Positions 1 through 39,044 of a DNA stretch of 39,044 bases are shown piece after piece. Both the position numbers and the translations under genes were made by a program. This DNA is from Lachnospiraceae bacterium. Lineage in GTDB: Bacteria > Bacillota > Clostridia > Lachnospirales > Lachnospiraceae. The first letter of the stretch is position 1. Each line of letters opens with the position of its first letter. Where the stretch lies: the NCBI GenBank assembly GCA_014804605.1, contig JAAUZM010000032.1, positions 45,847 through 84,890 on the forward strand. The letters are read 5' to 3'. The notes under the pieces are model-generated. The model made no database searches. It was not told the DNA's origin and saw only the letters and a program-made list of their open reading frames with translations.

Positions 1-36
1 ATTACCAAAGAATTACTGAACGATCTGCCTATCTAG
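1..36 (+). CDS. minC: MinC septum-site inhibitor, C-terminal tail (partial)
   Basis: Reading frame 1 is open from the window edge and gives ITKELLNDLPI followed by a TAG stop. Only eleven residues are visible, so the identification rests mainly on position: it ends 54 bases before minD, in the place minC occupies in Firmicutes minCD loci. The ending resembles clostridial MinC tails as I remember them. MinC blocks FtsZ assembly away from midcell when bound to MinD. Confidence 0.55.
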   Translation: MTKELLNDLPI

Positions 37-90
37 CGGCAGCGGTCAGGGGACGATAATACATCATATTCAGGAGGTCAACGAGAAGAT

Positions 91-882
91 ATGAGTGAAG
101 TAATTGTCGTCACATCAGGGAAAGGCGGAGTAGGCAAGACCACTACTACCGCAAACGTTGGTACAGGTCTGGCAGCTATGGGGAAGAAAGTGATCCTGAT
201 CGATACCGACATCGGATTACGTAATCTGGATGTCGTTATGGGATTGGAAAACAGGATCGTATACAATCTGGTAGATGTGGTAGAAGGTAACTGCCGCATC
301 AAACAGGCAATCATACGGGATAAGAGGTATCCCACTTTATTTCTGCTTCCTTCCGCGCAAACCAGAGATAAAAGCGCTGTAAACCCCTCACAAATGGTCA
401 GAATGATCAGCCATCTTAAGGATCAGTTCGATTATATCATATTGGACTGTCCTGCTGGTATAGAGCAGGGGTTTCAGAATGCCATAGCCGGTGCGGATCG
501 GGCGCTTGTCGTCACAACGCCGGAGGTATCAGCCATCCGGGATGCGGACCGAATCATCGGTCTTTTGGAAGCCAATGAGATACATAAGATAGATTTAGTA
601 ATTAACCGCATTCGCTATGATATGATAAAACGCGGAGATATGATGTCTTCGGAAGATGTGGTAGACATCCTTTCCTTACCCCTTATTGGGATGGTTCCCG
701 ATGATGAGAACGTGGTAATCGCCACCAATCAGGGTGAACCGTTAGTCGGAAATAATACGCTTGCGGGCAGAGCCTATCAGAATATTTGTCACAGAGTGCT
801 CGGAAGAGAGGTACCTTTTCTTGATTTTGAGAAGGGAGTTTCTTTCTGGGCGAGAGTGTCAGGTATCTTTCATAAGGGTTAG
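91..882 (+). CDS. minD: Septum-site determining ATPase MinD
   Basis: MinD is the membrane-associated ATPase that positions division by recruiting MinC and responding to MinE. The deviant Walker A motif GKGGVGKTT lies at residues 10-18, and the usual DTDIGLRNLD segment follows near residue 38. The 263-residue length fits the family. The last ~20 residues (LDFEKGVSFWARVSGIFHKG) look amphipathic, as expected of the MinD membrane-targeting helix. The ATG at 91 is preceded by AGGAGGT at 72-78, a good ribosome site. It is followed 11 bases later by minE, forming a minC-minD-minE operon. Identification is firm from the motif and the neighbours. Confidence 0.97.
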   Translation: MSEVIVVTSGKGGVGKTTTTANVGTGLAAMGKKVILIDTDIGLRNLDVVMGLENRIVYNLVDVVEGNCRIKQAIIRDKRYPTLFLLPSAQTRDKSAVNPSQMVRMISHLKDQFDYIILDCPAGIEQGFQNAIAGADRALVVTTPEVSAIRDADRIIGLLEANEIHKIDLVINRIRYDMIKRGDMMSSEDVVDILSLPLIGMVPDDENVVIATNQGEPLVGNNTLAGRAYQNICHRVLGREVPFLDFEKGVSFWARVSGIFHKG

Positions 883-893
883 GGGGGATTGCA

Positions 894-1160
894 GTGTTTA
901 AAAATATATTAAAACGGAAAAGCTCCAGAGAGATTGCAAAGGATAGATTGAAGATTCTGTTGATTTCAGACCGTGTCAATTGTTCTCCGGAGATGATGGA
1001 GATGATCAAAAACGATATTGCGAAGGTGATCTCCAAATACATGAAGATAGACACTAAGAGCATGGAAATACAGATCACCAAGACTGGAAGCAAGGGACGC
1101 AGCTTGAAAAATCCGACGCTTTATGCAAATATACCGATCTTGGATCTGAATCACGATTAA
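894..1160 (+). CDS. minE: Cell-division topological specificity factor MinE
   Basis: MinE stimulates MinD ATPase activity and so drives MinCD off the membrane at midcell. The 88-residue protein has the characteristic core AKDRLKILLISDRVNCSPEM, followed by a helix (EMIKNDIAKVISKYMKID) and the topological-specificity region with two beta strands. The start is GTG at 894, with GGGGGAT just upstream. It follows minD by 11 bases and is therefore co-transcribed. The presence of MinE rather than only DivIVA indicates a clostridial oscillating or gradient Min system rather than the Bacillus subtilis type. Confidence 0.96.
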   Translation: MFKNILKRKSSREIAKDRLKILLISDRVNCSPEMMEMIKNDIAKVISKYMKIDTKSMEIQITKTGSKGRSLKNPTLYANIPILDLNHD

Positions 1161-1225
1161 GCTGTACACATTATTCTACAGATGATGGATAATACGACAG
1201 AATTGCCCGGAAAGGAGCCGCTTGA

Positions 1226-2329
1226 ATGGCACGACAATACCATATACGGGATTATGACTTCAAATTGATTATTCTTGTGGTAGCGCTGACATGGATCGGC
1301 ATCTTTGCCATCGGCAGCGCGCAGGAATCCCTGCAGTCCAGACAGATTACGGGGTTTGTCCTGGGTTTTTTTCTGATGATCGTTCTGTCTTTGTTTGACT
1401 ATTCAATCATCCTTCGATTTTACTGGGTGATGTATGCGGCAAACATTGTGCTTTTGGAATTAGTCAGACAGAAAGGTGTAGAGCGTGGCGGCGCCCAGAG
1501 ATGGCTGAATATTTTCGGTATTCAGTTTCAGCCGTCGGAAACGGCAAAAATATTACTTCTTCTTTTCTTTGCGCAGTTTATATTAAAACATAAGGACGAG
1601 ATGGGTTCGCTAAAGGTGATCGGTATGTGTGTACTTTTCTTTATCCCGCCGATCGCCCTCATCTATAAGCAGCCGGATCTGTCCACGAGTATCATGATTG
1701 TATTGTTATTCTGCATCATTCTTTTCGTGGGCGGTATCAGTTGGAAATATATCATCATGGCAATCGCAGTGGCGGTTCCGGCCTTTATCATCCTACTTAC
1801 GCTTGTACTGCAGCCGGATCAGGAGATCATTGAGCCTTTCCAGCAGAAGCGTATTCTTGCATTTCTTTATCCTGATGAATATGCCAACGCGGAGGCATAC
1901 CAGCAGAAAAACTCCGTTACGGCTATCGGCTCCGGAATGCTGTACGGCAAAGGATATAATAACAACGAATTCAGCTCTGTGAAGAGCGGAAATTTTATTT
2001 CGGAACCTGAAACTGACTTTATATACGCGGTTATAGGGGAAGAATTTGGATTTGTTGGGGGATGTACCGTAATTGTCTTATTGATTTTAATCGCATTTGA
2101 ATGTATTATGGTAGCTAGGAGGGCAAAAGATCTGGCGGGAACGATAATCGCCGCGGGGGTGGCGGCGCTAATCGGATTTCAGGGAATGATCAATATATCG
2201 GTTGCCACTTTTGTCATTCCAAACACGGGAATACCGCTGCCTTTTGTCAGTTATGGATTGACCTCTCTGGTCAGTCTTTATATTGGGGTAGGATTCGTAC
2301 TGAATGTACGATTACAGTGCAAAAAATAA
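1226..2329 (+). CDS. rodA: Peptidoglycan glycosyltransferase RodA (SEDS family)
   Basis: SEDS proteins polymerise lipid II into glycan strands together with a class B penicillin-binding protein. The 367-residue sequence is strongly hydrophobic with about ten membrane helices. It carries the conserved QPDLST segment, with the presumed catalytic Asp at residue 151, and the family signature VIPNTGIPLPFVSYGLTSLV near the C-terminus. GGAAAGGAG precedes the ATG. Placement between minE and mgsA is the usual clostridial arrangement, which is why RodA is preferred over FtsW or SpoVE. The 65-base gap to minE shows no clear terminator, so it may belong to the min operon. The choice among SEDS paralogs is not certain. 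Confidence 0.9.
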   Translation: MARQYHIRDYDFKLIILVVALTWIGIFAIGSAQESLQSRQITGFVLGFFLMIVLSLFDYSIILRFYWVMYAANIVLLELVRQKGVERGGAQRWLNIFGIQFQPSETAKILLLLFFAQFILKHKDEMGSLKVIGMCVLFFIPPIALIYKQPDLSTSIMIVLLFCIILFVGGISWKYIIMAIAVAVPAFIILLTLVLQPDQEIIEPFQQKRILAFLYPDEYANAEAYQQKNSVTAIGSGMLYGKGYNNNEFSSVKSGNFISEPETDFIYAVIGEEFGFVGGCTVIVLLILIAFECIMVARRAKDLAGTIIAAGVAALIGFQGMINISVATFVIPNTGIPLPFVSYGLTSLVSLYIGVGFVLNVRLQCKK

Positions 2330-2356
2330 TATAGTCAAAGAAGGGTGTTATCAATT

Positions 2357-2752
2357 ATGAACATTGCATTAATTGCACATGATGCAAAGAAGAAACTGAT
2401 GCAGAACTTTTGTATCGCATATCGGGGAATTTTAAGTAAAAACGAATTGTTTGCAACGGGAACAACGGGCCGGTTGATTGAAGAAGTGACGAATCTGACC
2501 ATCCATAAATATCTGGCAGGTCACTTAGGCGGCGCGCAGCAGATCGGCGCGCAGATCGAACATAATCAGATAGACCTTGTTATTTTCCTGCGTGATCCTT
2601 TATATCCGAAATCGCATGAACCGGATGTCAACAATGTAGTGATGCTGTGCGACCGGCATAACATACCGCTTGCTACTAATCTGGCTTCGGCGGAATTGTT
2701 GATCAAATCACTCGACAGAGGAGACCTTGAGTGGCGTGAAATGTATAAATAG
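2357..2752 (+). CDS. mgsA: Methylglyoxal synthase
   Basis: MgsA converts dihydroxyacetone phosphate to methylglyoxal and phosphate, a bypass of lower glycolysis under phosphate limitation. The sequence shows MNIALIAHDAKKK at the N-terminus, LFATGTTGRLIE, the GGAQQIGAQI segment, the active-site stretch DLVIFLRDPL and HEPDVNNV. The length of 131 residues fits the small Firmicutes form. The ATG at 2357 is chosen over an in-frame GTG at 2345, because AGAAGGG ends right at that GTG and gives usable spacing only to the ATG. The 3' end overlaps the next gene by 26 bases, which suggests translational coupling. Confidence 0.95.
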   Translation: MNIALIAHDAKKKLMQNFCIAYRGILSKNELFATGTTGRLIEEVTNLTIHKYLAGHLGGAQQIGAQIEHNQIDLVIFLRDPLYPKSHEPDVNNVVMLCDRHNIPLATNLASAELLIKSLDRGDLEWREMYK

Positions 2753-3719
2753 TAATTCCAAATGTAAAGCGGCGGCCATTCTTCTAATGCTTGCCATGAC
2801 CATAACAGGTTGCGGCGGCAGCAAGTATGATATGGCATATAAACTAAATAATGATGTGAGTAGTTTTCAGCTCTTAAATACGACAAATCAGGAAACTCTG
2901 GAGCCTTTTGCCGCGGATCTGTGCGTTGTGAGCGATGATGTGAAAGTGGCAGGGATCGATCTGTCTGAAGTAGGAGCGGCAGCGCTGTTTGACACCAAGA
3001 ATTTGAAGACACTCTATGCGAAGAACGCAAATACGCAGGTAAATCCTGCCAGTCTGACGAAGATCATGACGGCGCTCGTAGCCATGAAACATGCATCGAC
3101 GGATCAGATGCTGACGGCCTCAGAGAACGTCTTGGTCACGGAATCAGGGGCGGTATTATGCGGTTTGAATCCGGGAGATCAGATGACACTTGATCAGGCA
3201 TTACATATTCTGCTCATTCAGTCGGCCAATGATGTGGCGATTCTGATCGCAGAAGGTGTTGCCGGGTCCGTGGACGAGTTTGTGTCTCTTATGAATCAGG
3301 AGGCCGCAGAGCTTGGCGCAACGAACTGCAATTTTGCCAATCCGAACGGTTTGACTCAGGAAGGGCATTATGTGACGGCGTATGATTTATATCTGATTTT
3401 TCAGGAAGCGCTTCAATATGATCTTTTTAACCAGATTATTCAAATGACTTCATACTCTACCGTATATACGGACAGAAACGGCAATGAGAAATCGCTTGAG
3501 GTAAATAGCTCGAACCGATATCTGAAGGGTACGTGGGAGATGCCGCCGAATGTTACCGTGATCGGCGGAAAAACAGGGACTACCAATGCTGCCGGGCATT
3601 GTCTGATCCTGCTGTCAAGGAGCAGCGACGGAACCCCTTACATATCCATTATCATGAAGGATACTTCCGGGGATGATCTGTATACCGATATGACTAAATT
3701 ACTAGGGCTGGTGAAATGA
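2727..3719 (+). CDS. D-alanyl-D-alanine carboxypeptidase (peptidase S11), lipoprotein
   Basis: Low-molecular-weight PBP that trims the terminal D-Ala of peptidoglycan stem peptides. All three serine-transferase motifs are present: S109-L-T-K112, S166-A-N168 and K282-T-G284. A hydrophobic N-terminal segment ends in TITGCGG with the lipobox Cys at residue 29, so it is predicted to be a lipoprotein rather than a C-terminally anchored enzyme. The C-terminal PBP5-type domain and anchor are absent, since the protein ends soon after the KTG motif. The start is ambiguous: TTG at 2727 is 3 bases from AGAGGAG and GTG at 2736 is 12 bases away. It overlaps mgsA by 26 bases. Confidence 0.92.
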   Translation: MSGVKCINSNSKCKAAAILLMLAMTITGCGGSKYDMAYKLNNDVSSFQLLNTTNQETLEPFAADLCVVSDDVKVAGIDLSEVGAAALFDTKNLKTLYAKNANTQVNPASLTKIMTALVAMKHASTDQMLTASENVLVTESGAVLCGLNPGDQMTLDQALHILLIQSANDVAILIAEGVAGSVDEFVSLMNQEAAELGATNCNFANPNGLTQEGHYVTAYDLYLIFQEALQYDLFNQIIQMTSYSTVYTDRNGNEKSLEVNSSNRYLKGTWEMPPNVTVIGGKTGTTNAAGHCLILLSRSSDGTPYISIIMKDTSGDDLYTDMTKLLGLVK

Positions 3720-3729
3720 TTTTTTTTAG

Positions 3730-3758
3730 TTGTTTTTTTGATGTCTTTCCCTTATAAT
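3730..3758 (+). promoter_or_regulatory. Sigma-A type promoter for the P-loop gene
   Basis: TTGTTT at 3730-3735 and a perfect TATAAT at 3753-3758 are separated by 17 bases. It lies in the 98-base gap between the carboxypeptidase and the gene at 3818, so that gene probably starts its own transcript. Confidence 0.7.
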
Positions 3759-3817
3759 ATGGATAGACAAAGTAATATCATAGATGTCATAATAATTTAC
3801 TTTAGGAGGGTTTCGCC

Positions 3818-4237
3818 ATGGTGCAATTAATCGTAGGCAATAAAGGTAAAGGAAAAACCAAGCATTTATTGGATAAAGTAAATACGGAGATCAAAAACGT
3901 GCAGGGAAATGTCGTTTATCTTGACAAGAGCACTAAGCACATGTTCGAGCTGAACAACAAGATCAGACTGATTGATGTTTCTGATTACCTGGTGACAAAC
4001 AGTGACGAGTTTATCGGATTTATCTGCGGTATTATCTCGCAGGATCATGATCTGCAGCATATGTATTTTGACAGTTTCTTAAAAATTGCCTGCCTGAATG
4101 AAAATGAGATCGGCGCTACGATTGCCAAGTTAGAAACCATCAGTACAAAATTCAATGTTGAATTTGTACTTAGCATCTCCGTTGATGAGAGTGCATTACC
4201 CGAAGATCTGAAATCCAAGGTTATTATCTCTTTATAA
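3818..4237 (+). CDS. Conserved hypothetical protein with P-loop
   Basis: I do not recognise a named family. The 139-residue protein opens with IVGNKGKGKTKHLLDKV, a good Walker A motif (GxxGxGKT, residues 7-14), followed by a hydrophobic strand (NVVYLDKS) and a region VFELN..LIDVSDY. No convincing Walker B or catalytic residues are seen; the segment HMYFDSFLKIA could supply an acidic residue. It resembles the first half of a nucleotide-binding domain and may be the protein sometimes labelled twitching motility PilT in clostridia, without real support. AGGAGGG at 3803-3809 precedes the ATG. It has its own promoter and is closed by a terminator, so it is likely monocistronic. Confidence 0.8.
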   Translation: MVQLIVGNKGKGKTKHLLDKVNTEIKNVQGNVVYLDKSTKHMFELNNKIRLIDVSDYLVTNSDEFIGFICGIISQDHDLQHMYFDSFLKIACLNENEIGATIAKLETISTKFNVEFVLSISVDESALPEDLKSKVIISL

Positions 4238-4270
4238 ACGATACATAATCTTATAAATATGTAATTCCAT

Positions 4271-4300
4271 AAAACCTCGGGGAATCCGGGGTTTTTGCTT
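4271..4300 (+). terminator. Rho-independent terminator
   Basis: Stem 4271-4280 pairs with 4286-4295 (10 bp with one T-G wobble), loop GGAAT, followed by a T-rich tail. It ends the P-loop gene transcript but lies only 4 bases before the ribosome site of the next gene. Confidence 0.85.
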
Positions 4301-4317
4301 TTCGGAGGAAATTGTTT

Positions 4318-5715
4318 GTGGCAGATAACGGAAGGAAGATAACTAAATACAGACGTCCGCTGAATTTAAATATCGGTATGCTGATCTTCGTCGCTATTTT
4401 TATCTATGTAATCATAGGCGTAGCAACATACTTTAGGACAGATCATATTGTCGGCTACAATGTTCAGGAAGGTTCCCTGACCTCCAACAGCATCTATACC
4501 GGCATCGCGCTGCGCACGGAGGAGATCGTAACAAGTAACGATGCAGGGTACATCAATTATTTTGCCAGAGAAGGAGCGCGCGCCGCTGTCGGTAATTTAA
4601 TTTATACTGTTGATGAAACCGGGCGGCTGTCCGACTATATTCATGCAAGCGAGAGTGGGGAAAACTCCCTGTCAGACGCAGATCTGTCAGAGCTAAAGAC
4701 TGAGATCATCGCTTTTACGAGTCGATTTGACCGCACAGAATTTATGGATGTATATAATTTCAAGTATAGTGTGGAAGGAACGGCATTGAAACTCTCCAAT
4801 TACAATATTCTGGAGAACGCAGGCGCATTAAACGATGCCTCCGGCACAGCATTCATCAATTACCGCTACGCGGCCAAAAGCGGCATCGTTACATACTATA
4901 TTGACGGTTATGAGAATCTGAAGCCGGAAGATATGACGAAAGAGCTTTTCGACCAGAAGCAGTATGAAAAACAGCATCTTGTCAATAATGAATTGATTGC
5001 CAAGGGAGATCCGGTATATAAACTGTCCACTAACGAGGATTGGTCTATCGTGATTCAGGTAGATGATGAAAATATTCTGGAACAGCTCGTTGAAAAGGAG
5101 GTCGTCGAGGTCAGGTTTTTAAAGAATCAGTATACATCATGGGGCACGGTTGAGACCCATACGAATGAGGCGGGAGACAACCTTGTTTCACTGACATTTA
5201 CGAATTCCATGATTACTTTCTGTAATGACCGCTTTATCGATATCGAGCTGTTGTTGGAAGAAGAAAAAGGTCTTAAGATACCGAATTCCGCCATTGTGGA
5301 GAAAGAGTTTTTCATCGTTCCCAAAGAATATCTTACGAAGGGCGGTAACAGCGGCCGCGACGGCGTACTTCTGGAGACATATGACGATGAGGGCAATGCC
5401 ACCACAGAATTTGTGCCAACTACGATCTATGATGCCACGGAGACGGAGTATTATCTGGATGATACGGTCCTGCGTGCCGACAACTATATTGTCAAGCCGG
5501 AATCCACGGAGAAATACAAGATTAGTAAAACTGGCTCTCTTACCGGCGTATATAACATTAATAAAGGATATGCAGACTTTAAGCAGGTAAATGTTCTCTA
5601 TGAGAACGAAGAATATTCTGTCGTGAGATCCAACACCGTATACGGTTTGAATGTCTATGATCACATCGTATTGGATGCCTCGATGGTGAACGATAACCAG
5701 TTTATTTATGAATAG
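4318..5715 (+). CDS. HlyD-like membrane fusion / peripheral envelope protein
   Basis: A 465-residue protein with one N-terminal membrane helix (about residues 20-40, LNIGMLIFVAIFIYVIIGVA) and a long extracytoplasmic part. After the helix comes a lipoyl/barrel-sandwich-like segment (GSLTSNSIYTGIALRTEEIV, then AGYINYFAREGARAAVGN), a pattern typical of HlyD or MacA adaptors. No ATPase or permease lies next to it, so its partner is unknown. The position before yggS-sepF suggests a role in envelope or division. GTG at 4318 is chosen over TTG at 4312, because GGAGGAA ends at 4310 and is 7 bases from the GTG. Confidence 0.75.
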   Translation: MADNGRKITKYRRPLNLNIGMLIFVAIFIYVIIGVATYFRTDHIVGYNVQEGSLTSNSIYTGIALRTEEIVTSNDAGYINYFAREGARAAVGNLIYTVDETGRLSDYIHASESGENSLSDADLSELKTEIIAFTSRFDRTEFMDVYNFKYSVEGTALKLSNYNILENAGALNDASGTAFINYRYAAKSGIVTYYIDGYENLKPEDMTKELFDQKQYEKQHLVNNELIAKGDPVYKLSTNEDWSIVIQVDDENILEQLVEKEVVEVRFLKNQYTSWGTVETHTNEAGDNLVSLTFTNSMITFCNDRFIDIELLLEEEKGLKIPNSAIVEKEFFIVPKEYLTKGGNSGRDGVLLETYDDEGNATTEFVPTTIYDATETEYYLDDTVLRADNYIVKPESTEKYKISKTGSLTGVYNINKGYADFKQVNVLYENEEYSVVRSNTVYGLNVYDHIVLDASMVNDNQFIYE

Positions 5716-5738
5716 CAAGAAAGGTTTACATAACAACT

Positions 5739-6434
5739 ATGATTCGAGATAATCTGCAGCACGTAGAAGAAAATATCAAATCCGCCTGTGATAGGAGCGG
5801 ACGTAGTCGTGAAGACGTGAAGTTAATCGCGGTCAGTAAGACTAAACCGGTAGAAATGCTGCGGGAAGCATATGACTTAGGATGTCGCGATTTCGGCGAA
5901 AATAAAGTGCAGGAACTGATGGATAAATACGACAAACTGCCCGGAGATATCAGATGGCATATGATCGGACACTTACAGCGCAATAAAGTAAAATATATCG
6001 TAGATAAAGTGTTTCTGATTCACAGCGTGGATTCTTTGCGGCTCGCCGAGGAGATCAGCCGGGAAGCGGTTAAGAAAAGCGTAATTATTTCTATTCTTGT
6101 GGAAGTCAATGTGGCAGGTGAAGAGACAAAATTCGGAACCACTGCGCAAGAAGCGATTTCTCTTGTAGAGGAAATAGCAAAGCTGCCCAACATCGTGATT
6201 AAAGGATTAATGACGATAGCACCATATGTTGAGAATTCGGAAGAGAACAGACTATATTTTGCAAAATTAAAGCAAATATATGTTGACATAATACATAAAA
6301 ACATTGATAATGTTTTTATGGAAGAACTTTCTATGGGTATGACCGGAGATTATGAAGTCGCGATAGAAGAGGGGGCGACATATATCCGCGTCGGAACCGG
6401 TATTTTCGGAGAAAGACAATATCAGAATGTTTAG
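5739..6434 (+). CDS. yggS: PLP homeostasis protein YggS/PLPBP
   Basis: YggS-type proteins bind pyridoxal phosphate on an alanine-racemase-like barrel and buffer vitamin B6 and amino-acid pools without a known enzymatic reaction. The PLP lysine is K34 in LIAVSKTKP; FGENKVQEL and RWHMIGHLQRNKVKY follow, and the C-terminal phosphate-binding segment ELSMGMTGDYEVAIEEGATYIRVGTGIFG is intact. At 231 residues the length is normal. AAGAAAGG precedes the ATG. It is directly upstream of sepF, matching the ylmE-ylmF pair of Firmicutes. Confidence 0.96.
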   Translation: MIRDNLQHVEENIKSACDRSGRSREDVKLIAVSKTKPVEMLREAYDLGCRDFGENKVQELMDKYDKLPGDIRWHMIGHLQRNKVKYIVDKVFLIHSVDSLRLAEEISREAVKKSVIISILVEVNVAGEETKFGTTAQEAISLVEEIAKLPNIVIKGLMTIAPYVENSEENRLYFAKLKQIYVDIIHKNIDNVFMEELSMGMTGDYEVAIEEGATYIRVGTGIFGERQYQNV

Positions 6435-6488
6435 TATACATAAGTTAATGCGTAATGAAGGAAATCGAAACGACGGAGGCTTTTGCAT

Positions 6489-6986
6489 ATGAGTGTAATG
6501 GACAAGTTTTTAAATGCAATGAAACTAAATGATGAAGAAGACGAATACTACGACGATGATTTCTATGATGATGAACCGGAACCGATTAAGAAACCGAGCT
6601 CGATGCGGGAAGATCCCGCTATGGATGACGACAGGCCGGTCAAAAAATCTACACCGAAAGTAACACCGATGAGACAGATGAAGAAAATGCCGGGAACCGG
6701 TATGGAGGTCTGTGTGATCAAACCCACTACGGTGGAGGATGCCAGAGAGATTACGGAGACGCTTCTTGCGAACAGGACCGTCGTTTTGAATCTGGAAGGA
6801 CTGGATGTTGATATTGCACAGAGGATCATTGATTTTACATCGGGATCATGCTTTGCTATTTCAGGCAATCTGCAGAAGATATCACATTATATCTTTATTA
6901 TCACACCGGCGAGTGTTGATATTTCCGGTGATTTTCAGGAAATCTTATCCGGTTCTTTTGATGTGCCGATCAACAACGGAATGTAA
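6489..6986 (+). CDS. sepF: Cell division protein SepF
   Basis: SepF forms rings that bundle FtsZ filaments and anchor them to the membrane. The N-terminus MSVMDKFLNAMKL is the membrane-binding amphipathic helix. An acidic, disordered linker follows (DEEDEYYDDDFYDDE, residues ~15-30), then the C-terminal SepF fold (VCVIKPTTVEDAREITETLL; VVLNLEGLDVDIAQRIIDF; FIITPASVDISG). Start at 6489 is supported by GGAGG at 6475-6479 with 9-base spacing; a TTG two codons upstream is too close to it. It follows yggS and is ended by a strong terminator hairpin. Confidence 0.95.
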   Translation: MSVMDKFLNAMKLNDEEDEYYDDDFYDDEPEPIKKPSSMREDPAMDDDRPVKKSTPKVTPMRQMKKMPGTGMEVCVIKPTTVEDAREITETLLANRTVVLNLEGLDVDIAQRIIDFTSGSCFAISGNLQKISHYIFIITPASVDISGDFQEILSGSFDVPINNGM

Positions 6987-6999
6987 GTTAAGCAAGACG

Positions 7000-7030
7000 A
7001 CTTCCTGACTGTACGGTCAGGAAGTTTTTT
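7000..7030 (+). terminator. Rho-independent terminator between sepF and aroB
   Basis: Perfect 10-bp stem (ACTTCCTGAC at 7000-7009 with GTCAGGAAGT at 7016-7025), 6-base loop and a run of six T. The ribosome site GGAGG of aroB begins 3 bases after the T-run, leaving no room for a promoter between them. Confidence 0.9.
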
Positions 7031-7042
7031 ACGGAGGAAATT

Positions 7043-8152
7043 ATGGCGAACAGAATGACAATCAATTATGAGAAGAAACCCTGCTATGACATCGTTTTTA
7101 CCGACAGTTTTGATCTGATTCCCGATGAATTGCAGGCATTTGATCTGGAAAACCGGAAGGTGGCCGTTATTGCTGATTCCAACACAGAGCGTTTGTTTGG
7201 AAATGAGGTGTGTGATCTGCTGAAAGGCCGCTGCAAAGAAGTGATGCTTCATGCATTTCCGGCAGGGGAAGCCAACAAGACTTTAGATACGGTCAAGGAC
7301 ATCTATAAAGCCCTGATCGAGGCAAAGTTTGACCGTAAGGATCTGCTAATTGCCTTGGGCGGCGGTGTTGTAGGAGATGTTACCGGCTATACGGCGGCTA
7401 CATATCTTCGCGGAGTAGATTTTATCCAGATTCCGACAACCCTGATTGCCCAGTCGGACAGCAGTATCGGTGGCAAGACAGGCGTAGATTTCGATGGATA
7501 CAAGAATATGGTGGGTGCCTTCTACATGCCGAAGCTGGTCTATATGAATATCGCAGTCCTTAAAGAACTGGACGACAGGCAGTTTTATGCCGGGTTTGCA
7601 GAAGTCATGAAACATGGTCTTATTAAAGATTCTATGTTCTATGAATGGCTGCTTGACAATATGTATGGAATCCATGACCGTGAACTTGAGGTGCTTGAGG
7701 AAATGGTTATGAGAAGCTGCACAATCAAGAAACTGGTAGTGGAGAAAGATCCGAAGGAGCAGGGAGACCGTGCACTTTTGAATTTCGGACATACGATCGG
7801 ACATGCTATTGAAAAGGCTATGCATTTTGAGATGGTGCACGGAGAATGCATTGCGCTCGGTATGGTTGCCGCCGCATACATTTCATGGAAACATAATTGG
7901 TTGTCCATGGAGGAATATTATGAAGTACGGGATATGTTTGTTCCTTTTAACCTCCCGATCAGCATCGATTCCATTGACCCGGAAGAAATTCTGCGGCTGA
8001 CGAAATCCGATAAGAAGATGGATGGTGGACAGATCAAATTTGTGTTGCTTAAGAAAGTCGGCAAAGCCGTAATTGACAAGACCATTACGGATGAAGAGAT
8101 CTTGGAGGCAATCCGCGAAATATATTTTAGTGATGAGGATGCAAAAAAATGA
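7043..8152 (+). CDS. aroB: 3-dehydroquinate synthase
   Basis: Second step of the shikimate pathway: DAHP to 3-dehydroquinate, using NAD and a divalent metal. The NAD-binding GGGVVGD sits at residues 106-112, followed by YLRGVDFIQIPTTLIAQSDSSIGGKTG. The metal-ligand motifs FAEVMKHG, LNFGHTIGHAIEK and VHGECIALGM are all present. The length of 369 is slightly longer than usual because of a C-terminal tail. GGAGG at 7033-7037 is 5 bases from the ATG. The stop overlaps the lspA start by 4 bases (ATGA). It lies in a locus where other Firmicutes have ylmG/ylmH/divIVA/ileS between sepF and lspA, so the gene may have been inserted there. Confidence 0.95.
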   Translation: MANRMTINYEKKPCYDIVFTDSFDLIPDELQAFDLENRKVAVIADSNTERLFGNEVCDLLKGRCKEVMLHAFPAGEANKTLDTVKDIYKALIEAKFDRKDLLIALGGGVVGDVTGYTAATYLRGVDFIQIPTTLIAQSDSSIGGKTGVDFDGYKNMVGAFYMPKLVYMNIAVLKELDDRQFYAGFAEVMKHGLIKDSMFYEWLLDNMYGIHDRELEVLEEMVMRSCTIKKLVVEKDPKEQGDRALLNFGHTIGHAIEKAMHFEMVHGECIALGMVAAAYISWKHNWLSMEEYYEVRDMFVPFNLPISIDSIDPEEILRLTKSDKKMDGGQIKFVLLKKVGKAVIDKTITDEEILEAIREIYFSDEDAKK

Positions 8153-8676
8153 GTCTGAAGAAGAAACTGTTATTGTTCTTAGATCTGCTGGGAATTTGCG
8201 CATTAATTGCTCTGGATCAGTATACGAAATATCTCGCCGTGATCCATTTAAAAGATAAACCGGCATACAATATCATAAACGGCGTTCTGGAGTTGAATTA
8301 TCTCGAGAACAAAGGAGCCGCTTTCGGCATGCTGCAGAATCAGAAAGCTTTTTTTATCTTCGTGGCGGTCGTGACACTCAGCGTTATCGGCTATGTACTT
8401 TTTAAAGTGCCTGATCGAAAAAAATATCGGATTCTGCATCTTCTGCTCAGTCTGATTGCTGCCGGCGCGATCGGCAATATGATTGATCGGATCCGTTTCG
8501 ACTATGTGGTAGACTTTATCTATTTTGTATTGATCAATTTTCCGATCTTTAATGTAGCAGATATATATGTAACGGTTTCCACCGTAGCGCTCGTATTTCT
8601 TTTACTGTTTGTGTATAAAGAAAACGACTTAAGTTTTATCAGCTTTAAACAGAAACGTTATCGAGAGGTGAAGTGA
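8149..8676 (+). CDS. lspA: Lipoprotein signal peptidase (signal peptidase II)
   Basis: LspA cleaves signal peptides from diacylglyceryl-modified prolipoproteins in the membrane. The 175-residue protein has four hydrophobic segments, an N-terminal ALDQYTKYLA motif, the central ENKGAAFGML segment, and both catalytic aspartate motifs: GAIGNMIDRIRFDYVVDFI and FNVADIYV. It starts inside the aroB stop codon (ATGA overlap), so it is translationally coupled. It probably serves the lipoproteins encoded nearby, such as the carboxypeptidase, and many others. The 3' end carries a strong ribosome site for the next gene. Confidence 0.97.
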   Translation: MSLKKKLLLFLDLLGICALIALDQYTKYLAVIHLKDKPAYNIINGVLELNYLENKGAAFGMLQNQKAFFIFVAVVTLSVIGYVLFKVPDRKKYRILHLLLSLIAAGAIGNMIDRIRFDYVVDFIYFVLINFPIFNVADIYVTVSTVALVFLLLFVYKENDLSFISFKQKRYREVK

Positions 8677-8708
8677 AGTAAATTCCTTCGGAATTTACTT
8701 CGTATTTT
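8665..8708 (+). promoter_or_regulatory. Ribosome site separated from rluD start by a 12-bp hairpin
   Basis: GAGGTGA at 8665-8671 is a 7-base perfect match to the anti-Shine-Dalgarno. The next start codon in the rluD frame is ATG 8709, 37 bases away, and there is no closer start site. Between them lies a perfect 12-bp hairpin (8675-8686 with 8690-8701, loop TTC). If folded, the effective distance is about 10 bases. There is no T-run, so it is not a good terminator. Confidence 0.6.
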
Positions 8709-9617
8709 ATGGAACAATTTACTTATCAGATTGGATTGGGAGAGGACGATGAGCGGCTGGATAAATGGATTAGTAGTGCGCTGCCTGACCTTTCCCGTTC
8801 TTATATCCAGAAGTGCATCAAGAGCGATGACCTGCTGGTAAACGGAAAACCGCAGAAAGCAAGTTATCGGCTTCGGGTGGATGATGAGATCGTTTTTCAT
8901 ATTCCGGAAGCCGTAGAACCGGATATAGCCGCCGAAAATATATCTTTGGATATTTTATACGAAGATGCGGATGTACTGGTCGTAAACAAGCCAAAAGGAA
9001 TGGTGGTACACCCTGCCCCCGGACACTACAGCGGCACGCTTGTCAATGCAGTCATGTATCATTGTAAGGGGAATCTCTCCGGAATAAACGGAGTACTGCG
9101 TCCGGGAATCGTGCATCGGATCGATCGGGATACGACAGGGTCTCTGATTATCTGTAAGAATGACCATGCGCACAATGTTATTGCGGCACAACTAAAAGAG
9201 CACAGTATCACGCGCAAATACCGTGCTATCGTATGCGGTGTTATTGCTTCCGACCATGGCACTGTTCAGGCGCCTATCGGCAGAGATCCGAAAGAGCGAA
9301 AGAGGATGGCTGTCAATGAAATAAACGGGAAACCCGCGGTGACACATTATAAGGTGCTGCAAAGATTTAAAGGATATACTTATATAGAATGTCAGCTGGA
9401 AACAGGTCGGACGCATCAGATCAGAGTTCACATGGCAAGTATCGGGTATCCGCTTCTGGGGGATGAAGTGTATGGCAGTCGTAAATCTGTCCATCGTACG
9501 GAAGGGCAGACGCTTCATGCCATGGTGATCGGCTTCATGCATCCGTCTACCGGCGGATATACGGAAGTGACAGCGCCGCTGCCGGAATATTTCGAACACT
9601 TACTGCATATTTTGTAA
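8709..9617 (+). CDS. rluD: Pseudouridine synthase, RluA/RluD family
   Basis: Isomerises uridines in 23S rRNA. An N-terminal S4 RNA-binding domain (DERLDKWISSALPDLSRSYI to about residue 70) is followed by the catalytic domain with VVNKPKGMVVHPAPGH and the catalytic Asp motif GIVHRIDRDTTG. The LETGRTHQIRVHMASIGYPLLGD segment near residue 230 completes the family pattern. The length of 302 is normal. It follows lspA, the same order as lspA-ylyB in Bacillus. Start ATG 8709 is the only candidate since an in-frame TAA lies at 8679. The exact uridine targets (RluD-like positions) cannot be told from sequence alone. Confidence 0.94.
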   Translation: MEQFTYQIGLGEDDERLDKWISSALPDLSRSYIQKCIKSDDLLVNGKPQKASYRLRVDDEIVFHIPEAVEPDIAAENISLDILYEDADVLVVNKPKGMVVHPAPGHYSGTLVNAVMYHCKGNLSGINGVLRPGIVHRIDRDTTGSLIICKNDHAHNVIAAQLKEHSITRKYRAIVCGVIASDHGTVQAPIGRDPKERKRMAVNEINGKPAVTHYKVLQRFKGYTYIECQLETGRTHQIRVHMASIGYPLLGDEVYGSRKSVHRTEGQTLHAMVIGFMHPSTGGYTEVTAPLPEYFEHLLHIL

Positions 9618-9663
9618 GAAGATTCTGATATCCGGTTCTATACTTTATGAATGATAGAAAATG

Positions 9664-9706
9664 TGCATAAATTTGCAATATAAACTGTATATTTTTTGCT
9701 TATGCA
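9664..9706. other. AT-rich stem-loop downstream of rluD
   Basis: TGCATAA (9664-9670) pairs with TTATGCA (9700-9706), with an inner AATATA/TATATT pairing. No T-run follows. It lies in a 264-base gap with no gene, between rluD and the hypothetical at 9882. Function unknown. Confidence 0.4.
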
Positions 9707-9780
9707 TATATAGTTTTTATAAAGAAATTCTAAAGGATTTCTAAACATTCTGTATAAAAAACATTGTTTTTTATATACAT

Positions 9781-9810
9781 TTGTGATAAATTTTTATTAG
9801 TGTGTAATAT
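9781..9810 (+). promoter_or_regulatory. Possible promoter of the 9882-12134 unit
   Basis: TTGTGA at 9781-9786 and TAATAT at 9805-9810 with an 18-base spacer, ~70 bases before the start codon at 9882. The gap is very AT-rich, so chance matches are likely. Confidence 0.35.
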
Positions 9811-9881
9811 AAGAATCTTGCATAAAAAAATGTTTTATTACCACTGCATAGACCTATCGCATAATACAAAGGGGTATTAGA

Positions 9882-10415
9882 ATGAGAACTGCTGATTATC
9901 TGGATCAACTGTTACGCAAATACTCGGGTACATTTGATATCTATCAGCCATACGTCATTCATGGTAAAGAGTACCCTGCATATGGGTACTTTTTTTCACA
10001 TATAGAGAAATACATTCTTGTGCGGGAAGCAAATATGTGGTCCGCCGACAGCTATGAACATATTCTTTTTATTGAGACGGAAAGCGTGGATCAGGCTTTA
10101 ATCGATGAGGCGTATTTTATTGTAAAAGATTATATGGAACCGGTTCTTGTGCGTAAAGGGGAAGATATGCCGGCTGAGGGACATATGTATAGTTATATGA
10201 CGATCAGTCTGATCTCCGAACAGCCTTTACCGAAAGAAATGCAAAAAGCCCTTAAGCGCTTTAAATATGAAAAGAGTTACAAGTTCAATATCCGCGGTTT
10301 CTCACAGGCACATATCATCTGTGCAACTATGGAAGATAAGAAAGTCTACACCAATTATGTGGGGCGTAAATCAGCGAAGTTATTTCAGGATAACTTCAAA
10401 GACATTTGCTTATAG
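9882..10415 (+). CDS. Hypothetical protein upstream of cstA
   Basis: A 177-residue soluble protein with no family I can name. It begins MRTADYLDQLLRKYSGTFD and contains a hydrophobic core (EKYILVREANMWSADSYEHILFIE), an acidic mid-region, and a basic C-terminal segment (RGFSQAHIICATMEDKKVY, GRKSAKLFQDNFKDICL). There is no signal peptide, membrane helix, helix-turn-helix or obvious catalytic motif. An AAAGGGG sequence lies upstream of the ATG. It is 66 bases upstream of cstA on the same strand with no terminator between them, so it may be an accessory or regulatory partner of that transporter. Confidence 0.75.
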   Translation: MRTADYLDQLLRKYSGTFDIYQPYVIHGKEYPAYGYFFSHIEKYILVREANMWSADSYEHILFIETESVDQALIDEAYFIVKDYMEPVLVRKGEDMPAEGHMYSYMTISLISEQPLPKEMQKALKRFKYEKSYKFNIRGFSQAHIICATMEDKKVYTNYVGRKSAKLFQDNFKDICL

Positions 10416-10481
10416 AATAGAGCAATCTATTTCATATAAGAACAGGCACTAAAGAAATATATCAAATTAGGAGGGATTAGT

Positions 10482-12134
10482 GTGAACTCAGTAGTATTAA
10501 TTTTGCTGGCTATTGTAATCTTCGTAGTAGCTTATCTTACATACGGCAGATACTTAGCCAAGACATGGGGAATCGACCCCAGTCGCAAAACACCGGCGCA
10601 TGAGTTAGAAGACGGTGTTGATTATTGTCCTGCCAAGACTCCGGTTCTGATGGGACATCACTTTTCATCTATTGCCGGTGCCGGACCGGTCAACGGACCG
10701 ATTCAGGCAGCATTCTTCGGCTGGCTTCCGTGTTTCTTATGGATCGTGATCGGGGGTATCTTCTTCGGAGCCGTTCAGGACTTCGGTTCTATCTTCGTAT
10801 CCATTCGTCACGAGGGTAAGTCTCTCGGTGAGGTTATCGAGGAGAACATCGGACATAAGAGCAGAGTTCTTTTCACTGTATTTGCATGGCTCGTATTACT
10901 TCTTGTAATTGCTGCTTTTGCAGATATTGTTGCGAACTCCTTTACGGGCAGCGACGCAAACGGTTCCGTTGCAACAGCTTCCATACTGTTCATTCCGCTT
11001 GCGATTGTATTTGGCTTCTTCGTGTATAGAAAAAATGCCCCGATGGCAGTAGCATCCGTGATCGGTGTTATTCTGCTTGCGGCATGTGTAGCAATCGGTC
11101 TTGCATTCCCGATCGTTCTTTCTAAGAACTTCTGGCTTGGATTTGTATTTGTTTACATCATGATCGCATCCGTGACTCCGGTATGGATCCTGTTACAGCC
11201 CAGAGATTATTTGAGCTCTTTCCTGCTTTACTTCATGATGATTGCTGCTGTGATCGGTATCTTTGCGGCACATCCTGCAATCGAGGTTCCGGCATTTATC
11301 GGATTCCATGTAGGAGCTAACTATCTGTTCCCGACATTGTTCATCACCATTGCATGCGGTGCTATTTCCGGTTTCCATTCATTGATTGGTTCCGGTACCA
11401 CATCCAAGCAGTTGGACAATGAAAAAGATGCTCTGTTGGTTGGTTACGGCTCCATGCTGATCGAGTGCGTGCTGGCAGTTATTTCTTTAATTGCGGTTGC
11501 TACACTGACAACAGACGGACAGTTTGCCGCGGCAGGTTACGGTTCACCTACGGTAGTATTTGCAACGGCTATTTCCGGTTTCTTTGCTACGGTTGGTTTC
11601 CCGGATGGAGCGGTAAGCGCTACTTATACCATTATCTCTCTGGCAGTATCCTGTTTCTGTCTGACATCCTTAGATACCGGTACAAGACTGGGACGTTTTA
11701 TGTTCCAAGAATTGTTTGCGGGTACAGAGATCGGCAAGAAGATGAAGCTCGACAATATGTATGTGGCAACAGTCATCACAGCGATCTGTGGCTTTGCGCT
11801 GTGTCTGGCAGGCTATCAGAAGGTATGGCCTCTGTTCGGTGCATGTAACCAGTTAGTTGCGGTTCCTGCATTCCTTGCGGTCGGCACATACTTAAAGAAA
11901 CAAAAGAGAAACAACAAGATGCTGTATATCCCGATTATCTTCATGTCTTGTGCGACACTGGTATCTCTGTTCTTCTCATTTAAGAACAATCTTGTTGCAC
12001 TGATGGGCGGCGGATTAGACGGAACAGCGATCTTTACAAACGTATTACAGGACGTTATCATTGTCCCGATCGTGATTCTGGCAGTCATCCTTTTGATCGA
12101 TGGCGGCAAGGTACTGTGGGGCAAGGAAGCATAA
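10482..12134 (+). CDS. cstA: Carbon starvation protein CstA family transporter
   Basis: CstA proteins are multi-pass membrane transporters; in enteric bacteria they take up pyruvate and possibly peptides during carbon starvation. The 550-residue protein has the conserved N-terminal region with GRYLAKTWGIDPSRKTPAHE, the signature GHHFSSIAGAGPVNGPIQAA, and FFGAVQDFGSIFVSIRHEGKSLGE. About 14 hydrophobic segments follow, with SGFHSLIGSGTTSKQLDNEKD and LTSLDTGTRLGRFMFQE. It is shorter than E. coli CstA (about 700), as is usual for Firmicutes. Start GTG at 10482 follows GGAGGG at 10471-10476. A 16-bp terminator closes the unit. Confidence 0.93.
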   Translation: MNSVVLILLAIVIFVVAYLTYGRYLAKTWGIDPSRKTPAHELEDGVDYCPAKTPVLMGHHFSSIAGAGPVNGPIQAAFFGWLPCFLWIVIGGIFFGAVQDFGSIFVSIRHEGKSLGEVIEENIGHKSRVLFTVFAWLVLLLVIAAFADIVANSFTGSDANGSVATASILFIPLAIVFGFFVYRKNAPMAVASVIGVILLAACVAIGLAFPIVLSKNFWLGFVFVYIMIASVTPVWILLQPRDYLSSFLLYFMMIAAVIGIFAAHPAIEVPAFIGFHVGANYLFPTLFITIACGAISGFHSLIGSGTTSKQLDNEKDALLVGYGSMLIECVLAVISLIAVATLTTDGQFAAAGYGSPTVVFATAISGFFATVGFPDGAVSATYTIISLAVSCFCLTSLDTGTRLGRFMFQELFAGTEIGKKMKLDNMYVATVITAICGFALCLAGYQKVWPLFGACNQLVAVPAFLAVGTYLKKQKRNNKMLYIPIIFMSCATLVSLFFSFKNNLVALMGGGLDGTAIFTNVLQDVIIVPIVILAVILLIDGGKVLWGKEA

Positions 12135-12154
12135 ATTGATTGAATTGATATTTT

Positions 12155-12194
12155 AAGAAAGACACATCTGTGTATTTGCAGATGTGTCTTTCTT
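12155..12194 (+). terminator. Rho-independent terminator after cstA
   Basis: Perfect 16-bp stem (12155-12170 with 12179-12194), 8-base loop, 3' arm ending TTTCTT. The arm is symmetric with A-rich 5' flank, so it could work in both directions. Confidence 0.9.
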
Positions 12195-12248
12195 ATACTA
12201 AGATGGAAGATTAATGGACTGGAAAGGATAGTTTTTTTGAAGTTGTCC

Positions 12249-12385
12249 GCCCAGATGAAAGTTAATATCTACGGAACCGCGCTCTCGCTCCGTAAAATGC
12301 GTAGCGGACACTAAGCTCGTTAAGTACCTCGCTAAGTGCCGACGCATTTTAAGGGGTTCCTTAAGATATTAACTTCCATCTGGGC
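12249..12385. repeat. 137-bp nested imperfect palindrome, MITE-like or structured RNA
   Basis: The ends GCCCAGATG...ATATCT (12249-12270) and AGATAT...CATCTGGGC (12364-12385) pair over 22 bases with a single A-C mismatch. Inside, GGAACC (12273) pairs with GGTTCC (12355), AAAATGCGT (12294-12302) pairs with ACGCATTTT (12342-12350), and CACTxAGC (12309) pairs with GCTxAGTG (12331). The whole gap between the cstA terminator and the blaI promoter consists of this element; it has no gene. There is no obvious target duplication at its ends. It looks like a non-autonomous palindromic repeat or a structured RNA; a genome search would decide. Confidence 0.65.
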
Positions 12386-12440
12386 TGGGTAGTAAATACA
12401 GTAACAAATAGAATAATATCAAAAAATGATAATATTATAG

Positions 12441-12469
12441 TTGACTCATTAATTATACATTTGTATAAT
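12441..12469 (+). promoter_or_regulatory. Sigma-A promoter of the blaI-M56 operon
   Basis: TTGACT at 12441-12446, 17-base spacer, perfect TATAAT at 12464-12469. The first BlaI operator covers the spacer and the -10 box, and the second covers the start of transcription. Confidence 0.9.
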
Positions 12470-12488
12470 ATGTTATACAAATGTATAA
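12453..12488. promoter_or_regulatory. Tandem BlaI/MecI-type operators
   Basis: Two perfect dyads, TTATACA-TT-TGTATAA at 12453-12468 and TTATACA-AA-TGTATAA at 12473-12488, carry the TACA-N2-TGTA core of BlaI/MecI operators. Their centres are 20 bases apart, about two helical turns, so two repressor dimers could bind on the same face of the DNA. Confidence 0.9.
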
Positions 12489-12505
12489 CAAAAGGAGTAG
12501 CTTCT

Positions 12506-12907
12506 ATGTGCAAAGCAACAAAAAAACTGGGGGAAGCCGAACTGGAGATCATGCAGGTTATCTGGGACAGTACGGCGCCCGTTACTTCCAACTATATTCT
12601 CAAAGAATTGCAGGGACGCAGGAAATGGCAGTTATCGACGCTTATGACATCTTTATCAAGGCTTGTCAACAAAGGTTTTATTATCTGTGACCGTTCTTCG
12701 GGTACGAATCTGTATAGCCAAATTATCTCCGAGAGTGATTACAAGACCAATGCCGGAAAGCATTTTCTGGAACAATTGTATAACAATTCCATACAGAATA
12801 TGGTAGCTGCGTTATATAGCAGTAAGATGATCAAAGAAGCGGATCTTGCGGAGCTTCGAAGTTATCTGGATGCATTGGAAGATACGAATCATGAGGAGGC
12901 GGAATAA
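12506..12907 (+). CDS. blaI: BlaI/MecI/CopY family transcriptional repressor
   Basis: A 133-residue winged-helix repressor. LGEAELEIMQVIWDSTAPVTSNYILKEL is the typical N-terminal start of the family, followed by the recognition helix region WQLSTLMTSLSRLVNKGFI and a C-terminal dimer domain with SESDYK and an ALYSSKMI region. ATG 12506 is chosen because AAAGGAG (12491-12497) gives 8-base spacing; an upstream in-frame start would lie inside the operator. It shares a TAATG overlap with the metallopeptidase gene, so both form one unit, autoregulated through the operators just upstream. Confidence 0.95.
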   Translation: MCKATKKLGEAELEIMQVIWDSTAPVTSNYILKELQGRRKWQLSTLMTSLSRLVNKGFIICDRSSGTNLYSQIISESDYKTNAGKHFLEQLYNNSIQNMVAALYSSKMIKEADLAELRSYLDALEDTNHEEAE

Positions 12908-15378
12908 TGGTAGAGCGTATGTTTCTTTCTGTCTTAAGCACTTCACTGGCAACAAGTCTCATTATTATACTGCTTATGATACTGTCTCCCTTTATCAACA
13001 GGCGATATGCGGCCAAATGGAAATATTGGGTGTGGATTGTACTTGCACTGCGCTTAATCATGCCTGTTAATCTGACAGATCTGCAGAACGTGATCGAAAA
13101 TCTGAGCCAAAGTCCGACTGCCGAAGCGCTGCAGTCCGGGCGAGATGCCGTGCGTTCGTCACAGGACGATGTGACAGTTCGCCCGAATCAGAGAATCCTG
13201 TTGGAGCTGCCTTCCGGAATGACAGAGCCACTGGTACAGACTGACCGGACATCGGCCCGCGTTACGCGGTTTATAATTCTGGAATGTATATGGATTGCGG
13301 GAAGTATGATCTTCCTCGGCGTACATCTTGGCACATATTTTACATATAAGCGTCAAGTGCGGCATGGAGGAGTCCTGCGAAAAGATAAAGCGGTCGCGGA
13401 ACTCATTCATAACCTGTCCGATGAACTACAACTTAAAAGGCGTATTTCCATAATAGAATATTCTAAGGCGGACAGCCCGATGGTGCTGGGATTTGTCCGA
13501 CCAGTTCTTGTTCTGCCGGCGGAAGAATATTCCGACGAAGAGTTGTTTTTCATAATAAAACACGAGTTGATTCATTATAAACGCCATGATGTCTGGTGTA
13601 AACTGCTTTTTGTGCTGGCTAATGCGATCCATTGGTTTAATCCGTTTATCTGGCTTATGCAGAGAGAATCCGTAGTGGATATGGAATTGTCCTGCGATGA
13701 GAGAGTCATGCTGGATGCCGGTTATACGATAAGGAAAGCTTATATGGAAACGCTTTTTTCCACACTGCACAAAAAATGCATGCGTAAGACACCTTTATAT
13801 ACGCAGTTTTACGGCGGAAAACGCGTAATGGAAAAACGGTTTAGAAATATCCTCGGACGTTCAGGTAAGAGAAGCGGATTCATCATTCTGCTCTGCACGT
13901 TTGTTCTTGTCATTATTCTTGGTTTATTGATCGGATGTTCCGTCTCCGAATCCGGCAGTTCAGCGAGCATGTCAGAAGAGGAGAGTACTAAAATATCAGA
14001 AAGAATTGTAGCGGAAAATGTGGATGTACCGGAAATTGTGCTGGATCACGCAAAAAAACTGGTTGCGGAATGGTTTGTGTGGGCCCAGACGGACTTTCCG
14101 GATTACGGTTATGCCAATTGGCGGATCGAGTTATTAACGCACTGTTACACTTATAAGGATTTTGAGGGTATAACTTTGCAGATTTATCAGTTAAATTTTG
14201 AGTTACTATCCGAACAGCCCGAAAATGTCATGTTAGCAGGCGGTATGAGCATCACTGAGGATGGATGGGTCACGCCTGACTATTCCAACAGCAGATTTTT
14301 GATTTTTCAACAGAATGGTGACGATCTTACTTACCTCACATACTTATTTGAAAATGATTGTTATCCGCCGGACGAAGTATTTACAGATGATTTAAGAAAT
14401 CAGCTTGAATCGATGGGCATATTGGGTGAGGCAGACACGTCTGAGAGCGGCAATACTACGATACTTACGTATATTATAGAAGGTGAACCCGTGGAGCAGA
14501 CGGCTGCATTGTTTACAGGCAACGGCTATTCCATCTATGTACCGGATGACGACTGGATTCTATACGGATCTGATATATGGCATAGTATTTATAACGATAG
14601 AATCCGGTTCTGGGTTACCTGCTATGCAGATCAGGATATGTCACAGGTGAAGAGAGAACTTGGCAATTCTCAGGGAATGCTCCCTGATGTGGAATCAATC
14701 AGAGAGAATGAGATGACAGGGCAGATGGGGGATCTCATTACAAAAGTGCGGCTTATCGAACAACCAGAGGCATCCCATGTTTGGGCGGTATTTTATTGCT
14801 ATCCGGAGGGAGCCATAGAGGGTGCCGGGGCAAGACTGCCGGTGATTGTTGATACTTTCAGTGCATCAGAAACAGTAAAAAACGACTTCTGTAATATGAT
14901 ACCTTCCTCCGGTGAAACCAATGCCAATGTGTTGCAATTTACAAACGGATTACGGCTGATTCTTCCGGAAGCGTGGAACGACAAAATCGTATTGGAAAAA
15001 TATGATTTAATAAATACGCTGTGCATATCTGAAAAGAATAACGCAAATGCAGGTGGCGGTGGAGAGCTAGTGCATCTGTTTTATATCGGTCACAGTGAGG
15101 AGGATCTGACATTCAGTGCGGATAATCCATATAGATTTTTTGGAGAGGACGCGCGGAACATCCATAAAGTATTGGGTGTCTACAGAACAGAAGACAATGA
15201 GTATGCCTTGATTTATACAAGATATTCAGACGCCGATTACACAAACGAAGATCCAAAACTCTGCAAAGACTTTCAGGATCTATACAAGTATGTTGACGAG
15301 GTACAGGTCATAACCGACAATATGCCGGGATTTACGGAATGCGGTTTAGAAGACCTTGACTGGGTATGGATGGAGTAA
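12907..15378 (+). CDS. M56 (BlaR1-type) membrane metallopeptidase with large novel C-terminal part
   Basis: The N-terminal ~330 residues form the BlaR1/MecR1 membrane peptidase: several membrane helices, the zinc site HELIH in IIKHELIHYKRHDVWCKLL, and the third ligand region VDMELSCDERVM. A membrane helix near residue 325-345 (FIILLCTFVLVIILGLLIGC) is followed by a serine-rich linker and about 480 extracytoplasmic residues. This C-terminal part does not show the STxK/SxN/KTG motifs of a penicillin sensor, so the signal is unlikely to be a covalently bound beta-lactam. It is presumed to cleave or inactivate the BlaI repressor on induction. No beta-lactamase gene follows. The length of 823 residues is larger than BlaR1 (about 600). 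Confidence 0.9.
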   Translation: MVERMFLSVLSTSLATSLIIILLMILSPFINRRYAAKWKYWVWIVLALRLIMPVNLTDLQNVIENLSQSPTAEALQSGRDAVRSSQDDVTVRPNQRILLELPSGMTEPLVQTDRTSARVTRFIILECIWIAGSMIFLGVHLGTYFTYKRQVRHGGVLRKDKAVAELIHNLSDELQLKRRISIIEYSKADSPMVLGFVRPVLVLPAEEYSDEELFFIIKHELIHYKRHDVWCKLLFVLANAIHWFNPFIWLMQRESVVDMELSCDERVMLDAGYTIRKAYMETLFSTLHKKCMRKTPLYTQFYGGKRVMEKRFRNILGRSGKRSGFIILLCTFVLVIILGLLIGCSVSESGSSASMSEEESTKISERIVAENVDVPEIVLDHAKKLVAEWFVWAQTDFPDYGYANWRIELLTHCYTYKDFEGITLQIYQLNFELLSEQPENVMLAGGMSITEDGWVTPDYSNSRFLIFQQNGDDLTYLTYLFENDCYPPDEVFTDDLRNQLESMGILGEADTSESGNTTILTYIIEGEPVEQTAALFTGNGYSIYVPDDDWILYGSDIWHSIYNDRIRFWVTCYADQDMSQVKRELGNSQGMLPDVESIRENEMTGQMGDLITKVRLIEQPEASHVWAVFYCYPEGAIEGAGARLPVIVDTFSASETVKNDFCNMIPSSGETNANVLQFTNGLRLILPEAWNDKIVLEKYDLINTLCISEKNNANAGGGGELVHLFYIGHSEEDLTFSADNPYRFFGEDARNIHKVLGVYRTEDNEYALIYTRYSDADYTNEDPKLCKDFQDLYKYVDEVQVITDNMPGFTECGLEDLDWVWME

Positions 15379-15401
15379 TCAAACAATGATCAAAACCATG
15401 C

Positions 15402-16430
15402 TTATAACTTAAAATCCTTTCGCGGGTGCTTTGTGGTAAGGATATCCCGCTGTTTTGCCGTTGCAACATGGGTGTAGATTTCCGTGATATTGATGGAGCT
15501 GTGACCAAGCATCTCCTGAATATAGCGGATATCCACATCGGCTTCCAGCAGACTTGTAGCGAACGTGTGTCGGAACATATGTGGGGTAATATGTAGCTCG
15601 ATAGATGCAAGAGCACAGTATTTATGGATCATTCTGCGGACAGACTGATCCGTTAGGGGTCTTCCTGACAGGTTGATAAAGAAATATCCGCAGCCTTGTA
15701 TTTCCGAACGAAACTGTTCTCGATAAGTTTCCAATATTCTGATGACATCGTCATTGCCGATCTGGATTCGTCTCTCCTTAGCACCTTTGCCGTAGATAAG
15801 GATCGTCCGGTCATACAAGTTCACATCACCACTTTTCAACGCACACAGTTCCGATATCCGCATACCGGTGGAAAAGAGCAGTTCAATGACTGCCGCGTCG
15901 CGAAGAGCGGTTTTCTTTTGATAATCTGTCTTTGCATTCCTATACTGTGAATAAATGGCGGATAAAAACTGCTCTACCGTATGGAGGGGTATTGTTTTCG
16001 GAAGAATAGAAGGTTCCCGGAATTTTATTTGGAGTTTGCTGAACGGATTTCGTTCAATGACTTCTTTGTATTCCAGGAAGTGGAAGAGTGCTTTGAGAGA
16101 TGCGATCTTGCGTTTTACCGTCTTTGGTTTGTAAGTTTGATGAAGGTATGCAATATAATTTTCTAATACTAGCGGCGTGATATCAGTAACATCTGTGATT
16201 TCTGTAGGATCAGTGGCATCTACAATATCTGCGTTTTCCGTTTCTGTAATTTCTGTGATCGGAGAGTGATCCGGATTCAGATCCAAGCTTTTTGGTGCTA
16301 TTGGTGCGACCTGCACGGTAAACTGTCCTAAGTCGATACGATACGCTTTTAGTGTCTTTTCATCCAGACGTTTCTGGTATCGGCAATAGTCCAGATAATT
16401 TTTTATATTCTTTTGTAAATCATTTTCCAT
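15402..16430 (-). CDS. Tyrosine recombinase (Xer-like) with an insertion in the core-binding domain
   Basis: Site-specific tyrosine recombinase. The catalytic set is complete: R191 in GMRISEL, K215 in YGKGAKER, H284 and R287 in PHMFRHTFAT, H310 in LGHSS and Y319 as nucleophile. An N-terminal SAM-like domain (residues ~5-130) is interrupted at about residues 40-86 by a segment rich in Asp, Thr, Glu and Ile. The ATG at 16430 follows AAAGGAG; the reading frame continues 46 codons upstream without a better start. It is transcribed toward the M56 gene. Relation to XerC/XerD is unclear, and it could be a phage or element integrase, but no other element genes are seen. Confidence 0.9.
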   Translation of the reverse strand: MENDLQKNIKNYLDYCRYQKRLDEKTLKAYRIDLGQFTVQVAPIAPKSLDLNPDHSPITEITETENADIVDATDPTEITDVTDITPLVLENYIAYLHQTYKPKTVKRKIASLKALFHFLEYKEVIERNPFSKLQIKFREPSILPKTIPLHTVEQFLSAIYSQYRNAKTDYQKKTALRDAAVIELLFSTGMRISELCALKSGDVNLYDRTILIYGKGAKERRIQIGNDDVIRILETYREQFRSEIQGCGYFFINLSGRPLTDQSVRRMIHKYCALASIELHITPHMFRHTFATSLLEADVDIRYIQEMLGHSSINITEIYTHVATAKQRDILTTKHPRKDFKL

Positions 16431-16733
16431 TTTTCTGTTTTCTCCTTTGTAAACATTTCTTATATAAAAAATTGAGCTACGAAGGGTTGCGAGATTCGCT
16501 TCGTGAACTCTTTTTTGTCTCAGACTTATATTGTACATGATAAAGCATATAAACCCAATTATATACAATAAAAAATATGTAAAATAATAACGAATATAGA
16601 TACAATTTTATAATTTTATATGTTTTGTATAATAAACGATCAAAATATTTGCTTTTTATGTGGAAAATCTATATAATATAAATATAATTATCTTGTTAAG
16701 ATAATAATCTTATGGCAGAAAGGATGAGACTTT
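16431..16733. other. Divergent AT-rich intergenic region
   Basis: About 300 bases without a gene between the recombinase (-) and the kinase-like gene (+). It holds the promoter at 16649-16677 and, downstream of it, a dyad ATTATCTT-GTT-AAGATAAT at 16687-16705 in the leader. Nothing else is clear. Confidence 0.6.
16649..16677 (+). promoter_or_regulatory. Sigma-A promoter of the cytidylate-kinase-like gene
   Basis: TTGCTT at 16649-16654, spacer of 17, perfect TATAAT at 16672-16677, 57 bases before the ATG at 16734. The following 8-bp dyad (16687-16705) may be an operator or a leader hairpin. Confidence 0.75.
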
Positions 16734-17360
16734 ATGAATACAATTATTACAATCGGTCGTCAGTTTGGTTCCGGTGGGCGCGAGATCGGAAAGAAAGTAG
16801 CCGATCACTTCGGAATAAAATTTTATGATAAGGATCTTCTGACAAGAGCAGCAAAGGAGAGTGGCTTCTGTGAGGAAATGATACAGACCCATGACGAGCG
16901 TCCGACTAATTCATTTCTCTATAATTTGGTGATGGATACTTATTCTTTCGGCTATAATTCTTCTTCCTTTGTGGATATGCCGATCAGTCACAAAGTCTTT
17001 TTGGCACAATTTGATACCATTAAGAAGATCGCGGGAGAGGGTCCCTGCGTGATCGTCGGCAGATGCGCTGATTATGCGCTGCATGATTATCAGAATTGTC
17101 TCCATCTTTTTATCCATGCGGATCAGAAGAGCAAAGTGAAGCGAATTATGGAACGCTACGAGGATGTGACATCGGAGCAGAAGGCTATTGACATGATGAA
17201 CAAAAAAGATAAATCACGTCAGAGTTACTATAATTATTATTCTTCTAAGAAGTGGGGGCGCTCGGACAGTTATGATCTGTCCATCAACAGCGGAGTTCTC
17301 GGAATTGACGGTTCCGTGAAGCTGATTACGCAGTTCGTTGAGGATTTCGAGAATCGATAA
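16734..17360 (+). CDS. Cytidylate kinase-like family protein
   Basis: A 208-residue P-loop kinase-like protein of the clostridial cytidylate-kinase-like family (PF13189 from memory). The N-terminus ITIGRQFGSGGREIGKKVA is the nucleotide-binding loop with a GRxxGSGG pattern rather than a standard Walker A, followed by FGIKFYDKDLL, GPCVIVGRCADYAL and a C-terminal lid-like region. The substrate of this family is not established; these proteins are common in Lachnospiraceae in addition to the real cmk. GAAAGGAT precedes the ATG. It has its own promoter and ends at a terminator. Confidence 0.9.
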   Translation: MNTIITIGRQFGSGGREIGKKVADHFGIKFYDKDLLTRAAKESGFCEEMIQTHDERPTNSFLYNLVMDTYSFGYNSSSFVDMPISHKVFLAQFDTIKKIAGEGPCVIVGRCADYALHDYQNCLHLFIHADQKSKVKRIMERYEDVTSEQKAIDMMNKKDKSRQSYYNYYSSKKWGRSDSYDLSINSGVLGIDGSVKLITQFVEDFENR

Positions 17361-17366
17361 TATCAT

Positions 17367-17401
17367 AAGGACGAAGGTGTCTGGCTTTCGTCCTTTTCCT
17401 T
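17367..17401 (+). terminator. Rho-independent terminator after the kinase-like gene
   Basis: AAGGACGAA (17367-17375) pairs with TTCGTCCTT (17387-17395), loop of 11, then TTTTCCTTT. It ends 7 bases before the ribosome site of the following gene. Confidence 0.75.
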
Positions 17402-17418
17402 TGACTATGGAGAAACTT

Positions 17419-19008
17419 ATGGACAGGAAAAAGCAGGAGCGACATAAGCCGTACACAGAGAACCATTCATACATAAGCAATAGTACATCTAATCCGCCAC
17501 CGCCGAATTATGATGAATATTACATGTTTACAGTACTTTATGTGCTTTTTGTACCTGTTGCCATAACGATTATAATGGGAGTCAACGGCATATTTGAATA
17601 TACGCCTCTATTTGTCGCGTTTATGATGTTTCTATATACATATTTGTGTATTGCCAAATTCAAATTGAATAAACCTGACAGCCTGTTTGGATTATATTTA
17701 CCAATCCTCGGTTATCTGAGTTGGCAATTATTTCTCTCGGTGATATTTACCTTGTTTATCTATGATGGTGCATTTATCTATGCGTTATTATCTTTGAATT
17801 TTTACGGAGTCATGTATGACCCTGATTGGCAGTTGGTACTGCTTTTTAACTGGATTTATAGCTTATCGCTCTCAGGCGGTTTCATAGCAGGAGAGCGATT
17901 TGCCTTTCACAAGACTAAAGTAGTGCGAAAATCCTTTCGTATCAAATATGTACGTTTGATACTGATTTGCAGCGCCACGATGATAATAATAAGCGAAGGA
18001 GTCTGGTTTTATAAGCGGAGAGATATTATAGAACGAGATTCGGAGCAGAGCGGATATGGATTTGCCTATGAGAACGGCTATTCAAGCACTAATTTAGAAC
18101 CGTACTATGTTGAGAATGAAGCAAATATTCTTGCCAGATTAGATGAACCATCCATATTTATAATTTCCGAACCAACCCAAATGCCTGTATTGGATGGAGC
18201 AGAAGCGGCATATCCGGTCTATTCTGCTTTTGCTAATGCCTGCTATGAGAATATTAGTGAAATACAGGAATATGCCAAACGGAACAAATCCAAAGATTCT
18301 GATGTCACAATGCCTGTTAAGTTTAATAACAGCGTGATTGCTTTCGAGGATTTGGTGGCCGGAGAGACAGATATCTTTTTTGGCGCAAAACCATCAAAAG
18401 AGCAACAGAAGCTGGCTGCAGAAGCCGGCAAGGAGCTGGTTCTGACACCAATAGGCAAAGAAGCGTTCATCTTTTTTGTCAATAGCGAAAATCCGGTTAA
18501 CGGACTGACTTCCGACCAAATACGCGATATTTACTCCGGTGAAATCACAAATTGGAATAAAATCGGCGGAGCAAGCGAACGAATTCTTGCATTCCAACGT
18601 CCTGAGAATTCCGGTTCTCAGACAATGATGGAATATTTTATGGGGGATATACCGCTAAAAAAACCTCTGCAAACCGAACATGTTGGTGGTATGGGCGATC
18701 TGTTCTTAAGAACGGCAAATTATCAGAATCGTTCTTCGGCAATCGGTTATTCCTTCCGGTATTTTGCAACTATTATGGTAAAAGATATGAATTACTCGGA
18801 TCATATTAAATATCTGTCAGTAGATGGCGTTTATCCTGATGAGAAAACGATTCGATCCGGAGAATATCCAATTACTACAGAACTTTATGCGGTTACGCTT
18901 GCCGATAATCCGAATGAAAATGTAAAATTATTTTTAGAATGGATGACAGGTTCTCAAGGTCAGCAAATCATATCTGATACCGGATATGTTGCGCTACAAA
19001 GTCTGTGA
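17419..19008 (+). CDS. Membrane protein with C-terminal PstS-like phosphate-binding domain
   Basis: A 529-residue protein. The N-terminal ~200 residues are unusual: a polar, proline-rich start, then five or six hydrophobic segments and a basic loop. The C-terminal half (from about residue 240) is a PstS-type periplasmic binding domain: GETDIFFGAKPSKEQ, a segment with VNSENPVNGLTSDQIRDIYSGEITNWNKIGG, and RPENSGSQTMMEYF. In normal PstS this is a free lipoprotein serving an ABC transporter; no pst genes are here. ATG 17419 is chosen from GGAG at 17409-17412 (6-base spacing). A membrane-anchored phosphate sensor is plausible, but this is inference. Confidence 0.8.
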   Translation: MDRKKQERHKPYTENHSYISNSTSNPPPPNYDEYYMFTVLYVLFVPVAITIIMGVNGIFEYTPLFVAFMMFLYTYLCIAKFKLNKPDSLFGLYLPILGYLSWQLFLSVIFTLFIYDGAFIYALLSLNFYGVMYDPDWQLVLLFNWIYSLSLSGGFIAGERFAFHKTKVVRKSFRIKYVRLILICSATMIIISEGVWFYKRRDIIERDSEQSGYGFAYENGYSSTNLEPYYVENEANILARLDEPSIFIISEPTQMPVLDGAEAAYPVYSAFANACYENISEIQEYAKRNKSKDSDVTMPVKFNNSVIAFEDLVAGETDIFFGAKPSKEQQKLAAEAGKELVLTPIGKEAFIFFVNSENPVNGLTSDQIRDIYSGEITNWNKIGGASERILAFQRPENSGSQTMMEYFMGDIPLKKPLQTEHVGGMGDLFLRTANYQNRSSAIGYSFRYFATIMVKDMNYSDHIKYLSVDGVYPDEKTIRSGEYPITTELYAVTLADNPNENVKLFLEWMTGSQGQQIISDTGYVALQSL

Positions 19009-19130
19009 ATAGTGATTGATTATAATTTGTATTTTATAAAACCTTGCATAACCTTGATTTTACTGTATTTTATGGCAGTTTATATGATTTGAGAGTGGAT
19101 TGGTCCAATATATAACTATGCGCAAAACAC

Positions 19131-19167
19131 AAGTTTAACGAATAGTTGTGCTCGTAAACGTTAACTT
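19131..19167 (-). terminator. Weak terminator of dtd
   Basis: On the minus strand AAGTTAACG (19159-19167) pairs imperfectly with CGTTAAACTT (19131-19140), followed by GTGTTTTGC. It ends the dtd unit and separates it from the convergent PstS-like gene. Confidence 0.45.
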
Positions 19168-19619
19168 TAGGTGTAAATTTCCTCAGAATCCAGCCAGACT
19201 GTAAAAGGACCATCATTTACAAGCGCTACCTGCATATCAGCGCCAAACTCGCCATGGGCAACCTTCGGGACAAATTCTCTGCATTTTTCTATGATGTACT
19301 TATACAATAGCTCCGAAGGTTCGGGTTTGCCGGCTTTTATAAATGAGGGTCTGTTTCCATGTTTACAATCAGCATATAATGTAAATTGTGAAACAATTAA
19401 CAATTCACCATCAACAGAAGAAATATTCAAATTTGTTTTTTCGTTCTCATCGCTGAAAATACGAAGATTAACCAGCTTATGGATCATTTTATCGGCAATT
19501 TCTTTCGTATCGCTGTCAGAAATACCGACAAATACACAGAATCCCAGCCCGATCTCTCCGACGATCCTGTCTTCTATCGTTACACTTGCTCTATTTACGC
19601 GTTGAATCAGAAGTCTCAT
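19167..19619 (-). CDS. dtd: D-aminoacyl-tRNA deacylase
   Basis: Removes D-amino acids (and glycine from tRNA-Ala) from mischarged tRNA. The 150-residue protein begins MRLLIQRVNRASVTIED, contains the motif SQFTLYADCKHGNRPSF and the C-terminal NDGPFTVWLDS with the Gly-Pro motif that reads the chirality of the substrate. Canonical DTD usually has NDGPVT(F/L); here it is NDGPFTV, a small deviation. The start at 19619 lies inside the coding region of the upstream transporter gene, whose stop is at 19591, a 29-base overlap. An upstream extension would add an implausible basic segment. Confidence 0.94.
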   Translation of the reverse strand: MRLLIQRVNRASVTIEDRIVGEIGLGFCVFVGISDSDTKEIADKMIHKLVNLRIFSDENEKTNLNISSVDGELLIVSQFTLYADCKHGNRPSFIKAGKPEPSELLYKYIIEKCREFVPKVAHGEFGADMQVALVNDGPFTVWLDSEEIYT

Positions 19620-20901
19620 TGTCACTACTCTCTTCTTTTCTCTTTTTCTTTTTGACCGGCGGGACATATTCTGTGAATACTTTAGCCTCGTCGATCTGTC
19701 CCACCGTCATATAAGGCTGTATATCTGTAGGAAGCTCTTTTTTAATCAGCATTCTATTTACCATAGCTTTGACACCCGCATAGAAAACCGCAAAGATCGG
19801 CACACCGACCACCATACCGAGCACTCCGAACAGACCGCCGAATATTGTGATTGCAAATATAACCCAGAAACCTGAAAGACCTGTAGAATCACCCAGAATC
19901 TTCGGCCCGAGAATATTGCCGTCAAACTGCTGAATAATCAAAATCAGAATAATAAAATACAGCGCCTGTATCGGATCAACCATCAGAACAAGCAGCGCAC
20001 TCGGTACTCCGCCGATCCACGGACCGAAGAATGGGATAACATTAGTTACACCGATGATTACGCTCACAAGGATTGCATATGGAGTTCCAATAATACTGGT
20101 ACATACGAAGCATATAACGCCAATAATAATAGAATCCACGATCTTACCGCCGATAAATCCGATAAAAGTGCTGTGGATAAATCGAAAGTTAGTGATGACC
20201 TCATTTCCGGCCTTGCGGTCAAACAATGCATAGGCTATTTTCTTCGCCTGTCCGGCAAATTTCTCTTTGCTGCCGAGAATATAGATGGAGATAATAAAAC
20301 CGATCACAAAATTCCACAGTGCCTTAAATACACCGATCACACTCAAAGACAGTGTCTTTAAAAGATCATTAATATGAGGAAGCAGATTACTGTTGAAATA
20401 ATCCAGTAATTTGGAGGAATATTGAGCAATCAGTCCATTTACGACTTGCTCAAGATCAGGGTTATTTTTCATCAGTCCAAGCGCCCATGTATTTAAATTA
20501 TTGACATAGATCGGGAACTGAAAAATAATGCTCTGTATACTACGGATCACCTCAGGGATAATGAGTCCGAAAAATTCATATAGGATGATCAGGATCAAAA
20601 CAATGGTCACTAATATAGAAAGACCTCTCATCCGCCTTTTATTTTTGGCTGTCATCGGCACATTAGCCTTCTTATATAGAGGTTTGATGATACATTTCTC
20701 AATCTTATTGAGAACAGGCGTCATCAGATATGCCAAAACAAAACCGTCTATAATCGGCATAGAGATCCCGATAAACTTTGCAATATTGTTAGATAAGCTG
20801 GATCTGTGAAAAAGAACATAATAAAATAAGATACTTGCAACTATCACAAGAAATGCCGTGAGTCCCCAGCAAAAGTATTTCTTTTCAAACTTAAATTTCA
20901 T
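19591..20901 (-). CDS. AI-2E family transporter (membrane permease)
   Basis: A 436-residue protein of the AI-2E exporter / TqsA-like family. Eight or so hydrophobic segments, with the central soluble stretch VNNLNTWALGLMKNNPDLEQV and the C-terminal pore region GVTNVIPFFGPWIGGVPSALLVLM followed by IVQQFDGNILGPKILGDSTGLSGFWV-type residues (here IIQQFDGNILGPKILG), which is typical of the family. The C-terminus is a charged cytoplasmic tail. The natural substrate cannot be told: some relatives are Na+(Li+)/H+ antiporters. Its end overlaps dtd. Weak ribosome site (GCGGGG) and an AT-rich divergent region upstream. Confidence 0.9.
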   Translation of the reverse strand: MKFKFEKKYFCWGLTAFLVIVASILFYYVLFHRSSLSNNIAKFIGISMPIIDGFVLAYLMTPVLNKIEKCIIKPLYKKANVPMTAKNKRRMRGLSILVTIVLILIILYEFFGLIIPEVIRSIQSIIFQFPIYVNNLNTWALGLMKNNPDLEQVVNGLIAQYSSKLLDYFNSNLLPHINDLLKTLSLSVIGVFKALWNFVIGFIISIYILGSKEKFAGQAKKIAYALFDRKAGNEVITNFRFIHSTFIGFIGGKIVDSIIIGVICFVCTSIIGTPYAILVSVIIGVTNVIPFFGPWIGGVPSALLVLMVDPIQALYFIILILIIQQFDGNILGPKILGDSTGLSGFWVIFAITIFGGLFGVLGMVVGVPIFAVFYAGVKAMVNRMLIKKELPTDIQPYMTVGQIDEAKVFTEYVPPVKKKKRKEESSDNETSDSTRK

Positions 20902-21023
20902 TTAGATTAACCCCGCTATAGATTATGTACATTCCGTATCCGTATACTACCATAAAAGATACGATATATATTAGTATACCATTTTTTTCATAATCTGCAT
21001 TATAAATTTAAAAATTTAGTGCT

Positions 21024-21122
21024 AAGGAGGTGATTGTTTTGTATAATAGATGCGATAACCACATTTATCAGAGGGAAGGAACATCGCATGAAACTTCAGC
21101 AATTATACAGCCTGACGCGTAG
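21024..21122 (+). promoter_or_regulatory. Strong ribosome site without a long gene; possible leader ORF before ttcA
   Basis: AAGGAGGTGA at 21024-21033 is a near-perfect Shine-Dalgarno, yet the accepted ttcA start is at 21088. With 8-base spacing from GGAGG a TTG at 21039 opens a 27-codon frame ending at TAG 21120-21122, overlapping ttcA out of frame. The in-frame TTG at 21034 is too close to the site to be used. Confidence 0.4.
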
Positions 21123-21807
21123 GGCCATAGATGATTATCACATGATTACAGCGGGTGATAAGATTGCCGTCGGTATTTCCGGCGGTAAAGACAGCCTGAC
21201 GCTGCTCTATGCCTTGCAGGGACTACGCAGATTCTATCCGCAGTCATTTGAACTATGCGGCGTTACGGTAGATCTGGGATTCGATAACCTGAATTTGGAT
21301 AAGATCAAAGAGTTATGTGCTTCTCTTGACATAGAATATCATATTATCAAGACAGATATCGGCAAAATAATTTTTGATGACCGCAAAGAATCAAACCCAT
21401 GCTCCCTGTGTGCAAAAATGCGAAAAGGTGCATTAAACGATGCTATGAAGGCTTCCGGATGTAATAAAGTAGCATATGCCCACCATAAGGATGACGTTGT
21501 GGAGACCATGATGATGTCTCTGATCTATGAAGGTCGCTTCCACACTTTCCGTCCGGTCACTTATCTGGACCGCACGGATATTACCGTGATTCGTCCTTTA
21601 ATCTATATGAATGAAGCAGATGTGATCGGTTTTGTCAATAAATATAATGTTCCCGTAGTAAAAAGTCCCTGTCCGGCGGACGGACATACGAAACGGGAAT
21701 ATATTAAGAACCTTGTCCGTGAGATCAATCTGGAAACTCCCGGAGTCAAAGAAAGAATGTTTACCGCCATTCAGAGCGGAAAACTGGAAGGATGGGAACT
21801 GTCATGA
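21088..21807 (+). CDS. ttcA: tRNA 2-thiocytidine biosynthesis TtcA-like ATPase
   Basis: TtcA-type enzymes adenylate the tRNA base and transfer sulfur to it. The PP-loop SGGKDS is at residues 31-36 of the 239-residue protein. Cysteines NPCSLCAKMRKG form the central CxxC, and SPCPADGHTKRE adds a third Cys, a pattern linked with a [4Fe-4S] cluster in the family. ATG 21088 is preceded by GGGAAGGAA. The stop overlaps the start of the next gene (ATGA). The target tRNA position in Firmicutes members is not known with certainty; the enzyme may belong to the TtcA-like group rather than be a true orthologue. Confidence 0.88.
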   Translation: MKLQQLYSLTRRAIDDYHMITAGDKIAVGISGGKDSLTLLYALQGLRRFYPQSFELCGVTVDLGFDNLNLDKIKELCASLDIEYHIIKTDIGKIIFDDRKESNPCSLCAKMRKGALNDAMKASGCNKVAYAHHKDDVVETMMMSLIYEGRFHTFRPVTYLDRTDITVIRPLIYMNEADVIGFVNKYNVPVVKSPCPADGHTKREYIKNLVREINLETPGVKERMFTAIQSGKLEGWELS

Positions 21808-22883
21808 ATGCAAAAGATCAAAATTACCACGACCAGCAGAATATAAGTAATGTTCAGAAAATGCGAGAGGTAATCGGCACATTACCGCCCTTCTGCAAAC
21901 AGTTTTTCCGTGGTATCAGCGAATATACTTCGGCGCGGACGAGGCTTGCCTATGCGTACGACATCAGGGTTTTTTTTGAATATCTGCATGATAATAACAG
22001 TTATTGCGGGCAGATGGATATTCAGAAATTTCCCTTGACGATTCTGGAACAGCTTACGCGGGAAGATATCGAAGAGTATATTGAGTATCTTTCTTACTAT
22101 GAGAAAGACGGCAAAGTCTACACAAATGATGAGCGTGGCAAGAAAAGAAAATTGGCGGCTCTCAGAAGTTTTTATAATTTTTTTTTTCAAGCGGAATTGA
22201 TTGAGAAAAACCCCGCGGTTCTCGTTCCGCTTCCCAAACTACATGAAAAGGAAATTATCCGTCTGGATGCGGATGAAGTTGCCATTCTGCTGGATCAGGT
22301 AGAGGATGGCACCGGACTGACTAAAGCTCAGCAGCGTTTCCATAAGGTCACAAAGACAAGAGACGTTGCGATTCTTACACTGCTACTCGGTACGGGCATA
22401 CGTGTATCGGAATGTGTCGGACTGGACATCGGTGATGTGGACTTCAAAAATAACGGCATAAAGATTCGGCGTAAAGGCGGCTATGAGGCAGTCGTCTATT
22501 TCGGCGAAGAGGTAGAAAATGCCCTGCAGGACTATCTGGATGACCGCCATCATATCATTCCGCAGTCCGGGCATGAAGAAGCCCTGTTTCTGTCCCTTCA
22601 GAATCGACGGATCTCTGTGCGGGCTATAGAAAATATGGTTAAAAAATACTCATCTACAGTCACAAGCCTTAAGAAAATTACTCCGCATAAGCTTCGAAGC
22701 ACATACGGCACATCCCTATATCGTGAAACCGGGGATATCTATCTGGTGGCGGATGTTTTAGGTCATAAAGATGTTAATACGACCAGAAAACATTATGCCG
22801 CCCTGGAAGATGAACGGCGTCGTTATGCTGCAGACAAAGTAAAACTGCGGGAAAAACATCACCCCGATGAATCGGAAGATTAA
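21804..22883 (+). CDS. Tyrosine recombinase, Xer family
   Basis: A 359-residue tyrosine recombinase with intact catalytic residues: R200 in GTGIRVSECVG, K224 in IRRKGG, H295 and R298 in TPHKLRST, H321 in LGHKDVN and Y331. The N-terminal SAM-like domain includes ARTRLAYAYDIRVFFEYL. It starts within the ttcA stop codon (ATGA overlap), so the two are co-translated. It is longer than canonical XerD (~300) because of extra residues in the N-terminal domain and the middle. In Lachnospiraceae genes like this sit beside lexA. It may be the chromosome-dimer resolving recombinase or a paralog; the second Xer-like gene is at 15402-16430. Confidence 0.92.
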   Translation: MNAKDQNYHDQQNISNVQKMREVIGTLPPFCKQFFRGISEYTSARTRLAYAYDIRVFFEYLHDNNSYCGQMDIQKFPLTILEQLTREDIEEYIEYLSYYEKDGKVYTNDERGKKRKLAALRSFYNFFFQAELIEKNPAVLVPLPKLHEKEIIRLDADEVAILLDQVEDGTGLTKAQQRFHKVTKTRDVAILTLLLGTGIRVSECVGLDIGDVDFKNNGIKIRRKGGYEAVVYFGEEVENALQDYLDDRHHIIPQSGHEEALFLSLQNRRISVRAIENMVKKYSSTVTSLKKITPHKLRSTYGTSLYRETGDIYLVADVLGHKDVNTTRKHYAALEDERRRYAADKVKLREKHHPDESED

Positions 22884-22885
22884 TA

Positions 22886-23284
22886 TCATCCTGTGAAATC
22901 TGTGTCATAATAGGGAACAACCAGATGTCTCCCATATTGGATAGAGTCACCCGACAGAGAATTCATGGTTTTGACTTCATTAATATAATCGTTAATAGAA
23001 GTATAATGTTCCCCGTCCATGTACTCTTCTGCAATTGACCATAATGTGTCATTGTTAGATACCACAATACTCTTATAATACTTGTAGGAAGGTGCTGCGT
23101 CAGCCTTGGCATTGGAGCGGAAACTGCTTAATGCCACAGAGCAGGTGACAATCAGGCATACGGTCATGACCAAAATAAGAAAATTCTTCATCATCTCCCG
23201 CTGCCTTCTCGCTCTGTTCCTGCGAATTCTTCGCTCACTTCTCAAATCTTCCGTTCTCATATATCTCACATGATTGGTGTACAT
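22886..23284 (-). CDS. LysM-domain protein, YneA-like SOS division inhibitor
   Basis: A 132-residue protein: a basic N-terminal tail (RSERRIRRNRARRQREMMK), one membrane helix (residues ~34-54, FLILVMTVCLIVTCSVAL), then a LysM domain (KSIVVSNNDTLWSIAEEYMDG...). The architecture and its divergent position next to lexA match YneA of Bacillus, which delays division after DNA damage. The divergent promoter is very strong and overlapped by LexA boxes, which supports SOS control. It converges with the recombinase at 21804-22883; the two stops are only 2 bases apart. Sequence identity to YneA is low, so the function rests on architecture and context. Confidence 0.85.
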   Translation of the reverse strand: MYTNHVRYMRTEDLRSERRIRRNRARRQREMMKNFLILVMTVCLIVTCSVALSSFRSNAKADAAPSYKYYKSIVVSNNDTLWSIAEEYMDGEHYTSINDYINEVKTMNSLSGDSIQYGRHLVVPYYDTDFTG

Positions 23285-23324
23285 CCCTCTGATCGTCTCC
23301 TTTCTTAAATCAGAACAAATGTTG

Positions 23325-23338
23325 CGAACAAACGTTCT
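23325..23338. promoter_or_regulatory. LexA box (perfect)
   Basis: CGAACAAACGTTCT at 23325-23338 fits the Firmicutes LexA consensus CGAACRNRYGTTYC. It lies about 12 bases after the -10 box of the LysM gene promoter, where repressor would block transcription. Confidence 0.9.
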
Positions 23339-23349
23339 TTATGTCTTGT

Positions 23350-23378
23350 ATTATATCGAACATATTTTCTGGTGTCAA
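23350..23378 (-). promoter_or_regulatory. Promoter of the LysM gene, with degenerate LexA boxes
   Basis: Minus strand TTGACA (23373-23378), 17-base spacer, TATAAT (23350-23355): a consensus sigma-A promoter. A degenerate box CGAACATATTTTCT (23357-23370) occupies the spacer, and another, CGAACAAATATTCT, is at 23398-23411 nearer lexA. Confidence 0.9.
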
Positions 23379-23560
23379 TACTTTTAAATAAATTTTTCGA
23401 ACAAATATTCTGAATATATGTTTGCTTTTTCTTCTTTACTGTGTTATGCTTATAATATCTTAAGAAATTAAGCTCTTTCTTAAAGTATGCGCTTACTTTT
23501 TTCCATTGTAGCGTAGGAACAATTTCACAATTTATTTAGGAAAGGATAAGGTTATTATTT

Positions 23561-24181
23561 ATGGGTTATGGTAAGATTACCGCAAAGCAGCAGCAAATAC
23601 TTGACTATATTAAAGATGAAATCTTAAAGCGTGGATATCCGCCGGCAGTTCGGGAGATCTGCGAAGCTGTCAATTTAAAATCAACTTCTTCCGTGCACTC
23701 TCATTTAGAAACCCTTGAGAAGAACGGATATATCAGACGTGACCCCACCAAACCGCGTGCTATTGAAATTTGCGATGATAATTTTCAGATGGTACGCACA
23801 GAGATGGTTTCCATTCCTGTAATCGGACAGGTTGCTGCCGGGCAGCCCATTCTTGCTGAACAAAATATAGAGAGCTATTTTCCCGTTCCCGCCGATATGG
23901 TACCGAGCGGTGAGTCCTTTGCTCTGAAGGTTAAGGGCGATTCCATGATCAACGTAGGAATCTATAACGGTGACCAGATTTTTGTCAAGAGCTGTCAAAC
24001 TGCTAATAACGGAGATACGGTGGTTGCCTTGATCGACGATTCCGCCACTGTTAAGACATTTTATAAAGAAAACGGTCATATTCGTCTGCAACCCGAAAAC
24101 GATTCTATGGAGCCTATCATTGTTGATAACTGCCAGATTCTGGGCAAGGTTTTTGGTGTATTCAGACTGTACCGCCAATAA
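23561..24181 (+). CDS. lexA: SOS repressor LexA
   Basis: LexA represses DNA-damage genes and cleaves itself when activated by RecA. A winged helix-turn-helix (residues ~1-65, with [20 protein letters not shown]) is followed by the S24 peptidase domain. The self-cleavage bond is A93-G94 in QVAAGQP; the catalytic pair is S128 in GDSM and K165 in TVKTFYKE. The length is 206, as usual. AGGAAAGGATAAGG lies upstream. The divergent LysM gene shares the LexA boxes, so it is likely autoregulated as well; its own promoter is less clear. A terminator follows at 24287. Confidence 0.98.
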
Positions 24182-24286
24182 TATTGATATCTGAACTGAT
24201 ATTTTTTGTAAATTATGTATGAATTATTCACGCTGTATTGTTATTGGTATATTTTCCAGTATAGTATATTTGGCGTAAGACATAAT

Positions 24287-24325
24287 AATAGTAACTGTCA
24301 ACAAAAGTCGGCAGTTACTATTTTA
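24287..24325 (+). terminator. Rho-independent terminator after lexA
   Basis: AATAGTAACTG (24287-24297) pairs with CAGTTACTATT (24312-24322), 11 bp extendable by one or two wobble pairs, then TTTT. Ends the lexA transcript. Confidence 0.8.
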
Positions 24326-24416
24326 AATTTAGACGAGAATCTTTCAAAGGCACGAAAATTAGCCTATCAAGATTTGAAGTAACGGGATTGTACGTTTTCA
24401 AAAAGGGGGAAAAAGC

Positions 24417-24638
24417 ATGAAAAATAAAGGTTTAGATTATCTTGCCCTGACGATTGCCATTATCGGTGCTATTAACTGGGGGTTGATCGGTCTTTTCAGT
24501 TTTGACCTTGTGGCATTTGTTTTCGGTAATATGTCATGGTTCTCAAGAATCATTTATGCGTTAGTCGGAATTTCGGGTCTTTATATCATCACGTTCTATA
24601 TGTATGCAGGTGGTGAGACACGAAGCGCCGATTCGTAA
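24417..24638 (+). CDS. DUF378 family small membrane protein
   Basis: A 73-residue protein with two membrane helices: ALTIAIIGAINWGLIGLFSFDLVAFVFG and IIYALVGISGLYIITFYM. The INWGLIGLF motif and the GISGLY segment are typical of DUF378, which is of unknown function and common in Firmicutes. GGGGGA precedes the ATG. It stands alone between two terminators. Confidence 0.9.
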   Translation: MKNKGLDYLALTIAIIGAINWGLIGLFSFDLVAFVFGNMSWFSRIIYALVGISGLYIITFYMYAGGETRSADS

Positions 24639-24678
24639 TTATTTATGCAAACCGGATTTTAACAGTCCGAATAAACGT

Positions 24679-24716
24679 AAGCCGGCATTGCCTTTTACAG
24701 CATGTCGGCTTCTGTT
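24679..24716. terminator. Bidirectional terminator between DUF378 gene and rsfS
   Basis: AAGCCGGCAT (24679-24688) pairs with ATGTCGGCTT (24702-24711) with one wobble, then CTGTTTTTG. The two genes are convergent, and the stem is near-symmetric, so it may serve both. Confidence 0.75.
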
Positions 24717-24743
24717 TTTGCTTATAGGAAGTCTCATTCATGT

Positions 24744-25085
24744 TTAAAAGTTTTCCACAAGCTTCCCGTCTCTCCAAATGCGTTCCAGATCGTAAAACAA
24801 ACGGTTTTCTTTATCGAAAATGTGGATAATCACGTCATGGAAATCAAGGAGTATCCAGTTGGCGTTATTATAACCTTCAATCTGTCTTAGGGGAACGCCC
24901 GCTTTGCCGAGCTTCTCTTCTACGTTGTCGGAAAGAGCCTGAATCTGGCTGCTATTTGTGCCGTTTGCAATAATGAAATAATCCGCAATCACGGATACCT
25001 CGCTGATATCGATCACCTTGATGTCTTCCGCCTTTTTATCTTCCAATGCCTCTATGGCAAGTTTTGCAATTTCTTTACTGTCCAT
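24744..25085 (-). CDS. rsfS: Ribosome silencing factor RsfS
   Basis: RsfS binds ribosomal protein L14 and keeps 50S subunits from joining 30S during starvation. A 113-residue protein: LAIEALEDKKAEDIKVIDIS, then VIADYFIIANGTNSSQIQALSD, EGYNNANWILLDFHDVIIHIF and FYDLERIW. Start at 25085 is taken at MDSKEIAKLAI because GGAAG lies ten bases upstream; the open frame extends 21 more codons without sense. Last gene of the rplU-rsfS block. Confidence 0.96.
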   Translation of the reverse strand: MDSKEIAKLAIEALEDKKAEDIKVIDISEVSVIADYFIIANGTNSSQIQALSDNVEEKLGKAGVPLRQIEGYNNANWILLDFHDVIIHIFDKENRLFYDLERIWRDGKLVENF

Positions 25086-25166
25086 AAACTGTTGCTTCCT
25101 TTCTTTCTGTTGTATCGTATATAGGAAATTGTTTTGCAGACCCTGCATGCCGTACTTAATACTATA

Positions 25167-25775
25167 TTACGGTTTTCTATAATATTCATAGGTTTCTCTT
25201 GTCATGGGATCTATTCTCCCACCCTTCTGGGTCAGATGGGTTAACGTATCTTGTAAGATTCTGCATAACGCTTCATTCAAGTCCTGATAGGCCATTTTTC
25301 GCGCCGCCGCGAGATTCTGCATATATTGCTCCTCAATAACTGTGGTTCTTTTCATACGTTTCCGTCCGGGTTCAATATAGTCTGCGATATAGATTACTTG
25401 TTCCAGCGGGCTCATCTGCGGTCTGCCCGTAGTGTGATAATATATAGCATTCAAAATATCTTCATCGGTAATGCCATATTCCTGCTTTGCCAGCGCACCG
25501 CCTGCTTTGGCATGTAAGAGCGGAGAATCTTCCTGTGCCTCTGTTTCAGAGAGCACGATATGATTTTTGATACAAAGAGACATCTGCTTTTTATAACTTA
25601 AGCACTTGGCGCAGTCGTGCAGCATTCCTGCTATAAGCGCTTTTTCTATATCCACGTCGTGTACCGCAGCCAGATTGGCCGCTGTATATGCTACACTCAA
25701 AGTATGCTCATATCGCTTGGGTTCCAGCGTTTTCTCCATCTCTTTTCTGAGTTTTGACAGATCTGCTGTTTTCAT
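25167..25775 (-). CDS. yqeK: HD-domain hydrolase YqeK (diadenosine tetraphosphatase)
   Basis: YqeK hydrolyses Ap4A to ADP symmetrically. The 202-residue protein has the HD-domain signature: RYEHTLSVAYTAANLA (first His), GMLHDCAKCL (HD pair), YHTTG and IYIADYIEPGR. Start at 25775 (MKTADLSKL) lies 8 bases after the nadD stop, with GGAAAGG at the end of nadD. The open frame continues upstream out of frame with nadD, and that part is a shadow. This gene order, nadD-yqeK-rsfS, is typical of Firmicutes. Confidence 0.93.
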   Translation of the reverse strand: MKTADLSKLRKEMEKTLEPKRYEHTLSVAYTAANLAAVHDVDIEKALIAGMLHDCAKCLSYKKQMSLCIKNHIVLSETEAQEDSPLLHAKAGGALAKQEYGITDEDILNAIYYHTTGRPQMSPLEQVIYIADYIEPGRKRMKRTTVIEEQYMQNLAAARKMAYQDLNEALCRILQDTLTHLTQKGGRIDPMTRETYEYYRKP

Positions 25776-25782
25776 GTGTATA

Positions 25783-26409
25783 TCAATCCTTTCCGTGCCG
25801 GTTCTCTTCGCGATATAAACCCTTCTGTACAATATATGATCTGACAGATTCGGGTACATCCCTCTCGACGGACTCTCCGGCCGCAATCTTTCGTCGGATG
25901 TCTGAAGAAGAAATATCCATACATTCTGTCTGCAGCAGGCAAATGTCTGCACAGTATTCTTCTTGTAAAAACCGAATCTGTTCTTCCATGTCCTCAGTCG
26001 TCTTGCCATCCCGCACGGCTGCCAGAATACAGCAGTCAGCAAAAAGTTCCTCGGGATGAGCCCACTTAGACATATGAAAAAGACTGTCAGCGCCTACAAT
26101 GAAATAGTATTTAGCCTGCGGATTTTCCGCCCGAAGCCGTTTTAGCGTCTGATAGGTGTAAGTATTTCCCGTCTGCGTAAGCTCTATGTCGGACAGCGTA
26201 AACCGAGGCTGCCCCTCGATCGCAAGGGCCGTCATTTCGGCACGTACCCGTCCGTCTTCTACCTTCTGGTCAACCTTCATATACGGCACACCGCATGGCA
26301 TGAAAAGCACCTCATCCAGTGCAAACTGCTCCAGCGCTTTCTGTGCGAGCCTAAGATGACCGTTATGGATCGGGTTGAAAGTACCGCCCATGATTCCTAC
26401 TTTTCTCAA
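25783..26409 (-). CDS. nadD: Nicotinate-nucleotide adenylyltransferase
   Basis: Makes deamido-NAD from nicotinate mononucleotide and ATP. The nucleotidyltransferase signature GGTFNPIHNGH is at residues 8-18, and ISSSDIRRKI near residue 170 is the C-terminal phosphate-binding motif. The length of 208 is normal. The start is TTG at 26409, supported by AGGAGGT with 5-base spacing; there is no ATG at the right place. It leads into yqeK. Confidence 0.97.
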   Translation of the reverse strand: MRKVGIMGGTFNPIHNGHLRLAQKALEQFALDEVLFMPCGVPYMKVDQKVEDGRVRAEMTALAIEGQPRFTLSDIELTQTGNTYTYQTLKRLRAENPQAKYYFIVGADSLFHMSKWAHPEELFADCCILAAVRDGKTTEDMEEQIRFLQEEYCADICLLQTECMDISSSDIRRKIAAGESVERDVPESVRSYIVQKGLYREENRHGKD

Positions 26410-26462
26410 AGTCTACCTCCTGTACAGCAATGCCGTGCCGAACCTTATTTTGTACCAATCAC

Positions 26463-26777
26463 TCAATTTCCCTGCTTTGAAGGATTTTCCTTCGGCAGCA
26501 CGATTTTCGGGTCTTTTTTGTCCGGCTTGTAAAGTACGATCTTCTTACCGATCACCTGCACTACTTGAGAATGTGTACGTTCCGCAATTACCTGTGCGAT
26601 TTCACCGGGATCATCCATGCAGTTTTTTAACACGGCGATCTTAATCAGTTCTTTTGTATTGAACGCTTCATTAATTGCCTCTGTAAATTCCGGTGTCAGG
26701 CTGGATTTTCCTACTTGAAAAATAGGATTTAACGTACTCGCCAGACTCTTTAAATATGCTCTCTGCTTACTTGTCAT
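26463..26777 (-). CDS. yhbY: YhbY family ribosome assembly RNA-binding protein
   Basis: A 104-residue CRM-domain protein that binds the 50S precursor. Visible signs are LTSKQRAYLKSLA-type N-terminus (here MTSKQRAYLKSLASTLNP), FQVGKSSLTPEF, ELIKIAVLKNC and the VQVIGKKIVLYKPD core. AGAGGT precedes the ATG at 26777. It sits between obgE and nadD, the usual order. Confidence 0.95.
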   Translation of the reverse strand: MTSKQRAYLKSLASTLNPIFQVGKSSLTPEFTEAINEAFNTKELIKIAVLKNCMDDPGEIAQVIAERTHSQVVQVIGKKIVLYKPDKKDPKIVLPKENPSKQGN

Positions 26778-26833
26778 AATATACCTCTGTTTTCAACTGT
26801 TGTAAATTCATATTATAGATCATATCCGTTGCA

Positions 26834-28120
26834 TTATTTATAGTAATCGAAGGATAGACCGTACATCCGTACCGTATCGCCCTCGCTGATCCCCAGTGCT
26901 TCTAACTGTTCCAGAATACCATTGTCTTTTAAGAAGTCCTGAAAGAACTTGAAGCCTTTTTCGGATTCCAGATTCGTGTAGGACAACATCTTCTCGATCC
27001 TCGGGCCTTCCACCACATAAGCATCCTCTTCCTCGTCATAGATAACGGTAAAAGGATCACTTTCGGAACTGAAATGAAATTCCGGGAAGAATTCCTGTTC
27101 AAAGATAACCGGATTGGAATCAAGCTTCTCAAGAGCATTGCTGATTGCATACAGAAGCTCCCGCAGTCCCTGTCCGCTGATTGCGGAAATGGCGTATACC
27201 GGAATGCCCTTCGGCTCAAATTCCGCTCTGATCTTTGCTACGGGATCATCCTCCGTATAAATCATGTCGATCTTATTGGCGGCAATAATTTGAGGACGCT
27301 CGGCGATCTCCGCATTGTAAGTCGCCAGTTCCTTATTAATAGCGTAGATATCTTCAATCGGATCGCGGCCTTCCGTGGATGCGGCATCCACGATATGCAC
27401 GATCAGTTTCGTGCGCTCAATATGCCGCAGGAATTCGTGACCAAGACCGACTCCCTCAGAAGCGCCTTCGATGAGCCCCGGAATGTCTGCAATGACGAAT
27501 CCCTTCGCATCTTCTAAATCCACCACACCAAGATTGGGATTCAAGGTTGTAAAATGGTAATTGGCAATCTTCGGTCTTGCGTTTGTCACCTTAGAGAGAA
27601 ATGTGGATTTGCCCACATTCGGGAATCCTACCAGACCCACATCGGCGATCACCTTAAGTTCCAGCATAAGCTCCAGCTCCTGCGCCGGCTGTCCCGGCTG
27701 GGCATATCTGGGAGCCTGCATGGTACTTGTGGCGTAATGCTGGTTGCCGTTACCGCCTTTTCCGCCGTTTAGCAGGAGAAATCTGCGATTTTCGCCGGAC
27801 ATATCCGTAATAACCTGTCCGCTTTCGGCTTCTTTGATTACCGTTCCGGCAGGTACTTTGATTGTAATGTCTTCACCGTTCTTACCCGCACAGTTGCGCT
27901 TTCCGCCGTTTTCCCCGTTTCCGGCGCAGTACTTGCGGATATGGCGAAAATCCGTAAGTGTATTCAGGCCGTCGTCCACCTCAAAATACACGCTTCCGCC
28001 CTTGCCACCGTCACCGCCGTCGGGTCCGCCGTTCGGCACATATTTCTCTCTGCGGAAGGATACATGCCCGTCGCCGCCCTTTCCGCTCTTTACATATATT
28101 TTTGCACGATCTGCAAACAT
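26834..28120 (-). CDS. obgE: Ribosome-associated GTPase Obg
   Basis: Essential GTPase in 50S assembly and stress control. The glycine-rich Obg fold (KSGKGGDGHVSFRREKY, GGDGGKGGSVYF) is followed by a G domain with GFPNVGKST (G1), DIPGLIEG (G3) and NKID (G4) and by the OCT domain, about 90 residues at the C-terminus. 428 residues. GGAGG at 5-base spacing decides the start at 28120. It is preceded by a terminator hairpin that lies right before this ribosome site, so transcription from rpmA must read through it. Confidence 0.97.
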   Translation of the reverse strand: MFADRAKIYVKSGKGGDGHVSFRREKYVPNGGPDGGDGGKGGSVYFEVDDGLNTLTDFRHIRKYCAGNGENGGKRNCAGKNGEDITIKVPAGTVIKEAESGQVITDMSGENRRFLLLNGGKGGNGNQHYATSTMQAPRYAQPGQPAQELELMLELKVIADVGLVGFPNVGKSTFLSKVTNARPKIANYHFTTLNPNLGVVDLEDAKGFVIADIPGLIEGASEGVGLGHEFLRHIERTKLIVHIVDAASTEGRDPIEDIYAINKELATYNAEIAERPQIIAANKIDMIYTEDDPVAKIRAEFEPKGIPVYAISAISGQGLRELLYAISNALEKLDSNPVIFEQEFFPEFHFSSESDPFTVIYDEEEDAYVVEGPRIEKMLSYTNLESEKGFKFFQDFLKDNGILEQLEALGISEGDTVRMYGLSFDYYK

Positions 28121-28135
28121 AGTTTCCTCCATTTG

Positions 28136-28169
28136 AAAAAAGGCTCCAAACACCTAGATGTTCGAAGCC
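28136..28169 (-). terminator. Rho-independent terminator between rpmA and obgE
   Basis: On the minus strand GGCTTCGAACA (28159-28169) pairs with TGTTTGGAGCC (28142-28152), 11 bp with two G-T pairs, 6-base loop, then six T (28136-28141). The obgE ribosome site follows within a few bases. Confidence 0.85.
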
Positions 28170-28182
28170 CGAATCAATCATC

Positions 28183-28467
28183 CTATTTCTCTACAGGATA
28201 TACGGAAGCCTGTTTCTTGTCTCTTCCTTTTCTCTCGAAACGAAGCACACCGTCAACTAATGCAAACAGAGTGTCGTCACCGCCGATCCCTACGTTAATA
28301 CCGGGATGGATCTTTGTTCCACGCTGTCTGTATAAGATATTTCCTGCTTTGACGAATTGTCCGTCAGCTCTTTTGGCACCTAATCTTTTGGCCTCGGAAT
28401 CTCTACCGTTCTTAGTAGAACCTACACCTTTCTTATGTGCAAAAAATTGAAGGTTCATATTTAACAT
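28183..28467 (-). CDS. rpmA: Ribosomal protein L27 with cleavable N-terminal extension
   Basis: 94 residues. The N-terminus [24 protein letters not shown] shows the Firmicutes extension that is removed between F9 and A10 by the Prp protease, exposing the L27 end that reaches the peptidyl transferase centre. The rest ([34 protein letters not shown]) is canonical. GAGGAGGTG precedes the ATG with 7-base spacing. prp lies just upstream. Confidence 0.98.
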
Positions 28468-28471
28468 GGTA

Positions 28472-28804
28472 TTACACCTCCTCAAATGTCAATTTACAAT
28501 AGTTCTTACCATATTGTTTCTCAATCTGGGTAAGTCCCAGCACCAGAGAATCCATAAGCGCCTTGGAAGTTTCCTTCAAGGGCGGATTTACAAAATGACA
28601 CCGAATGGTTCCGGTCTCTTCGTCTGTCTCCACACGCATCTTCTCTCCGGTAATCTCTTCCAGAGAATTAATGGTGTTAATGACAAGTATGGAGATGGCA
28701 GCACATACGATATCTTCGCCATGGACGGCATATCCTGCATGCCCGTCACAGATAAATCCCTGATATTCTCCTGCTGTTGTCTTATAAAATGTGATCTGTG
28801 TCAT
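28472..28804 (-). CDS. prp: Ribosomal-processing cysteine protease Prp
   Basis: Cleaves the N-terminal extension of L27. The 110-residue protein has H22 in DGHAGYA and C34 in EDIVCAAIS, the catalytic pair at the same positions as in Staphylococcus aureus. The start at 28804 (MTQITFYKT) is supported by GAAGGTGTG. It lies between rplU and rpmA and is expected to be translated with them. Confidence 0.96.
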
Positions 28805-28841
28805 CTCACACCTTCGCACAACTCTCAATCGTTAATAAATA

Positions 28842-29147
28842 CTACGCATTAATTTTATCGATTTTAATCTGAGTGTATGCTTGTCTGTGACCGTTTTTCT
28901 TATGATAGCCGGTTTTTCTCTTGTACTTGTACACGATAACTTTACGATACTTACCCTGATCCATAACGGTTCCGGTAACAGTTGCGTTTGCTACATCGCC
29001 TGCAACCTTAAGCTCTTTATCGCTGACAGCTAAAACCTGATCAAATGTCACAGCGCCTCCGACCTCAACGTCAAGCTTCTCAACTTTGATGACGTCTCCT
29101 TCAGAAACTTTGTACTGCTTTCCACCTGTTGCAATAATTGCGTACAT
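28842..29147 (-). CDS. rplU: Ribosomal protein L21
   Basis: 101 residues with MYAIIATGGKQYKV, VEKLDVEVG, and the C-terminal signature KVIVYKYKRKTGYHKKNGHRQ. First gene of the operon. AGGAGGTGCCAT precedes the ATG at 29147. The leader is described separately. Confidence 0.98.
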   Translation of the reverse strand: MYAIIATGGKQYKVSEGDVIKVEKLDVEVGGAVTFDQVLAVSDKELKVAGDVANATVTGTVMDQGKYRKVIVYKYKRKTGYHKKNGHRQAYTQIKIDKINA

Positions 29148-29270
29148 ATGGCACCTCCTATTCATGAACCGAAGTCCATTTACTCGCTAGCTCCGGTGAT
29201 GTCCGTCATATAAGTCTGTTTGTAAACTGCTTATAAATAGGCATACTTATACCTCGCTATGCGGCATACT
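29148..29270 (-). ncRNA. Putative L21 leader RNA
   Basis: A ~120-base untranslated leader lies between the promoter and rplU. On the plus strand TATAAGT (29209-29215) pairs with ACTTATA (29245-29251), enclosing a small dyad GTTTGTAAAC (29218-29227); GTATGCC occurs twice on the minus strand. Firmicutes rplU operons carry an autoregulatory L21 leader; I infer it here from position and length, and have not checked it against a covariance model. Confidence 0.5.
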
Positions 29271-29275
29271 CGAAT

Positions 29276-29304
29276 ATCATAAACGTTTTGGGGATATTTG
29301 TCAA
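29276..29304 (-). promoter_or_regulatory. Promoter of the rplU operon
   Basis: Minus strand TTGACA (29299-29304), 17-base spacer, TATGAT (29276-29281). Near-consensus sigma-A promoter for rplU-prp-rpmA and the following genes. Confidence 0.9.
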
Positions 29305-29365
29305 TGGCTTTATTATAAAATAATAAAATTCATAATCTATATATCGGATTACGCTTCTGACCGAC

Positions 29366-29911
29366 CTATTTTACAAAAAAATACGCCGCCATCTGCGCTC
29401 TGGAACTGAACTCTTCCGTCTCCAACAGTTCCCGCACTTCTTCTTTGCTGTAAAAATTTGCCGTGATTTGCTCATTTTCCGATGTATGATCCTCGAACTC
29501 CCCTTCAGCATCTACGAATGCAATCTGTGTTTTTACATCGGAAAAGGCTACCGCCGCGAAAGAAGGCGGCAGAATGCTGCGAATTTTTTTCACACTGAGT
29601 CCTGTCTCTTCATAAAGCTCTCTTTGAATACATTCTTCCAAAGATTCCCCTTCGTTGATCATACCCGCACACAGATTGTATACGAAACGGTTGACACCCA
29701 TACGGAATTCCTTTAATAACAGCAGCTTATCCTCATGATACGCCACGATGGAAACCCCGCTTACACGCTGTCCGATCGCCTCCGGTCCCGCAATCTCACT
29801 CCGGCTGACGATCTCATATTTTTTCTCCCTGCCCGCCTTATTGATATAAGTCAGCTCGTAATTTTTCAGGTACTTTCCGTCTTTTACCTTCTCGAAACTC
29901 AGAAGCTTCAT
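29366..29911 (-). CDS. NUDIX hydrolase
   Basis: A 181-residue protein with an intact Nudix box GMINEGESLEECIQRELYEETGLS (GX5EX7REUXEEXGU). The sequence before it (ADP-ribose pyrophosphatase-like: VSRSEIAGPEAIGQ, VSIVAYHEDKLLLLKEFR) suggests a nucleoside-diphosphate-sugar hydrolase such as ADP-ribose pyrophosphatase, but the substrate is not proven. The start is ambiguous: ATG at 29911 or 29923; neither has a well-spaced ribosome site. It has its own short transcription unit before rplU. Confidence 0.9.
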   Translation of the reverse strand: MKLLSFEKVKDGKYLKNYELTYINKAGREKKYEIVSRSEIAGPEAIGQRVSGVSIVAYHEDKLLLLKEFRMGVNRFVYNLCAGMINEGESLEECIQRELYEETGLSVKKIRSILPPSFAAVAFSDVKTQIAFVDAEGEFEDHTSENEQITANFYSKEEVRELLETEEFSSRAQMAAYFFVK

Positions 29912-29964
29912 ATGAATAACCATGCCTTTCTCTTTGTCATCATCCTATCGTAGCATATCATATC

Positions 29965-31242
29965 TTATAATTTATGCGGAGCCGCTTGACCAAATTGCTC
30001 CCGGAAACTCGGGTTCACTTTTTTTCTGGTAATCTCCATCAATCCGAGTCCCGTCATATCCACAACATCTGCCGTGATACTGTCTTTTTTCAGCAGATTT
30101 CTCATATATTCCACGAGCTGTCTCTCATGCTCCTTTTTTCTGAGATTAATGAAATCCACCAGAATAATGCCCGATAAGTTTCTCGCCCGCAGATGTACGG
30201 CAATCATCTCGGCAGCTTCCATGTTGATCTTTACGGCGGTTTCTTCTTTATTTTTGCCCTGCTCACATTTTCCGCTGTTGACATCAATGGAAATAAGGGC
30301 CTCTGTCGGCTCAATGACAAGATAACCGCCTGACTTTAACCAAACCTTCCTGTCTAAAAGCTCATGGATCCGCGTTTCTACGGCATACAGCTTATAAAGC
30401 GGCAGCATTTTGTCCTCATAGAGCCGGAGCGACAGATCCGTTCCAGTAAACTGAGATTGCAGTACTTCATAGATTTCGGGAAGATCGGTGATTACCTCAT
30501 CATATTCTGACGTATAAGTGTTTTCAATAAAATGAACATAATCGGGCTTGCCGCGGTACAGGCAGCTATAGCAGGTACGTTTATCCGCAATCTGCATAAT
30601 ATGCGCCAACTGCTCTGTCAAATACCGTGCTTCTTCAATCAACGGCTCATCTTCGGCAAGTTCCCCGGCATTCGTACGGACGATAAGCTGATAATGTTCG
30701 GCGATCTGCCGCAGTGCCTCTATGCTTCGGAATCTGACCTGCTTCTTTTTGCTCAATTTAGATGATATCTGAACAATGTTCCGTCCGCAAATGCTATCAG
30801 AGTCCTCTGCCTGTGTACCGGAATCCGGCTCTGCAGGGATACGGTTCCCGAAATGCTCCTGTCGCGGCACCCCCACGACAGCATACTGCCCCGACAGGGA
30901 AATTGATGTCGTCACACCTGCCAGCTTCGTTTTCATCGGTTCTTTGATGATCTGTACGGGAATTTCGTCTCCCGCTTTAATCTTCCCGTCCGCTTTCCGA
31001 TTCATCACACAGGCGTATTTTGCGTCCGTAAGCGGCAAAAAGGTGAGGTATCCCTGCCCCAGATCCACAAATGCGGCTCCGATATTATCAGAGATATTCT
31101 TCACCTTGCCTACATAGATGTTCCCCACCGCATACTCGTTCTGATTCTGTACCTGGATGGACAGAATCTGATTGTCTCGTATGAGTATGGAGAGTAATTG
31201 ATTATTTAATTTTAAAATCAAAATTTTACCTTTTGCCGACAT
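29965..31242 (-). CDS. rng: Ribonuclease E/G family, short form
   Basis: Endoribonuclease in RNA decay or rRNA maturation. An S1-like N-terminal domain (YVGKVKNISDNIGAAFVDLG) is followed by the catalytic DNase-I-like core with magnesium Asp residues D320 in LISIDVNSGK and D363 in ILVDFINLRKK. It stops at residue 425, just before the CPxC zinc-link seen in E. coli RNase E/G, so it should lack that dimer site. An insert of about 25 residues (around 130-155) is poorly conserved. GGAG at 7-base spacing precedes the ATG. It usually follows TIGR03936, but here other genes intervene. Confidence 0.93.
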   Translation of the reverse strand: MSAKGKILILKLNNQLLSILIRDNQILSIQVQNQNEYAVGNIYVGKVKNISDNIGAAFVDLGQGYLTFLPLTDAKYACVMNRKADGKIKAGDEIPVQIIKEPMKTKLAGVTTSISLSGQYAVVGVPRQEHFGNRIPAEPDSGTQAEDSDSICGRNIVQISSKLSKKKQVRFRSIEALRQIAEHYQLIVRTNAGELAEDEPLIEEARYLTEQLAHIMQIADKRTCYSCLYRGKPDYVHFIENTYTSEYDEVITDLPEIYEVLQSQFTGTDLSLRLYEDKMLPLYKLYAVETRIHELLDRKVWLKSGGYLVIEPTEALISIDVNSGKCEQGKNKEETAVKINMEAAEMIAVHLRARNLSGIILVDFINLRKKEHERQLVEYMRNLLKKDSITADVVDMTGLGLMEITRKKVNPSFREQFGQAAPHKL

Positions 31243-31376
31243 CGCAGACTCCTGCTTATATCATCCTACGTTTAGAACTACGCCATATGACTGAAGTTCA
31301 CTGTGAATAGTATATCACAATATAAGAGAAAAGCCAAAACAGAATCATGCGGCAAATCATACGATATGAATGCGTT

Positions 31377-32237
31377 TTACAGTCCTTCTTTTTTAATTCT
31401 ATACAGAATATAGAATGCAAACAAAATAGTCGGCATAAAAGGGATGATTCCTGCATATGCAGGACCGATCAATATCTTATATTGCGTTGTACTGCAGAAC
31501 AGTATGCCTGTGCTTCCCAAGCCGTTGATGGCGCTGTGGCAGATCGCTGCCGGAAGTGCGCTGTCTGTACGCAGTGTGACGTACCCTTCAATCACTCCGA
31601 TGAAAGTGCAGAAGACAATCATCATCAAAATGCCCAAATAAGGGTATCCAGGGTAATCCGTGCCGTAATTATGTCCCATGGCAATCATCGGCGCATGCCA
31701 TATTCCCCAGATTACGCCCGTAAACAGAACAGCTTTCATGGTGCCGCAGGAGTCCTTTAATCCGTATAACAGATATCCACGCCAGCCGAGCTCTTCACCA
31801 AGAGTCGGAATTACATTGATAATTGGTGAAATCGCCGTAACCACGATCAAATTGACGATCTGTGACGTGCGCATATCCGGAGCAAAATCCCACATCACGG
31901 ATGCGGTCAGGTCAAACTGTTCGCTGTAGATCAGATAATAAACCAATATACCCAGATACACTAAGATGATAAAGCTAAAATAAGCAAACAGATAATTTTT
32001 CCCATTCCCTTTGAATTTGGGTGCCAGCTTAAAATCGTGAAACCCCTGCTTCGTGAACAGTCTGGTCAGTACATTGCCGAGAACCGGCATAAACATACAC
32101 AGCATAAATATGACAAGGGACTCTATTCCCCCGTAAGCTACCCCCATAACTGGGATCAATGCAAGAAGCATCCATGTCAGGGTAAAAGTAATAACGCAAA
32201 ATAAAATCGTGCGTTTTTTCGTTATTTTATGTTCCAT
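31377..32237 (-). CDS. CPBP family intramembrane metalloprotease
   Basis: A 286-residue multi-helix protein of the Abi/CAAX-prenyl protease family. The three motifs are complete: GEELGWRGYLL (EExxxR), GVIWGIWHAP (WxxxH) and CHSAINGLG (HxxxN). Members act in bacteriocin self-immunity, prenyl-like processing or unknown roles. GGAGG at 10-base spacing precedes the start. A terminator lies between it and ybjQ, so it is probably its own unit or a read-through partner. Confidence 0.92.
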   Translation of the reverse strand: MEHKITKKRTILFCVITFTLTWMLLALIPVMGVAYGGIESLVIFMLCMFMPVLGNVLTRLFTKQGFHDFKLAPKFKGNGKNYLFAYFSFIILVYLGILVYYLIYSEQFDLTASVMWDFAPDMRTSQIVNLIVVTAISPIINVIPTLGEELGWRGYLLYGLKDSCGTMKAVLFTGVIWGIWHAPMIAMGHNYGTDYPGYPYLGILMMIVFCTFIGVIEGYVTLRTDSALPAAICHSAINGLGSTGILFCSTTQYKILIGPAYAGIIPFMPTILFAFYILYRIKKEGL

Positions 32238-32279
32238 ATCGGTTCATCCTCCGCTCAAATTAAAATTTTAAATAAATAT

Positions 32280-32315
32280 AGAGGATGCCTTGATCTTCCC
32301 CATAAGACATCCTCC
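32280..32315 (-). terminator. Terminator between ybjQ and the CPBP gene
   Basis: Minus strand AGGAGGATGTC pairs with GGCATCCTCT (plus strand arms about 32280-32289 and 32306-32315), with a 16-base loop and a T-rich tail. Two mismatches in the stem. Confidence 0.55.
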
Positions 32316-32322
32316 TTTGTTA

Positions 32323-32640
32323 TTACAGATTTTTATATTTCACAGCCGTGCCGTAAGCAATCACTTCTGCCGCTCCCTGCATAACCGAGGAAGATGCATA
32401 CCGCACATTGACAATTGCATCCGCGCCTATCGCCTGCGCTTCATCCACCATACGCTTCACGGCGATCTGTCTTGCCTGATTGAGCATTTCCGTATATTCC
32501 GTGACCTCTCCGCCGACTAATGTTTTGATTCCCGCCATAAAATCCTTGCCGAAATTTTTCGTCTGCACGATACTTCCCTTCACGATTCCTAATGTTTCTA
32601 ATTCTTTTCCTGAAATATAATCAGTATTTACGAGCAGCAT
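32323..32640 (-). CDS. YbjQ/UPF0145 family protein
   Basis: 105 residues. The typical core is present: LGIVKGSIVQTKNFGKDFMAG, MLNQARQIAVKRM, AIGADAIVNVRYASS and VIAYGTAVKY. Often annotated as a heavy-metal-binding domain, though the evidence is weak. It forms homo-oligomers in structural genomics reports as far as I recall. Start at 32640 has GAAGGAGGAG; it overlaps the end of the merR gene by 20 bases, so the two are coupled. Confidence 0.93.
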   Translation of the reverse strand: MLLVNTDYISGKELETLGIVKGSIVQTKNFGKDFMAGIKTLVGGEVTEYTEMLNQARQIAVKRMVDEAQAIGADAIVNVRYASSSVMQGAAEVIAYGTAVKYKNL

Positions 32641-33262
32641 CTTCTTCTCCTCCTTCAATCTCTCTCATGCGCTGTATCAGTGCGATAATCACTGCCATAA
32701 TCACCGCTATCGGTATGAAAATAAATACACCCAGCATCCAGAGCGGAATCGGGTCTGTTATATAGCCCCATATAAAGACACAGATAAGAAACACCATAAA
32801 AATAATAAATGTTCCTGCCGCGATGATGGAGCCGAATTTTTTTTGAATAATATCATTCTTATTCACATTGGTAAATCTCGTTCCTTCCTTCTCCATTGCC
32901 ACCATCCTTTCCAAGTATTCATCAGGCATAAGAAAGGGGTATTTACAATGATCCTCCAAAAGACTATGGCAGAGCCCGGAAGTTTCCTGCAAATTAATTT
33001 TCTCCCGTTCCAAAACGATCAACTGTCGTTGCAGCGCATCCTCAAGAAGCAGTTCGCCATGCTGAATTTTACGGATCTCCTCAATCGGAAGGGAAAGTTT
33101 TCTGAGAAGTTTGATTTTCTTTAGCTCAGACACGTCTTCCTCCGTATAGTCCCGATATCCGTTTTCAACATTTCTCTTAGGATTCAGAAGTCCTTGTTGT
33201 TCATAGAAGCGGATGTTCTTCTTGGTAATGCCCACCTGCTGTTCAACTTCGTTGATCTTCAT
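32621..33262 (-). CDS. MerR family regulator with two C-terminal transmembrane helices
   Basis: A 213-residue protein. Residues 1-70 are a MerR DNA-binding domain: KINEVEQQVGITKKNIRFYEQQGLL, NGYRDYTEEDVSELKKIKLLRKL. A coiled-coil region follows to about residue 105 (IVLEREKINLQETSGL). The C-terminal part does not look like a metal or drug pocket: after an amphipathic stretch, two membrane helices (about 146-168 and 174-198, GTFIIFMVFLICVFIWGYI and FIFIPIAVIMAVIIALI) occur. It is likely a membrane-tethered regulator. Its own promoter with a dyad in a 19-bp spacer lies directly upstream. ybjQ is the only clear partner. Confidence 0.92.
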   Translation of the reverse strand: MKINEVEQQVGITKKNIRFYEQQGLLNPKRNVENGYRDYTEEDVSELKKIKLLRKLSLPIEEIRKIQHGELLLEDALQRQLIVLEREKINLQETSGLCHSLLEDHCKYPFLMPDEYLERMVAMEKEGTRFTNVNKNDIIQKKFGSIIAAGTFIIFMVFLICVFIWGYITDPIPLWMLGVFIFIPIAVIMAVIIALIQRMREIEGGEEDAARKY

Positions 33263-33298
33263 GGTATGATTTCCTTTCTTACCCGTCCTGTTGCAATC

Positions 33299-33329
33299 AG
33301 AATAAGGCTTCCACAAGGTGGAAGGTCAA
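33299..33329 (-). promoter_or_regulatory. MerR-type promoter with dyad in a 19-bp spacer
   Basis: Minus strand TTGACC (33324-33329), 19-base spacer, TATTCT (33299-33304). The spacer contains the perfect inverted repeat CTTCCAC-CTT-GTGGAAG (33308-33324). A long spacer with a central dyad is the hallmark of MerR-activated promoters; the sequence recalls CueR-type promoters. It starts the merR-ybjQ unit about 30 bases before the ATG. Confidence 0.9.
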
Positions 33330-33357
33330 GAGTTTTTTGCAATTTTATCAATAATAT

Positions 33358-33401
33358 TATAGGGAACTTTTGCAAATATATTTTGCAAAAAATTCCCTAT
33401 A
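33358..33401. repeat. Long stem-loop between traX and merR
   Basis: TATAGGGAA (33358-33366) pairs with TTCCCTATA (33393-33401), and TTTTGCAAA (33368-33376) pairs with TTTGCAAAA (33382-33390), with a small internal bulge. No clear T-run in either direction. Could end the traX unit. Confidence 0.6.
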
Positions 33402-33465
33402 TTAAACGACCAAATTATTGCACTTTGACTGATCCTATAAAAAGCCCGAAACTTTGACACATTAT

Positions 33466-34230
33466 CTAAAAGTTTGCTGTTCCGGTTGAATATCCGACAC
33501 CCCATAATATAATGCGTATCACACCGCATATGAGCAAATGGAGCGGATAATACGCATAAAATAATTTGCCCATTCCCTTGAAAGTACCGCGTTCCCCATT
33601 ATAGAGTCGTAAAAGCGGAATCGTAAGGCAGGTTCCCAACTGGATGAGTGCGTATATTTTATCGATAAACAGGAAATATACAATTGCATACATGACTACA
33701 CAAGCCATCATATGCGTCATCTGTTTCTGAAAATTTCCTCTGTTCATGCCGATCGATAAAATTGCCATGGTAGCGATACAACTCCAGTCAGAAGGAAAAG
33801 TAATGAGACAGATGATGATAGCCGCCACGCTTTTCTGCCACGCTTTCCACTCAGCCTTGTCAAATATGTACAGTAATACCAGTCCCCATGCTAACGACCA
33901 TACAACTCCGGTCTGATTAAATATTGTAGTCTGAAAAGGGATGAAAGGTATTCCAAAGCAGAAATTGTAAGCAAAATGGGATATCGCTGCCAATATAAAT
34001 AATCTTGTAGCATATTTCTTAATATTATGTGTGTGATAATATCCCTCGGCAATGAAAAACCACATAATAGGCGCTGTAATTCTGCCGATAATATGTAAAA
34101 AAATCACATACCACTCTATAGAGTAGCCCGGAAACAATGTCCATGTTAAGTGATCCAGCGTCATCGCCACGATCGCTATCAGTTTAAGCGTATTTGCGTT
34201 TAGTCCTTTTACTTTGTCTGTATATGGCAT
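33466..34230 (-). CDS. TraX family membrane protein
   Basis: A 254-residue protein with about seven hydrophobic segments, MTLDHLTWTLFPG, IGRITAPIMWFFIAEGYYHT and ATMAILSIGMN. TraX in the F plasmid acetylates pilin; the chromosomal Firmicutes members are of unknown function, and acyltransferase-3-like activity is only a guess. AGAGGA precedes the ATG at 34230. It lies 19 bases after the TIGR03936 gene and is likely co-transcribed. Confidence 0.9.
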   Translation of the reverse strand: MPYTDKVKGLNANTLKLIAIVAMTLDHLTWTLFPGYSIEWYVIFLHIIGRITAPIMWFFIAEGYYHTHNIKKYATRLFILAAISHFAYNFCFGIPFIPFQTTIFNQTGVVWSLAWGLVLLYIFDKAEWKAWQKSVAAIIICLITFPSDWSCIATMAILSIGMNRGNFQKQMTHMMACVVMYAIVYFLFIDKIYALIQLGTCLTIPLLRLYNGERGTFKGMGKLFYAYYPLHLLICGVIRIILWGVGYSTGTANF

Positions 34231-34249
34231 GTTCAGTCCTCTTCGTTTC

Positions 34250-34948
34250 TTACCCCACATCTGCAAGCGGGATAAATCTGTGGTCGTCTCCATCTTTCGC
34301 AGTATCAGTGTAAGTCTCCAGTCTGGTCACCTGATAAGCCGACGGGGAAATTTCTACACCCGCAAACTGACACAGTTTTTCAAATACCAACGTAGGCTTA
34401 ATGTTTCCGCTGCTGCTAGCATTGACAAGCATGTGAATCGTTCCGTTCTGCCCCGCTCCGAGTTCATAGATGCCCTGTTTTAAATCCAGCTCAACAACAC
34501 TTTTCTTCGTTTCTTTCGTGTACGGGATGGTAGCCTGTCTGCAGAAATCCCGTATTTTACCTTCCAGATCATCAATCGGAAAACTGCCCTCTTTCATCCG
34601 CAGGCTGTAAGAAGCCGCCGCGACACTGGACATGGCATTTTTCACATGCTCCGGCAATATGGTTACAGAAATCACTTCCACACCTTCCACCATGACCTGA
34701 TTCAGTGCGTTTTTCATATCCTCCGTAGAAGTCATGGAGAGCACTTCAATATCCATATATTCCCCACGGCTCTCTATTCCTACGCCCAGAGGCGCCGCAA
34801 AGGACATGATCTGGTGTGGGCTGAACCCTTCCGAGTACTTAATATCGATATCTGCACGTCTGATCGCTTTCTGGAAAAAGCGCATCATATCAAGATGTCC
34901 TATAAACTTCATTGCGCCGTATTTGGCGAATTTGATTCTGATTTTCAT
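34250..34948 (-). CDS. TIGR03936 radical-SAM-linked protein
   Basis: A 232-residue protein found fused or next to TIGR03960 radical SAM enzymes in Firmicutes. Typical sequence: IRIKFAKYGAMKFIGHLDMMRFFQKAIRRA, YSEGFSPHQIMSFAAPLGVG and a C-terminal VTRLETYT segment. Function unknown, probably RNA-related because of its link to RNase E/G and L21. Start 34948 is chosen because GGAG lies 8 bases upstream; a TTG two codons earlier is also open. It normally follows TIGR03960 directly, but here a three-gene cassette lies between them. Confidence 0.93.
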   Translation of the reverse strand: MKIRIKFAKYGAMKFIGHLDMMRFFQKAIRRADIDIKYSEGFSPHQIMSFAAPLGVGIESRGEYMDIEVLSMTSTEDMKNALNQVMVEGVEVISVTILPEHVKNAMSSVAAASYSLRMKEGSFPIDDLEGKIRDFCRQATIPYTKETKKSVVELDLKQGIYELGAGQNGTIHMLVNASSSGNIKPTLVFEKLCQFAGVEISPSAYQVTRLETYTDTAKDGDDHRFIPLADVG

Positions 34949-35034
34949 TGACAATCTCCGTTTCCATCAGAGTTCTGAACATAACCAAAGGCTTTTTCAA
35001 TATCTTAAAATACCATTAGATAAAAATACATGTT

Positions 35035-35247
35035 TTACACCAATTTTTCATATTCATCCTGCAAATCTTTTGCAAGATATGCGTCACTCATACAGTGCAT
35101 ATCTGAAACTCCGTTTTTAACAAGTTGATATAAATCAGAGTGATAGAAAAATGTAAGCGCCTCGTCAAACGATATGCCTGTTATCCCGGCAAACAAACTG
35201 ACCACGCGGGCATATTTCATTTGCAATAAAGTCGGATTCGCATTCAT
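35035..35247 (-). CDS. DUF3791-like small protein (possible antitoxin)
   Basis: A 70-residue protein. Visible features are ALTFFYHSDLYQLVKNGVSDMHCMSDAYLAKDL and an acidic C-terminus (DEYEKLV). It resembles DUF3791 from memory. Overlaps the DUF3990 gene by 4 bases (ATGA). Small size and coupling suit an antitoxin or a subunit partner, but this is inference. Confidence 0.75.
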   Translation of the reverse strand: MNANPTLLQMKYARVVSLFAGITGISFDEALTFFYHSDLYQLVKNGVSDMHCMSDAYLAKDLQDEYEKLV

Positions 35248-35717
35248 GCAGGCTCACTCCTCTCATACTTTAGATATTGGTCAATTACATCTTGTGAGCG
35301 GAATACTATCTGAAAATTAGGTTTCTCATAGCGCAGCCGCTTGATAGCTTCTGTCATGTCAATCAGGCCGTCATAAAACAGCTCAACAGTATTAAATACT
35401 TTATCATTCGCCACGCCGCCCATAACGATCTCATAATCTGTGTCGTCTTCATTGCGCCGGCATTTGAGAACAAACTCTAACCATTCTTCCGAATAACTGT
35501 CAAATCTCTTCACTTTACACTCATTTAGAGCATTCTCATCCAATGCATAAACAGAAACTACTGCTGATTCCCCTTTATCTTTAAACTTTTTACACCATTT
35601 TTGTGCCTGTTCCAAAAGCGGTGTTGTGTAAAATCCACGCCCAAAATCTACATTTGTTCTGGAATGTATGATATCCGGATTTGCGACTTCCGTATAAGAG
35701 CCATGATATAGAATCAT
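35244..35717 (-). CDS. DUF3990 protein, putative ADP-ribosyltransferase
   Basis: A 157-residue protein with the ART-like signature: LYHGS (residues 3-7), then RTNVDFGRGFYTT (20-32), and YEIVMGGVANDKVF (95-108) in place of a catalytic Glu/Asp strand. The pattern H-G-S plus G-x-G-F-Y-T-T is shared by the ADP-ribosyltransferase superfamily, including DUF3990. No signal peptide is present, so it would act in the cytoplasm. It is flanked by two DUF3791-like genes, each overlapping by 4 bases, so the three are one coupled unit. Toxin activity is inferred and not shown by the sequence. Which acidic residue would be catalytic is not clear to me. Confidence 0.8.
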   Translation of the reverse strand: MILYHGSYTEVANPDIIHSRTNVDFGRGFYTTPLLEQAQKWCKKFKDKGESAVVSVYALDENALNECKVKRFDSYSEEWLEFVLKCRRNEDDTDYEIVMGGVANDKVFNTVELFYDGLIDMTEAIKRLRYEKPNFQIVFRSQDVIDQYLKYERSEPA

Positions 35718-35947
35718 ACCGTTATTCCTCTCTTTTTCATAAGTTCCTCAATATCCTCCACGATATATTCCTTGCCCTGTGTATGCAGGATATCGTAGCA
35801 TGGCACAATATAGCTATATAGAATGTCACTTTTTATCGTCAACGCATCATAAACCTTCTCCGCCGCAACATTCAAATGAATTGCTATATTTTCCACGCAA
35901 AAAATAGCAAATTCCAGCTCTTTTTCATTTTGAATGACATCTGACAT
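35714..35947 (-). CDS. DUF3791 small protein (possible antitoxin)
   Basis: A 77-residue protein beginning MSDVIQNEKELEFAIFCVENIAIHLNV and ending ILHTQGKEYIVEDIEELMKKRGI, which is the typical C-terminal DUF3791 pattern as I remember it. It starts 18 bases after the TIGR03960 stop, with AGAGGAGAG upstream, and overlaps the DUF3990 gene by 4 bases. It is the first gene of the cassette. Confidence 0.82.
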   Translation of the reverse strand: MSDVIQNEKELEFAIFCVENIAIHLNVAAEKVYDALTIKSDILYSYIVPCYDILHTQGKEYIVEDIEELMKKRGITV

Positions 35948-35965
35948 AATAAAGGCTCTCCTCTT

Positions 35966-37840
35966 TTACTCACACACTCTCTCATAACAGATTCCGCCGC
36001 CGAAACGGTTTGCTCCGCACCCCTGACACTGCACCTTACAGTTAGGAGAAACTGTCTGGGTTTGCGCCTTCTTCCATTCACGCAGCAAAAACTCCTTCGT
36101 CACGCCGCAGTCCAGAAAATCCCATGGGAAATTCTCATCATCTGCCCGCTCCCTCGTGGTGTAAAATCCGATATCCAGACCACAGTCCTCAAAGCTTTTC
36201 ATCCATATGTCATTGTGAAAATACTCGCTCCATGAGTCAAACAGACAGCCCCTTTTATAAGCCTCCATAATCACTTGAGCAATTTTACGGTCACCTCTGG
36301 CAAAAACACCCTCCAGCACACTCACGTCCGCCTCATGCCAGTTGTACTTTATACTCTTCTGATTGAGCTGCTCCATAATCCCCCGCTTCGTCTGATAAGC
36401 CTTCTCGATAAATTCCTCCTTCGTGCACATAGGTGCCCACTGAAAGGGCGTAAAGGGCTTTGGAATGAAAAAGGACGTGCTGGTGACAATCTGCACTTTG
36501 CCGTTGATACGCTTGTCCTTCGGAACAGTATCAAAAAAAGTCGCCGCAATCTTATTGGAAAGATCGCCGATGCCCCGGATATCTTCCTCTGTCTCGGTAG
36601 GAAGCCCCAGCATGAAATAAAGTTTCACTCTGGTCCATCCGCCCTGAAAGGCAAGCGCCGCGCCTTTTAAGATCACTTCCTCCGTCAATCCCTTATTGAT
36701 TACGTCCCGCAGTCTCTGGCTGCCCGCCTCCGGCGCGAAGGTAAGGCTGCTCTTCTTGACATCCTGCACCTTGCTCATCACATCCAGAGAAAAGGCATCA
36801 ATACGCAGAGACGGCAGGGAGATATTCGTATGTCTCTGACCGCAGTCTTCAATCAGGAAATCCAAAAGATCATCCAGACGGGAATAATCGCTGGAACTTA
36901 AAGAACTTAAGGAAATCTCTTCATATCCTGTGTTTTTAAGCATTTCAACCGCGTATTCCTTAAGTTTGTCCACATTCCTCTCCCGCACGGGACGATATAA
37001 CTGACCTGCCTGACAGAACCGGCAGCCGCGGATGCAGCCCCTTTGAATCTCCAATACTACCCGGTCCTGTGTCACCTTAATAAAAGGAACTACCGGCTTT
37101 AGCGGATAATGCGTATTTGTCACATCCATCACGATCTCTTTTAAGATAGTGTCGGGAATATCATCATACAGCTTACGCCGTCCCCGTATCGTACCGTCCT
37201 CGTTATAAAGCTCCTCATAGAACTGCGGCACATATATGCCGGGAATCTTCGCTGCTCCGCGTAAGAAATCCTGCCTTGACCCGCCATGATCTCTATTTTC
37301 AATATACCAGTCAAATAATGTGCGGTACTGTGTCTCACCTTCCCCGATATAGAACAGATCAAAAAATTCTGCAATCGGCTCCGGATTATAGGTGCACGGA
37401 CCGCCGCCGATCACGATAGGCATATCCTCTCCCCGGTCTTTAGCACATAGTGGTATCTGTGCAAGATCCAGTACCTGCAAAATATTGGTATAGCACATTT
37501 CATACTGAATGGTTATCCCGAGAAAATCCATATTTTTGACCGGTTCCTGCGATTCTAAGCCAAAAAGCGGAATATTCTTATCCCGCATAATCTTATCCAG
37601 ATCAACCCACGGAGAATAGACGCGCTCACACCACACGTCCTCCCACTCGTTCAGCATACTATAAATAATCTGGATGCCAAGATGAGACATGCCGATCTCA
37701 TATACATCCGGAAAACACATTGCGAAACGAATCGCCACCTGCGATTTATCCTTTACGACAGAGTTCACCTCATTGCCAATATAACGTGCAGGCTTCTCCA
37801 CCTGCATTAAAATGTCGTCGCTTAATGCCAGTTTTCTCAT
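35966..37840 (-). CDS. TIGR03960 B12-binding radical SAM protein
   Basis: A 624-residue protein. An N-terminal B12-binding-like domain (IGMSHLGIQIIYSMLN, FLGITIQYEMCYTNIL, GGGPCTYNPEPIAEFFD) is followed by the radical SAM cluster motif RGCIRGCRFCQAG (CxxxCxxC) around residue 270 and SLPSLRIDAFS. A C-terminal cysteine-rich segment (CKVQCQGCGANRFGGGICYE) may bind another cluster. Function is unknown, possibly modification of an RNA or protein. The partner TIGR03936 and the RNase E/G gene lie downstream on the same strand, but are separated by accessory genes. Confidence 0.95.
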   Translation of the reverse strand: MRKLALSDDILMQVEKPARYIGNEVNSVVKDKSQVAIRFAMCFPDVYEIGMSHLGIQIIYSMLNEWEDVWCERVYSPWVDLDKIMRDKNIPLFGLESQEPVKNMDFLGITIQYEMCYTNILQVLDLAQIPLCAKDRGEDMPIVIGGGPCTYNPEPIAEFFDLFYIGEGETQYRTLFDWYIENRDHGGSRQDFLRGAAKIPGIYVPQFYEELYNEDGTIRGRRKLYDDIPDTILKEIVMDVTNTHYPLKPVVPFIKVTQDRVVLEIQRGCIRGCRFCQAGQLYRPVRERNVDKLKEYAVEMLKNTGYEEISLSSLSSSDYSRLDDLLDFLIEDCGQRHTNISLPSLRIDAFSLDVMSKVQDVKKSSLTFAPEAGSQRLRDVINKGLTEEVILKGAALAFQGGWTRVKLYFMLGLPTETEEDIRGIGDLSNKIAATFFDTVPKDKRINGKVQIVTSTSFFIPKPFTPFQWAPMCTKEEFIEKAYQTKRGIMEQLNQKSIKYNWHEADVSVLEGVFARGDRKIAQVIMEAYKRGCLFDSWSEYFHNDIWMKSFEDCGLDIGFYTTRERADDENFPWDFLDCGVTKEFLLREWKKAQTQTVSPNCKVQCQGCGANRFGGGICYERVCE

Positions 37841-37893
37841 AAATTATTGTTCCTTAGCTTAGAAATTCTTCTTGTCTTAGTATATAGGATATA

Positions 37894-38307
37894 TTACTCA
37901 AAATCAAGCAACGACGCCAATCCATCCATGGTACTATTCCCCTCCCCGTCATATAAATGAAAGGTATCCGCCATAATCATCTCATGAATATCATTGGTCG
38001 TATACTGGCCGATTTTGTCATCACCCGTATCACACAACAGAAAACCGACAAACAAGAGAATCGCAAGAATCATGCGGTACTTAAATGTTCCCATGGAAAA
38101 TACCGGAACAATACCGTCCTCCGTCGGACGATTCTCATAATCATGGTCTCCCGACAATAATTTTCCCCTGTCATACAAAGGTGGCTGCGTGTTCGTACCG
38201 TACAGAATATGTTCTCTCTGTCTTATTTTTATACGATTTCCATGATTTTCCTCTCTTATGTACTGTGCCAGAGCCATTTTCTTTTCCAAAGGAATTTTAT
38301 GTTCCAT
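37894..38307 (-). CDS. Hypothetical protein with one membrane helix
   Basis: About 137 residues. N-terminal part is charged (IPLEKKMALAQYIREENHGNRIKIRQRE), then a single hydrophobic segment (YRMILAILLFVGFLLCD), then an acidic C-terminal region. Topology is probably N-in with an extracytoplasmic tail. No family is recognised. The start is uncertain: ATG at 38307 has no clear ribosome site, and another in-frame ATG is at 38358. It lies just upstream of the TIGR03960 gene on the same strand. Confidence 0.6.
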   Translation of the reverse strand: MEHKIPLEKKMALAQYIREENHGNRIKIRQREHILYGTNTQPPLYDRGKLLSGDHDYENRPTEDGIVPVFSMGTFKYRMILAILLFVGFLLCDTGDDKIGQYTTNDIHEMIMADTFHLYDGEGNSTMDGLASLLDFE

Positions 38308-38358
38308 ATTTATACTGCCTATCCCATATATCTGTTGCTCTATTTTATGTTTTGTCAT

Positions 38359-38951
38359 CCAAAAAAAGAACGAGTCCGGTTGTACAGCGTTCTAGCTGAC
38401 ACGCAAAAGCGAAAAATATGAAGAAACAATTGTTATTCACTTTTCCGAACAAACTACAAAGAAAGCCAATAACAAATAAATCACTTCAGCATCGCAAACT
38501 CATACAGATAAGAAATTATATCGCATGCGTTATTTTATTTGCTTCACATTTTATTTTTGAACAAATCAATATAATTTACGCAGGAAATCCTGCAAAGCGC
38601 ATTTTAAAGATGGAAAATTATTGCAAATATGAAAGTTTTATGAATTTTAGATAAAATATCTCAGTTGCGACACTGTAAAAATCAAAAAGTAATCCCTCTC
38701 CATTTTAGCTTGCATTCATAGTACGGTTTAATAAAAAATTTATTTATTGATTTTTATGATATGTTTTTTTGACAATTCACATTTTAATAATATTGTCGTT
38801 AAATCATTTGCGTCAAATCTAATTTGATGTGAAATCACAACAAATTTTTATGAAAAACAAAAATAACAATAGTTACCATAAAATGGATAATTGATAACTA
38901 TTGTTATTTCGATTTACATGTCTTTGTTGTCAAAGTAATGTATTTATGACT
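38359..38951. other. AT-rich intergenic region
   Basis: About 590 bases without a supported gene. It includes the hisE terminator at 38861-38909, a perfect palindrome GCAGGAAATCCTGC near 38580, and a TTGACA-N16-TATTGT match at 38769-38796 (+) followed by a TCAAAT-CTA-ATTTGA dyad at 38813-38827. A 78-codon frame on the plus strand at 38418 has no ribosome site. Confidence 0.6.
38861..38909 (-). terminator. Rho-independent terminator of hisE
   Basis: Minus strand arm 38895-38909 pairs with 38861-38875 over 15 bp (AAATAACAATAGTTA), loop of 19, followed on the minus strand by a T-rich tail TTTTTGTTTTTC. Confidence 0.85.
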
Positions 38952-39044
38952 TTATCTCTGTGCTAATTCTGTTGTAATCTCTTCCCAAGTTACATTTTTT
39001 TCCGCCATCAGCACCATCATATGGTACAGAAAATCGGAAATTTC
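38952..39044 (-). CDS. hisE: Phosphoribosyl-ATP pyrophosphatase, C-terminal end (partial)
   Basis: The minus strand is open from the window edge and gives a 30-residue C-terminus with ISDFLYHMMVLMAEKN and VTWEEITTELAQR before TAA. This matches the C-terminal helix of HisE (EhxDhhYHhhVhh pattern). In clostridia it is often the C-terminal half of a HisIE fusion, which cannot be told here. A terminator follows. Confidence 0.85.
   Translation of the reverse strand, partial: EISDFLYHMMVLMAEKNVTWEEITTELAQR

What the first reader, a model, noticed from the sequence alone, without database searches (positions are those of the whole stretch)
35035..35947. ADP-ribosyltransferase-like cassette (DUF3791-DUF3990-DUF3791) inside a conserved RNA-metabolism operon
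Three small genes overlap by 4 bases each and lie between the TIGR03960 radical SAM gene and its partner TIGR03936, which are normally adjacent. The middle gene has the H-G-S and GxGFYTT signature of ADP-ribosyltransferases. The flanking small proteins are candidates for antitoxins or chaperones, and having two of them is unusual. The arrangement is compatible with a toxin-antitoxin system or a phage-defence module co-expressed with the host operon, so its level would follow ribosome and RNA turnover. Toxin activity is inference.
Basis: partly seen in the sequence, partly recalled or inferred. Interest (0 to 1): 0.75.

Follow-up and report, generated by a model that had tools for sequence, protein, structure and literature searches.

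The report
Three-gene ADP-ribosyltransferase toxin-antitoxin-like defence cassette
A gut bacterium carries a small, widely shared three-gene cassette, probably a poison-like enzyme held in check by two similar helper proteins, slipped between two housekeeping genes at a spot where its relatives carry other genes, some defence-like, or nothing.

Summary
Three overlapping minus-strand genes lie at the stated coordinates between TIGR03960 and TIGR03936. The middle protein is DUF3990, with a conserved H-Y-Q motif as in ADP-ribosyltransferases; the outer two are DUF3791 relatives. PADLOC-DB already lists this combination as phage-defence candidate PDC-M13, so it is a new member of a known, untested kind. 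Two DUF3791 genes are the rule: 78 of 80 related loci, from several phyla, have A-B-C in this order. The site is variable: in the genus 16 of 68 measurable TIGR03960/TIGR03936 junctions hold over 500 nt of extra DNA, against 2 of 85 elsewhere in the family. Three of the 68 hold this cassette; others hold Fic, TIR-LRR, nucleotidyltransferase or unassigned genes. A sister genome inside the carrier clade has the empty site. Elsewhere at least 3 of 80 copies sit in BREX operons; one splits pglX, with A fused to one half and C to the other. B is broken or deleted with A and C kept more often than the reverse (9 v 1, a small hand-picked count). Best reading: an ART toxin restrained by a two-part antitoxin, acting in phage defence. 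Toxicity, fold, target and trigger are untested.

The parts
35714..35947 (-). gene A: DUF3791 protein, 77 aa, first of the triad; starts 18 nt after the TIGR03960 stop
   Evidence: PF12668 5.8e-21; PADLOC PDC-M13A 2.6e-35
35244..35717 (-). gene B: DUF3990 protein, 157 aa, ADP-ribosyltransferase-like, putative toxin/effector; H5, Y30, Q136
   Evidence: PF13151 4.7e-52; PDC-M13B 9.5e-69, also PDC-M13A 5.3e-45 and PDC-M10A 4.6e-38; H5, Y30, Q136 in 15 of 15 of A2 and 89, 88, 89 of 89 of A4
35035..35247 (-). gene C: second, divergent DUF3791-like protein, 70 aa
   Evidence: PDC-M13C 1.2e-34; PF12668 21.1 bits, below the cut-off
34949..35965 (-). approximate extent of the insertion between the two core genes (about 1 kb), compared with the empty site of G018
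   Evidence: alignment A1, junction read-out
35966..37840 (-). upstream core gene, TIGR03960 B12-binding radical SAM protein
   Evidence: 1021 bits
34250..34954 (-). downstream core gene, TIGR03936 radical SAM-associated protein (likely start ATG at 34948)
   Evidence: 218 bits; start by comparison with relatives

Best explanation
The triad is a member of PADLOC's phage-defence candidate PDC-M13. B is an H-Y-Q-type ADP-ribosyltransferase that harms its own cell when free; A and C bind it and keep it inactive as a two-part antitoxin, made together with it by translational coupling. Infection, or loss of the element that carries it, upsets A or C and frees B, which ADP-ribosylates an unknown target and stops growth. 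At this locus it is cargo at an exchange site between two core genes and probably uses the host operon's transcript. Shown: gene order, conservation, motif, site variability, copies inside BREX operons, loss pattern (small sample). Inferred: enzyme activity, toxicity, A/C binding, trigger, target, use of the host transcript.
For: All three proteins match PDC-M13 models. A and C flank B, each over at least 80% of the profile, in 78 of 80 loci; exact 4-nt overlaps A/B in 61 and B/C in 56 of the 79 with a B ORF. H5, Y30, Q136 in 15 of 15 HMM-found relatives and in 89, 88, 89 of 89. Of these 89, 13 match ART-PolyVal and 4 PARP at E up to 0.01, best 3.8e-5; Pfam's ART clan includes DUF3990 (PMC7955679, passages). 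DUF3990 is the C-terminal domain of some T6SS Rhs proteins (PMC4524185, PMC10763514, passages). B broken or deleted with A and C present at 9 loci, against 1 with B intact and A not found (p=0.018). At least 3 of 80 loci lie in BREX operons, one inside pglX. DUF3791-DUF3990 genes on a conjugative Bacteroides plasmid; 11 of 22 B ORFs in the IMG/VR loci have A and C. dN/dS of A, B, C 0.13, 0.21, 0.18 (G000 v G014) and 0.34, 0.08, 0.09 (G000 v G012).
Against: No structure or assay. The window B alone matches ART-PolyVal only at E 0.022; the PARP and ART-PolyVal matches inspected in relatives lie under Pfam's cut-offs; B's profile finds no solved structure and gives no hhalign signal to KptA. The 9:1 count is small, hand-picked and from loci found through B; many DUF3990 genes of other subfamilies stand without A (17 of 36 genus B ORFs with neither partner), so a DUF3791 pair is not needed for every DUF3990. 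PDCs are mostly unvalidated (PMC12988326, passages).
Confidence: 0.65

Rival explanations
1. A plain addiction/stabilisation module: the same ART toxin and DUF3791 antitoxins, but selected for keeping plasmids, prophages or islands in place, with no phage-sensing role.
For: 70 of 72,556 plasmid records match B by tblastn, 28 of these conjugative; in pBF9343 a zeta-toxin gene follows; 21 IMG/VR loci.
Against: Chromosomal at this site under purifying selection, with no mobile-element gene recognised among the neighbouring ORFs looked at; copies inside BREX operons.
Confidence: 0.2
2. B is not a toxin but a regulatory ADP-ribosyltransferase that modifies its neighbours (here TIGR03960/TIGR03936), with A and C as targeting subunits.
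For: Co-directional and tightly spaced with the host operon; natural A-B fusion in L027.
Against: Neighbours differ from locus to locus and 65 of 68 measured junctions of this operon in the genus lack the triad.
Confidence: 0.07
3. A decaying cassette with no present function.
For: The sister genome G018 lacks it, so it is dispensable; B is broken in several relatives.
Against: All three ORFs are open in G000, G012 (some masked bases) and G014; dN/dS is below 1; H5, Y30 and Q136 are kept.
Confidence: 0.06

Closest known systems
PDC-M13 (PADLOC-DB 2.0.0 phage-defence candidate)
   Same: All three proteins match its models at 2.6e-35, 9.5e-69 and 1.2e-34
   Different: No evident difference in the proteins; what is added here is the site, its turnover and the pglX-splitting copy. 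The primary description of PDC-M13 was not available to read, so these may be known to its authors.
CmdTAC (anti-phage toxin-antitoxin-chaperone system)
   Same: Three genes with an ART toxin bearing an HY-[E,D,Q] triad (PMC11618068, passages)
   Different: CmdC is SecB-like and CmdA has a long unstructured tail (same passages); here both partners are short DUF3791 relatives with no SecB-like hit
DUF3990 C-terminal domains of T6SS Rhs proteins
   Same: Same Pfam domain in a toxin position (PMC4524185 and PMC10763514, passages); its function there is called unknown
   Different: Part of a secreted effector with a separate immunity gene; here a stand-alone small protein
DarTG
   Same: ART toxin-antitoxin system used against phage (PMC9967889 and PMC11481870, search listings only)
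   Different: DarG is a macrodomain de-ADP-ribosylase (recalled); no macrodomain hit here

Membership tests
PDC-M13 | DUF3990 protein matching PDC-M13 models | tested here: met
   9.5e-69 to PDC-M13B; PDC-M10A second group at 4.6e-38
PDC-M13 | two flanking small proteins matching PDC-M13 models | tested here: met
   2.6e-35 and 1.2e-34
PDC-M13 | phage defence activity | not testable with these tools
   PDCs are described as mostly unvalidated (PMC12988326, passages)
ADP-ribosyltransferase, H-Y-[EDQ] clade | conserved H, Y and E/D/Q | tested here: met
   H5, Y30, Q136 15/15 in HMM-found relatives and 89, 88, 89 of 89 in A4; Y30 in A4 is partly imposed by the search pattern; that these are the catalytic positions is inferred
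ADP-ribosyltransferase, H-Y-[EDQ] clade | sequence similarity to established ART families | tested here: inconclusive
   ART-PolyVal 13/89 and PARP 4/89 relatives, those inspected under Pfam's cut-offs; window B itself only 0.022; no KptA signal (7 of 8 loci used, one row, L214, probably a wrong ORF)
ADP-ribosyltransferase, H-Y-[EDQ] clade | ART fold | not testable with these tools
   structure prediction switched off; no solved relative by sequence
toxin-antitoxin system | small, co-directional, overlapping genes kept together | tested here: met
   78/80 loci; A/B and B/C both overlap by exactly 4 nt in 47 of 79
toxin-antitoxin system | toxin gene lost more readily than antitoxin genes | tested here: inconclusive
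   9 v 1 loci, p=0.018; 4 v 0 within the 80, p=0.08; small, hand-picked
toxin-antitoxin system | toxicity of B alone, rescue by A and/or C | not testable with these tools
   needs expression tests
CmdTAC / TAC | SecB-like chaperone gene | tested here: not met
   A and C give no SecB-like hit in Pfam or PADLOC

The most novel reading that the evidence does not exclude
The triad is a portable tripwire: A and C clamp B in an A-B-C complex and can be wired into a host protein. In L173 pglX is split, its two halves are fused to A and C, and B sits between them, so the complex would hold PglX together and release the ART when PglX is attacked or displaced by a phage inhibitor. Tucking the triad into operons such as TIGR03960-TIGR03936 would be a looser form of the same guard logic, with B set free when the host transcript or protein is lost.
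Probability: 0.14. Interest if true: 0.85.

Novelty: new member of a known kind. Interest (0 to 1): 0.47.

Why it matters
PDC-M13 is reported 3,324 times in a survey of 6,530 rumen microbial genomes and MAGs (PMC13356809, start of abstract and passages). In the held open-licence papers, DUF3990 occurs in 4, DUF3791 in 1 and PDC-M13 in 1; the passages I saw of these six report no functional test. The loci here give testable anatomy: an H-Y-Q triad, a fixed A-B-C order, a copy in which B is deleted, three divergent triads in one genome, and a natural pglX split that predicts an A-B-C complex. The TIGR03960/TIGR03936 junction is also a handy place to look for further defence-like cargo in this Lachnospiraceae genus.

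Tried and rejected
Solved-structure search with B and with its profile: only chance hits. hhalign of B's profile with KptA (7 of 8 loci, one row probably a wrong ORF) and with two unrelated controls: no signal in any. Bacterial PARP and ART-PolyVal relatives as references: 2 of 299 genomes with weak hits and 0 of 249, not used. Enrichment of defence genes around triads: a tally of 145 neighbours was made, with no control set, so no enrichment is claimed. Mirror-tree correlations of 73 triads (r 0.79, 0.79, 0.72) have no background control and prove little. That A fits the A model and C the C model better in 73 of 73 is partly circular, since the models were built from these loci. Promoter and terminator scans around the triad gave nothing decisive. 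Rejected: 'two DUF3791 genes are unusual' and 'fixed feature of the operon'.

Full report
What is there. On the minus strand, A (35714-35947), B (35244-35717) and C (35035-35247) overlap by 4 bases each and lie between TIGR03960 and TIGR03936. B is DUF3990 (4.7e-52), A is DUF3791 (5.8e-21), and C is a divergent DUF3791 relative (21.1 bits, under Pfam's cut-off of 25). All three match PADLOC models named PDC-M13; B matches PDC-M13B best (9.5e-69), then PDC-M13A (5.3e-45) and PDC-M10A (4.6e-38). The combination is thus already on record as a phage-defence candidate. PDCs in PADLOC-DB 2.0.0 come from 'guilt-by-embedding' and are mostly untested (PMC10855318 and PMC12988326, passages).

B as an ADP-ribosyltransferase. 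H5, Y30 and Q136 are invariant in 15 DUF3990 proteins, the window's and 14 found by the Pfam profile (A2). In a wider set of 89 (A4) H5 and Q136 are in 89 and Y30 in 88. That set was recruited partly through the patterns [VKL]DF[GS]xGFYxT, DFGxGFY[TAV]T and G[GK]VAND[KR]VF, so conservation of the GFY region there is partly imposed; H5 and Q136 lie outside these patterns. H-Y-[EDQ] is the triad of one ART clade, and Pfam's ART clan includes DUF3990 (PMC7955679, passages). Of the 89, 13 match ART-PolyVal and 4 match PARP at E up to 0.01, best 3.8e-5 for each; in the ten proteins inspected singly such matches lie in the N-terminal part and under Pfam's cut-offs. For the window's B alone the ART-PolyVal match is weak (0.022). 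A comparison with KptA gave nothing, no solved structure matched, and structure prediction was off. ART identity is likely but rests on motif and family, not on a fold made here.

The triad is a unit. In 78 of the 80, A and C flank B over at least 80% of the profile; the exceptions are a contig edge (L155) and a decayed locus (L175). Exact 4-nt overlaps occur A/B in 61, B/C in 56 and both in 47 of the 79 with a B ORF. These 80 were chosen for likeness to the window's B. Other DUF3990 subfamilies differ: of 36 B ORFs in the genus loci L001-L035, 11 have both partners and 17 neither; of 22 in the IMG/VR loci, 11 have both and 6 neither. The window's genome holds six DUF3990 matches, three of them in triads (L001, L003, L005). 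In L027 A and B are one protein.

Loss pattern. B is interrupted while A and C are present at L090, L113, L116, L176, L183, L188, L189 and L034 (in L034 the A-like part is fused to B), and B is cleanly missing between intact A and C in L195: 9 cases. The reverse, B intact with A not found, was seen at L031: 1 case. With B making up 150 of 281 profile positions this gives p=0.018; within the 80 genome loci alone it is 4 v 0, p=0.08. Left out of this count: L155 (edge), L175 (all decayed), L190-L194 and L196-L200 (B broken or partial, but A or C not found, partial or of another subfamily), and intact DUF3990 genes of other subfamilies whose partners are absent, single or only weakly DUF3791-like (among them L002, L004, L006, L009-L013, L015-L018, L020, L021, L023-L026, L028-L030, L092-L097, L103-L106). 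Counting these last as 'B without A' would reverse the ratio, so the argument holds only within the A-B-C subfamily. Solo DUF3791 genes also occur (L201-L204, no B match).

The site. Distances between the TIGR03960 and TIGR03936 matches were read off and put into. In the genus 68 junctions could be measured in 67 of 77 genomes; of the other ten, eight gave no TIGR03936 match and G009 and G046 have the two genes on different contigs. Sixteen of 68 exceed 500 nt, against 2 of 85 measurable junctions in 98 family genomes outside the genus (Fisher p 5.9e-5; median 64 v 4 nt). Junctions are not independent, because sisters share cargo. Cargo seen: the triad (G000, G012, G014); DUF4143/PDC-S01 plus Fic/PDC-S04 (G057); a metallophosphoesterase-domain protein, a nucleotidyltransferase and an unassigned partner (G027); SPFH plus TIR-LRR (tested in G003; G002, G004 and G007 by eye); a metallo-beta-lactamase-like and/or YqeY-like gene (G013, G016, G017, G040, by eye); a 222-aa protein alone or with a 541-aa one (G059, G060), unassigned; G038 unassigned. 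Not all of this is defence-like. In G054 a gap of 294 nt reads by eye like the tail of a Fic gene. Outside the genus G376 carries a 768-aa ORF and G426 no clear gene. In a TIGR03960 tree of 20 genomes the empty G018 is the sister of G000 (support 1.0) inside the clade of triad carriers (1.0), so the triad was most simply gained before that clade and lost in G018. Between G000 and G014 dS of A, B and C (0.16-0.26) is near that of the flanks (0.27-0.28) and dN/dS is 0.13, 0.21 and 0.18 (flanks 0.05-0.08), which fits vertical descent under purifying selection. Against G012, which has masked bases, dN/dS is 0.34, 0.08 and 0.09, and dS is uneven (0.06, 0.09, 0.42; flanks 0.20-0.26), so some recombination is possible.

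Embedding. Of 97 related triads (a few near-duplicates included), 27 have a same-strand upstream gene within 60 nt, 27 a downstream one, 9 both. Five such neighbourhoods hold, among others, GH32, NUDIX, aldo-keto reductase, UvrB and sulfatase genes; a tally of 145 neighbours is. At least three of the 80 loci lie in BREX operons, found with PADLOC and with the PglX and PglZ of L173 as queries: L139 right after pglX and before pglZ; L135 after the end of pglX (cut by the contig) and before an AlbA_2 gene and pglZ; L173 inside pglX. In L173 the upstream ORF matches PglX 1-884 of 1174 and then PDC-M13A, the downstream ORF matches PDC-M13C and then PglX 875-1168, with B between them and pglZ next. 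L163 lies 5 nt before a type I restriction gene. B. fragilis pBF9343 carries DUF3791 and DUF3990 genes followed by a hypothetical and a zeta-toxin gene.

Mechanism. Most likely B is a growth-stopping ART kept inactive by A and C. DUF3990 in the toxin position of T6SS Rhs proteins supports toxicity by kinship, though its function there is also unknown (PMC4524185, PMC10763514 and PMC12165300, passages). CmdTAC shows that an HY-[EDQ] ART with two helper proteins can sense phage and block translation (PMC11618068, passages); the parallel is functional, not familial, since neither A nor C looks like SecB. The pglX split suggests A and C meet in one complex. Target, trigger and the roles of A versus C are unknown.

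Organism. Two genus loci are identical to named records, Lachnospiraceae bacterium UBA7202 and an uncultured Lachnospiraceae MAG, so the window is from a Lachnospiraceae genus.

Noticed in passing
L173:2032-9262: PDC-M13 triad splits the BREX gene pglX, with A fused to the N half and C to the C half, pglZ following.
   Followed up: partly
L073:2171-5889 (G003); L074, L075, L076 alike by eye: SPFH protein plus an 890-aa TIR-LRR protein at the same TIGR03960/TIGR03936 junction, an immune-receptor-like architecture.
   Followed up: partly
L151:2634-3536: A 300-aa protein with a partial DUF3990 domain (1-118) followed by a Fic domain, with an A gene upstream.
   Followed up: no
L144:3727-5004: Gene A is in frame with the end of an ORF that looks by eye like a serine recombinase.
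   Followed up: no
L195 (G045:C1:110000-112200): A and C intact with B missing, leaving a short spacer.
   Followed up: partly
window 31243-34249: The TIGR03936/RNase junction is also variable: of 30 genus loci, MerR-like matches in 17, the RNase gene without MerR in 11, TraX-like only in L048, L053, L054 and L061.
   Followed up: partly
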